Shown piece after piece: positions 1 to 37,997 of a stretch of DNA of 37,997 bases. The stretch is from positions 1 through 37,997 of the forward strand of contig WVZK01000082.1 in NCBI GenBank assembly GCA_011772475.1, read 5' to 3'. Position 1 is the first letter of the stretch; the number at the start of each line of letters is the position of its first letter. Made by a program: the position numbers and the translations under genes. The stretch comes from Candidatus Aminicenantota bacterium. GTDB taxonomy: Bacteria; Acidobacteriota; Aminicenantia; Aminicenantales; Aminicenantaceae. The notes beneath the pieces are model-generated. The model had not been told where the DNA came from. It ran no database searches and saw only the letters and a program-made list of their open reading frames with translations.

Positions 1-55
1 TTGAAAAAATTTCAACACAAATTTTTATTCACGAAATTTTAATATTTTTTTAGGG

Positions 56-86
56 TTGATTTTTTTGGGATAATATAGGATAAAAT
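56..86 (+). promoter_or_regulatory. possible promoter of the GNAT-like gene
   Basis: A TTGATT hexamer at 56-61 and TAAAAT at 81-86 lie 19 bases apart in a very AT-rich stretch, with an AAAGGG ribosome-binding sequence at 88-93 just before the ATG at 101. The spacing is long and the base composition makes chance matches likely, so this is only a candidate. Confidence 0.3.
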
Positions 87-100
87 CAAAGGGAAAAAAA

Positions 101-1225
101 ATGAATGTTGATATAAAAGAAGTAAAAACAAGAAAGGATTTAAAGATATTTATCTTTCTTCCTGAGAAGATTCATGCTAACCATACAAATTGGGTGCACC
201 CGGTATATATGGATGAATGGAAATATTTCAGGCCGAAAAAAAACAAAGCTTTTTCCTATAGCGATACGGTTTTGTTGCTAGCCTTCCGAGATAAAAAAGC
301 AGTGGGAAGGGTCATGGGGATTATAAATTCTCGTTATAACGAGTACAGAAAAGAAAAAACGGCAAGGTTTGGGTATTTGGATACTGAAGAAGATGAAGGG
401 GTTGTTCGGTCCCTTTTGAGTTATGTCGAGGATTGGGCAAAGAAGAAGGGGATGACAAAAATTATCGGTCCCTATGGATTCTCAGACCAAGATCCAGAAG
501 GATTCTTAATAGAAGGATTTGAGAATCGAGCGACGATTGCCACATACTACAATTTCGAGTGGATGCCTCGCTTTGTAGAAAAGCAGGGGTATAAGAAAGA
601 TGTGGATTATTTTGTTTACAAACTGGTTGTGCCCAAAGAAATGCCTGAGTTCTACAAAAGAATTTATGAGAGAGTCCAAAGAAAGGGAAACTTTGAAATT
701 GTCGAATTCCGGAAGAGAAAAGAATTGAAGCCTTGGATAAAGCCGATACTGCGCCTTATGAATGAATGTTATACCGGAAGTAGCATTTATGGGTATGCGC
801 CTTTGGATGAAAAAGAGATGGAGGATCTGGCCAAACGCTACCTGCCGGTCCTCGATCCCCGGTTTGTAAAGGCAGTTAAGAAGGATGATGAAGTGGCGGC
901 CTTTATAGTTGGCATGCCAGATATAACCCAAGGCATTCAAAAGGCAAGGGGTCATTTATTGCCTTTTGGGTTCTTGAAGATATTACGGGCAGCGAAGAAA
1001 ACAAAACAACTGGACCTGCTTTTAGGCGCTATCAGAGAAAAATATCGAGGCCGGGGGCTCGATGTCCTTATGGGAGTAAAGATACTCCTATCAGCTCATG
1101 AGGCTGGCTTAGAAGTGATTGATAGTCACCATGAGATGGAAGAGAATGTAAAAGTTAGGGCGGAGATGGAAAGAATGGGAGGAAAGATTTATAAGCGCTT
1201 CCGTGTGTTTCAAAAAGCGCTCTAA
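101..1225 (+). CDS. GNAT-like acyltransferase family protein (YghO type)
   Basis: A 374-residue soluble protein with no signal peptide or membrane segment. The opening, with VKTRKDLKIFIFLPEKI near residues 8-24 and NWVHPVYMDEW at 30-40, resembles the large two-lobed GNAT-like proteins often annotated as YghO or N-acetyltransferase. The sequence AVGRVMGII at 67-75 fits a GNAT core strand, and RGRGLD near residue 315 resembles an acetyl-CoA pyrophosphate loop. The substrate is unknown for the family. The ATG at 101 is preceded by AAAGGG seven bases upstream. The gene is convergent with polA and separated from it by a palindromic repeat, so it appears to be transcribed alone here. The family assignment is from remembered sequence character; acetyltransferase activity is inference. 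Confidence 0.6.
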   Translation: MNVDIKEVKTRKDLKIFIFLPEKIHANHTNWVHPVYMDEWKYFRPKKNKAFSYSDTVLLLAFRDKKAVGRVMGIINSRYNEYRKEKTARFGYLDTEEDEGVVRSLLSYVEDWAKKKGMTKIIGPYGFSDQDPEGFLIEGFENRATIATYYNFEWMPRFVEKQGYKKDVDYFVYKLVVPKEMPEFYKRIYERVQRKGNFEIVEFRKRKELKPWIKPILRLMNECYTGSSIYGYAPLDEKEMEDLAKRYLPVLDPRFVKAVKKDDEVAAFIVGMPDITQGIQKARGHLLPFGFLKILRAAKKTKQLDLLLGAIREKYRGRGLDVLMGVKILLSAHEAGLEVIDSHHEMEENVKVRAEMERMGGKIYKRFRVFQKAL

Positions 1226-1240
1226 CAATTAAAGAACAAT

Positions 1241-1358
1241 AAAAGGGGATAGGCTACTTTTTCTGTAATAAAAAAGGAGACACGTTTCCTTCTCTGTTAG
1301 AATAAGGGCAATCTCTCGGTACGGACAGCGCGTCAGAAAAAGTAGCCTGTCCCCTTTT
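1241..1358. repeat. family A palindromic repeat (A1)
   Basis: Inverted arms at 1241-1265 and 1334-1358 match over 25 bases with a single difference that would be a G-U pair in RNA. The arms carry the GGGGAYAGGCTACTTTTT signature shared with 17861-17988, 25842-25924 and 35091-35112. The element fills the gap between the convergent GNAT and polA genes and could also end transcription from both sides. Confidence 0.85.
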
Positions 1359-1368
1359 GTGCTCTTTG

Positions 1369-4044
1369 TTATTTTGCTTCGGCCCAGTTTACTCCCCAAC
1401 TAAGATGCACTTTCAACGGGGCTTTTAGAGCAAAAACATTTTCCATTTTTTCCTTGACCAAAATCTCCACTTCATCTGTTTCTTTATCTGGAACTTCAAA
1501 AACCAGCTCATCGTGCACTTGTAGAATCATCTTGCTCTGCAGGCCTCTCTTTTTTATTTCGTGCCAGATATCGATCATAGCTTTTTTCATTAGGTCAGCA
1601 GCAGAGCCCTGGACTGGAGTGTTGAGAGCGATACGACGGCCTGCCTGCTGGATCATCTTGTCTTTGTGCTGGAGCTCAGGGACTTGACGCTTCCTCCCAA
1701 ACAGAGTCTCAGAGAAACCTAGTTTCTGAGCATCCTTTACCTTCTTTTCCATGAACTGCTGAACTTTTGGGTACGTCTTATAGTAGAGATCAATAAAATC
1801 CTGGGCTTCAGAGTTTGAGGTTCCTAGCTCCTTGGCTAGCGAGAAAGCTGAGGCGCCATAAATCATGCTGAAATTAATAATTTTTGCTCTTCTTCGTCTT
1901 TCCTGTTTGGAAAGAGTGGAAGCGTTGCCAAAGACCCGCTCTGCTGTTTCTTCATGAATATCCCGGTCATGAAGGAAGGTTTCGATAAGTGCTGGATCTT
2001 TTGAGAGATGGGCAAGCACCCGGAGTTCTATTTGGGAGTAGTCTGCTGAGAGGAAGAGGTGTTCTTTAGCAGGTATAAAAGCCTCCCTAAATCTGCGCCC
2101 CAAATTTCCTCTTACGGGTATGTTTTGCAGATTTGGGTCACTGCTGGAAAGCCGGCCCGTGGCAGTCACTGTTTGGTTGTATGAAGTGTGGATTCTCCCT
2201 GTTTTCGGGTTTAAAAGGAGAGGGAGGGAGTCAGCATAGCCTGATTTCAACTTGGTGAGCTGTCTGTATTCCAGGGTATATTTAGCAATCGGATAGTCTC
2301 TAGCTAATTCCTGGAGGATGTTAACACTAGTCGAATAGCTTTTGGTTATTTTTGTTTTTCTTGAGGCGGGCAGGTTCAATTTATCGAAAAGAATGCTGCC
2401 AAGCTGTTGAGGAGAATTTATGTTGAATTCTTCGCCGCTTATCTCGTAGATTTTATCTCTGAGATGGCCAAGTTCGTATTCAAGCTCAGAGGATAATTTT
2501 TTTAACGCTCTGGTATCGATTTTCACGCCCCACATTTCCATGTCAGCGAGAACCTCTATCAGAGGAAGTTCTAATTTGCGGTACAAAGGATCTAATTTTT
2601 CCTCTTTGACCTTAGGCCAGAGCAAGGAGCTGAGTTGAAGTGTTAAATCTGCATCCTGGCAGGCATAGGGAGCAACCCGGTTTATATCCACGGCGTTTAT
2701 GGTGACTTCATTTTTTCCTTTGCCGACAACATCACTGTAAGCGATGGCTTTAACCTGGAGGTATGTTAGAGCTAGCTTGCTCAAATTGTGTTTACCCCAA
2801 TTTGGCTCTAGAAGATAGGAGAGGACCATCGAGTCTAAATCAATGCCCCGGATATGAATTCCTTCTCCTTTAAGAACTATACAGTCATATTTGATGTTCT
2901 GGCCGATTTTCTTAATTTTTGGGTCGGACAGAATTGTTTCGAGAAGCATTAAGGCCTTCTTTTTTGGGATTTGTGATGGGGCATCCGGATAATCATGACA
3001 GAGAGGGAGGTAGCAGGCATGGTTTGGCTTTGTGGAAAAAGACAGGCCGACAAGCCTGGCCTGTGCAGGAAAAGCACTGTCTGTTTCTGTGTCAACGGAC
3101 ACAAATTTTGCTTTTCTTATCTTGGCGATTAGCTCTCGCAACTCTTTTTCTTCAAAAATGATCCTGTAATGTTTTTTGGTGCTCTTGGGCTTTTTCATGT
3201 ATTCAGCTAAGAGAGAAGAAAATTCTAACTCCTGGAAGATCGGAATTAATTCCTTATGGTTTGGTTCGGATATGGAAAAATCTTCCAGGTTGAATTTCAC
3301 ATCCAGACCTTTTTCGATCGTCACCAACTCCTGGCTTAATTTCAGTTGATCCAGGTTCTGCTTGATTTTTTCCTGAAGCCGGACTTTCTCTATTTTTTCA
3401 AGATTTTTCAGGAGCTTCTCCAGAGAGCCAAACTGATTTATGAGCGCCTTGGAGGTTTTTTCTCCTATCCCGGGAACTCCTGGAATATTGTCTGAAGGAT
3501 CGCCCCATAGAGCGAGAACGTCAGCGACCTGGGAGGGTGAAACACCAAAGTGTTCCTTCACTTTTTTTTCATCCAAGGTGATTTCTTTTACGGGATTGAA
3601 GACAGTTGTTGACTTATCAACGAGTTGGTAGATATCTTTGTCTGTGGTGACAATGACAGATTGAATATTCTGAAAGGAGGCCTTGTGAGCCAGGGTTCCT
3701 AATACATCATCTGCTTCATAATTTTCCTGCTCGAAAAAAGGGATGTTGAACGCCTTTACAACTTTTTTAATGAATGGGATCTGGACCACTAGGTCCTCTG
3801 GCATGGGCTTACGGTGGGCCTTATAGTCTTTAAAGGCCTTGTGGCGTATTGTGGGGCCCTTAGTATCGAAGACTATTCCAAGGTAATGAGGCTTCTTCTT
3901 TTCTATAAGCTTTTTGAGCATGCTGATAAACCCAAAAACAGCATTAGTGGGAAAGCCTTTGGAAGTGGATAGGCGCTGGATGGCATAATAGGAGCGATAG
4001 AGGAGAGAATTGCCGTCGATCAAGTAAAGTTTTTTTTCAGCCAT
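1369..4044 (-). CDS. polA: DNA polymerase I
   Basis: An 891-residue DNA polymerase I, close to the usual 880-930. It fills gaps and removes RNA primers during replication and repair. Residues 1-290 form the 5' nuclease (YLIDGNSLLYRSYYAI at 7-22). Residues 295-480 form the 3'-5' exonuclease, with D318 and E320 in VDTET, D387, and Y460/D464, so proofreading looks intact, unlike in many relatives. The polymerase follows, with motif A SADYSQIELR at 666-675, motif B RRRAKIINF near 717-725 and motif C QVHDE at 842-846. The start codon is preceded only by a weak AGG. It faces the GNAT gene and diverges from the yceD operon across a gap of about 400 bases. The call is firm from the catalytic motifs. 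Confidence 0.98.
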   Translation of the reverse strand: MAEKKLYLIDGNSLLYRSYYAIQRLSTSKGFPTNAVFGFISMLKKLIEKKKPHYLGIVFDTKGPTIRHKAFKDYKAHRKPMPEDLVVQIPFIKKVVKAFNIPFFEQENYEADDVLGTLAHKASFQNIQSVIVTTDKDIYQLVDKSTTVFNPVKEITLDEKKVKEHFGVSPSQVADVLALWGDPSDNIPGVPGIGEKTSKALINQFGSLEKLLKNLEKIEKVRLQEKIKQNLDQLKLSQELVTIEKGLDVKFNLEDFSISEPNHKELIPIFQELEFSSLLAEYMKKPKSTKKHYRIIFEEKELRELIAKIRKAKFVSVDTETDSAFPAQARLVGLSFSTKPNHACYLPLCHDYPDAPSQIPKKKALMLLETILSDPKIKKIGQNIKYDCIVLKGEGIHIRGIDLDSMVLSYLLEPNWGKHNLSKLALTYLQVKAIAYSDVVGKGKNEVTINAVDINRVAPYACQDADLTLQLSSLLWPKVKEEKLDPLYRKLELPLIEVLADMEMWGVKIDTRALKKLSSELEYELGHLRDKIYEISGEEFNINSPQQLGSILFDKLNLPASRKTKITKSYSTSVNILQELARDYPIAKYTLEYRQLTKLKSGYADSLPLLLNPKTGRIHTSYNQTVTATGRLSSSDPNLQNIPVRGNLGRRFREAFIPAKEHLFLSADYSQIELRVLAHLSKDPALIETFLHDRDIHEETAERVFGNASTLSKQERRRRAKIINFSMIYGASAFSLAKELGTSNSEAQDFIDLYYKTYPKVQQFMEKKVKDAQKLGFSETLFGRKRQVPELQHKDKMIQQAGRRIALNTPVQGSAADLMKKAMIDIWHEIKKRGLQSKMILQVHDELVFEVPDKETDEVEILVKEKMENVFALKAPLKVHLSWGVNWAEAK

Positions 4045-4409
4045 CCTGGTCAGAGTTCAAAATAAATGATTTTTTCCGAAAAAACCTTGTTATCGATTTT
4101 TCCTTTTTATATCTAAAAATAAAAGATTTTCCTTATTGATGATGTTGCGTTATCATGTTTTATTATACTCTTAAATATTGAGATATCAAGCTGACGGAGT
4201 CAGGCTGAAAGCACCTGCATTTCCTTTGCCACTTGCGCTTGGAAAAGGCTTTATGATGACGGGCATTGTTCCTCTCCTGAAGAGAGGAGAGCGAAGCCTT
4301 GCGAAAGATTGAGAAAAATGGGGCCAGGCCCCATTTTTCTTGTGGCCCCATTTTTCTTGTGGCAAAAGCAGTGTGTTTTTGAGCGATATAGCCTGGGCTT
4401 AATGCATCA
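4045..4409. other. gene-free gap between polA and yceD, with predicted hairpins
   Basis: I see no credible gene here. The 62-codon reading frame on the minus strand at 4163-4351 has no ribosome-binding site and runs into a repeat. The stretch 4185-4305 holds several small inverted repeats. These include CTGAC/GTCAG around 4190-4203, CCTCTC/GAGAGG near 4270-4287, and AAGGCTT/AAGCCTT bracketing the latter, so an RNA copy could fold. It does not match an SRP RNA, 6S RNA or T-box that I recognise. The family C repeat sits at its right end. Confidence 0.4.
4314..4362. repeat. family C palindromic repeat (C1)
   Basis: A perfect 12-base palindrome (AAAAATGGGGCC, one base, GGCCCCATTTTT) spans 4314-4338. 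Its right arm plus CTTGT is then duplicated as a 17-base tandem repeat (4327-4343 and 4344-4360). The GC stem with a T tail could act as a terminator in either direction. Related copies are at 16216-16250 and 36324-36368. Confidence 0.8.
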
Positions 4410-4437
4410 TTGACAAAGGAAAGCGAGATGGTATAAT
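4410..4437 (+). promoter_or_regulatory. sigma-70-type promoter of the yceD-fabF operon
   Basis: A perfect TTGACA at 4410-4415 and a perfect TATAAT at 4432-4437 are separated by 16 bases, and TG at 4429-4430 gives an extended -10. Transcription should begin near 4444, leaving a leader of about 17 bases before the ATG at 4461. This is the best promoter match in the window and suits a fatty-acid and ribosomal-protein operon. Confidence 0.85.
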
Positions 4438-4460
4438 AGGAAAATTATTTGGAAGAGAAG

Positions 4461-4979
4461 ATGATAATAGATGTTGAAAAACTGCCTCTGGAAGGTCGAA
4501 GAATCTCCAAGGATTTTGAGTTCCTGAGTGCGGACCTTGTTGAGGAAAGCGCTGTATTCCTTAAACCAGTTCATGCTGAGCTCACTGTTAAAAAAGTGGG
4601 AGAAGAGATTCTGATAAAGGGGAGGATAGTCACTTCCCTCAGCTTAATATGCAGCCGCTGCCTTGTTCCGTTTGAATCCTCGATTGATTCAGGATTTGAT
4701 CTTGTTTATCTTCCTGAAGAACTCGATGTGATGCAGGATCAACTGGAGAGCGAAGATATAAATAAATTGTTTTATTATAACGGCAAGATAGATATCGAAC
4801 AGGTGATTTTGGAACAGTTGAATTTAGTGTTTCCTGCCAAGCCTTTATGTTCTGAAGATTGCCAGGGAATCTGCCCCGTTTGTGGGAAGGTAATAAGAGA
4901 CAGCGAATGTGTCTGCGTTACCAAGAGTACTGATCCTCGCCTCAAGAAATTAAAGATATTCATAAAAGATAAGAGTTAA
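4461..4979 (+). CDS. yceD: YceD/DUF177 family protein
   Basis: A 172-residue member of the YceD (DUF177) family, which almost always precedes rpmF and is linked in other bacteria to 23S rRNA metabolism. It has CSRC near residue 70 and a C-terminal cluster CSEDCQGICPVCGK, a cysteine pattern typical of the family that could bind zinc. An in-frame TTG at 4449 is possible. I chose the ATG at 4461 because GGAAG lies five bases upstream and the promoter would leave almost no leader before the TTG. The stop codon directly abuts the rpmF start, so the two genes are translationally coupled. Family membership is firm; molecular function is known only in outline. Confidence 0.88.
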   Translation: MIIDVEKLPLEGRRISKDFEFLSADLVEESAVFLKPVHAELTVKKVGEEILIKGRIVTSLSLICSRCLVPFESSIDSGFDLVYLPEELDVMQDQLESEDINKLFYYNGKIDIEQVILEQLNLVFPAKPLCSEDCQGICPVCGKVIRDSECVCVTKSTDPRLKKLKIFIKDKS

Positions 4980-5162
4980 ATGGCTAATCCGAAACGAAAA
5001 CACTCCCATTCGCGTAAAAAAAAGAGAAGAGCGCACGACGCTCTGTCCGTTCCTTCATTGTCCCTGTGCTCTAACTGCGGCAATCCAAAGTTGCCCCACC
5101 GAGCCTGCCCTGAGTGCGGCTTTTACCGAGAGAGGCAGGTCATTGAAGGATCTGAAGAGTGA
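4980..5162 (+). CDS. rpmF: 50S ribosomal protein L32
   Basis: A 60-residue basic protein of the large ribosomal subunit. It begins MANPKRKHSHSRKKKRRAHD, the usual L32 N-terminus, and carries CSNC and CPEC pairs about ten residues apart, so this is the zinc-binding form. The ATG follows the yceD stop without a single spacer base. The order yceD-rpmF-plsX-fabG-acpP-fabF is a widely conserved bacterial arrangement that joins ribosome supply with lipid synthesis. Confidence 0.97.
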   Translation: MANPKRKHSHSRKKKRRAHDALSVPSLSLCSNCGNPKLPHRACPECGFYRERQVIEGSEE

Positions 5163-5175
5163 TTAAGGGTGGTTA

Positions 5176-6189
5176 ATGAAAGTTGCTGTTGATGCCATGG
5201 GGGGAGACTTTGGCCCCAGGGTCACGGTGGAAGGGGCTTTGAAAGCTTCCAGAGAGTATAAGATTGAAGCCCTTCTCGTGGGGCTTGAGGACCTCATAAA
5301 AAAAGAGTACGACAGGCTTGACCATTCAAAGGCAAAAATAACAATAATTAATGCCACAGAAGCCATCGGCATGGGCGAGGGGATGCTTGCTTTCAGAAGA
5401 AAGAAGAAGTCTTCCATCCGAGTAGGGGCTGAGCTGGTCAAGAAAGGGGAAGCAGAGGCTTTTGTAAGCACCGGAAATACGGCTGCCGTCGTCTATTTAT
5501 CCAAGAAAATACTGGGAGCCCTTAAGGGAGTAGAGAAGCCGGCCTTGTCCCTCCTTGTCCCCAGTCTAACAGGTCTTACTCTTCTCATAGACGTGGGAGC
5601 CAACGTCAACTGCCGCCCGCATCACCTAGAGCAGTTCGGTGTGATGGGTCATATCTTCATGGAGAGCGTGTTAGGATTAAAGAATCCCAGAGTAGGCTTG
5701 ATGAGCGTAGGAGAAGAAGACTCAAAGGGGAATGAGCTGACCAAGGAAGCGTTTGAAAGACTCCAAGCCTCCTCTTTGAATTTTATCGGAAACATAGAGG
5801 GTAAGGACATTTATTCTGGAAAAGCCGATGTCATCGTCAGCGACGGCTTTACAGGAAATGTAGCCTTAAAGGTAAGCGAAGGAGTCGTAGAAACCTTTTT
5901 TTACATGGCCCGCACTGAGCTTATGAAAAATTTCTTCTCTAAAATCGGACTTTTTTTGATGAAGAGAAACCTAAAGAAAATTTATAAAAAGATAGATTAT
6001 GCAGAGTATGGGGGAGCTCAGCTTTTAGGAATAAACGGAGTCTGCATAATCGGCCATGGGCGCTCAAATTCCAATGCTGTGAAAAATGCCGTGGGATTGG
6101 CCAGGGATTTTGTCCAGAACAAAGTCCAAGAGAAAATTCAAAATGGGATTGCCAATATTTCCCATGCCATCGGAAAAGCCGAGGTTTAA
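5176..6189 (+). CDS. plsX: phosphate acyltransferase PlsX
   Basis: A 337-residue protein of the usual PlsX length. PlsX makes acyl-phosphate from acyl-ACP, the first committed substrate for phosphatidic acid synthesis by PlsY, and acts at the membrane surface. The N-terminus reads MKVAVDAMGGDFGP, the family signature. Later landmarks are STGNTAAVV near 97-105, DVGANVNCRP around 140-148, and GINGVCIIGHGRS near 284-296. The ATG at 5176 has AAGGGTGG just upstream. The next gene, fabG, starts one base after this stop codon, so the two are in one transcript. Confidence 0.97.
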   Translation: MKVAVDAMGGDFGPRVTVEGALKASREYKIEALLVGLEDLIKKEYDRLDHSKAKITIINATEAIGMGEGMLAFRRKKKSSIRVGAELVKKGEAEAFVSTGNTAAVVYLSKKILGALKGVEKPALSLLVPSLTGLTLLIDVGANVNCRPHHLEQFGVMGHIFMESVLGLKNPRVGLMSVGEEDSKGNELTKEAFERLQASSLNFIGNIEGKDIYSGKADVIVSDGFTGNVALKVSEGVVETFFYMARTELMKNFFSKIGLFLMKRNLKKIYKKIDYAEYGGAQLLGINGVCIIGHGRSNSNAVKNAVGLARDFVQNKVQEKIQNGIANISHAIGKAEV

Positions 6190-6190
6190 G

Positions 6191-6931
6191 ATGGATTTTC
6201 AGGGAAGGTCATCAATCGTTACCGGAGCCTCACAAGGAATCGGGAAGGCCATAGCGCTTGAACTTGCTAGGGAAGGGGCTGAGGTTATCCTGGTTGATAT
6301 TCAGAAGGAGAAACTTGATGAGGTGGCCGATGAAATCAGGGCAAATAAAGGAAAGGCTGCTGTCTTTCGTGCAGATGTTTCTCGGATGGACGAGGCTGTG
6401 AGAGTCGTGGAGGAGGTAGTAAAAGGTAGCAAAAAGATTGATTTTTTGGTAAATAATGCAGGAATAACAAAAGATAATCTGCTGATGCGGATGAAAGAGG
6501 AAGAATGGGATGCAGTTTTGAACGTGAACTTAAAAGGAGTTTTTAATTTTTCCAAGACAGTAATAAGGAACATGATTAACAATCGCTATGGTCGTATCGT
6601 TAACATCTCATCGATTGTAGGCTTGATAGGAAATGTAGGCCAGTGCAACTATTCCGCTTCAAAGGCGGGCGTTATTGGATTCACTAAATCTTTAGCCAGG
6701 GAGGTTGCCTCACGGGGCATAACCGTGAATGCAGTGGCTCCGGGCTATATTGACACGCCGATGACTGAGGGTCTTCCTGAGGCTGTGAAACAACAGTTTC
6801 GAGATTGGATTCCTATGAAAAGGTTTGGAACGCCGGAGGAGATAACTCATGCAGTAAAATTTCTACTTTCTGATGAGGCTGCTTACATCACAGGCCAGGT
6901 CATAAACGTAAACGGCGGAATGTTTATGTAG
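6191..6931 (+). CDS. fabG: 3-oxoacyl-[acyl-carrier-protein] reductase
   Basis: A 246-residue short-chain dehydrogenase that reduces 3-oxoacyl-ACP with NADPH in fatty-acid elongation. It has the Rossmann motif TGASQGIG at 11-18, NNAG at 88-91, and the catalytic tetrad N113, S141, Y154 and K158 (YSASK). The reading frame stays open upstream into plsX. I place the start at 6191 because that gives a normal FabG N-terminus and GAGG at 6181-6184 is suitably spaced. It lies between plsX and acpP, as expected for FabG rather than another SDR enzyme. Confidence 0.95.
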   Translation: MDFQGRSSIVTGASQGIGKAIALELAREGAEVILVDIQKEKLDEVADEIRANKGKAAVFRADVSRMDEAVRVVEEVVKGSKKIDFLVNNAGITKDNLLMRMKEEEWDAVLNVNLKGVFNFSKTVIRNMINNRYGRIVNISSIVGLIGNVGQCNYSASKAGVIGFTKSLAREVASRGITVNAVAPGYIDTPMTEGLPEAVKQQFRDWIPMKRFGTPEEITHAVKFLLSDEAAYITGQVINVNGGMFM

Positions 6932-6983
6932 GCATGAGAGAGTAATTTGTTAATAGCAAATCTAATCAAAGAGGAGGGAAGGA

Positions 6984-7229
6984 ATGGAAAGAGATGATTT
7001 ATTGAAGAAAATAAAAGCTATTGTTTCAGACAAGCTCAGTATCAGTGAAGACCAAGTTACCGAAGAAGCGTCTTTTATTGATGACTTAGGCGCGGATTCC
7101 CTGGATACTGTGGAATTGGTCATGGCCCTGGAGGATGAGTTCGGTATGGATATTCCTGATGAGGAAGCAGAGAAGCTCACTACTGTTGGCAAGGCTATGG
7201 ATTACATACTGGATAATCTTTCTAAATAA
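6984..7229 (+). CDS. acpP: acyl carrier protein
   Basis: An 81-residue acidic protein that carries growing acyl chains on a phosphopantetheine arm. The attachment site is Ser39 in [16 protein letters not shown] strong AAGAGGAGGG sequence precedes the ATG, consistent with the high expression ACP needs. The length is normal. It lies between fabG and fabF and is the partner for both and for PlsX. Confidence 0.97.
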
Positions 7230-7247
7230 GAAGCTTCAAAGTTTCTG

Positions 7248-8522
7248 ATGGCAAATTCCTCTTCTTCACCCAACAAGCCTGGAGAAAGGCGAGTTGTAAT
7301 TACTGGGATTGGACTGGTTACTGCCCTAGGGATTGGAGCAGAAAAAAACTGGGAAGCTCTATCTAAAGGAAAGAGTGGGATTAGTCTTATCAGCCGCTTT
7401 GACACATCTAAGTACTCGAGCAAGATAGCAGGCCAAGTCAACGATTTCGATCCTCTTAGTTTTATCGAGAAGAAAGAAGTAAGGAAGATGGACGCGTTTA
7501 TCCAGTATGCAGTGGCAGCCGCTCAACTGGCGGTTCAAGATTCTGGTCTCAATCCTGCCGCTATGGAAGGAGACAGGTGTGGAGTTTATGTGGGGTCTGG
7601 GATTGGAGGCATCGGTTTCATCGAAGACACACACAAAACACTGCTTGAGAAGGGGCCAGATCGTATCTCGCCCTTTTTCTTGGTTGCAACCATCATCAAC
7701 GAGGCTTCAGGCCAGATCTCCATAAAATACAGAGCCAGAGGCCCCAATTCAGCAACAGCAACAGCCTGTACCACAAGTACCCATGCCCTCGGTGATTCCT
7801 ACCGCATCATAGCCAGAGGAGATGCCGATATCATGATCGCTGGAGGCTCGGAGGCTCCTATCACGCCCCTCGGAGTTGCCGGGTTTTGTGCTATGCGGGC
7901 CCTATCTGTAAGAAACCACGAGCCTGAGAAAGCCTCACGTCCGTTTGATGCGGAACGAGACGGATTTGTCATCGGAGAAGGCGCGGGAATACTTATTCTC
8001 GAGGAATTAAGAGCAGCCCTCAAACGAGGAGCGGATATTTATGCGGAAATCACCGGCTACGGGATGAGCGGAGATGCCTATCATGTTACCGCTCCCGCGC
8101 TGGATGGAGAGGGTGCTGTGCTGGTGATGAAGAGGGCCCTTGACGATGCAGGGATAAACCCAGAAGAGATAGACTATATAAACGCCCACGGCACTTCCAC
8201 CCCTTATAATGACAAGATTGAAACAGCAGCTATCAAGAAAGTTTTCGGAGAACATGCTTACAAGATTGGCGTAAATTCGACAAAATCTATGATAGGGCAT
8301 CTATTAGGTGCAGCGGGCGGAGTTGAGGCTGGCTATACTGCTTTCTGCCTGAAAAATCAGGTTATGCCTCCCACGATCAACTATGAGCATCCTGACCCAG
8401 AATGCGACCTGGACTATATTCCCAATAAGGCCCGGTCGACTGAAGTTCGTTGTGCCCTGAGCAATTCTTTTGGGTTTGGAGGGACCAACGGTACCCTTCT
8501 TTTTAAAAGATTCGAAGATTAA
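7248..8522 (+). CDS. fabF: 3-oxoacyl-[acyl-carrier-protein] synthase II
   Basis: A 424-residue condensing enzyme that extends acyl-ACP with malonyl-ACP. The Cys-His-His triad is visible as C174 (TACTTSTHA), H314 ([11 protein letters not shown]) and H351 ([11 protein letters not shown]), the pattern of elongating KASII rather than FabH. Compared with typical FabF it has about a dozen extra N-terminal residues, rich in Ser and Pro, before RRVVITGIG. No better start exists in frame, but the ribosome-binding sequence before 7248 is weak. It is the last clear gene of the operon that begins at yceD. Confidence 0.96.
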
Positions 8523-8557
8523 TCCATAATCAAGATAGAGTTTTATTGTTAATAAAG

Positions 8558-8607
8558 ATAGAAGTCACGAGGAAGTAAACGCAGCTCCAAAACCTCTTGT
8601 CTTCTAT
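8558..8607. other. imperfect hairpin downstream of fabF
   Basis: Arms at 8558-8572 and 8593-8607 pair in 13 of 15 positions around a 20-base loop. There is no T-run after it, so it is not a standard intrinsic terminator. The rest of the gap up to 8744 contains a smaller hairpin (8697-8702 with 8712-8717) just before the etfB ribosome-binding site, and no gene that I can support. Confidence 0.35.
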
Positions 8608-8744
8608 GCAAGGCCGTCGGTTTAGCCATGCGAGCAAACCATAAGAATGGTCCAGGATAGGAAAGGTTGCATTTCTCTATCGTCTACCTTGTCTTGCTTC
8701 GTTCTTGCGGGACGAAGGGAAGCATATGCTAAGAGGAGGAACAA

Positions 8745-9527
8745 GTGAATATTGTAGTTTTTGTCAAAAGGATTCCCGATACTGAATCCAAGATAAGGAT
8801 AAACCACGAGACAGGCACAATTATTGAAGAGGGCTTAAACTTTGTGCTAAATCCCTATGATGAGTTTGCGGTAGAAGAAGCTCTTCGTCTGCGAGAGGCA
8901 GGAGGCGGGAAAGTCACCGTCCTTTCCGTTGGAGGAGAGGAGTCGCTGGTTATTTTGAAAAAATGCCTGGCTATGGGAGCTGATGAAGCTTTTCTCTTGA
9001 AGGACAACACTCCTGAAACCTACGATGGATTAAGAATGGCGAAGATCATTGTCCGGGCTTTAGAGAAAAAATTTTCCGACTATAATCTTCTTTTTTTTGG
9101 GAAACAATCCGTAGGAGCTGATAATGCCCAGGTGCCTTCGATGGTTGCCGAATTTCTGGGCTTGCCTCAAGTTAACGTGGTGACAAAGCTGGAGATAGAG
9201 GGGACCAAGGGCACTGCTCATCGAGAGATTGAAGGCGCGTTGGAGAAAGTCTCTTTTTCTTTACCTGCAGTTATCAGCGCGCAAAAAGGATTGAATGAGC
9301 CTCGCTATGAAACCTTAAAAGGAATAATGATGGCCAAGAAGAAGGAAATTCCAATGCTTACTTTTGAAGACCTGGAACTGAATGAAGAAGACATTGCTCC
9401 TCTTTTGGAAGTGACCAAGATGGAGAGCCCGCCTCCTAGGCAGGCAGGAAAAGTTATACAGGAGGAACCTGAAGCAGCAGCGAAGAAAATGGTGGAATAC
9501 TTGCACAACGAAGCCAAGGTTATCTAA
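8745..9527 (+). CDS. etfB: electron transfer flavoprotein beta subunit
   Basis: A 260-residue EtfB. With EtfA it forms a soluble FAD/AMP flavoprotein that passes electrons from acyl-CoA and similar dehydrogenases. MNIVVFVKRIPDTESKIR at the start and NPYDEFAVEEALRLRE near 42-57 are diagnostic, and the C-terminal half has the QKGLNEPRY segment around 180-188. Translation starts with GTG at 8745 after a strong AAGAGGAGGA. It is followed after 13 bases by etfA. The placement right after the fatty-acid synthesis operon may be coincidental; lipid degradation is the more usual role. Confidence 0.95.
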   Translation: MNIVVFVKRIPDTESKIRINHETGTIIEEGLNFVLNPYDEFAVEEALRLREAGGGKVTVLSVGGEESLVILKKCLAMGADEAFLLKDNTPETYDGLRMAKIIVRALEKKFSDYNLLFFGKQSVGADNAQVPSMVAEFLGLPQVNVVTKLEIEGTKGTAHREIEGALEKVSFSLPAVISAQKGLNEPRYETLKGIMMAKKKEIPMLTFEDLELNEEDIAPLLEVTKMESPPPRQAGKVIQEEPEAAAKKMVEYLHNEAKVI

Positions 9528-9540
9528 GAGGAGGGACAAG

Positions 9541-10518
9541 ATGATTTTAGTTTTTGTAGAAGTTAGAGACGGAAAAGTCAAGAAATCTTCCCTGGAGGCC
9601 CTTTCTGAAGGGAAAAGAAGGGCAGATGACCTTAAACAGGAGGCGAATGCTGTTCTTGTCGGCCACAATTTGGAGAGTCTTGCCACCGAAGTTTTGCCGT
9701 ATGGGGCTTCGAAGGTCTATGTTGTGGAAAATTCTCTCCTCAGCAACTATTCCGCTGCTGGTTTTGCACAAGCCCTTTTTTCCTTGGTGGGGGAAATAAA
9801 GCCAGAGGTTATCCTCTTTTCTGCGAGCTCGATGGGCAAAGATTTGGCCCCTCGTCTGGCGGCTAAACTGGGAGTGAGCTTGGCTTCAGACTGCACCAGA
9901 ACGATTGTTAAAGACGGGAAACTGGAGGTCCTTCGGCCCATCTTTGCTGGCAAGGCCTTCGTAACCCTTAGTTTTAAATCTTCACCAATAATGGCTACGC
10001 TCAGGCCAAATGTCTTTCCGCTTATAGACCCAGGAGAGAAAAAGGGAGAGGTGGTTAAAAAAGAAGTGGTCATCCCTGAAGATAAGATTAAAGCACCAGT
10101 GCTCGAGATTCTGAGAGAGGAAGGAGCAGAGATTGACGTGACCGAGGCTGAAATTGTGGTTTCAGGAGGAAGAGGGATGAAAGGGCCAGAAAATTTTGAT
10201 CTTCTAAGGGATCTAACTTCACTCCTTCCTCATTCAGCTGTTGGCGCATCCCGCTCTGCAGTAGATGCTGGCTGGATAGATCATCAGCATCAGGTCGGGC
10301 AAACTGGAAAAACGGTTTCTCCCAATCTTTATGTAGCCTTCGGCATCTCAGGGGCTATCCAGCATCTGGCAGGGATGTCTTCCTCAAAGTTCATCGTAGC
10401 AGTTAACAAAGACCCTGAGGCTTCAATTTTTAAAGTTGCCGATTTCGGAGTAGTCGGCGATTTGTTTCAGGTTATTCCTCACTTAAAGGAGGAACTAAAA
10501 AAGCTTGCCTCAGAGTGA
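9541..10518 (+). CDS. etfA: electron transfer flavoprotein alpha subunit
   Basis: A 325-residue EtfA, the FAD-holding partner of EtfB. The C-terminal FAD domain is intact: [16 protein letters not shown] around 202-217, [11 protein letters not shown] near 238-248, [15 protein letters not shown] after it, [12 protein letters not shown], and NKDPEASIF near the end. The N-terminal domain is typical. An AAGAGGAGG sequence precedes the ATG, nearly the same as for etfB, which suggests balanced translation. No dehydrogenase or ETF-quinone oxidoreductase lies in the window, so the electron donor and acceptor cannot be named from context. Confidence 0.95.
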
Positions 10519-10544
10519 TGAGCCTCCCCTGTTTTATTTTTTCA

Positions 10545-10573
10545 TTGCCAAAAGCCGCTATTTATGCTTAAAT
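10545..10573 (+). promoter_or_regulatory. possible promoter of the DUF2914 gene
   Basis: TTGCCA at 10545-10550 and TTAAAT at 10568-10573 are 17 bases apart, with a leader of about 50 bases before the ATG. Both boxes are imperfect and the region is AT-rich, so the match is moderate. Confidence 0.35.
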
Positions 10574-10630
10574 TAAATCGAGTAAAGTCATAAATTATAC
10601 ACAATCACTGCTTCAAGAAAGGAGGCCATA

Positions 10631-11047
10631 ATGAAAAGACTTCCTTACGCGCTTTTAATCCTAGCTATGCTGACCACAATTATCCTCTACCAGGTTGTTA
10701 CTATTAAAGCTCAGGAGGCTGAAGCTGTAGAAGTAGCTGAAGCTGTTGTCTGTAAGGATGTAGTCGACCGAGAACCCATAGATGTCGGAGACAGCTTTGA
10801 GGTCACAGTTGGTAAACTGTTCTGCTTCACGAAGATTGTCGGTGCCCAAGAAGAAATTGAGATCGCCCATGTTTGGTATTATGGAGATGTCGAAAGAGCC
10901 CGGGTAAATCTCTCAGTTAGAGCTGCTAGTTGGCGCACCTGGAGCTCGAAGATAATCCAAGAACATGAGATTGGTGACTGGCATGTGGATATAATCGGCC
11001 CGGATGATGAAGTGTTGGAGACAGTAGAGTTCGAGATCACTCCCTAA
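10631..11047 (+). CDS. secreted DUF2914 domain protein
   Basis: A 138-residue protein with an N-terminal signal peptide: MKR, a hydrophobic stretch at about 6-24, and likely cleavage near residues 27-28. The mature part resembles DUF2914, a small beta-rich domain of unknown function. Landmarks are VVDREPIDVGDSFEV near 46-60, LFCFTKIVGAQ around 64-74, HVWYYGDVE near 83-91, and a final segment GDWHVDIIGPDDEVLETVEF. A strong AAAGGAGG precedes the ATG. The gene stands alone between etfA and the convergent iron-sulfur operon. Export to the periplasm or cell surface is inference from the signal peptide. Confidence 0.75.
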   Translation: MKRLPYALLILAMLTTIILYQVVTIKAQEAEAVEVAEAVVCKDVVDREPIDVGDSFEVTVGKLFCFTKIVGAQEEIEIAHVWYYGDVERARVNLSVRAASWRTWSSKIIQEHEIGDWHVDIIGPDDEVLETVEFEITP

Positions 11048-11248
11048 ACAAGAGCTTTAATAAAAAGCTTTAGCTCGCAACTGACATCGCCTGCAGAAGT
11101 TCTCTTTGTCATGCGTGACAGAGGGAAACGAGAGCTGACTTAAATCATCAAACGATAGGTCAGCAAGAAAGAGGCTGGGGTGTCTTTTTCCCGCATAAAA
11201 TTTGATTAACCCGCTTAGAATTAGAGTATCTTCAGGATTTTGAGGAAA

Positions 11249-11267
11249 ATTACAACTTTTTTGTAAT
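11249..11267 (-). terminator. weak hairpin after the iron-sulfur protein gene
   Basis: ATTACAA at 11249-11255 pairs with TTGTAAT at 11261-11267, directly after the stop codon of the minus-strand operon and followed on that strand by a short T-run. The stem is all AT except one pair, so terminator strength is doubtful. The rest of the 11048-11267 gap holds small hairpins but no gene that I can support. Confidence 0.3.
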
Positions 11268-12863
11268 CTAAAAGAGTTCGTCTTCTCCTTTTATTATATC
11301 AAGGAGAAGCTGATTCGTTTCAGAGCGGCTCTCGCCCACACTGGTTACATAAATCGCAGGCTCGTCTACGACGGGACATTTTGTTTCGCAAATTCCACAC
11401 CCTATGCAGAGGTCTGTATTAATGATCGGAGCTACGGGAGTCTTTATGGTCCCATCAGGAAGCTTAACCTCTGTTTTCACTAGCTTTATTGCTTTCGGAG
11501 AGGTAGGACAGTGCTCCTCGCAGACGATGCAGGGAGTGCCCAAGTTATAAGGAATACAGGTGTTTTTGTTGACCCAAGCTAAACCAATCTTGATTTTTGT
11601 TTTTTCCATCACAGCGAGTTCTTGTATAGCTCCTGTAGGGCAAACCTGAGAACAGAGAGAGCAGTAATACTCACAATAGCCAATCTTCGGGACAAGAATA
11701 GGAGTCCAGATTCCTTCTGGCCCGGCTTCGGCTAGTGCTGGCTGGAGGCCATTGGTCGGGCAGGCCTTCATGCATTCGCCGCATTTAACGCATTTTTGAA
11801 GAAACTTCTTCTCGGGAAGAGCTCCCGGAGGCCTAATCAGCTTGGGAGAGGCTCGCCTTGTAGAAGGGGAGAGACGGAAAAAGGGAATAGCTGCTATCCC
11901 TAAGAGAGCAGTAAAAATAAGTTTCCTCTTGGAGAGATCGACCTTCACGATTTCTTCAGGCGTGGACTTTACTGGGAAACTAATCGCACTGGTAGGACAA
12001 ATGGAGCTGCATGTGTAGCAGTATACGCATTCGGAACTTTTCCAATCTTCTTCTGGATAGGGCCTTGCTTGAGTCTGGCAGTGAATCGTGCAGAGCCAGC
12101 AATCGATGCATTTTTTGGGGTCGATTTTAAGCTTCATGACATTCCATCTTGAGATGAGTCCAAGAAAAGCTCCCAGCGGGCAGAGGTAGCGACACCAGTA
12201 TCTTTCCCTTGATAGGTTAAGAAGCAAGATGCCGATAAAAAGCACTCCTAAGAAAAAACCCTGACGGAATACGGAATTGACGGCTAGGTTCTCGAAGAAT
12301 TGAACAAGGCTATCGCCTAACGAGGAGATGTTTATTTGATAAAGAAGACCAATAAAAGCAGAAAACCCGACGCTAATGGCAGGGAGGATGCTTGCTACAA
12401 AGGAACGGTAGAGCAAAGAGAGGGGGTCGAAAATTCCGACCAGGTCCAGGGAGAAAAGGGTGCCCACAAGAATAAATATCAGGAGATAATATTTCCAGGC
12501 CGTCCGGTTGTCGCCGTTTTTCTTAGGTTTCAAGAGCTTAGATTTCTTGAAGATAAAAGAGAAGAATTGATGGAAGGAGCCCAAAGGGCACACCCAGCCA
12601 CAAGCAACTCGTCCCAGGACAAAAGTGAGCACTACGGTCGAGGCCCCAAGAGCAAAGGATGCATAAAAAGCTCGGGAGGCGATAAAGGTTGCTATGGCCA
12701 AAAGAGGATCAAAATGGAAAAATACTTCTACACGCCCGATATAATCCTCTCCAGGAAAGTGAGTTGCCAATAATAGATAGAAAAAGAGGATGAAGAAGAT
12801 TGATTGACTGAGGATCCGAACGGCTTGGATAACTCTGTATTTTTTAGAGCGTTCTTTTTTCAA
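11268..12863 (-). CDS. membrane ferredoxin, NapH-like and NapG-like modules fused
   Basis: A 531-residue membrane iron-sulfur protein. The N-terminal half has about five membrane segments and the paired motifs CGWVCPLG and CRYLCPLG found in NapH, NosR and CcoG relatives, followed by two CxxCxxCxxxC clusters (CIDCWLC, CVYCYTC). A further hydrophobic stretch near 315-330 leads into a NapG-like half beginning RPPGALPEKKF. That half has four more cluster motifs: CVKCGEC, CSLCSQVCP, CIVCEEHCP and CIGCGIC. Six [4Fe-4S] clusters are therefore expected. Translation starts with TTG at 12863, inside the end of the DUF362 gene (20-base overlap), with GGAG ten bases upstream. A role in moving electrons between quinones and an unidentified partner is inferred; no terminal oxidoreductase is nearby. 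Confidence 0.85.
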   Translation of the reverse strand: MKKERSKKYRVIQAVRILSQSIFFILFFYLLLATHFPGEDYIGRVEVFFHFDPLLAIATFIASRAFYASFALGASTVVLTFVLGRVACGWVCPLGSFHQFFSFIFKKSKLLKPKKNGDNRTAWKYYLLIFILVGTLFSLDLVGIFDPLSLLYRSFVASILPAISVGFSAFIGLLYQINISSLGDSLVQFFENLAVNSVFRQGFFLGVLFIGILLLNLSRERYWCRYLCPLGAFLGLISRWNVMKLKIDPKKCIDCWLCTIHCQTQARPYPEEDWKSSECVYCYTCSSICPTSAISFPVKSTPEEIVKVDLSKRKLIFTALLGIAAIPFFRLSPSTRRASPKLIRPPGALPEKKFLQKCVKCGECMKACPTNGLQPALAEAGPEGIWTPILVPKIGYCEYYCSLCSQVCPTGAIQELAVMEKTKIKIGLAWVNKNTCIPYNLGTPCIVCEEHCPTSPKAIKLVKTEVKLPDGTIKTPVAPIINTDLCIGCGICETKCPVVDEPAIYVTSVGESRSETNQLLLDIIKGEDELF

Positions 12864-13731
12864 TTATCAGCTTCTCCAGGTCGGTTTCTCCAAATCCTTT
12901 TTGGTGGGCCACTCGAAGATAGGGCAGCTCTTGAGGTCCCAGGTCAAAAAAAGTGGCACCTGCCGTGTCAACAGCCACATAATCCACTCCTGCTACAACT
13001 GTTTTGTGGAGCTTTGTGTCAGATACCCGGCCTCCTTGAGGGCCGTTCCGGATGAGTATTCGGTAGGCGTCAAGGACTGTAAGACAGGGCTTAAAGAAAG
13101 ACGCTAGGTCGATCATAGCCTGATCAAGCTTTTGATGGAGCTGGTTGCGGTTTCCTCCTACTGCTCCCAGCCAGTTTTTCATGCCCATGGTCAGCCTAGA
13201 CAGGCTGTGAGTTTTGGCAATGGGCACGTTTATGATCTTGTCAGCTTCGACAAAATCCGTATAGACTCTCCACTCTTTAAGCCACTCTCCGTTGAGTGCC
13301 ATTTTTTTCAGACGGTGCGGGTTGGGGAGGAGAACCTTCGCTCCTGCTTCTTTTGCAGCTTCCGAGATGCCAGAACGAACATAGGTTCTTCTAGCCGGGT
13401 TGCAGGGATTGTCCATAACCTTAACTTCTTTTGCCCCTGCAGCGAGGCAGAGCTCTACCAGAGTCTTGACGACCTCGGGATTGGTGCAGGCTGCGAGTTT
13501 AGGAGTTCTGTCCCAGCCAATATTGGGCTTAACGACCACAACATCACCTCTGGAAACAAAACGATTCATGCCACCTAAGGAAGAGATAGCTTCTCTTGTT
13601 ATCAAAGAAGGGGAATCGCCCTGGATCCAGGCTAAATCAGGAGCGTTCTTATCTTGAGCCAAAAGAGAAGGATTGACCTTCAGTAAAAGGCTGCCTAGAG
13701 CCAGATCTTTGATAAAATCTCTTCTCTTCAT
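12844..13731 (-). CDS. DUF362 family protein with a Tat-like signal
   Basis: A 295-residue DUF362 protein. The N-terminus MKRRDFIKDLALGSLLL has the twin-arginine pattern RRxFIK and a hydrophobic stretch, which suggests export in folded form. Family landmarks are VVVVKPNIGWDR near 64-75, a TNPEVV segment near 83, and KTHSLSRLTMGMKNWLG around 173-189. It has no CxxCxxC ferredoxin motif of its own, unlike some DUF362 proteins. Its end overlaps the start of the six-cluster membrane ferredoxin, a pairing that suggests they work together. It starts two bases after the amidase stop codon. The biochemical role of DUF362 is not established. Confidence 0.8.
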   Translation of the reverse strand: MKRRDFIKDLALGSLLLKVNPSLLAQDKNAPDLAWIQGDSPSLITREAISSLGGMNRFVSRGDVVVVKPNIGWDRTPKLAACTNPEVVKTLVELCLAAGAKEVKVMDNPCNPARRTYVRSGISEAAKEAGAKVLLPNPHRLKKMALNGEWLKEWRVYTDFVEADKIINVPIAKTHSLSRLTMGMKNWLGAVGGNRNQLHQKLDQAMIDLASFFKPCLTVLDAYRILIRNGPQGGRVSDTKLHKTVVAGVDYVAVDTAGATFFDLGPQELPYLRVAHQKGFGETDLEKLIIEKRTL

Positions 13732-13733
13732 CT

Positions 13734-14894
13734 CTATCTTCCTTTCCCCAGTGAGTTCACATATTCTACTATTCCTTCGTAAATTCCCTGGGCAACGAGC
13801 TGGCGGTATTGATTGCTCTGAAGTCTTTTTTCTTCAGTCGGGTTGCTTAAGTGAGAGATTTCAACGAGAACAGAAGGCATCTCTCCTCCGATAAGAACCC
13901 AAAACGGGCCTCCTTTAACACCCAGACTTCTGACTTCGCTGTATTTTTGAGAGAGGCTTTTCACCAGGCTGTTTTGAATCTTTTCAGCGAGCTCCTTTGA
14001 TTCAACAATCTTGCTGTTTCGGGCGATTTTCTCGATGATGTCTTTCATTTTGCTTATGTTCTTGGTAGAAGTTGCGTTTTCTCTGGCTGCTGTTTCGATG
14101 ACAGAAGGATCCTGGCTAAAATTAAGATAAAATGACTCTATGCCTGAAAGCTTCCTGCTGCGGTTGGCGTTAGCATGGATGGAGATGAACAGATCAGCCT
14201 GTTTCTGGTTGGCTATCACAGTCCTGCTTTCCGGATCGAGAAAGATGTCTGAAGTCCTGGTCATTATCACTTCGAGGTTCTCTTTTGATTCCAGTATATT
14301 TTTAAGACGCGTGGCAACATCAAGGGCTATCTTTTTTTCTCTGAGCCCGCTTTTCCCGACGCAACCAGGGTCTTTGCCTCCGTGTCCAGGGTCGATGACA
14401 ACTCTCTGTATTCCCAATCCTAACTGGCGGATTATACTTGATCCTGATTTGGCAGGTTGAGGAGGTTGGGGAAGACTGGGCAATTTGGAGGGATAGATGT
14501 CAATGATGATCCTGAAAGGATCGGGGAGGTGCCAGACACGATAGTATGCTTTCTGGAAATCAAGGTCAGCCACCACTCTGACCGTGGACGATGTCTTTTG
14601 AGCAACGCGTATTTGCTTGAGGTAGTCATTGTCAACAAGAAATGTTTTGCCGTGTAAAATGGGATTCAGCTTGGCCTGGTAAATATCTACATATACCCGA
14701 TCTGGAGAGGGAAGCTCGCTGAATACGTATTCCCGCAATTTCCCGATATCAATAACAAACCTGGTATAAGAAGGGTGTGTGTGGTAGCGGAGGTTGTGAA
14801 TTTCTATTCTTGAGTCAGGAAGAGAGGAAAAGGGGAGGGAAAAAAAGGAAAGAAATAAGATTATCCGCAGCCAGCTATTTTTGTATTTTAGCAT
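13734..14894 (-). CDS. N-acetylmuramoyl-L-alanine amidase with AMIN domain
   Basis: A 386-residue periplasmic cell-wall amidase of the AmiC type, which cuts the bond between MurNAc and the stem peptide. A signal peptide covers about residues 1-25, an AMIN peptidoglycan-targeting domain about 28-135, then a proline-rich linker and the Amidase_3 domain from 163. Zinc and catalytic residues are present: H171 (DPGHGG), E186 (GLREKK), H240 (SIHAN) and E345 (VEISH). A TTG and an ATG are adjacent at the start; I chose the ATG at 14894. It leads an operon with the DUF362 and iron-sulfur genes. That pairing is functionally unexplained and may only reflect shared transcription. Confidence 0.93.
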   Translation of the reverse strand: MLKYKNSWLRIILFLSFFSLPFSSLPDSRIEIHNLRYHTHPSYTRFVIDIGKLREYVFSELPSPDRVYVDIYQAKLNPILHGKTFLVDNDYLKQIRVAQKTSSTVRVVADLDFQKAYYRVWHLPDPFRIIIDIYPSKLPSLPQPPQPAKSGSSIIRQLGLGIQRVVIDPGHGGKDPGCVGKSGLREKKIALDVATRLKNILESKENLEVIMTRTSDIFLDPESRTVIANQKQADLFISIHANANRSRKLSGIESFYLNFSQDPSVIETAARENATSTKNISKMKDIIEKIARNSKIVESKELAEKIQNSLVKSLSQKYSEVRSLGVKGGPFWVLIGGEMPSVLVEISHLSNPTEEKRLQSNQYRQLVAQGIYEGIVEYVNSLGKGR

Positions 14895-14909
14895 CAATAA
14901 TCTCTATTA

Positions 14910-14938
14910 ATTCTATAGTACAACTCTGTTATTGTCAA
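14910..14938 (-). promoter_or_regulatory. promoter of the amidase-DUF362-ferredoxin operon
   Basis: On the minus strand, TTGACA (14938-14933) and TAGAAT (14915-14910) are 17 bases apart. Transcription should begin near 14903, giving a leader of only about nine bases before the ATG at 14894. It lies in the short gap after the phosphoglycerate mutase stop codon, so the amidase operon need not depend on that gene's promoter. Confidence 0.75.
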
Positions 14939-14950
14939 CGAACAGAGACC

Positions 14951-16153
14951 TCAAGCTCCATATTTTTTTAGTTTACCCGCATGGGCCAGCATCAAAGGCA
15001 TGGCATAAATTGCTTGAAATCGCCCTAAGTAGCCCTGGCTGCACTCTCTTTCCGTAAATCGGCTGACCTTATCAGCCAGGGAAGCTTTGGAGAAAAGGAG
15101 GAATGGATTGGGGTGCCAGGAATGAGATTTTAGAAGAGAAGGGGTTGAATGATCCGAAGTGACAACCAGGACTTCAGGTTTAAGGGCAAGAAGGCGGGGA
15201 ATGTAGGTGTCTGATTCTTCGATGGCTTCTTTTTTCGCCTTAAAATTTCCATCTTCTCCTGCAGAATCAGTTTTTTTCACATGGATATAAAAAAAGTCGT
15301 AGTCTTTGTAGTTTTTTTCCAAGGTTGTGAAGAGATCGGGTAAGTCTTGGCCCGTATCGAGGACGTCCATGCCTACAAGCCTGGCCAATCCTTTGTACAT
15401 GGGATAGTTGGCAATGGCGGCAGGTTTTAATTTATAAAACTCACCCATGCTGGGAAGGGAGGGATGCTTGGAGAATCCCCTTAGAAGGATGGCATTGGCA
15501 CTCGGAGAATCCTTCAAGATATTTATCACCTCATCAATGAAATCGTTTATTATCTGGGCAGTCTTTGCGGCTTCCTTGGATAATGCTTGAGCAGGGACTC
15601 TGGGCTTGTTTTCCTTTTGAGGATCTGCATCCGAGAGAGCATCCGAGAGCCCTTCCCCGCTGAATTTGACCACAAAACGGTGCTCCTTCCCGGGGAAAAG
15701 CTGGATTTTAACACCCTCGACACTCTTTAGAGAACTGTTGAGCCTCTGGCACAGCTTTTCATTTTCGCTGGTGGGGATTCTGCCCGCTCTTCTATCGACT
15801 ATGAGATTGTCTTTCAGAGTAGCAAAATTTCCCCTGGCTACAAGATCGTTTTTAGCAACCTCTACTCCAGATCCGAGAGCCTCCAGGATTCCGCGGCCCA
15901 GGACGTATTTTAAGGGATCATATCCAAACAGAGTAAGGTGGGCAGGTCCACTTCCAGGAGTGATGCCCATGAAAACCGGGTCAGCTAAACCGCAAACACT
16001 TTTTGCGGCAAGAGTGTCGAGGTTCGGCGTATGCGCAGCCTCGAGTTCTGTCTTTCCCTTAACAGGAAGTCCACCTAAACCGTCCAGAACCAAGAGAATG
16101 ATTTTTGAAGCTGTATTTATGCTTATTTCTCGAGCAATTTTTTCCCAGTTCAT
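14951..16153 (-). CDS. apgM: 2,3-bisphosphoglycerate-independent phosphoglycerate mutase, archaeal type
   Basis: A 400-residue metal-dependent phosphoglycerate mutase that interconverts 3- and 2-phosphoglycerate in glycolysis. It is the ApgM form of the alkaline phosphatase superfamily. The metal-binding opening is ILLVLDGLGGLP at 19-30, then HTPNLDTLA, the catalytic serine S68 in TPGSGPAHL, FGYDP at 76-80, and the C-terminal VVTSDHSTP. The open frame extends 25 codons upstream, but the extension reads through the promoter, so I start at the ATG at 16153. There is no ribosome-binding sequence, consistent with a nearly leaderless message. It is divergent from guaA. Confidence 0.93.
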   Translation of the reverse strand: MNWEKIAREISINTASKIILLVLDGLGGLPVKGKTELEAAHTPNLDTLAAKSVCGLADPVFMGITPGSGPAHLTLFGYDPLKYVLGRGILEALGSGVEVAKNDLVARGNFATLKDNLIVDRRAGRIPTSENEKLCQRLNSSLKSVEGVKIQLFPGKEHRFVVKFSGEGLSDALSDADPQKENKPRVPAQALSKEAAKTAQIINDFIDEVINILKDSPSANAILLRGFSKHPSLPSMGEFYKLKPAAIANYPMYKGLARLVGMDVLDTGQDLPDLFTTLEKNYKDYDFFYIHVKKTDSAGEDGNFKAKKEAIEESDTYIPRLLALKPEVLVVTSDHSTPSLLKSHSWHPNPFLLFSKASLADKVSRFTERECSQGYLGRFQAIYAMPLMLAHAGKLKKYGA

Positions 16154-16163
16154 GGTCAAAATA

Positions 16164-16192
16164 ACTATAAAATAATAGAGAATTGAAGTCAA
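16164..16192 (-). promoter_or_regulatory. promoter of apgM, close to the start codon
   Basis: On the minus strand, TTGACT (16192-16187) and TATAGT (16169-16164) are 17 bases apart, each one base off consensus. Transcription should begin near 16157, only about four bases before the ATG at 16153. That explains the missing ribosome-binding sequence. Confidence 0.7.
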
Positions 16193-16215
16193 TTTGCTTT
16201 CTGGAAGGATTGGCG

Positions 16216-16250
16216 AAAATGGGGCCAAAAAAGGGGCCAGGCCCCATTTT
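16216..16250. repeat. family C palindromic repeat (C2)
   Basis: AAAATGGGGCC at 16216-16226 is the reverse complement of GGCCCCATTTT at 16240-16250, and the GGGGCC portion of the left arm is duplicated at 16233-16238. It lies between the divergent promoters of apgM and guaA, so it does not interrupt either set of promoter boxes. Confidence 0.8.
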
Positions 16251-16283
16251 CCTACCTCTGTTATCCCGTTTTTGATAATTGCG

Positions 16284-16312
16284 TTTACAATCCTTTATTC
16301 CTCTGCTAAAAT
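16284..16312 (+). promoter_or_regulatory. promoter of guaA, predicted leaderless transcript
   Basis: TTTACA at 16284-16289 and TAAAAT at 16307-16312 are 17 bases apart. Only six bases separate the -10 box from the ATG at 16319, so the expected transcription start is the A of the start codon itself. Confidence 0.7.
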
Positions 16313-16318
16313 CGGAAC

Positions 16319-17851
16319 ATGAAGAAGGTAATTGTCCTCGATTTTGGCTCCCAGTACACCCAGCTTATCGCTCGGAAAGTAAGGGAATTAGGAGTTTTTT
16401 CTGAGATTTTCCCGTTTAGCGTTCCTCTTTCCAGAATCAAGCGAGAAAAGCCTGCTGCTTTATTCCTCTCGGGAGGTCCTCAGAGCGTTTATGGTGAAGA
16501 TGCTCCTCTTGCCCCCAGAAAGATTTTTGAGATGGGGATTCCTGTTCTGGGCATTTGCTACGGATTGCAGCTTATGGCTTACCTTTTGGGAGGCAAAGTA
16601 GCCTATTCCAAGAAAAGGGAATACGGTTTTGCTTCTTTGAGCGTTACGGACAGAGGAGGATTGTTATCCAGAATTAAAGACAAAGGGCAGGTATGGATGA
16701 GCCATGGGGACAGGGTGGAGGCAATTCCACCCGGTTTTATCGTTTCCGGGAAGACGTCTCATTGTGATGCGGCTGTTATCGAGAACAAAGGGAGAAAGCT
16801 TTTTGGTGTCCAGTTCCATCCGGAGGTCGTTCATACTGAACAGGGAAGAAAGATCCTTTCGAACTTCCTTTTTTCTTATGCGGGATTAAAGCCTGAGTGG
16901 AGAATGGGTTCTTTCGTGGCCCAAAAAGTGGAGGAAATCCGGAACGTGGTGGATGGGAAGAGAGTCATTTGCGGGCTCAGCGGTGGAGTCGATTCTCTGG
17001 TCACGGCGCTTATCGTCCACAGAGCTGTTAAGGACAATCTTTTCTGCATATTTGTTGATAACGGTCTTTTGAGAAAGGGGCAGTACGAGGAATTGATGAA
17101 AAAATTCAGGAATAAGTTGGCCCTTAACGTCATCGGCGTTGACGCTTCACAGCTGTTTCTTGAAGGACTTAAGAAAGTGATTTCCCCGGAGAGGAAGAGA
17201 AAAGTCATCGGGGGGAGGTTTATCCGCATTTTTGAAGAAGAGGCAGATAAGATAGGCGAAGCAGAGTTCCTGGCCCAAGGCACCATATATCCTGATGTGA
17301 TCGAAAGCAATCCTGTTAAAGGACCCTCATCTTCCATTAAATCTCACCACAACGTGGGGGGATTGCCGCTCCACTTGAAGTTTAAGCTTATTGAGCCTCT
17401 CCGAGAGCTATTTAAAGATGAGGTGAGGGCTGTGGCTTCTGAGTTGGGAGTGGAGGAAGAATTTATTCGTCAACACCCCTTCCCAGGCCCAGGGCTTGCG
17501 GTAAGAATTGTAGGGGAAGTCACGCCCGAGAGGATCAGGCTTTTAAGGGAAGCTGACGAAATTCTTCTCCAGGAAGTAAAGAAAGCAAAGATTTACCATA
17601 AGCTATGGCAGGCGTTTGTTGTCTTGCTCCCTGTTAAATCAGTCGGAGTCATGGGAGACAGGCGCACTTACCAGAGCGTTGTTGTTGTCCGCTTAGTCCG
17701 GAGTGTGGACGGGATGACAGCTGATTGGTATCCAGCTCAGCCGGAACTCCTGTCGCGCATATCGAATCGGATTGTAAACGAGGTTGAAGGTGTTAACCGT
17801 GTTGTTTATGATACCACTAGCAAGCCCCCAGGAACTATAGAATGGGAATGA
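16319..17851 (+). CDS. guaA: GMP synthase (glutamine-hydrolysing)
   Basis: A 510-residue enzyme that converts XMP to GMP with ATP and glutamine. The N-terminal glutaminase has the catalytic triad C80 (GICYGLQ), H167 and E169 (QFHPEV). The ATP pyrophosphatase domain begins at about 200, with the P-loop-like SGGVDS at 221-226. The C-terminal dimerisation domain ends with the standard KPPGTIEWE. Length is normal. The ATG has no ribosome-binding sequence and coincides with the predicted transcription start. It is followed by a repeat and then dnaE in the same direction. Confidence 0.97.
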   Translation: MKKVIVLDFGSQYTQLIARKVRELGVFSEIFPFSVPLSRIKREKPAALFLSGGPQSVYGEDAPLAPRKIFEMGIPVLGICYGLQLMAYLLGGKVAYSKKREYGFASLSVTDRGGLLSRIKDKGQVWMSHGDRVEAIPPGFIVSGKTSHCDAAVIENKGRKLFGVQFHPEVVHTEQGRKILSNFLFSYAGLKPEWRMGSFVAQKVEEIRNVVDGKRVICGLSGGVDSLVTALIVHRAVKDNLFCIFVDNGLLRKGQYEELMKKFRNKLALNVIGVDASQLFLEGLKKVISPERKRKVIGGRFIRIFEEEADKIGEAEFLAQGTIYPDVIESNPVKGPSSSIKSHHNVGGLPLHLKFKLIEPLRELFKDEVRAVASELGVEEEFIRQHPFPGPGLAVRIVGEVTPERIRLLREADEILLQEVKKAKIYHKLWQAFVVLLPVKSVGVMGDRRTYQSVVVVRLVRSVDGMTADWYPAQPELLSRISNRIVNEVEGVNRVVYDTTSKPPGTIEWE

Positions 17852-17860
17852 AAAATGGGC

Positions 17861-17988
17861 AAAAAATGGGGACAGGCTACTTTTTACTTGGACTATCCAA
17901 GAGTAAAGACTATGCTCTTTCTACAAGAAAAAGAGAAAAAAGGGCCTGCCCTCTTTTCATTAGAAAAAGTAGCCTGCCCCCTTTTTAT
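17861..17988. repeat. family A palindromic repeat (A2)
   Basis: Outer arms at about 17861-17886 and 17961-17988 pair, with the GGGGACAGGCTACTTTTT signature. An inner segment around 17899-17923 (AAGAGTAAAGACTATGCTCTT) is nearly identical to the core of the element at 25842-25924 and can form its own hairpin. A further inner palindrome (AAGGGC/GCCCTC) lies near 17938-17954. It fills the gap between guaA and dnaE. Confidence 0.85.
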
Positions 17989-18000
17989 TAAGAGATAAAA

Positions 18001-21000
18001 ATGGAGCTTACCTTTATTCATCTTCACAACCATTCGGAATTCAGCATCCTAGATGGTGCCTTAAAAACCTCATCTTTGGTGGAAGTTGCTTATAACAACA
18101 ATATGCCTGCGGTTGCGCTGACTGACCATGGAAATATCTTCGGTGCGGTGAGCTTTTTCAAGCAAGCAAAGGAGAAGGGGATAAAGCCCATCCTGGGTTG
18201 CGAAGTCTACATAGCTCCCAAGAGTCGGTTTATCAAAAAAGCAGAAGGGAGAGGGCCGAATCATTTTCATCTCATCTTGCTAGTTAAAAATGAGGTTGGG
18301 TACAGGAATCTCTGTCAGTTGATCACCAAGAGCTATTTGGAGGGTTTTTACTACAGACCCCGTATAGATAAAGAGCTTTTGGCTCAACATAGCGAAGGTC
18401 TTGTCGGGTTTTCTGGGTGCTTAAAAGGAGAGGTTGGACTCAATCTGGAAATGGGCCTGGAAGATAAAGCAGAGGAGGCTGCCCTTGAGTATGCCTCTAT
18501 CATGCCCAAGGGTGATTTTTACATCGAGATTCAAGACCATGGCCTTGAGGAACAGAAGAAGATTAATCCTCTGCTCCTTAACCTCTCTCGAAAACTCAAT
18601 ATCCCATTAGTTGCCACGAATGATGTGCATTATCTATCAAAGGATGACGCTGAGAGCCAAGACATCCTGCTCTGTATCCAAACCAACAGAAGAGTGACCG
18701 AGCAGGATAGAATTCGTTTCGGCAGCCAGGAATTCTATTTTAAGTCGAGCGAAGAGATGATAGATCTGTTTAGCGAGACCCCTGAAGCCATCCAGAATAC
18801 AGCCAAAATCGCAGCGCAGTGCAATTTCGAATTCCCTCTTTCCGGATATTTCTTGCCGCAATTTAAGGCGCCGGAGAAGACATCCTTGAGTGAATATTTT
18901 GCTAGAGTTGCCAGAGAAGGATTCAAGAGTCAGGTCGAGACCGCCATCAAGGGGAAGAAAGAGGATGAGCTTGCTCACCCAACTCAAGCGTATGAGGAGA
19001 GACTGGAAAAAGAGATAAAGCTCATTAAGGAAATGGGGTTCGAGGGATATTTTCTTATAGTCTGGGATCTCATTCAGATGGCCAAATCCAAAAAAATTCC
19101 TGTAGGACCGGGAAGGGGTTCAGCTGCAGGGAGCCTGCTTGCCTATAGTTTAGGAATAACAGATATCGATCCCCTGGAATACGATCTTCTGTTCGAAAGA
19201 TTTCTCAACCCGGAGCGAATCAGCCTGCCAGATATTGATATTGATTTCTGTGGAAGAAGAAGGGATGAAGTTCTCGCTTACGTTACCGAAAAATACGGGC
19301 AGGAAAACGTTTGCCAGATTATCACCTTTGGGACCATGGCTGCTCGTCAGTCAGTCAGGGATGCAGGGAGAGCTCTTGAGGTTCCGCTTCCCGAAGTAGA
19401 TAAGATTGCCAAGATGATTCCTCCTTTCGGTCCAGACGCTACAATCGAGGGGGCATTAAAGAATATTCCCCAGTTGAGGGAACTGAGGGACAAAGATGCC
19501 AAGATTGCCCACCTCCTTTCTGTGGCCCAAAAACTGGAGGGACAGGTTCGCCATCCGTCTATTCATGCCGCGGGAATCGTTATCACTCCGAAACCGCTGG
19601 TAGAGTTTATGCCGCTTTACCAATCCATAAAGGGTGAGATTACAACTCAATTTCCGATGCAGGATATCGAAGCTATCGGCCTGCTCAAGATGGACCTTCT
19701 CGGGCTTCGCAACCTGACTGTTATTCAAGATACGGTTGAACTCATCGCCAAAGAAACAGGCGAAATAATAGACATGAAGAATATTCCTCTGGACGATATG
19801 GCAACTTTTGAGGTCTTCAAATCAGGTAACACAGATGGTGTCTTTCAGTTTGAAAGCTCGGGGATGAAAGATCTGCTCCGCAATTTTAAGCCTGAAAGCT
19901 TTCGCGACCTGATCGCGCTAAATGCGCTCTACCGACCGGGCCCGCTCAAGAGCGGAATGACAGATGAATTTATAAAACGCAAAAACCATCCTGATCGAAT
20001 CAGCTATGAATGCGCAGAGTTCGAACCTATTCTGAAAGAGACTCAAGGCCTCATCGTCTACCAGGAGCAGGTTATGGAAATTGCCACCGAGCTGGCGGGA
20101 TTTTCCATGGCTGAAGCCGATATACTACGCAAGGCGATGGGGAAGAAAGAAACCGGCATGATGAAGGCCCAAAAGCAGCGATTCGTCCAAGGAGCGAAGA
20201 AGAAAGGTCTGAGCCAGGCTAAAGCAAATAAGATCTTTGATCAGATAAAAGATTTTGCCGGCTACGGGTTTAATAAATCTCATAGCGCAGCCTATGCCTA
20301 TTTGGCCTACCGCACCGCTTATCTAAAGGCCCATTATCCTTCCCATTTTCTGGCGGCTCTCTTGACCTCTGAGGCTGAACGAGGCGCCACTTCTCAGGTT
20401 GCCAAGTACATCACTGAATGTGAAGAACTGGGAATTAAAATCTTCCCACCCGACATTAACGAAAGCGATTTCAACTTCACAGTCGTTAAGGGAGACATCC
20501 GCTTTGGTCTCTCAGCAGTAAAAAATGTCGGTGAAGGGGCGGTCCGGGCTCTGCTTCGAGCAAGGGAGAAGAGAGGAAAGTTTGCTTCACCTTTTGATAT
20601 CTGTGAGGTGGCAGATCCAAAAGCCCTGAACCGCAAGGTAATTGAGAGTTTAATAAAGGCTGGAGCCCTGGATTCATTTGGATGGCGAAGATCGCAGATG
20701 TTTCATCTCATAGATAAAATGATTGAGTATGCTCATGAAATACAGAAAATTAAATCTTCAAAACAGAGCCTCCTGTTCGGATCAGGTCAGATCGAGCCTC
20801 CCCCCATTCCTCCCGAGGTGGAGGAGATGCCAGAATGGGATGAATCTCTTTCTCTCTCCTATGAGAAAGATGCTTTGGGATTATATATCACAGGTCATCC
20901 TCTGGCCAAATTCGGGAAACAGTTAAAAAGGCTTGTTTCTCAGCCGATAAGCCAGTTGGATGAGGAAAAAGATTTTAACAGCGAAATAAGAGTTGCAGGA

Positions 21001-21480
21001 ATAATCTCTTCCCTTAAACCCATTAAGACTAGGAAGGATGAAAGGATGGCCTCCTTTATCCTGGAAGATCTGAGCGGCAGGATTGAGGTCGTTGTCTTTC
21101 CCGATAGTTACCAAAGATATTATGAGTTCCTCAGAGAGGATCAGTTAGTCTGGGTTAAGGGAAAGTTCTTAGGAGAAGGAGAAAACCAGAGGATCCACCT
21201 TATCCAAGTTATGCCCTTAGCCGATGCCTTCCAAAAACAGGCGAAAAGAGTAATTCTGAGGATCTTTCTTCCTGGCATCGAGGAGTCGGTATTTGATGAA
21301 TTGAAGACCATGCTGGACGAGAATCGTGGGGAGTGTCCGGTGTTTTTTGAACTCGAAACTCCTCATTCCTACAGAATGGTGGTTCAGTCTATGGAAATCC
21401 AGGCCATATCTCTCTCAGAGGAAATAACAACAAGAATCGAAAGCCTGTTAGGGGACGATTCTGTCTTTATTGAGTATTGA
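18001..21480 (+). CDS. dnaE: DNA polymerase III alpha subunit
   Basis: A 1159-residue replicative polymerase of the DnaE1 type. The PHP domain keeps a metal-site pattern (HLHNHSE at 7-13, DHGN, GCEVY, NDVHY), so it may be an active nuclease, unlike the E. coli form. The polymerase core has GPGRGSAAGSLLAY near 371-384, PDIDIDF at 410-416, and a third acidic site at D565 (KMDLLGL). The helix-hairpin-helix region and a C-terminal OB fold (VAGIISSLKPIKTR and SFILEDLSGRIEVVVFP) follow. No separate DnaQ-type exonuclease motif is present, so proofreading must come from PHP or another protein. The ATG lies 12 bases after a family A repeat with only a weak AAGAG upstream. Confidence 0.97.
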   Translation: MELTFIHLHNHSEFSILDGALKTSSLVEVAYNNNMPAVALTDHGNIFGAVSFFKQAKEKGIKPILGCEVYIAPKSRFIKKAEGRGPNHFHLILLVKNEVGYRNLCQLITKSYLEGFYYRPRIDKELLAQHSEGLVGFSGCLKGEVGLNLEMGLEDKAEEAALEYASIMPKGDFYIEIQDHGLEEQKKINPLLLNLSRKLNIPLVATNDVHYLSKDDAESQDILLCIQTNRRVTEQDRIRFGSQEFYFKSSEEMIDLFSETPEAIQNTAKIAAQCNFEFPLSGYFLPQFKAPEKTSLSEYFARVAREGFKSQVETAIKGKKEDELAHPTQAYEERLEKEIKLIKEMGFEGYFLIVWDLIQMAKSKKIPVGPGRGSAAGSLLAYSLGITDIDPLEYDLLFERFLNPERISLPDIDIDFCGRRRDEVLAYVTEKYGQENVCQIITFGTMAARQSVRDAGRALEVPLPEVDKIAKMIPPFGPDATIEGALKNIPQLRELRDKDAKIAHLLSVAQKLEGQVRHPSIHAAGIVITPKPLVEFMPLYQSIKGEITTQFPMQDIEAIGLLKMDLLGLRNLTVIQDTVELIAKETGEIIDMKNIPLDDMATFEVFKSGNTDGVFQFESSGMKDLLRNFKPESFRDLIALNALYRPGPLKSGMTDEFIKRKNHPDRISYECAEFEPILKETQGLIVYQEQVMEIATELAGFSMAEADILRKAMGKKETGMMKAQKQRFVQGAKKKGLSQAKANKIFDQIKDFAGYGFNKSHSAAYAYLAYRTAYLKAHYPSHFLAALLTSEAERGATSQVAKYITECEELGIKIFPPDINESDFNFTVVKGDIRFGLSAVKNVGEGAVRALLRAREKRGKFASPFDICEVADPKALNRKVIESLIKAGALDSFGWRRSQMFHLIDKMIEYAHEIQKIKSSKQSLLFGSGQIEPPPIPPEVEEMPEWDESLSLSYEKDALGLYITGHPLAKFGKQLKRLVSQPISQLDEEKDFNSEIRVAGIISSLKPIKTRKDERMASFILEDLSGRIEVVVFPDSYQRYYEFLREDQLVWVKGKFLGEGENQRIHLIQVMPLADAFQKQAKRVILRIFLPGIEESVFDELKTMLDENRGECPVFFELETPHSYRMVVQSMEIQAISLSEEITTRIESLLGDDSVFIEY

Positions 21481-21481
21481 T

Positions 21482-21609
21482 GGGGTTAGACCTTTTAAAC
21501 TTTGAAAACCTTAATAATTTGAATATTATATGCTATTAATATATAAGCTTAGACTTTGAGGAATGAGCAACGAAAAAAAATAGATTAAAAGTTTTGAAGG
21601 TCTGACCCC
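21482..21609. repeat. family B palindromic repeat (B1)
   Basis: GGGGTTAGACCTTTTAAACT from 21482 pairs with a right arm ending GGTCTGACCCC at 21609, with 19 of 22 positions matching. The interior is AT-rich and contains no gene. It starts one base after the dnaE stop codon and ends one base before the valS ATG, so it occupies the entire gap. A related copy is at 35807-35918. Confidence 0.8.
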
Positions 21610-21610
21610 G

Positions 21611-24271
21611 ATGAATAAAAAACATATTCTTGAAAAAGTTTACGACCCTAATCCTGTTGAGGAGAAATGGTCGAAATTCTGGATCGATGAAGGGCTGTTC
21701 ATTCCTCAGGTTCCTTCGTCCAAGAAGAAATTTTCTATGGTCCTTCCCCCTCCGAATGTTACAGGAATTCTTCATATTGGGCATGCCCTATGCTTCACCC
21801 TTCCCGATATCATTGTTCGTTGGCGCAGGATGCAGGGATTCAACACGCTCTGGCTTCCCGGGACAGACCATGCCAGCATCGCAGTTCATAATGTTATTGA
21901 ACAGAGTTTGGCTGAAAAGGGATTGACTCGGGAGAAGATAGGTCGAGAAGAATTTATGAAAGTGGCCTGGGACTGGAAGGATAAATACGGCGGGATGATT
22001 ATCCATCAGCTGAAGAAACTCGGGACCTCTTTAGACTGGACAAGAGAAAGGTTTACCCTGGATGAGGGCTTCTCCAAAGCAGTAAGGCATGTTTTTATCG
22101 AACTCTATAAAGAGGGTCTTATCTACAGGGACTATTACCTGGTCAATCGCTGCCCCCATTGCGGAACAGTCCTTTCAGATATCGAAATCGAACACAGGGA
22201 ACGAAAAGCAAAACTCTACTACATCAAGTATCCACTCTTGGATTCTGATGAGAGTATTGCAGTTGCCACCACACGTCCCGAGACTATGCTGGGTGACACC
22301 GCGGTAGCCGTACACCCTGATGATAAGCGTTATTCGAAGTTTAAGAAGAAGAGAGTCCTTCTTCCCCTTGTAAACCGTGAGATTCCTGTTATTACCGACG
22401 AGCGAGTTGAGCAAGAGTTCGGGACAGGGGCAGTCAAAGTGACTCCAGCCCATGATCCAGTCGATTTTGAATTAGGGAAACGCCACAACCTGGAACAGGT
22501 CATCGTGATAGACGGTTCTGGAAGAATGACTGAGGCGGCTGGAGAAGAATTTAAAGGATTAGACAGGTTCGAATGTCGAGAGAAGGTGATAGCCAAGCTT
22601 GAAGAGATGGGCTTGCTCGCCAAGACAGAAGATTACGAGCACGCTGTCGGCCATTGCTACCGCTGTAAGACCATCATCGAGCCCCATCTTTCCTGGCAGT
22701 GGTTTGTTCGTGTGAAGCCTTTGGCCGAAGAAGCTATCAAGGTGGTAGAAGAAGGGAAGATTAAGTTCATCCCCTCCAACTGGGCCAAGACCTATTTTGA
22801 GTGGATGTACAACATTCATGATTGGTGTATATCACGTCAACTCTGGTGGGGGCACAGGATACCTGCCTGGTATTGCCAGGATTGCGAGCATATCGTGGTT
22901 TCGGACGAGGCGCCTGCAAAGTGTGAAAAATGCCCGAGCTCCAAGCTCGTTCAGGATGAAGATGTTCTTGATACATGGTTCAGTTCTGCCCTCTGGCCCT
23001 TTGTGACCATGGGCTGGCCCGAGAAAACAGATGATTTGAAGACTTTCTACCCTACTGATCTAATGTCAACAGGGTTTGACATCATTTTTTTCTGGGTTGC
23101 CCGGATGATTATGATGGGGCTTAAATTTGCCAAGGATATTCCTTTCCGTCATGTTTTTATAAACGGCCTGGTTAGAGATTTTAAAAGACGAAAAATGAGC
23201 AAATCAGAAGGGAATATAATCGATCCCCTTGAAATGATCGAGAAATACGGCACAGATGCTTTGAGATTCACCCTGGCTGCCTTAGCCATTCCTGGCATGG
23301 ATCTTTCCCTTGCCGAAGAGAGGATGGCAGGTTATCAGGCCTTTGCCAACAAAATCTGGAATGCGTCCCGCTTTGTCTTGATGAACATCCAGGGAGAGGA
23401 ATTATGCCTGAAAGAGGAAGAATTAACCCTGGCAGACAGGTGGATAAGGAGCAGGTTAGTCTGGATTATTGAAGAGCTGCAAGAAGCTTTAGAAAATTAT
23501 AAGTTTTATGATGCAGCAAATAAAATCTATCATTTTATCTGGGGTGAATTTTGTGATTGGTATATTGAGTTGGTCAAGCCAAGTCTTAAACAGGAGAACA
23601 GAACGTCGGAGGCCGTCCTGGTCGATACGTTAGACCAGATACTGAGGCTCCTTCATCCGTTTATGCCCTTCATCACCGAAGAAATCTGGCAGCATATGCC
23701 CTCCTCCGGAAAATCTCTGGCAGTGGCATCCTTCCCTAAAGCAAGAAAGAATTTAATAGATAGGGAGGCAGAAAGAGAGATGAGATTCCTCCAGGAGGCG
23801 ATAGTCGGGATTAGAACTATAAGAGCAGAGAACAGGATTCCTCCTAAGAAAAAAGTTGATCTTTTTGTGAGGGTGAAGGATGAGAGAAAAGTGGGAAAAA
23901 AAGCTGAAGCAGAGATCATTCGTCATACCAAAGAGTACATCCAGACTCTGGCTAAAATTCGTCAGGTTGAGATTTTGGATCATTTTCCGCGGCAAAAGAA
24001 GCTTTTAAAGGGAATAGCTGGTTCTTGGGAGATAGCTATTCCCATCGAGAAGGGAGTCTTCGATTTAGATCAGGAGAAACAGAGGCTCGAGAAAGAGCTT
24101 TCAAAAATTATTCTGGATATAGAAAAAATTGAAACCAGACTTAAAAACACCAATTTCCTTAAACGTGCTCCAAATGAAGTCATCAAAGAAGCAAAGGAAA
24201 AGCTTCGGGATCTTCAGGGCAAAAAAACAAAACTAGAGGAAAGCCTCAAGCACATTCTCTCCCTGATGTAG
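21611..24271 (+). CDS. valS: valyl-tRNA synthetase
   Basis: An 886-residue class I synthetase that charges tRNA-Val. The HIGH motif is at 55-58 (GILHIGHAL) and KMSKS at 528-532. Between them lies the CP1 editing domain, with TTRPETMLGDTAVAVHP. Cysteine pairs in the insertion (CPHC, CYRC, CQDC, CEKC) indicate zinc sites. The C-terminal 65 residues form the coiled-coil arm typical of ValRS. The start is inferred from a normal N-terminus (KVYDPNPVEEKW). There is no ribosome-binding sequence, because a repeat ends one base before the ATG. It may be co-transcribed with dnaE. Confidence 0.97.
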   Translation: MNKKHILEKVYDPNPVEEKWSKFWIDEGLFIPQVPSSKKKFSMVLPPPNVTGILHIGHALCFTLPDIIVRWRRMQGFNTLWLPGTDHASIAVHNVIEQSLAEKGLTREKIGREEFMKVAWDWKDKYGGMIIHQLKKLGTSLDWTRERFTLDEGFSKAVRHVFIELYKEGLIYRDYYLVNRCPHCGTVLSDIEIEHRERKAKLYYIKYPLLDSDESIAVATTRPETMLGDTAVAVHPDDKRYSKFKKKRVLLPLVNREIPVITDERVEQEFGTGAVKVTPAHDPVDFELGKRHNLEQVIVIDGSGRMTEAAGEEFKGLDRFECREKVIAKLEEMGLLAKTEDYEHAVGHCYRCKTIIEPHLSWQWFVRVKPLAEEAIKVVEEGKIKFIPSNWAKTYFEWMYNIHDWCISRQLWWGHRIPAWYCQDCEHIVVSDEAPAKCEKCPSSKLVQDEDVLDTWFSSALWPFVTMGWPEKTDDLKTFYPTDLMSTGFDIIFFWVARMIMMGLKFAKDIPFRHVFINGLVRDFKRRKMSKSEGNIIDPLEMIEKYGTDALRFTLAALAIPGMDLSLAEERMAGYQAFANKIWNASRFVLMNIQGEELCLKEEELTLADRWIRSRLVWIIEELQEALENYKFYDAANKIYHFIWGEFCDWYIELVKPSLKQENRTSEAVLVDTLDQILRLLHPFMPFITEEIWQHMPSSGKSLAVASFPKARKNLIDREAEREMRFLQEAIVGIRTIRAENRIPPKKKVDLFVRVKDERKVGKKAEAEIIRHTKEYIQTLAKIRQVEILDHFPRQKKLLKGIAGSWEIAIPIEKGVFDLDQEKQRLEKELSKIILDIEKIETRLKNTNFLKRAPNEVIKEAKEKLRDLQGKKTKLEESLKHILSLM

Positions 24272-24306
24272 CGGTCTAAAGAGGAAGACATTCACTCCTT
24301 TTTACT

Positions 24307-25065
24307 ATGAAAATCGGGGCAAAAATAAACCGCACTAAAAGCTGCCCTTCTACGAACGACCTGGCCAAGGAACTGGCCCTCGCTGGAGAAGAGGAAGGCA
24401 CGGTTGTCATCTCTGATGAGCAGACTAAAGGAAGGGGGATGAAAGGAAGGAAATGGTACTCGGCCAGAAAAAAAGGGATTTATCTCTCAGTAATTCTCCG
24501 CCCCTCCCACTCCAACATTTCCCTTCTTCCTCTTGTAGCTGGATTGGCTGTCGCCGATGCTGTTTATGATTCAGTCGGATTAAGGATTAAACTTAGATGG
24601 CCCAACGATTTAATATGGGGAAAGAAAAAATTGGGAGGTATTCTCTGCGAGGGAGGCTTTTTAGGAGATAGAATCAATTATGCTATCTTGGGGATAGGCC
24701 TGAATATGAACCATGGGAGGGACGATTTCCCTGAAGAAATCCGCCATCAAGCCACCTCCCTTAAGCTCATATCAAAGGAAGATATGGATGAGAATATCCT
24801 GCTTCGAAACCTTTGGCCTGCCCTAAATCAATGGTACGGTCGATTCTTGCAAAATGAGAAGGGGAAAATTATCAGCCATTTCCAAGAAAATTCGATTCTG
24901 CCTCTTGGAAAGGAAATAACATTGATTACAGAAAGCGGGGAAGTTTCAGGAATTTACAGAGGGGTCCACTCTCAAGGGAGCTTGATCCTGGAGAGCCAAG
25001 GAAAGAGAACGTCCTTTTTTTCAGCAGAGATAAAGACACTTAAACATAAAGGAGGGATGAGATGA
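24307..25065 (+). CDS. birA: biotin--[acetyl-CoA-carboxylase] ligase
   Basis: A 252-residue biotin protein ligase that activates biotin with ATP and attaches it to the carboxyl carrier protein of acetyl-CoA carboxylase. The catalytic loop is KGRGMKGRKW at 41-50, followed by RWPNDLIWGKKKLGGILCE at 97-115 and a small C-terminal SH3-like domain. There is no N-terminal helix-turn-helix, so this is the enzyme-only form and should not repress biotin genes. Its stop codon overlaps the coaX start (ATGA), which couples the two. The start lacks a clear ribosome-binding sequence; it follows valS by 35 bases. Confidence 0.95.
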   Translation: MKIGAKINRTKSCPSTNDLAKELALAGEEEGTVVISDEQTKGRGMKGRKWYSARKKGIYLSVILRPSHSNISLLPLVAGLAVADAVYDSVGLRIKLRWPNDLIWGKKKLGGILCEGGFLGDRINYAILGIGLNMNHGRDDFPEEIRHQATSLKLISKEDMDENILLRNLWPALNQWYGRFLQNEKGKIISHFQENSILPLGKEITLITESGEVSGIYRGVHSQGSLILESQGKRTSFFSAEIKTLKHKGGMR

Positions 25066-25829
25066 TTTTAGCCATAGATATAGGAAACACCAACATCGGT
25101 GTAGGGATATTCCGGGAAAAGAAATTAATCAAAAATTGGAAGATCAGGACAGAAAGGGAAAAAACTTGCGATGAATACGGGATTATATTTTTAAACCTGC
25201 TTTCCCTTGCAGGGATGAAGGCGGAGGACATAAAGTCGGTTGTTATCTCCAGCGTTGTCCCTCCCTTGACACCTGTCTTTCAAGATTTGAGCAGGGATCT
25301 ATTCGGGTTTAAACCTATTGTAGTCGGGCCAGGATTGAAGACAGGGATGGCTATTCTTTATGAAAATCCGCTCGAGGTGGGAGCGGACAGAGTTGTTGCT
25401 GCTGTTGCAGCCTTTGAGAAGCATGGCGGGCCCTGTATTGTAGTTGATTTCGGAACCGCCACCACTTTTGACGCAGTTTCTGCTAAAGGGGAATATTTAG
25501 GCGGAGCAATAGCCCCAGGAATTCAAATATCAGCCGAAGCCCTTTACCTTAAAACGGCCAAGCTGCCCCACATAGAAATAAAAAAGCCCCGTAAGGCGAT
25601 CGGAAGGACCACGGTTTCCAGCATGCAATCAGGCCTTTATTTTGGCTATGTAGGCCTTGTCTCCAATATTATTGAAGAGATAAGAAGAGAATTAGGGGAA
25701 AAAGCCAGCGTCATCTCTACAGGAGGCTTTGCCGCCCAGATAGGCCATGAGATCAATTCCATAGATTTTCACGAACCCCATCTTGCTCTAGAGGGACTGA
25801 GGATCCTTCATGAAAGAAGCCTTGAGTAA
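25062..25829 (+). CDS. coaX: type III pantothenate kinase
   Basis: A 255-residue kinase for the first step of coenzyme A synthesis, pantothenate to phosphopantothenate. Family motifs are DIGNTN at 6-11, the GADR segment near 107-110 (EVGADRVVAAVAAF), DFGTATTFDAV near 127-137, and GGAIAPGIQ near 144-152. A GGAGGG sequence precedes the ATG, which overlaps the birA stop codon. The pair joins two cofactor steps, biotin attachment and CoA synthesis, as in many bacteria. Confidence 0.96.
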   Translation: MILAIDIGNTNIGVGIFREKKLIKNWKIRTEREKTCDEYGIIFLNLLSLAGMKAEDIKSVVISSVVPPLTPVFQDLSRDLFGFKPIVVGPGLKTGMAILYENPLEVGADRVVAAVAAFEKHGGPCIVVDFGTATTFDAVSAKGEYLGGAIAPGIQISAEALYLKTAKLPHIEIKKPRKAIGRTTVSSMQSGLYFGYVGLVSNIIEEIRRELGEKASVISTGGFAAQIGHEINSIDFHEPHLALEGLRILHERSLE

Positions 25830-25841
25830 GAAAAGGGAATT

Positions 25842-25924
25842 AAAAGGGGACTGGCTACTTTTTCTGCATGAACTGTTTAAGAGCAAAGACTGTGCTCTTT
25901 CTTCCAGAAAAAGTAGCCAGTCCC
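25842..25924. repeat. family A palindromic repeat (A3)
   Basis: The arms GGGACTGGCTACTTTTTCTG (25847-25866) and its exact reverse complement (25905-25924) pair perfectly over 20 bases. Compared with the other family A copies, both arms carry a matching change (ACAGGCT to ACTGGCT and its partner), so pairing is kept. The core around 25879-25901 forms a second hairpin shared with the copy at 17861-17988. It lies between coaX and the next gene. Confidence 0.88.
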
Positions 25925-25955
25925 ACTATGCCCGGTTTCGTTTGTGAGAGGTATA

Positions 25956-26588
25956 ATGGATAAGAGTCGAAGCAAATATTTCCAATCTGTTGCTATTCAT
26001 TTTTTCAGGCACCGTGGGGCTCCCTTTTTGCTCTCTTCCAAAGAGCTCGATTATATTGCGAGATGGGAGAAGATGGGAGTCCCTCTTCATGTTGTTTTGG
26101 AAGGAATCGAGAGATCGTTTGAGAGTTACAGGAGAAAACCAGGGAGAAAGGCTAAAATCCAATCTCTTGCTTTCTGTGAGCTCCAGGTACTAAAAGCATT
26201 TGAGCAGGATAGAGAAAGAAAAGTTGGACACAAAAAAAGGATAGTAGAAAGGCATGAGAAGAGAGATCGAGCCAAGGCCGAAATCGAGAGGTTTTTAGCA
26301 AAAATCCCTCAGCAGGTAGGGTATTTGAAAGAAGCTTTTTCTCTGGCTCATAAAGTGCTTTCTCAAAGTCATTTTGATGAGGAGGAGCTGGAGCGAATTG
26401 AGGGAAAAATAGAGGACCTTCTCCTGAATAATTCTGAGGAAGAGGAGAAAGAGAGGGTGAAAAGCGGAGTTCTGAAAGACTACGAGTTCCAACAAGACGA
26501 GGAATTTGAAAGGATTTTCAAGATAAAACTAGTCAAGGTTTTAAGGGATAATTATAAAATTCCGTATATCTCTTTATTTTATTATTGA
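25956..26588 (+). CDS. conserved protein of unknown function upstream of RNase R
   Basis: A 210-residue soluble, highly charged protein. I recognise no named family. The N-terminal part (FFRHRGAPFLLSSKELDYIA, then MGVPLHVVLEGIERSFESYR) resembles an uncharacterised conserved protein that I recall from Acidobacteria and Deltaproteobacteria. The middle, about 75-160, is rich in Lys, Arg and Glu and probably helical. A GTG at 25944 is also in frame; I chose the ATG at 25956 because AGAGG lies four bases upstream. The stop codon overlaps a possible TTG start of rnr, so it is likely translated with RNase R and may act with it; that last step is inference. Confidence 0.65.
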   Translation: MDKSRSKYFQSVAIHFFRHRGAPFLLSSKELDYIARWEKMGVPLHVVLEGIERSFESYRRKPGRKAKIQSLAFCELQVLKAFEQDRERKVGHKKRIVERHEKRDRAKAEIERFLAKIPQQVGYLKEAFSLAHKVLSQSHFDEEELERIEGKIEDLLLNNSEEEEKERVKSGVLKDYEFQQDEEFERIFKIKLVKVLRDNYKIPYISLFYY

Positions 26589-26596
26589 GAATAAAG

Positions 26597-28666
26597 ATGG
26601 AAAGCGAGATCGTCTCTCTGCTCCGGAAAAGAAGAGAAGGCTTGAGTTTTCAAAGAATTGCCAAGGAACTATATGTCGTGCCCAGAGAAAAGCAGCTTTT
26701 AAGAAAGACTCTTAGAAGACTGGAAAGCCACGGTGTCATCCTCAAGCTTAAAAGACAATATTTTGTCCCTGCCAAGTCAAACATAATAAAGGGAAGGTTC
26801 GTTGCCTCTCCCCGAGGATTTGGCTTTGTTATCCCCGAAGAAGGGAGTTCTGATGATATTTTTATTCCTGCCCGTTATTCTGGAGACGCCCTCAAAGGAG
26901 ATGTTGTAGAGGTCCTGTATCGGGAAAAGGGGAAAAAGGGGAAGCCCGAAGGACGAGTAATCAGGATAGTGAAAAAGGAAGCAGAGAGAATGCTGGGTCT
27001 TTATAAGGAAAGGTGGGGAAAAGCTTTTTTTCTTCCGTTTGACTCGCCTTCTCCTGATGAAATTCCTTTGGCTCCTGAAGAGCATCTTTCTCCTCAATCA
27101 GGGATGATCGTTGAGGTGGATAGAAGCTCTAAGCGTTTGATGGACGTTCTCGGTATGCCCGATGACCCGGGAGTAGACACCAAGGTTGTCATCAGGAGAT
27201 ATAATTTAGCTTTTTCCTTTTCAGAGGAAGCCCTCGCTGAGGCCGCAGAGTACTCATCTGAAATCAGACCTCAGGACAGAAAATACAGAAAAGATTATCG
27301 AAACTGGAAGATTGTGACTGTTGATGGCGAAAAAGCCCAGGATTTTGACGATGCGGTGAATGTGAGAAAGCTTGGCAACGGGCATTTTCGTCTTGGAGTC
27401 CACATTGCCGATGTTTCCCACTATGTAAAGCCTGGCACCGCCCTGGATGCGGATGCCTATGACAGAGGAACGAGTGTTTATTTCCCTGATCTCACTCTCC
27501 CTATGCTGCCTGAGAGGCTTTCCAACGATATCTGCAGCCTCAGACCTCGAGAAGAGAGGCTTACTTTTTCAGTTTTGCTTGAAATAGATTATAAAGGTGA
27601 AGTTTTAAAGACTGAATTTCATCCCTCTTTGATTCGAACAGCGGAAAGGATGACCTATAATTCTGTTTACCGGATATTTGAAGGGGATGAGGAGGAGAAG
27701 GAAAAATTTTCAGAACTGGTTCCTGATTTATTGCTGATGAGAGACCTGGCTCGCATTTTGAGAGCAAGAAGGGCAAAAGAAGGGAGCCTTGATTTTGACC
27801 TCCTCGAGCCTGAACTCGTGTATAAAGAAGGAAGTCTCGATTCGATCGTACCTTTTGAGCACAATGAAGCCCACCGAGTAATTGAGGAATTTATGCTTGC
27901 GGCCAACGAGGCAGTAGCTTCCTTTCTCGGAGGAAAAGGCGTTTCCCTGATGTACAGAATACATCCTCCCCCTGGTATTAAAGATTTGGAAAAGCTCAGG
28001 GATATACTGGCTCATTTTGGCCTTTCTCTCCCCTCGCCAAAAAAAATACGCTCCCAGGACTTACAGCATGTCCTGGAGGAGGTTGAGGGGAAGGATGAGG
28101 AGAAATTTATCAGTCTGCGGATTTTGAAATCCCTGAAACTGGCGGTTTATTCAGAAGAAAACATGGGCCATTATGGTCTTGCCAAAAAGGAATATACCCA
28201 CTTCACCTCTCCCATCCGGAGGTATCCAGACCTGTCCGTTCATAGGATTTTGAAAAAAGTCCTCAGGAACGAACGCCCAAAAATGCCCTTACTCTCTTCG
28301 GTCGCGCTTCACTGTTCCCAAGAAGAACGAAATGCTGAGGAAGCAGAGAAAGAACTCATAGAGTGGAGAATCTACCGGTTCCTGAAAGGGAAGCTCGGCG
28401 ATGAATTTGAAGGCATAATCGTTGATTTCACCAAAGCGGGATTAGTCGCGGAGCTTGAGGACTATTTTGTGGACGGCATAGTCTCCTATTCTGACTTGGG
28501 TGGAGATTACTATTTTAAAAGATCAGAAAAAACACTTATCGGAAGAAGAACGGGGAGGAAATACGAATTAGGAGATAGACTGCGAGTAGCGCTGGCTTCA
28601 GTTGACCCCATCATGAGGAGGATGACTTTGACGTTAAGCCCGGAAAGGAAGGAAAAGGCGCGATGA
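26597..28666 (+). CDS. rnr: ribonuclease R (RNase II family exoribonuclease)
   Basis: A 689-residue 3'-5' exoribonuclease, shorter than the 813 residues of E. coli RNase R mainly at its ends. In order: a winged-helix domain (1-60), a cold-shock RNA-binding domain (GRFVASPRGFGFVIP at 66-80), the RNB catalytic domain with four aspartates D243, D249, D251 and D252 in the standard spacing, and a C-terminal S1 domain (about 600-685). It should degrade structured RNA processively. The frame also allows a TTG at 26585 overlapping the preceding stop codon; neither start has a good ribosome-binding sequence. The stop codon overlaps the start of the SelB-like gene. Confidence 0.94.
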   Translation: MESEIVSLLRKRREGLSFQRIAKELYVVPREKQLLRKTLRRLESHGVILKLKRQYFVPAKSNIIKGRFVASPRGFGFVIPEEGSSDDIFIPARYSGDALKGDVVEVLYREKGKKGKPEGRVIRIVKKEAERMLGLYKERWGKAFFLPFDSPSPDEIPLAPEEHLSPQSGMIVEVDRSSKRLMDVLGMPDDPGVDTKVVIRRYNLAFSFSEEALAEAAEYSSEIRPQDRKYRKDYRNWKIVTVDGEKAQDFDDAVNVRKLGNGHFRLGVHIADVSHYVKPGTALDADAYDRGTSVYFPDLTLPMLPERLSNDICSLRPREERLTFSVLLEIDYKGEVLKTEFHPSLIRTAERMTYNSVYRIFEGDEEEKEKFSELVPDLLLMRDLARILRARRAKEGSLDFDLLEPELVYKEGSLDSIVPFEHNEAHRVIEEFMLAANEAVASFLGGKGVSLMYRIHPPPGIKDLEKLRDILAHFGLSLPSPKKIRSQDLQHVLEEVEGKDEEKFISLRILKSLKLAVYSEENMGHYGLAKKEYTHFTSPIRRYPDLSVHRILKKVLRNERPKMPLLSSVALHCSQEERNAEEAEKELIEWRIYRFLKGKLGDEFEGIIVDFTKAGLVAELEDYFVDGIVSYSDLGGDYYFKRSEKTLIGRRTGRKYELGDRLRVALASVDPIMRRMTLTLSPERKEKAR

Positions 28667-29745
28667 AGACGAGTTGCTTTGATGCGGAAGTAAATTTTTC
28701 CTCGGGTGATGCAGAAAAACCAGTGGATTTGTCTCTTCTTGTCAAAGGAGAGAAGGTTTCTGCTTCTTTTTTCTTCTATGAAAAAGTACAGCTAGAAAAG
28801 CAGGCGGTTCATGTTCGCGTCCACCTTCGCCATCCCCTTTTGCTGAAATGGAAGGATAGTTTTAAAGTCCAAGGGTCGGGAAAGACGCCTCTTCGAGGAG
28901 AGGGGCGCGTTCTTAATCCCTTCTCGGAGAAAGTCACCCGGGGGAAGATAAAGAAAAAAATTGCCTTTCTCGAGCGGCTTCAGGGCGATGAGAAAGAAAT
29001 GCTTCTTGCTCTGGTCCAAGAAAAAGGCCATAAAGGTCTAAAGGAAAGAGATATAACCCAATTTACCTCCCTTATAAAGAGGATCATCCAGCGTTTGGCT
29101 CAAGAGCTTGAGGCTGAAGGTAAGATAAGAATCCTCACCTTCTCGCCTCTCTTTCTTCTTTCCCAGGAGAGCCTTGATTTTCTCTGCAAGAGAATTCTCA
29201 GATTCCTGGCTCAGTTTCATCAAAGCCACCCTGAACAGAAGGGAGTGTCTCGAGAGGGATTAGAGACTAGATTTGAGCTTGACCCCAAGATTCTCTCCTT
29301 AGCCTTAAAACATCTCTCGCGAGCAGGTCAAATTAGTGAGTCTGAGGACAAGCTTGCCCTATCCGAATTTACCATGACTCTCACCCCTGAAGAGGAAGGC
29401 ATTTTGAACGAGCTTGAAGCTTTGTGCTTCAAGGGAGAATTTCGCTCGTACTCTTTTGAGGACCTTCGCCAACGTTTTCGTCTCTCCTCAAAAAGGCTGG
29501 ATAGTTTGCTTTCTCTTCTGGTAGAAAGGAAAAAGGTCGTCCAGGGAAAGGATGGATTGATCCTTCATTCCAAATGGCTGGATGAAATTATCTCTAGGAT
29601 TGAGAAATCAAGAAAAAGGGAGTTAACTGTTGCGGATTTTAAAGAAATGACTGGCCTCACTCGTAAATATGCTATTCCTCTTCTTGAGCTTCTGGATCAA
29701 ATGGGAGTGACCCGAAGGAAAGGCCACATTAGAGAAATCTTGTGA
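28663..29745 (+). CDS. SelB-like protein lacking the GTPase domain
   Basis: A 360-residue protein that resembles the C-terminal part of the selenocysteine elongation factor SelB. Residues about 5-90 look like SelB beta-barrel domain III, ending in the equivalent of the GGG-VL-P turn (LRGEGRVLNP at 77-86). Four winged-helix units follow at about 100-165, 168-235, 238-305 and 308-360. The last (LTVADFKEMTGLTRKYAIPL, then DQMGVTRRKG) closely matches the SelB domain that binds the SECIS hairpin. No G1-G4 GTP-binding motifs exist, and upstream is only rnr, so this is not a truncation at a gap. The ATG overlaps the rnr TGA. An RNA-binding role tied to RNase R is inference; a degraded SelB is the alternative. 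Confidence 0.75.
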   Translation: MKTSCFDAEVNFSSGDAEKPVDLSLLVKGEKVSASFFFYEKVQLEKQAVHVRVHLRHPLLLKWKDSFKVQGSGKTPLRGEGRVLNPFSEKVTRGKIKKKIAFLERLQGDEKEMLLALVQEKGHKGLKERDITQFTSLIKRIIQRLAQELEAEGKIRILTFSPLFLLSQESLDFLCKRILRFLAQFHQSHPEQKGVSREGLETRFELDPKILSLALKHLSRAGQISESEDKLALSEFTMTLTPEEEGILNELEALCFKGEFRSYSFEDLRQRFRLSSKRLDSLLSLLVERKKVVQGKDGLILHSKWLDEIISRIEKSRKRELTVADFKEMTGLTRKYAIPLLELLDQMGVTRRKGHIREIL

Positions 29746-29750
29746 ATTTT

Positions 29751-31826
29751 TTACTGCTTCTTTTTCTTGGATTTGTCTAATGCTGTTTTGAGTTTTTCGG
29801 CAAAGTCTCCAAAGACGGTTCCCTCAGAGACATAAGGTTTAAACTTTTCCTTTTTTTCTTTTGCCCGAGCTTCTTCTTCGGCTTCTTTTTTCTCCTGTGC
29901 TTTAATTGCTCTGAGGGCTTCCTGTTCATATTCTTCTATTTCTATTTTCTCCTCTATAATTCTTTTCTCTCCCTTTCTTGCCCGGCCAACTCTTTCGGCC
30001 TCTATCCTCAGCCTCTTTTTCTTTGAGATTTTTTCTCTTTTTCCTGGGACCTTCTCAATCTCTTCCTCTTTTATTATCGCTTCCTTAACAGGTTCAAAGG
30101 GAGCTTCGAGTCTAATCTCCTCTCTTCTCTCTTCTTTGATCTCTGGAGCAGGGATTTCCTCAACCGGCGCTTCAGAGGGGGGAGTTGGCGGGGCTTCCTC
30201 AATTTCTTCTGGAGGAGGTGCTTCAGGCAGGATTTTTTCAGGAACCTCAGGCTTTACTTCCTCTTCAACCTCAATTTTTTCTCTGTAGAAGAAAATCCCC
30301 TTATCTTTTTCTGATGGAAAGAATCCCGGTGAGTTAAGCAGAGTTTTTTCTACTTCTTCCTGAGTGGTTTGTTTTAAGATGTCGACCATATGATATGCTC
30401 TTAAATAATGGAGAGCGAAATTGTTGGTTTCCAAGCCGAAGTTTTTAAAGATGAGGATTAAAAGTTCCCCGAGATTCAGCTTATCTCTTTGGGGGTAGAG
30501 GGAAAAAAGTCCGTTAAGAGTTTCTCTTTTTAGATGAATGATTTTGTTAGGTAGAGAGAAGGTGAAAGCCTCTTGCCCGCTGGTGGAGAATATATCTTCT
30601 TTAGAGTCATAGTTTATTTTCAATATAGGGAGCTTTTTCTTTGACTTCTTCAGCGAGAAGTTGAATTGAGTAGGACTCTTTCTTTCCAGAGTCAGGCGCG
30701 CGCCTTGGGGAACATTATTGCTCTCGAAGAAGTCCTCTAATCCCAGAAAAAAGGCAGATGATGGGTAATAGAAAACAGTGTAGTCCTTCTCTTCGTCTTT
30801 GTCGCTGAAAATGTACTCTCTGGAATGCGATAATTCCTTGTTAAGACTTTTTGAAACTTTAACGCCCCCGGAGAGAATTTCTCTCCAGGTAAGGTAGGTT
30901 TGTAAAGGGAATTCATGAGTCTGGGTTATCTCCTGTTTCTCTTCTTTGCTAAAAACAGGAAGTTTTGCTTTAGGAGCAGATAGGGGTAAACCCTCGGGGA
31001 AAGAATTAAGGATCTTCTTCAGATGCCATTTACCCCACTCCTGGGGAGAGACATGTATAAATTCCTTCTTGTATTTTTTTTCAAGTGTATAGTTTAAGCT
31101 CATGCAACAAAGTTCGAAGAGGTCATCCGTACTTTCCATGCTAAAAAATTTATTCACCAACTCATCTGATGTGACCGATAATTTCTTCTCCTGGAGATGG
31201 TTTTTTATTTCCTTTATTTTTTTCTCCTGGATCTCAATTTGCTTCTCGTTGAGTTGCCAGTAATCGTTCCAGCAGAAAAATTTTGATGACTTGGAAAGGG
31301 TAGAGCGCAGATTTTTCTCCAGCGTTTTTAAATCCTTATCCGTCATAGGAAGTTCACTCAGTCTTGGATCTTTCTTTTTTTCTATGATTTCCGGAGTCTT
31401 TGCTTTTCCTTCGGCGTTACTCGGCAGGAGAACTTGAGTTTTGCTTTTCTTCATGTAATCGATGTATTTTCGGAATATTCCACCTCCAGAGTAATCAACT
31501 TCGAGCATCTCGCAGTTGAAGTCTGCATAGGCGACTTTCCCGACAACTGTTAAAACAACAGCTCCTTTAAACGGTTCCACTCCCTTACTGCTGACCATCA
31601 AGGGTTCATCATATTCTTTATAGATTAGGTCGCCGATTTCATAGATGCATAGCGGATCGTATCTCTTGACCTTGTGACCTAGCTGGCTTGAAGTCTTCTG
31701 GTAGGCCATTTTTTTTGTTATTTCTGGGAGAGAAATAGGTTTGTTGCTTTTAGAGAATTCTTTTTCAATGAACAAAAGATCTTTTTCAGTGATTTCTGTG
31801 TTTTCTATCTCTTTTTCCATCGTCAT
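29751..31826 (-). CDS. large conserved-looking protein of unknown function
   Basis: A 691-residue soluble protein that I do not recognise. Residues 1-135 look like a small helical domain joined to a beta-rich one (YEIGDLIYKEYDEPLMVSSK at 62-81). Residues 160-270 are charged and helical. The region 440-515 is helical and could be a winged-helix unit. Residues 515-590 are rich in Pro and Glu and probably disordered, followed by a Lys/Glu/Arg-rich helical tail (590-665) and a basic end (KSKKKKQ). It is the last gene of the operon with cpgs-like, arcC and argF, two bases after the argF stop codon. ATG codons at 31826 and 31820 are both possible starts. The codon pattern holds throughout, so it is a real gene. 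Confidence 0.7.
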   Translation of the reverse strand: MTMEKEIENTEITEKDLLFIEKEFSKSNKPISLPEITKKMAYQKTSSQLGHKVKRYDPLCIYEIGDLIYKEYDEPLMVSSKGVEPFKGAVVLTVVGKVAYADFNCEMLEVDYSGGGIFRKYIDYMKKSKTQVLLPSNAEGKAKTPEIIEKKKDPRLSELPMTDKDLKTLEKNLRSTLSKSSKFFCWNDYWQLNEKQIEIQEKKIKEIKNHLQEKKLSVTSDELVNKFFSMESTDDLFELCCMSLNYTLEKKYKKEFIHVSPQEWGKWHLKKILNSFPEGLPLSAPKAKLPVFSKEEKQEITQTHEFPLQTYLTWREILSGGVKVSKSLNKELSHSREYIFSDKDEEKDYTVFYYPSSAFFLGLEDFFESNNVPQGARLTLERKSPTQFNFSLKKSKKKLPILKINYDSKEDIFSTSGQEAFTFSLPNKIIHLKRETLNGLFSLYPQRDKLNLGELLILIFKNFGLETNNFALHYLRAYHMVDILKQTTQEEVEKTLLNSPGFFPSEKDKGIFFYREKIEVEEEVKPEVPEKILPEAPPPEEIEEAPPTPPSEAPVEEIPAPEIKEERREEIRLEAPFEPVKEAIIKEEEIEKVPGKREKISKKKRLRIEAERVGRARKGEKRIIEEKIEIEEYEQEALRAIKAQEKKEAEEEARAKEKKEKFKPYVSEGTVFGDFAEKLKTALDKSKKKKQ

Positions 31827-31828
31827 TT

Positions 31829-32749
31829 TTATCTTTTCCCTAAAAGTGAAAGCATGATGACTTTCTGGACGTGAAGCCTGTTTTCTGCTTGATCATACAC
31901 CATGGACCGTGTGGAATCAATGACGCCATCTGTCACTTCTTCGCCCCTATGGGCTGGCAGACAATGCATGAAAAAAGCCTCTTTTTTGGCTTTTGCCATC
32001 AAGCTTTCGTTGACCTGAAAGGAGGCGAACAGCTTGGCCCTTTTTTCCTTTTCTTGTTCCTGTCCCATAGAAGCCCAAACATCAGTATAAACAGCGTCTG
32101 CGTTCTCGACTGCTTCAGAAGGATCATTGGTGAAAAAGAAGCTTGCCCCTGTTTCCTTGCCTTCCTCTTCTGCCTGTTTTCGAATTTCAGGATCAGGCTC
32201 ATATCCGGGTGGCGTAGCCACACTCATTTTGCTTCCTGCTTTTGCTGCAGCAGAAAGAAGGCTGTGGCAGACATTGTTGCCATCCCCTACGTAAGCCAAC
32301 TTGAAATTAACCAAGTCTCCTCGCTTCTCCTTTAGAGTGAAGAAATCAGCCATAGCCTGGCAGGGATGAAGCAGATCGGTCAGGGCATTGATGATAGGGA
32401 TACGGCATAGCTGGGCTAGATCAATGACGTTCTGGTGGGCAAAAGTCCTTATCATGATGGCGTCAACCCAACGCTCCAGATTCTTTCCCACATCGTGAAG
32501 GGTCTCCCTTGTTCCTACCTGGGTGTCTGAAGGGCTTAAATAAACGGCCTCTCCTCCCAACTGGAGCATCCCCACCTCAAAGGTCATCCTGGTTCGCAAC
32601 GAAGGTTTTTGAAATATCATGGCCAGGATTTTTCCTTTTAGTTTATTACGATATCGGTGGGAGTTGTCTTTTATTTCCCTGGTGAGGTCTAGAATTTTGC
32701 TAAACTGGTAGAGAGTTAAATCATGGATGGAAATAAAGTTATCAAGCAT
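31829..32749 (-). CDS. argF: ornithine carbamoyltransferase
   Basis: A 306-residue transcarbamylase that joins carbamoyl phosphate and ornithine to citrulline, or runs in reverse. The carbamoyl phosphate loop is SLRTR at 50-54, followed by HPCQAMADF near 128-136, the ornithine-binding DVWASMGQE in the C-terminal half, and HCLPAHRGEEV near the end. SMG supports ornithine rather than aspartate or another acceptor. It lies eight bases after carbamate kinase, so a catabolic role (citrulline to ornithine with ATP gain, ArcB-like) is as likely as arginine synthesis. No arginine deiminase or other arg gene is in the window. Confidence 0.93.
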   Translation of the reverse strand: MLDNFISIHDLTLYQFSKILDLTREIKDNSHRYRNKLKGKILAMIFQKPSLRTRMTFEVGMLQLGGEAVYLSPSDTQVGTRETLHDVGKNLERWVDAIMIRTFAHQNVIDLAQLCRIPIINALTDLLHPCQAMADFFTLKEKRGDLVNFKLAYVGDGNNVCHSLLSAAAKAGSKMSVATPPGYEPDPEIRKQAEEEGKETGASFFFTNDPSEAVENADAVYTDVWASMGQEQEKEKRAKLFASFQVNESLMAKAKKEAFFMHCLPAHRGEEVTDGVIDSTRSMVYDQAENRLHVQKVIMLSLLGKR

Positions 32750-32757
32750 CTTCTATC

Positions 32758-33708
32758 CTATAGTGAAGCCCTAATTTTTGTTCCCGATCGATTAATCAAT
32801 GAAGCTTTAAGCTGGTTAGCTGAGGTGATCAAAACTTCTTTTCCTCCTCCTTTGATGTATTCAATCGCTGCCTTGATCTTAGGTCCCATTGATCCTGGAG
32901 GGAACTGCCCCTGAGAAAGGTATTCTTCTGCTTGCTTAACTGTCATGACAGCGATTGGTTCTTCATCAGGCGTGCCATAATTCAGATACACGCGATCCAC
33001 GTTGGTTAATATTATAAACAGGTCTGCCTTAACTTCTCGAGCAACAAGGCTTGCAGCATAGTCTTTGTCGATAACCGCCTCTACTCCCTGGAAAAGCCCT
33101 CGACCGTTAATGATGACAGGCACGCCTCCCCCGCCCACGGCAATAACGATCTTCCCCGAGCGCACTAAGTCGCGGATAATCCTTTTGGGAATAACATCGA
33201 TTGGCCTGGGAGAAGGGACAACTTTGCGGTAGCCGCGGCCAGAATCTTCTATCATTGTCCATTTTTTCTCTCGGCGAAGCATCTGCGCCCTGTATTTCGT
33301 GTAAAATGGTCCGACAGGCTTGGTCGGTTTTTCAAAAGCCGGATCCTCCCTGTCCACAACGACCTGGGTGATCAGTGTAGCCACGTCCTTATCCACAGAA
33401 TTTTTGCGGAGTTCGTTAACTATGGCCTTCTCGAGCATAAAGCCCATGCTCCCTTCTGTCATGGCATCGCAGACTTCCAAGGAAAACGGTGGAACTTTGG
33501 TGATCGATTCTTCCATCTGGATCAGAAGATTACCGACTTGAGGGCCGTTGCCGTGAACAAGAATCATGTCATAACCTTTTTTAACCACATGAATCATGAG
33601 TCGAGCCGCTTTTTGAGCGTTATTAATCTGCTCTGATTGAAGTCCTCTCTGGGTTTCTGGCAGGATTGCATTCCCGCCGAAAGCAATAAGAGCAATCTTT
33701 CTTTTCAT
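32758..33708 (-). CDS. arcC: carbamate kinase
   Basis: A 316-residue kinase that makes ATP from carbamoyl phosphate and ADP. Family motifs include FGGNAI at 9-14 with KIALIAFGG, VHGNGPQVGNL near 50-60, DAMTEGSMGFML near 80-91, GGGGVPVI around 192-199, and FPPGSMGPKI near the C-terminus. Its ATG shares one base with the stop codon of the upstream GTPase-like gene (TGATG), so translation is coupled. With the transcarbamylase downstream it forms the last two steps of the arginine deiminase pathway. The first enzyme, ArcA, is not present here. Confidence 0.95.
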   Translation of the reverse strand: MKRKIALIAFGGNAILPETQRGLQSEQINNAQKAARLMIHVVKKGYDMILVHGNGPQVGNLLIQMEESITKVPPFSLEVCDAMTEGSMGFMLEKAIVNELRKNSVDKDVATLITQVVVDREDPAFEKPTKPVGPFYTKYRAQMLRREKKWTMIEDSGRGYRKVVPSPRPIDVIPKRIIRDLVRSGKIVIAVGGGGVPVIINGRGLFQGVEAVIDKDYAASLVAREVKADLFIILTNVDRVYLNYGTPDEEPIAVMTVKQAEEYLSQGQFPPGSMGPKIKAAIEYIKGGGKEVLITSANQLKASLINRSGTKIRASL

Positions 33709-35012
33709 CAGAATTCTCGCAGGACCTCCTTAAGGTCAGGGGATCCGATTTCTTCAAGCTCGTATGTGACTCTCAGGATTCTTTTGCTTGTTTTGATTAA
33801 TCGTCCGAGGTCAATAGGAGTCCCGCTAACAACGAGGTCGCATTCGACTTTCTCAATTGTTTGAGCAAGCTCAGCCATTTGGTTTTTTCCGTAGCCCAGG
33901 GCGGGAAGGATTCTATCAAGATGGGTGTATTTTTTGTATGTTGCCTTAATGCTTCCGACCGCAAAAGGCCTGGGGTCTACGATTTTTGAAGCTCCGTATT
34001 TTTGGGCAGCAAGCATCCCTGCCCCGTAGGGCATCTCGCCATGGGTCAGCGTTGGGCCGTCTTCGATTACGAGGACTGTCTTCCCGTTTATATCCTTTCC
34101 TTCCGGAACAATTATCTTAGAATTGGCCCGAATAATAGTTGCTTCGGGATTGAATTCTTTGATGTTTCGAAGAAGTTCGTCTAATTTCACTTTTTCAGCA
34201 CTATCAATCTTGTTGATTATAAGAACTTGGGCCCTCCTGAAGTTCGTCTCACCAGGGTGATACCTGAGTTCATGGCCTGGCCTGTGAGGGTCGGTGACCA
34301 CTATCTCTAAATCGGCCTTGTAGAAGGAAAAATCGTTGTTTCCTCCGTCCCAAAGAATGATATCCGCTTCTTTTTGGGCCTCGTCCAGGATGGCCCCGTA
34401 GTCCACGCCAGCATAGACCACAATACCATTCTTGATATGAGGCTCATATTCTTCCATTTCCTCAATCGTGCATTCATGCTTTATCATATCCTCGTAGGCG
34501 GCAAAGCGCTGCACCCTCTGTTTGGCTAGGTCTCCATAAGGCATGGGATGGCGGATGACGACAACTCTTTTTCCTTTTTCCTTGAGGAGGAGCGCGATTT
34601 TTCGGCATGTCTGGCTTTTTCCGCTTCCCGTCCGCACAGCACAGACCGATATTACAGGGATTTTGCTCTTTATCATCGTCTCTCGAGGACCGAGGAGGGT
34701 AAAGTTTGCTCCAGCAGCTAATACTTGTGATGCTTTATGCATGATGTATTCATGAGAAACATCACTGTAAGAGAAAAAAACCTCTGAAATTTCATTTTTG
34801 CCAATAAGAGAGGAAAGCTCTTCCTCAGGGTAGATAGGGATACCGTCCGGGTAAAGCTTCCCGGCAAGAGCAGAAGGGTATTTTCTATCCTCGATATCAG
34901 GGATCTGGGTGGCAGTAAAAGCCACAACCTGGTATTCTTCATTGTCTCTAAAGTAAACATTGAAGTTGTGGAAATCTCTTCCTGCAGCACCCATTATAAG
35001 AGCTTTTTTCAT
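33708..35012 (-). CDS. cyclic 2,3-diphosphoglycerate synthetase-like P-loop protein
   Basis: A 434-residue protein of the predicted GTPase family that includes archaeal cyclic 2,3-diphosphoglycerate synthetase. The N-terminal third (MKKALIMGAAGRDFHNFNVY, then FTATQIPDI) is a Rossmann-like domain. The Walker A motif is GSGKSQT at 129-135, and NKID at 267-270 serves as the guanine-type specificity motif. DGGNNDFSF at 222-230 is also characteristic. It has a good AAGGAG eight bases before the ATG. In bacteria this family's role is uncertain. Here it leads an operon with carbamate kinase and ornithine carbamoyltransferase, so a function tied to carbamoyl phosphate or energy metabolism seems more likely than cyclic diphosphoglycerate synthesis. 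Confidence 0.85.
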   Translation of the reverse strand: MKKALIMGAAGRDFHNFNVYFRDNEEYQVVAFTATQIPDIEDRKYPSALAGKLYPDGIPIYPEEELSSLIGKNEISEVFFSYSDVSHEYIMHKASQVLAAGANFTLLGPRETMIKSKIPVISVCAVRTGSGKSQTCRKIALLLKEKGKRVVVIRHPMPYGDLAKQRVQRFAAYEDMIKHECTIEEMEEYEPHIKNGIVVYAGVDYGAILDEAQKEADIILWDGGNNDFSFYKADLEIVVTDPHRPGHELRYHPGETNFRRAQVLIINKIDSAEKVKLDELLRNIKEFNPEATIIRANSKIIVPEGKDINGKTVLVIEDGPTLTHGEMPYGAGMLAAQKYGASKIVDPRPFAVGSIKATYKKYTHLDRILPALGYGKNQMAELAQTIEKVECDLVVSGTPIDLGRLIKTSKRILRVTYELEEIGSPDLKEVLREF

Positions 35013-35041
35013 CCATATAACTCCTTAAAAAAAGGAAATTA

Positions 35042-35070
35042 AGTATAATACAGGCCTCTAAATTATGCAA
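35042..35070 (-). promoter_or_regulatory. promoter of the cpgs-like-arcC-argF operon
   Basis: On the minus strand, TATACT (35047-35042) is a good -10 box. The -35 is weaker: TTGCAT at 35070-35065 with 17-base spacing. The expected leader is about 22 bases and contains AAGGAG before the ATG. Confidence 0.5.
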
Positions 35071-35090
35071 ACAATGGGATTAAGCTGAGA

Positions 35091-35112
35091 AAAAGGGACA
35101 GGCTACTTTTTT
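35091..35112 (+). repeat. single arm of a family A repeat (A4)
   Basis: AAAAGGGACAGGCTACTTTT matches the left arm of the other family A elements, but no matching right arm lies within the following few hundred bases. It looks like a half-element. The stop codon of the small basic reading frame at 35103-35225 falls inside it. Confidence 0.7.
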
Positions 35113-35225
35113 CTATCCGGGCCCTTTTTCCTTGCTTTGGGGGACCAGGATTTAGGAGGAGCCTGATAGCGCTTTCGAAGTTTCTGCCAGGCTGGCTTTT
35201 GACGTCTGTTTATCTGTCGAGGCAT
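35103..35225 (-). CDS. possible small basic protein, 40 residues
   Basis: A 40-codon frame starting MPRQINRRQKPAWQKLRKRY. It has 16 Lys or Arg, one Asp, two Trp and several Pro, which resembles small ribosome- or nucleic-acid-binding proteins. It begins seven bases after the YfcE-type gene stop codon in the same direction, so it could be co-transcribed. Against it: the ribosome-binding sequence is weak, it ends inside a repeat arm, and it is short. I recognise no family. Confidence 0.35.
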   Translation of the reverse strand: MPRQINRRQKPAWQKLRKRYQAPPKSWSPKARKKGPDRKK

Positions 35226-35232
35226 TTTTATC

Positions 35233-35715
35233 TCATAATGTAATGATGTCTACGGATAAAGTCTTTGGGTCCAAAAGAGCCACTGTGCTCTTTCCTGAAA
35301 CCCAACCCCCTGTCTCTCCGGGATTAATGAGCAGGTTCTTTTTCTCGTGTCTTATCTCTGGTTTGTGAGTATGGGCAAAAATTATGATGTATTTTTTCTC
35401 AGAGGCAGGATAAGAACGCTTGGCCACAGGAATATGGGTGACCATGAAATTGAGATTATCATGATTGAAGCTCAGGGGAGCTTTTTTTATCTCTCCAAAG
35501 GAGAGGAAAGCTTTCTCCAGCCCTTTTTTTTCTCCATCGCAGTTTCCAAAAACAGCTTTCACAGGGCAGCCTAGATTTTCAAGCTCTCTAGCAGCGAAGG
35601 GGGCAACAAAGTCACCGGCATGAATAATTAGACTGCAACCTGCTTCATTGAACAATCGGACAGCCAGCTTAATAGAATGCAGATTATCATGAGAATCGGC
35701 CATGATTCCTATCAT
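35233..35715 (-). CDS. YfcE/MJ0936-type phosphodiesterase
   Basis: A 160-residue calcineurin-like metallophosphoesterase. Metal-binding motifs are DSH at 7-9, GD at about 38-39, GNCD in place of the usual GNHD, THIP near 93, and AHTHKPE near 114-120. Such small enzymes cleave phosphodiesters in vitro; physiological substrates are mostly unknown. Cysteine in GNCD is common in the YfcE group. The ATG at 35715 is preceded by AAGGAA; a second ATG at codon 5 is less likely. It has its own promoter and no clear functional link to the genes around it. Confidence 0.9.
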   Translation of the reverse strand: MIGIMADSHDNLHSIKLAVRLFNEAGCSLIIHAGDFVAPFAARELENLGCPVKAVFGNCDGEKKGLEKAFLSFGEIKKAPLSFNHDNLNFMVTHIPVAKRSYPASEKKYIIIFAHTHKPEIRHEKKNLLINPGETGGWVSGKSTVALLDPKTLSVDIITL

Positions 35716-35748
35716 TCTTTCTTTCCTTAGGGGATATTCGTAGCATTT

Positions 35749-35777
35749 ATTCTAAATAAATTAGGAACAATTGTCTA
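35749..35777 (-). promoter_or_regulatory. promoter of the YfcE-type gene
   Basis: On the minus strand, TAGACA (35777-35772) and TAGAAT (35754-35749) are 17 bases apart, each one base off consensus. Transcription should begin near 35742, about 27 bases before the ATG at 35715. Confidence 0.7.
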
Positions 35778-35806
35778 ATTTAATCAGGCTCCTAACCAGA
35801 TCCATC

Positions 35807-35918
35807 GGGGTTAGATTTCCAAAACTTTAATTATTACTGAAGAAATAAAATACAAAGTTGAGTTTTCAGGGAAAATCAAATGACCATTAAAGTTTTTTAA
35901 GTTTTGCAGGCCTAACCC
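35807..35918. repeat. family B palindromic repeat (B2)
   Basis: GGGGTTAGATTTCCAAAACT from 35807 pairs with a right arm at 35899-35918 ending CCTAACCC, matching at 16 of 20 positions. It shares arm sequence with 21482-21609. It lies between the YfcE promoter and the tRNA promoter, in a gap (35716-36003) that has no gene. Confidence 0.7.
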
Positions 35919-35953
35919 TGTATTTTCTCCCCCGTTACTTGCTCCCGCTACTA

Positions 35954-35983
35954 TTGACACTAATGGAGTAAATTATTTAGTAT
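35954..35983 (+). promoter_or_regulatory. promoter of tRNA-Val
   Basis: A perfect TTGACA at 35954-35959 is followed by TAGTAT at 35978-35983 (18-base spacer); overlapping TATATA choices exist just downstream. Transcription would begin about 14 bases before the tRNA. Confidence 0.55.
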
Positions 35984-36003
35984 ATATACAGATTTAAAGG
36001 ACT

Positions 36004-36078
36004 AGGCGCGTAGCTCAGTGGGAGAGTGCTTCCTTGACGCGGAAGAGGTCGAGGGTTCGATACCCTCCGCGCCTACCA
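36004..36078 (+). tRNA. tRNA-Val (anticodon GAC)
   Basis: A 75-base cloverleaf. The acceptor AGGCGCG (36004-36010) pairs with CGCGCCT (36068-36074), with discriminator A and an encoded CCA (36076-36078). The anticodon stem CTTCC/GGAAG encloses loop TTGACGC, with anticodon GAC at 36036-36038, which reads GUC and GUU. The T stem GAGGG/CCCTC with loop TTCGATA is perfect. The tRNA is preceded by a TTGACA promoter. Confidence 0.97.
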
Positions 36079-36395
36079 ATTATAAGGAGTGCGTATTCAT
36101 GAGGAAGAGCATGAGAGAGAGGTCGCTTCGCCTCCCATGCTGGATACAGATAGATTTTGATGGTTGAATTGGTTAACGTTAAGGCAGAAGGATCTGCATT
36201 TTCGATAAAGAAAGGCAAGATACTTTCCTGTTTAACCCCCCATATCAAGCTGCCCCATGAGCCCTCCTACTCTGAGATTGAAGAACAGATAGTGGAAAGA
36301 AAAAGGGTGCAGAGAAAAAGGGGAAAAAATTGGGGCCACCCAAAATTGGGGCCAGGCCCCATTTTTTTCCATTTTCTTAAGATACGGAGATTAAG
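36079..36395 (+). other. gene-free gap between tRNA-Val and thrS
   Basis: I see no supported gene here. A hairpin with AGCATG/CATGCT outer pairs (36108-36141) follows the tRNA and may end its transcript. An 80-codon frame at 36157-36399 shows no TGS-domain features and reads through the repeat, so I reject it. The region 36324-36368 is a family C repeat. The thrS ribosome-binding sequence GGAG is at 36386-36389. Confidence 0.5.
36324..36368. repeat. family C palindromic repeat (C3)
   Basis: AATTGGGGCCA occurs twice in tandem (from 36329 and from 36344) and is followed by GGCCCCATTTTTTT, giving the same duplicated-arm plan as the copies at 4314 and 16216. It ends 27 bases before the thrS start codon. 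Confidence 0.8.
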
Positions 36396-37997
36396 TTGAT
36401 TAACAAAGGCTCTGACGAGGCTCTGGACATCTTGAGGCACAGTGCTGCCCATCTTATGGCCCACGCTGTTCTGGACCTTTTTCCGAAGACCCAAACAGGA
36501 ATTGGACCAGCAGTAGAGGATGGATTTTTTTATGATTTTTTAAGAGACAAACCGTTTACCCCAGAGGATCTCTCAGCCATCGAAAAAAGAATGAAGGAGC
36601 TCTCCGAACAGGATATTCCCGTTCAAAAAAGAGTGCTTCCTAAGAAAGAGGCTCTTCGCCTTTTCAAGGAACAGGGCCAAGAGCTAAAAGTAGAGCTTAT
36701 CGAGGAGAAAGGCGACAAAGAGGTGACCTGCTATGAACAGGGAAGTTTTATTGATTTCTGTTTAGGCCCTCATGTTCCCTCCACGGGTCGGATCAAACAC
36801 TTCAAGCTTCTTTCTGTATCTGGTGCTTACTGGAAAGGAGACGAGCAGGGACAGCAGCTTCAAAGGATCTACGGGACTGTTTTTTCTAAGAAGAAGGATC
36901 TAAAGGATTATCTGGTTCTGTTGGAGGAAGCCAAAAAGAGAGACCACAGGAAGCTCGGTACTGAACTGGACCTTTTCAGTTTCAACGAGGATTTGGGAGC
37001 CGGGTTGATTCTATGGCATCCCAAAGGGGCTACTGTTAGGCATATTATAGAGTCTTATTGGAGAGAAGAGCACCTTAAGGATGGGTATGATTTTCTGTAC
37101 ACTCCTCACTTGGCCCGGCTCGATGTTTGGAGGAAAAGTGGACACACGGAGTTTTATGACGCCATGTACCCTCCAGTTCAGAGTGATGAGATTGAGTACG
37201 AGCTCAAGCCGATGAACTGCCCCTTCCATATCTTCATCTACAAATCCGCCCTGCGCTCCTATCGGGATTTGCCCATACGTTGGGCAGAGCTGGGAACAGT
37301 CTATCGTTACGAGAGGAGTGGAGTTCTCCATGGGCTTATGCGAGTCAGAGGATTCACCCAGGATGACGCTCATGTCTTCTGCCGCGCTGATCAACTTGAA
37401 GAAGAAATAAAGCGTGTAATCTTTCTGGCTTTAAGAATTTTAAATACTTTTGGATTCAAAGAGTATGAAATCTTTCTTTCCACTATTCCTGAGAAATATG
37501 TGGGAAAGGTCGAGGATTGGGAGAGAGCCACTCAAGCCCTGGAGAAAGCCCTGAGGGCTGCGAAACTCGATTTTCTTGTGGATGAGGGAGCAGGAGTCTT
37601 TTACGGGCCCAAAATTGATATCAAAATAAGAGATGCTTTGCGCAGGTCTTGGCAGTGTACAACCATCCAGCTTGATTTTAATCTGGCTGAAAGGTTTGAC
37701 TTAAGCTATGTTGGAGAAGACGGAAACCGCCACAGCCCTTTCCTGATTCACAGGGCAATCCTTGGTTCTCTTGAAAGATTCTTTGGTGTTTTGATCGAGC
37801 ACTACAACGGAAATTTCCCTGTTTGGCTTGCTCCTGTTCAAGCGATCATTATCCCCGTTGCAGAAAGGCATGATGATTATGCCGCTTCTTTAGATAAAAA
37901 ATTTAAAGAAAACGGATTAAGGTCGCAGGCAGACCTTCGCCGGGAAAAAGTCGGCTATAAAATCAGGGATGCAGAGGTCCATAAAGTTCCTCTCATT
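36396..37997 (+). CDS. thrS: threonyl-tRNA synthetase without TGS domain (3' end beyond window)
   Basis: 534 codons of an open frame that runs off the window. It begins directly at the editing domain (DEALDILRHSAAHLMAHAV, with H15 and H19) and lacks the roughly 60-residue TGS domain of E. coli ThrRS. The editing-site cysteine is kept (FCLGPH). The class II core has the zinc ligands in PMNCPFH, GFTQDDAHVF and LIHRAILGS, and the anticodon-binding domain starts near FPVWLAPVQ. I chose the TTG at 36396 because GGAG lies six bases upstream, and a stop codon at 36378 blocks any longer in-frame start except rare codons. The last part of the protein is not in the window. Confidence 0.93.
   Translation, partial: MINKGSDEALDILRHSAAHLMAHAVLDLFPKTQTGIGPAVEDGFFYDFLRDKPFTPEDLSAIEKRMKELSEQDIPVQKRVLPKKEALRLFKEQGQELKVELIEEKGDKEVTCYEQGSFIDFCLGPHVPSTGRIKHFKLLSVSGAYWKGDEQGQQLQRIYGTVFSKKKDLKDYLVLLEEAKKRDHRKLGTELDLFSFNEDLGAGLILWHPKGATVRHIIESYWREEHLKDGYDFLYTPHLARLDVWRKSGHTEFYDAMYPPVQSDEIEYELKPMNCPFHIFIYKSALRSYRDLPIRWAELGTVYRYERSGVLHGLMRVRGFTQDDAHVFCRADQLEEEIKRVIFLALRILNTFGFKEYEIFLSTIPEKYVGKVEDWERATQALEKALRAAKLDFLVDEGAGVFYGPKIDIKIRDALRRSWQCTTIQLDFNLAERFDLSYVGEDGNRHSPFLIHRAILGSLERFFGVLIEHYNGNFPVWLAPVQAIIIPVAERHDDYAASLDKKFKENGLRSQADLRREKVGYKIRDAEVHKVPLI

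What the first reader, a model, noticed from the sequence alone, without database searches (positions are those of the whole stretch)
28663..29745. GTPase-less SelB-like protein overlapping the RNase R gene
The protein keeps SelB domain III and four winged-helix units, including a near-canonical SECIS-binding unit at 308-360, but has no G1-G4 motifs. Its ATG overlaps the rnr stop codon. SelB uses these units to grip an RNA hairpin, so a stand-alone version could recognise a structured RNA and bring it to, or shield it from, RNase R. This would be a new use of the SelB fold.
Basis: partly seen in the sequence, partly recalled or inferred. Interest (0 to 1): 0.72.

Follow-up and report, generated by a model that had tools for sequence, protein, structure and literature searches.

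The report
GTPase-less SelB remnant beside RNase R
Across a whole class of uncultured bacteria (the Aminicenantes), the hairpin-gripping half of the selenocysteine factor SelB lives on as a separate, conserved protein, even where selenocysteine is absent, so an RNA-recognition tool seems to have been put to an unknown new use.

Summary
Window 28663-29745 encodes an intact 360-residue protein: SelB/EF-Tu domain III (residues 1-88) plus four winged helices (108-360). It has no GTPase domain, and its ATG overlaps the rnr stop codon. The model (pLDDT 90) matches the SECIS-RNA-bound SelB domain at 2.2 Å. It is not half of a split gene: the genome also has a complete SelB with its own RNA-binding end.

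The stand-alone form occurs in about 131 of 142 genomes of the class and forms one clade. Most of these genomes lack selA. Selection is strongest on the RNA-gripping winged helix 4, whose key residues are shared with real SelB. The translation domains erode: 471-aa forms keep domains II and III, ~360-aa forms keep domain III, ~256-aa forms keep only the winged helices.

In the window's order it directly follows rnr in 31 of 31 loci examined. In three sister families one gene (pgi) intervenes. A fourth keeps the protein but has no RNase R, so RNase R cannot be an obligate partner.

Best reading: a SelB-derived, GTPase-free RNA-hairpin-binding protein acting in post-transcriptional control, probably with RNase R where both exist. 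The RNA target is unknown; none was found in the operon.

The parts
28663..29745 (+). Stand-alone SelB C-terminal protein ('SELC'), 360 aa, no G domain and no domain II
28663..28926 (+). Residues 1-88: SelB/EF-Tu domain III (beta barrel); least conserved part, lost in some relatives
   Evidence: VIA Z about 10.5-11 to SelB/EF-Tu domain III, 83-93 residues, 2.3-2.4 Å; conservation and dN/dS; shorter forms G043, G007
28984..29163 (+). Residues 108-167: winged helix 1
   Evidence: model secondary structure and match to 2v9v/1lva
29164..29382 (+). Residues 168-240: winged helix 2 (PF09106)
29383..29568 (+). Residues 241-302: winged helix 3
29569..29742 (+). Residues 303-360: winged helix 4, SECIS-binding type (PF09107); most conserved unit; R334, K335, E342, D345, T350, R352 shared with SelB
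29662..29667 (+). Codons of R334-K335; R334 aligns with Arg606 of Moorella SelB
   Evidence: alignment, 1lva numbering; conservation
28663..28666 (+). ATGA overlap of the rnr stop and the SELC start (translational coupling expected); 4-bp overlap kept in 22 of 31 loci of the order
26585..28666 (+). rnr, RNase R (TIGR02063, 689 bits), upstream operon partner
25944..26588 (+). orf214, unknown, operon member in the order (coaX-orf214-rnr-SELC)
   Evidence: no Pfam/NCBIfam family; synteny

Best explanation
The gene encodes a former SelB elongation factor reduced to its RNA-binding half. Shown by sequence, fold and evolution: the G domain is gone, the domains that handle tRNA and the ribosome are eroding, and the four winged helices persist, with winged helix 4 and its SECIS-gripping residues the most conserved part, in organisms that mostly lack selenocysteine. 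Inferred: the protein still grips an RNA hairpin through winged helix 4, but uses this for post-transcriptional control of one or more transcripts (shielding the hairpin, blocking it, or presenting it) rather than to deliver Sec-tRNA. Inferred with less support: because the gene is translationally coupled to rnr in the order, the bound RNA or its fate is usually tied to RNase R, an exonuclease that unwinds structured RNA; the protein would decide which hairpins RNase R reaches or stops at.
For: Fold and sequence: (1wsu, SelB with SECIS RNA: 2.2 Å over 119 residues, Z 14.9). R334, K335, E342, D345, T350 and R352 are identical or near-identical in stand-alone copies and true SelBs. Winged helix 4 has the highest conservation (0.76 against 0.37 for domain III) and the lowest dN/dS (0.06-0.12). 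Progressive N-terminal loss: 471 aa (domains II+III kept), about 360 aa, about 256 aa. One clade, SH-aLRT 99. Present in about 131 of 142 genomes of the class. selA above cut-off in only 21 of 60 relatives, and none in f8-f12 genomes sampled. rnr linkage: 31/31 loci of the order, 22 with a 4-bp overlap, kept where flanks are rearranged (L047, L050, L051, L053).
Against: No target RNA found: no excess synonymous-site conservation in orf214, rnr, SELC, coaX or birA, and Rfam finds only a tRNA and a sub-threshold hit in the window. Winged helices often bind DNA. f9 keeps the protein without full-length RNase R, and there some winged-helix-4 features weaken (P339 kept in 38%, Y336 in 62%). All binding claims are inferred; nothing was measured.
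Confidence: 0.6

Rival explanations
1. Dedicated RNase R partner: SELC binds RNase R and delivers or protects hairpin RNA.
For: Directly downstream of rnr in 31/31 order loci, 22 with 4-bp overlap; rnr-pgi-SELC in f8, f10 and f12. RNase R of the order has a very short C-terminal tail after S1 (1-13 residues, few K/R), so targeting in trans is conceivable. rnr-smpB operons give a precedent for an RNase R gene next to a translation-linked RNA-binding partner (PMC12320835).
Against: f9: SELC in 30 of 34 genomes, no full-length RNase R. f8 has both SELC and a K/R-rich RNase R tail, and tails are short in several phylum members without SELC. Co-transcription can be housekeeping: valS-birA-coaX lie in the same run.
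Confidence: 0.25
2. Ribosome-associated factor: SELC docks on the 30S subunit or stalled ribosomes, as SelB does, and senses mRNA structure downstream of the ribosome.
For: SelB domain 4 holds the SECIS through all steps on the ribosome (PMC5311926); domain III, and in f8 domain II, are kept; RNase R acts on 30S subunits and in ribosome rescue (PMC12320835); SmpB present in 18/18 genomes tested.
Against: Domain III is the fastest-evolving part and is missing in at least two lineages; no G domain to drive a ribosome cycle.
Confidence: 0.15
3. Still a selenocysteine component, such as a SECIS-binding antagonist of SelB or an autoregulator.
For: Winged-helix-4 residues shared with SelB; the window's own genome has selA fragments, a full selB and an apparent tRNA-Sec gene.
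Against: 15 of 29 high-quality relatives have no selA hit while nearly all carry the protein; none of the f8-f12 genomes sampled has selA.
Confidence: 0.04
4. DNA-binding transcription regulator: the winged helices were turned back to DNA binding.
For: Winged helices are common DNA-binding folds (general knowledge).
Against: The kept residues are those shared with an RNA-binding unit, and the closest solved complexes carry RNA (1wsu, 2uwm, 2ply, 2pjp).
Confidence: 0.1
5. Decaying pseudogene or split selB.
For: Lacks the N-terminal half of SelB.
Against: Intact frames in 57 of 60 relatives, dN/dS 0.12-0.21, complete SelB elsewhere.
Confidence: 0.01

Closest known systems
Bacterial SelB (selenocysteine elongation factor), C-terminal domain 4 (Moorella 1lva/1wsu/2uwm; E. 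coli 2pjp)
   Same: Four winged helices, winged-helix-4 RNA-gripping residues, domain III, direct homology
   Different: No G domain and no domain II in the window's protein; separate gene next to rnr; present without selA or SelB
Archaeal aSelBL
   Same: SelB paralogue with a disrupted G domain, wider distribution than the Sec trait, unknown function (PMC4342817)
   Different: Archaeal; the G domain is degraded rather than absent; archaeal SelB C-terminal domains are not conserved with the bacterial ones
RNase R-associated factors (SmpB next to rnr in Firmicutes; Hfq)
   Same: RNA-binding protein linked to rnr, by gene order or function (PMC12320835; PMC7587437, abstract only)
   Different: Unrelated folds; a physical link to RNase R is untested here

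Membership tests
SelB elongation factor (TIGR00475 equivalog) | GTPase domain with G1 motif | tested here: not met
   No G1 motif in any of about 70 copies; model starts at domain III
SelB elongation factor (TIGR00475 equivalog) | Score above the curated cut-off over the full length | tested here: not met
   66.6 bits against 242.25; profile 305-575 only
SelB elongation factor (TIGR00475 equivalog) | Accompanies selA and tRNA-Sec | tested here: not met
   selA above cut-off in 21/60 relatives and in none of the f8-f12 genomes sampled, while the protein is nearly universal
SelB elongation factor (TIGR00475 equivalog) | C-terminal winged helices with SECIS-binding winged helix 4 | tested here: met
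   PF09106 and PF09107 above cut-off; 1lva Z 17.5, 1wsu Z 14.9
SelB elongation factor (TIGR00475 equivalog) | Binds SECIS RNA and Sec-tRNA | not testable with these tools
   needs a binding assay
PF09107 SelB winged-helix domain family | Score above gathering threshold | tested here: met
   60.1 against 23.2 bits
RNase R partner | Gene adjacency to rnr | tested here: met
   31/31 loci of the order; but pgi between in f8, f10, f12, and not adjacent in f9
RNase R partner | Occurs only where RNase R occurs | tested here: not met
   f9 has the protein without full-length RNase R
RNase R partner | Physical complex with RNase R | not testable with these tools
   needs a pull-down or a complex prediction
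Archaeal aSelBL | Archaeal SelB paralogue with a degraded G domain | tested here: not met
   Bacterial genome, G domain absent, bacterial-type winged helices

The most novel reading that the evidence does not exclude
A bacterial class turned its selenocysteine factor into a GTPase-free, hairpin-specific RNA-binding regulator that acts with RNase R, deciding which structured RNAs are degraded; the trait outlived the loss of selenocysteine and became a core gene of the class.
Probability: 0.25. Interest if true: 0.82.

Novelty: new variant of a known kind. Interest (0 to 1): 0.62.

Why it matters
SelB's hairpin-gripping end has been described as part of a selenocysteine elongation factor. Here the same unit is a free-standing, nearly universal gene in a large class of uncultured bacteria, mostly without selenocysteine, and coupled to an exonuclease gene in most of its lineages. 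This suggests how a recoding factor can become a general RNA-binding regulator, and it provides a series of intermediates (domains II+III, III only, neither) in living lineages. It also makes a direct experiment possible: CLIP or SELEX on this protein would reveal its hairpin. In the open papers searched, no bacterial stand-alone form was described.

Tried and rejected
Split-gene or pseudogene reading: rejected. Selenocysteine role: rejected for most genomes. RNA element inside the operon: a synonymous-site scan over 12-14 genomes gave no window above the shuffled 95% limit; Rfam found only a tRNA and a sub-threshold FuFi-1 hit. RNase R tail replaced by SELC in trans: tail lengths do not track SELC cleanly. 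Phage or plasmid origin: no phage match; 3 weak plasmid matches, one annotated selB. Within-class origin: the free tree puts class SelBs apart from the stand-alone clade, but the test could not reject a clade of stand-alone plus class SelBs (p-AU 0.85, and that tree scored better), so whether the protein descends from the ancestral SelB or from a duplicate within the class is open. The scan of genome contigs with the single protein found only two Aminicenantes loci; phyla other than this one were not surveyed.

Full report
What is there. Window 28663-29745 (+) is an intact 360-codon gene whose ATG shares the four bases ATGA with the stop of rnr. Its product matches SelB winged-helix families well above their cut-offs (PF09107 60.1 bits, PF09106 43.9 bits). 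It matches only the C-terminal part of the SelB equivalog model, far below its cut-off (66.6 against 242 bits). By sequence it matches the crystallised RNA-binding end of Moorella SelB (E 6e-23).

Structure. An AlphaFold2 model built on an alignment of 52 natural sequences reached mean pLDDT 90. Residues 1-88 superpose on domain III of SelB and EF-Tu (Z about 10.5-11). Residues 108-360 superpose on Moorella SelB 377-632 (Z 17.5). Residues 240-360 superpose on the SelB fragment solved with SECIS RNA, 1wsu, at 2.2 Å over 119 residues. The protein therefore begins at the start of domain III. Arg334 falls on Moorella Arg606, which I recall (not tested here) as a SECIS-contacting residue.

Not a split or dying gene. 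The genome has a second, complete SelB (642-residue open frame) on contig 198 with its own PF09107 domain and G1 motif, with selA fragments at contig ends and a sequence resembling tRNA-Sec, with two undetermined bases, just downstream. The stand-alone protein is intact in 57 of 60 relatives by the search tally, of which G037 is represented only by its full SelB. dN/dS is 0.12-0.21, similar to rnr, with winged helix 4 at 0.06-0.12 and domain III at 0.19-0.49.

Distribution. PF09107 is found in 134 of 142 genomes of the class. By matching each hit to its locus I count about 131 genomes with the stand-alone form. One apparent absence, G375, is a contig that ends inside the gene. Stand-alone copies form one clade (SH-aLRT 99) apart from the full SelBs. 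Whether that clade derives from the ancestral SelB or from a duplicate within the class is not resolved. The two named public records found are Candidatus Aminicenantes.

Independence from selenocysteine. selA passes its cut-off in 191 of 297 genomes sampled across the phylum, but in only 21 of 60 close relatives, and in none of the sampled genomes of families f8-f12. In other classes of the phylum the homologues are, with few exceptions, open frames of SelB length, and every full-length one checked carried the G1 motif.

A series of losses. Family f8 has 471-residue forms that keep domains II and III without the G domain; the model's first 210 residues fit EF-Tu domains II-III. Most forms, including this one, keep domain III. 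Family f2 (for example G043) and genus g4 (G007) have about 256 residues, winged helices alone, in separate parts of the tree. Winged helix 4 is the most conserved unit in every stand-alone group (0.69-0.76), and R334, K335, E342, D345, T350 and R352 are shared with real SelBs; domain III is the least conserved.

Neighbourhood. In the window's order SELC lies directly downstream of rnr, same strand, in 31 of 31 loci examined; 22 keep the 4-bp overlap. This holds where the flanks have been rearranged (L047, L050, L051, L053). In f8, f10 and f12 the order is rnr-pgi-SELC. Family f9 has SELC in 30 of 34 genomes but no full-length RNase R (only nine have a clear hit, to a shorter RNB protein), and its SELC lies among unrelated genes such as a glycosyltransferase, an S46 peptidase and TPR proteins. 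RNase R is therefore a frequent neighbour but not an obligate partner.

Mechanism. The retained and lost parts point one way: what handled tRNA and GTP was discarded or is eroding, and what gripped an RNA hairpin is under the strongest constraint. The most likely function is hairpin RNA binding used for post-transcriptional control, probably together with RNase R where both exist. Shown: homology, fold, domain loss, conservation, linkage, and independence from selA and from rnr. Inferred: RNA binding, the regulatory role, and any contact with RNase R. I looked for a target hairpin in the operon by synonymous-site conservation and in the window with Rfam and found none.

Known context. Archaeal aSelBL is a SelB paralogue with a disrupted G domain and unknown function (PMC4342817). 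RNase R sits next to SmpB in some Firmicutes and acts on 30S subunits (PMC12320835). Searches of open papers for SelB with RNase R, Aminicenantes with selenocysteine, and SelB without its GTPase domain found no description of this bacterial form; subscription journals were mostly not covered.

Noticed in passing
window 25944-26588 (+): orf214: no Pfam or NCBIfam family, yet conserved between coaX and rnr across the order; not seen next to rnr in the other families of the class that were examined.
   Followed up: partly
window 29751-31826 (-): orf691: no family match, Lys/Glu-rich C-terminal part, conserved next to ornithine carbamoyltransferase and carbamate kinase, also in families f10 and f12 (L088, L091).
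   Followed up: partly
f9 genomes of the class (e.g. G141, G387, G404): No full-length RNase R; only nine f9 genomes have a clear RNB hit, in open frames mostly of about 500 residues, apparently another subfamily.
   Followed up: partly
L094:10700-10790 (G000 contig 198): Sequence resembling tRNA-Sec directly downstream of selB, with two undetermined bases (NN); ARAGORN does not call it.
   Followed up: partly
L096 and L097 (G027): This genome has two different full SelB genes besides the stand-alone protein.
   Followed up: no
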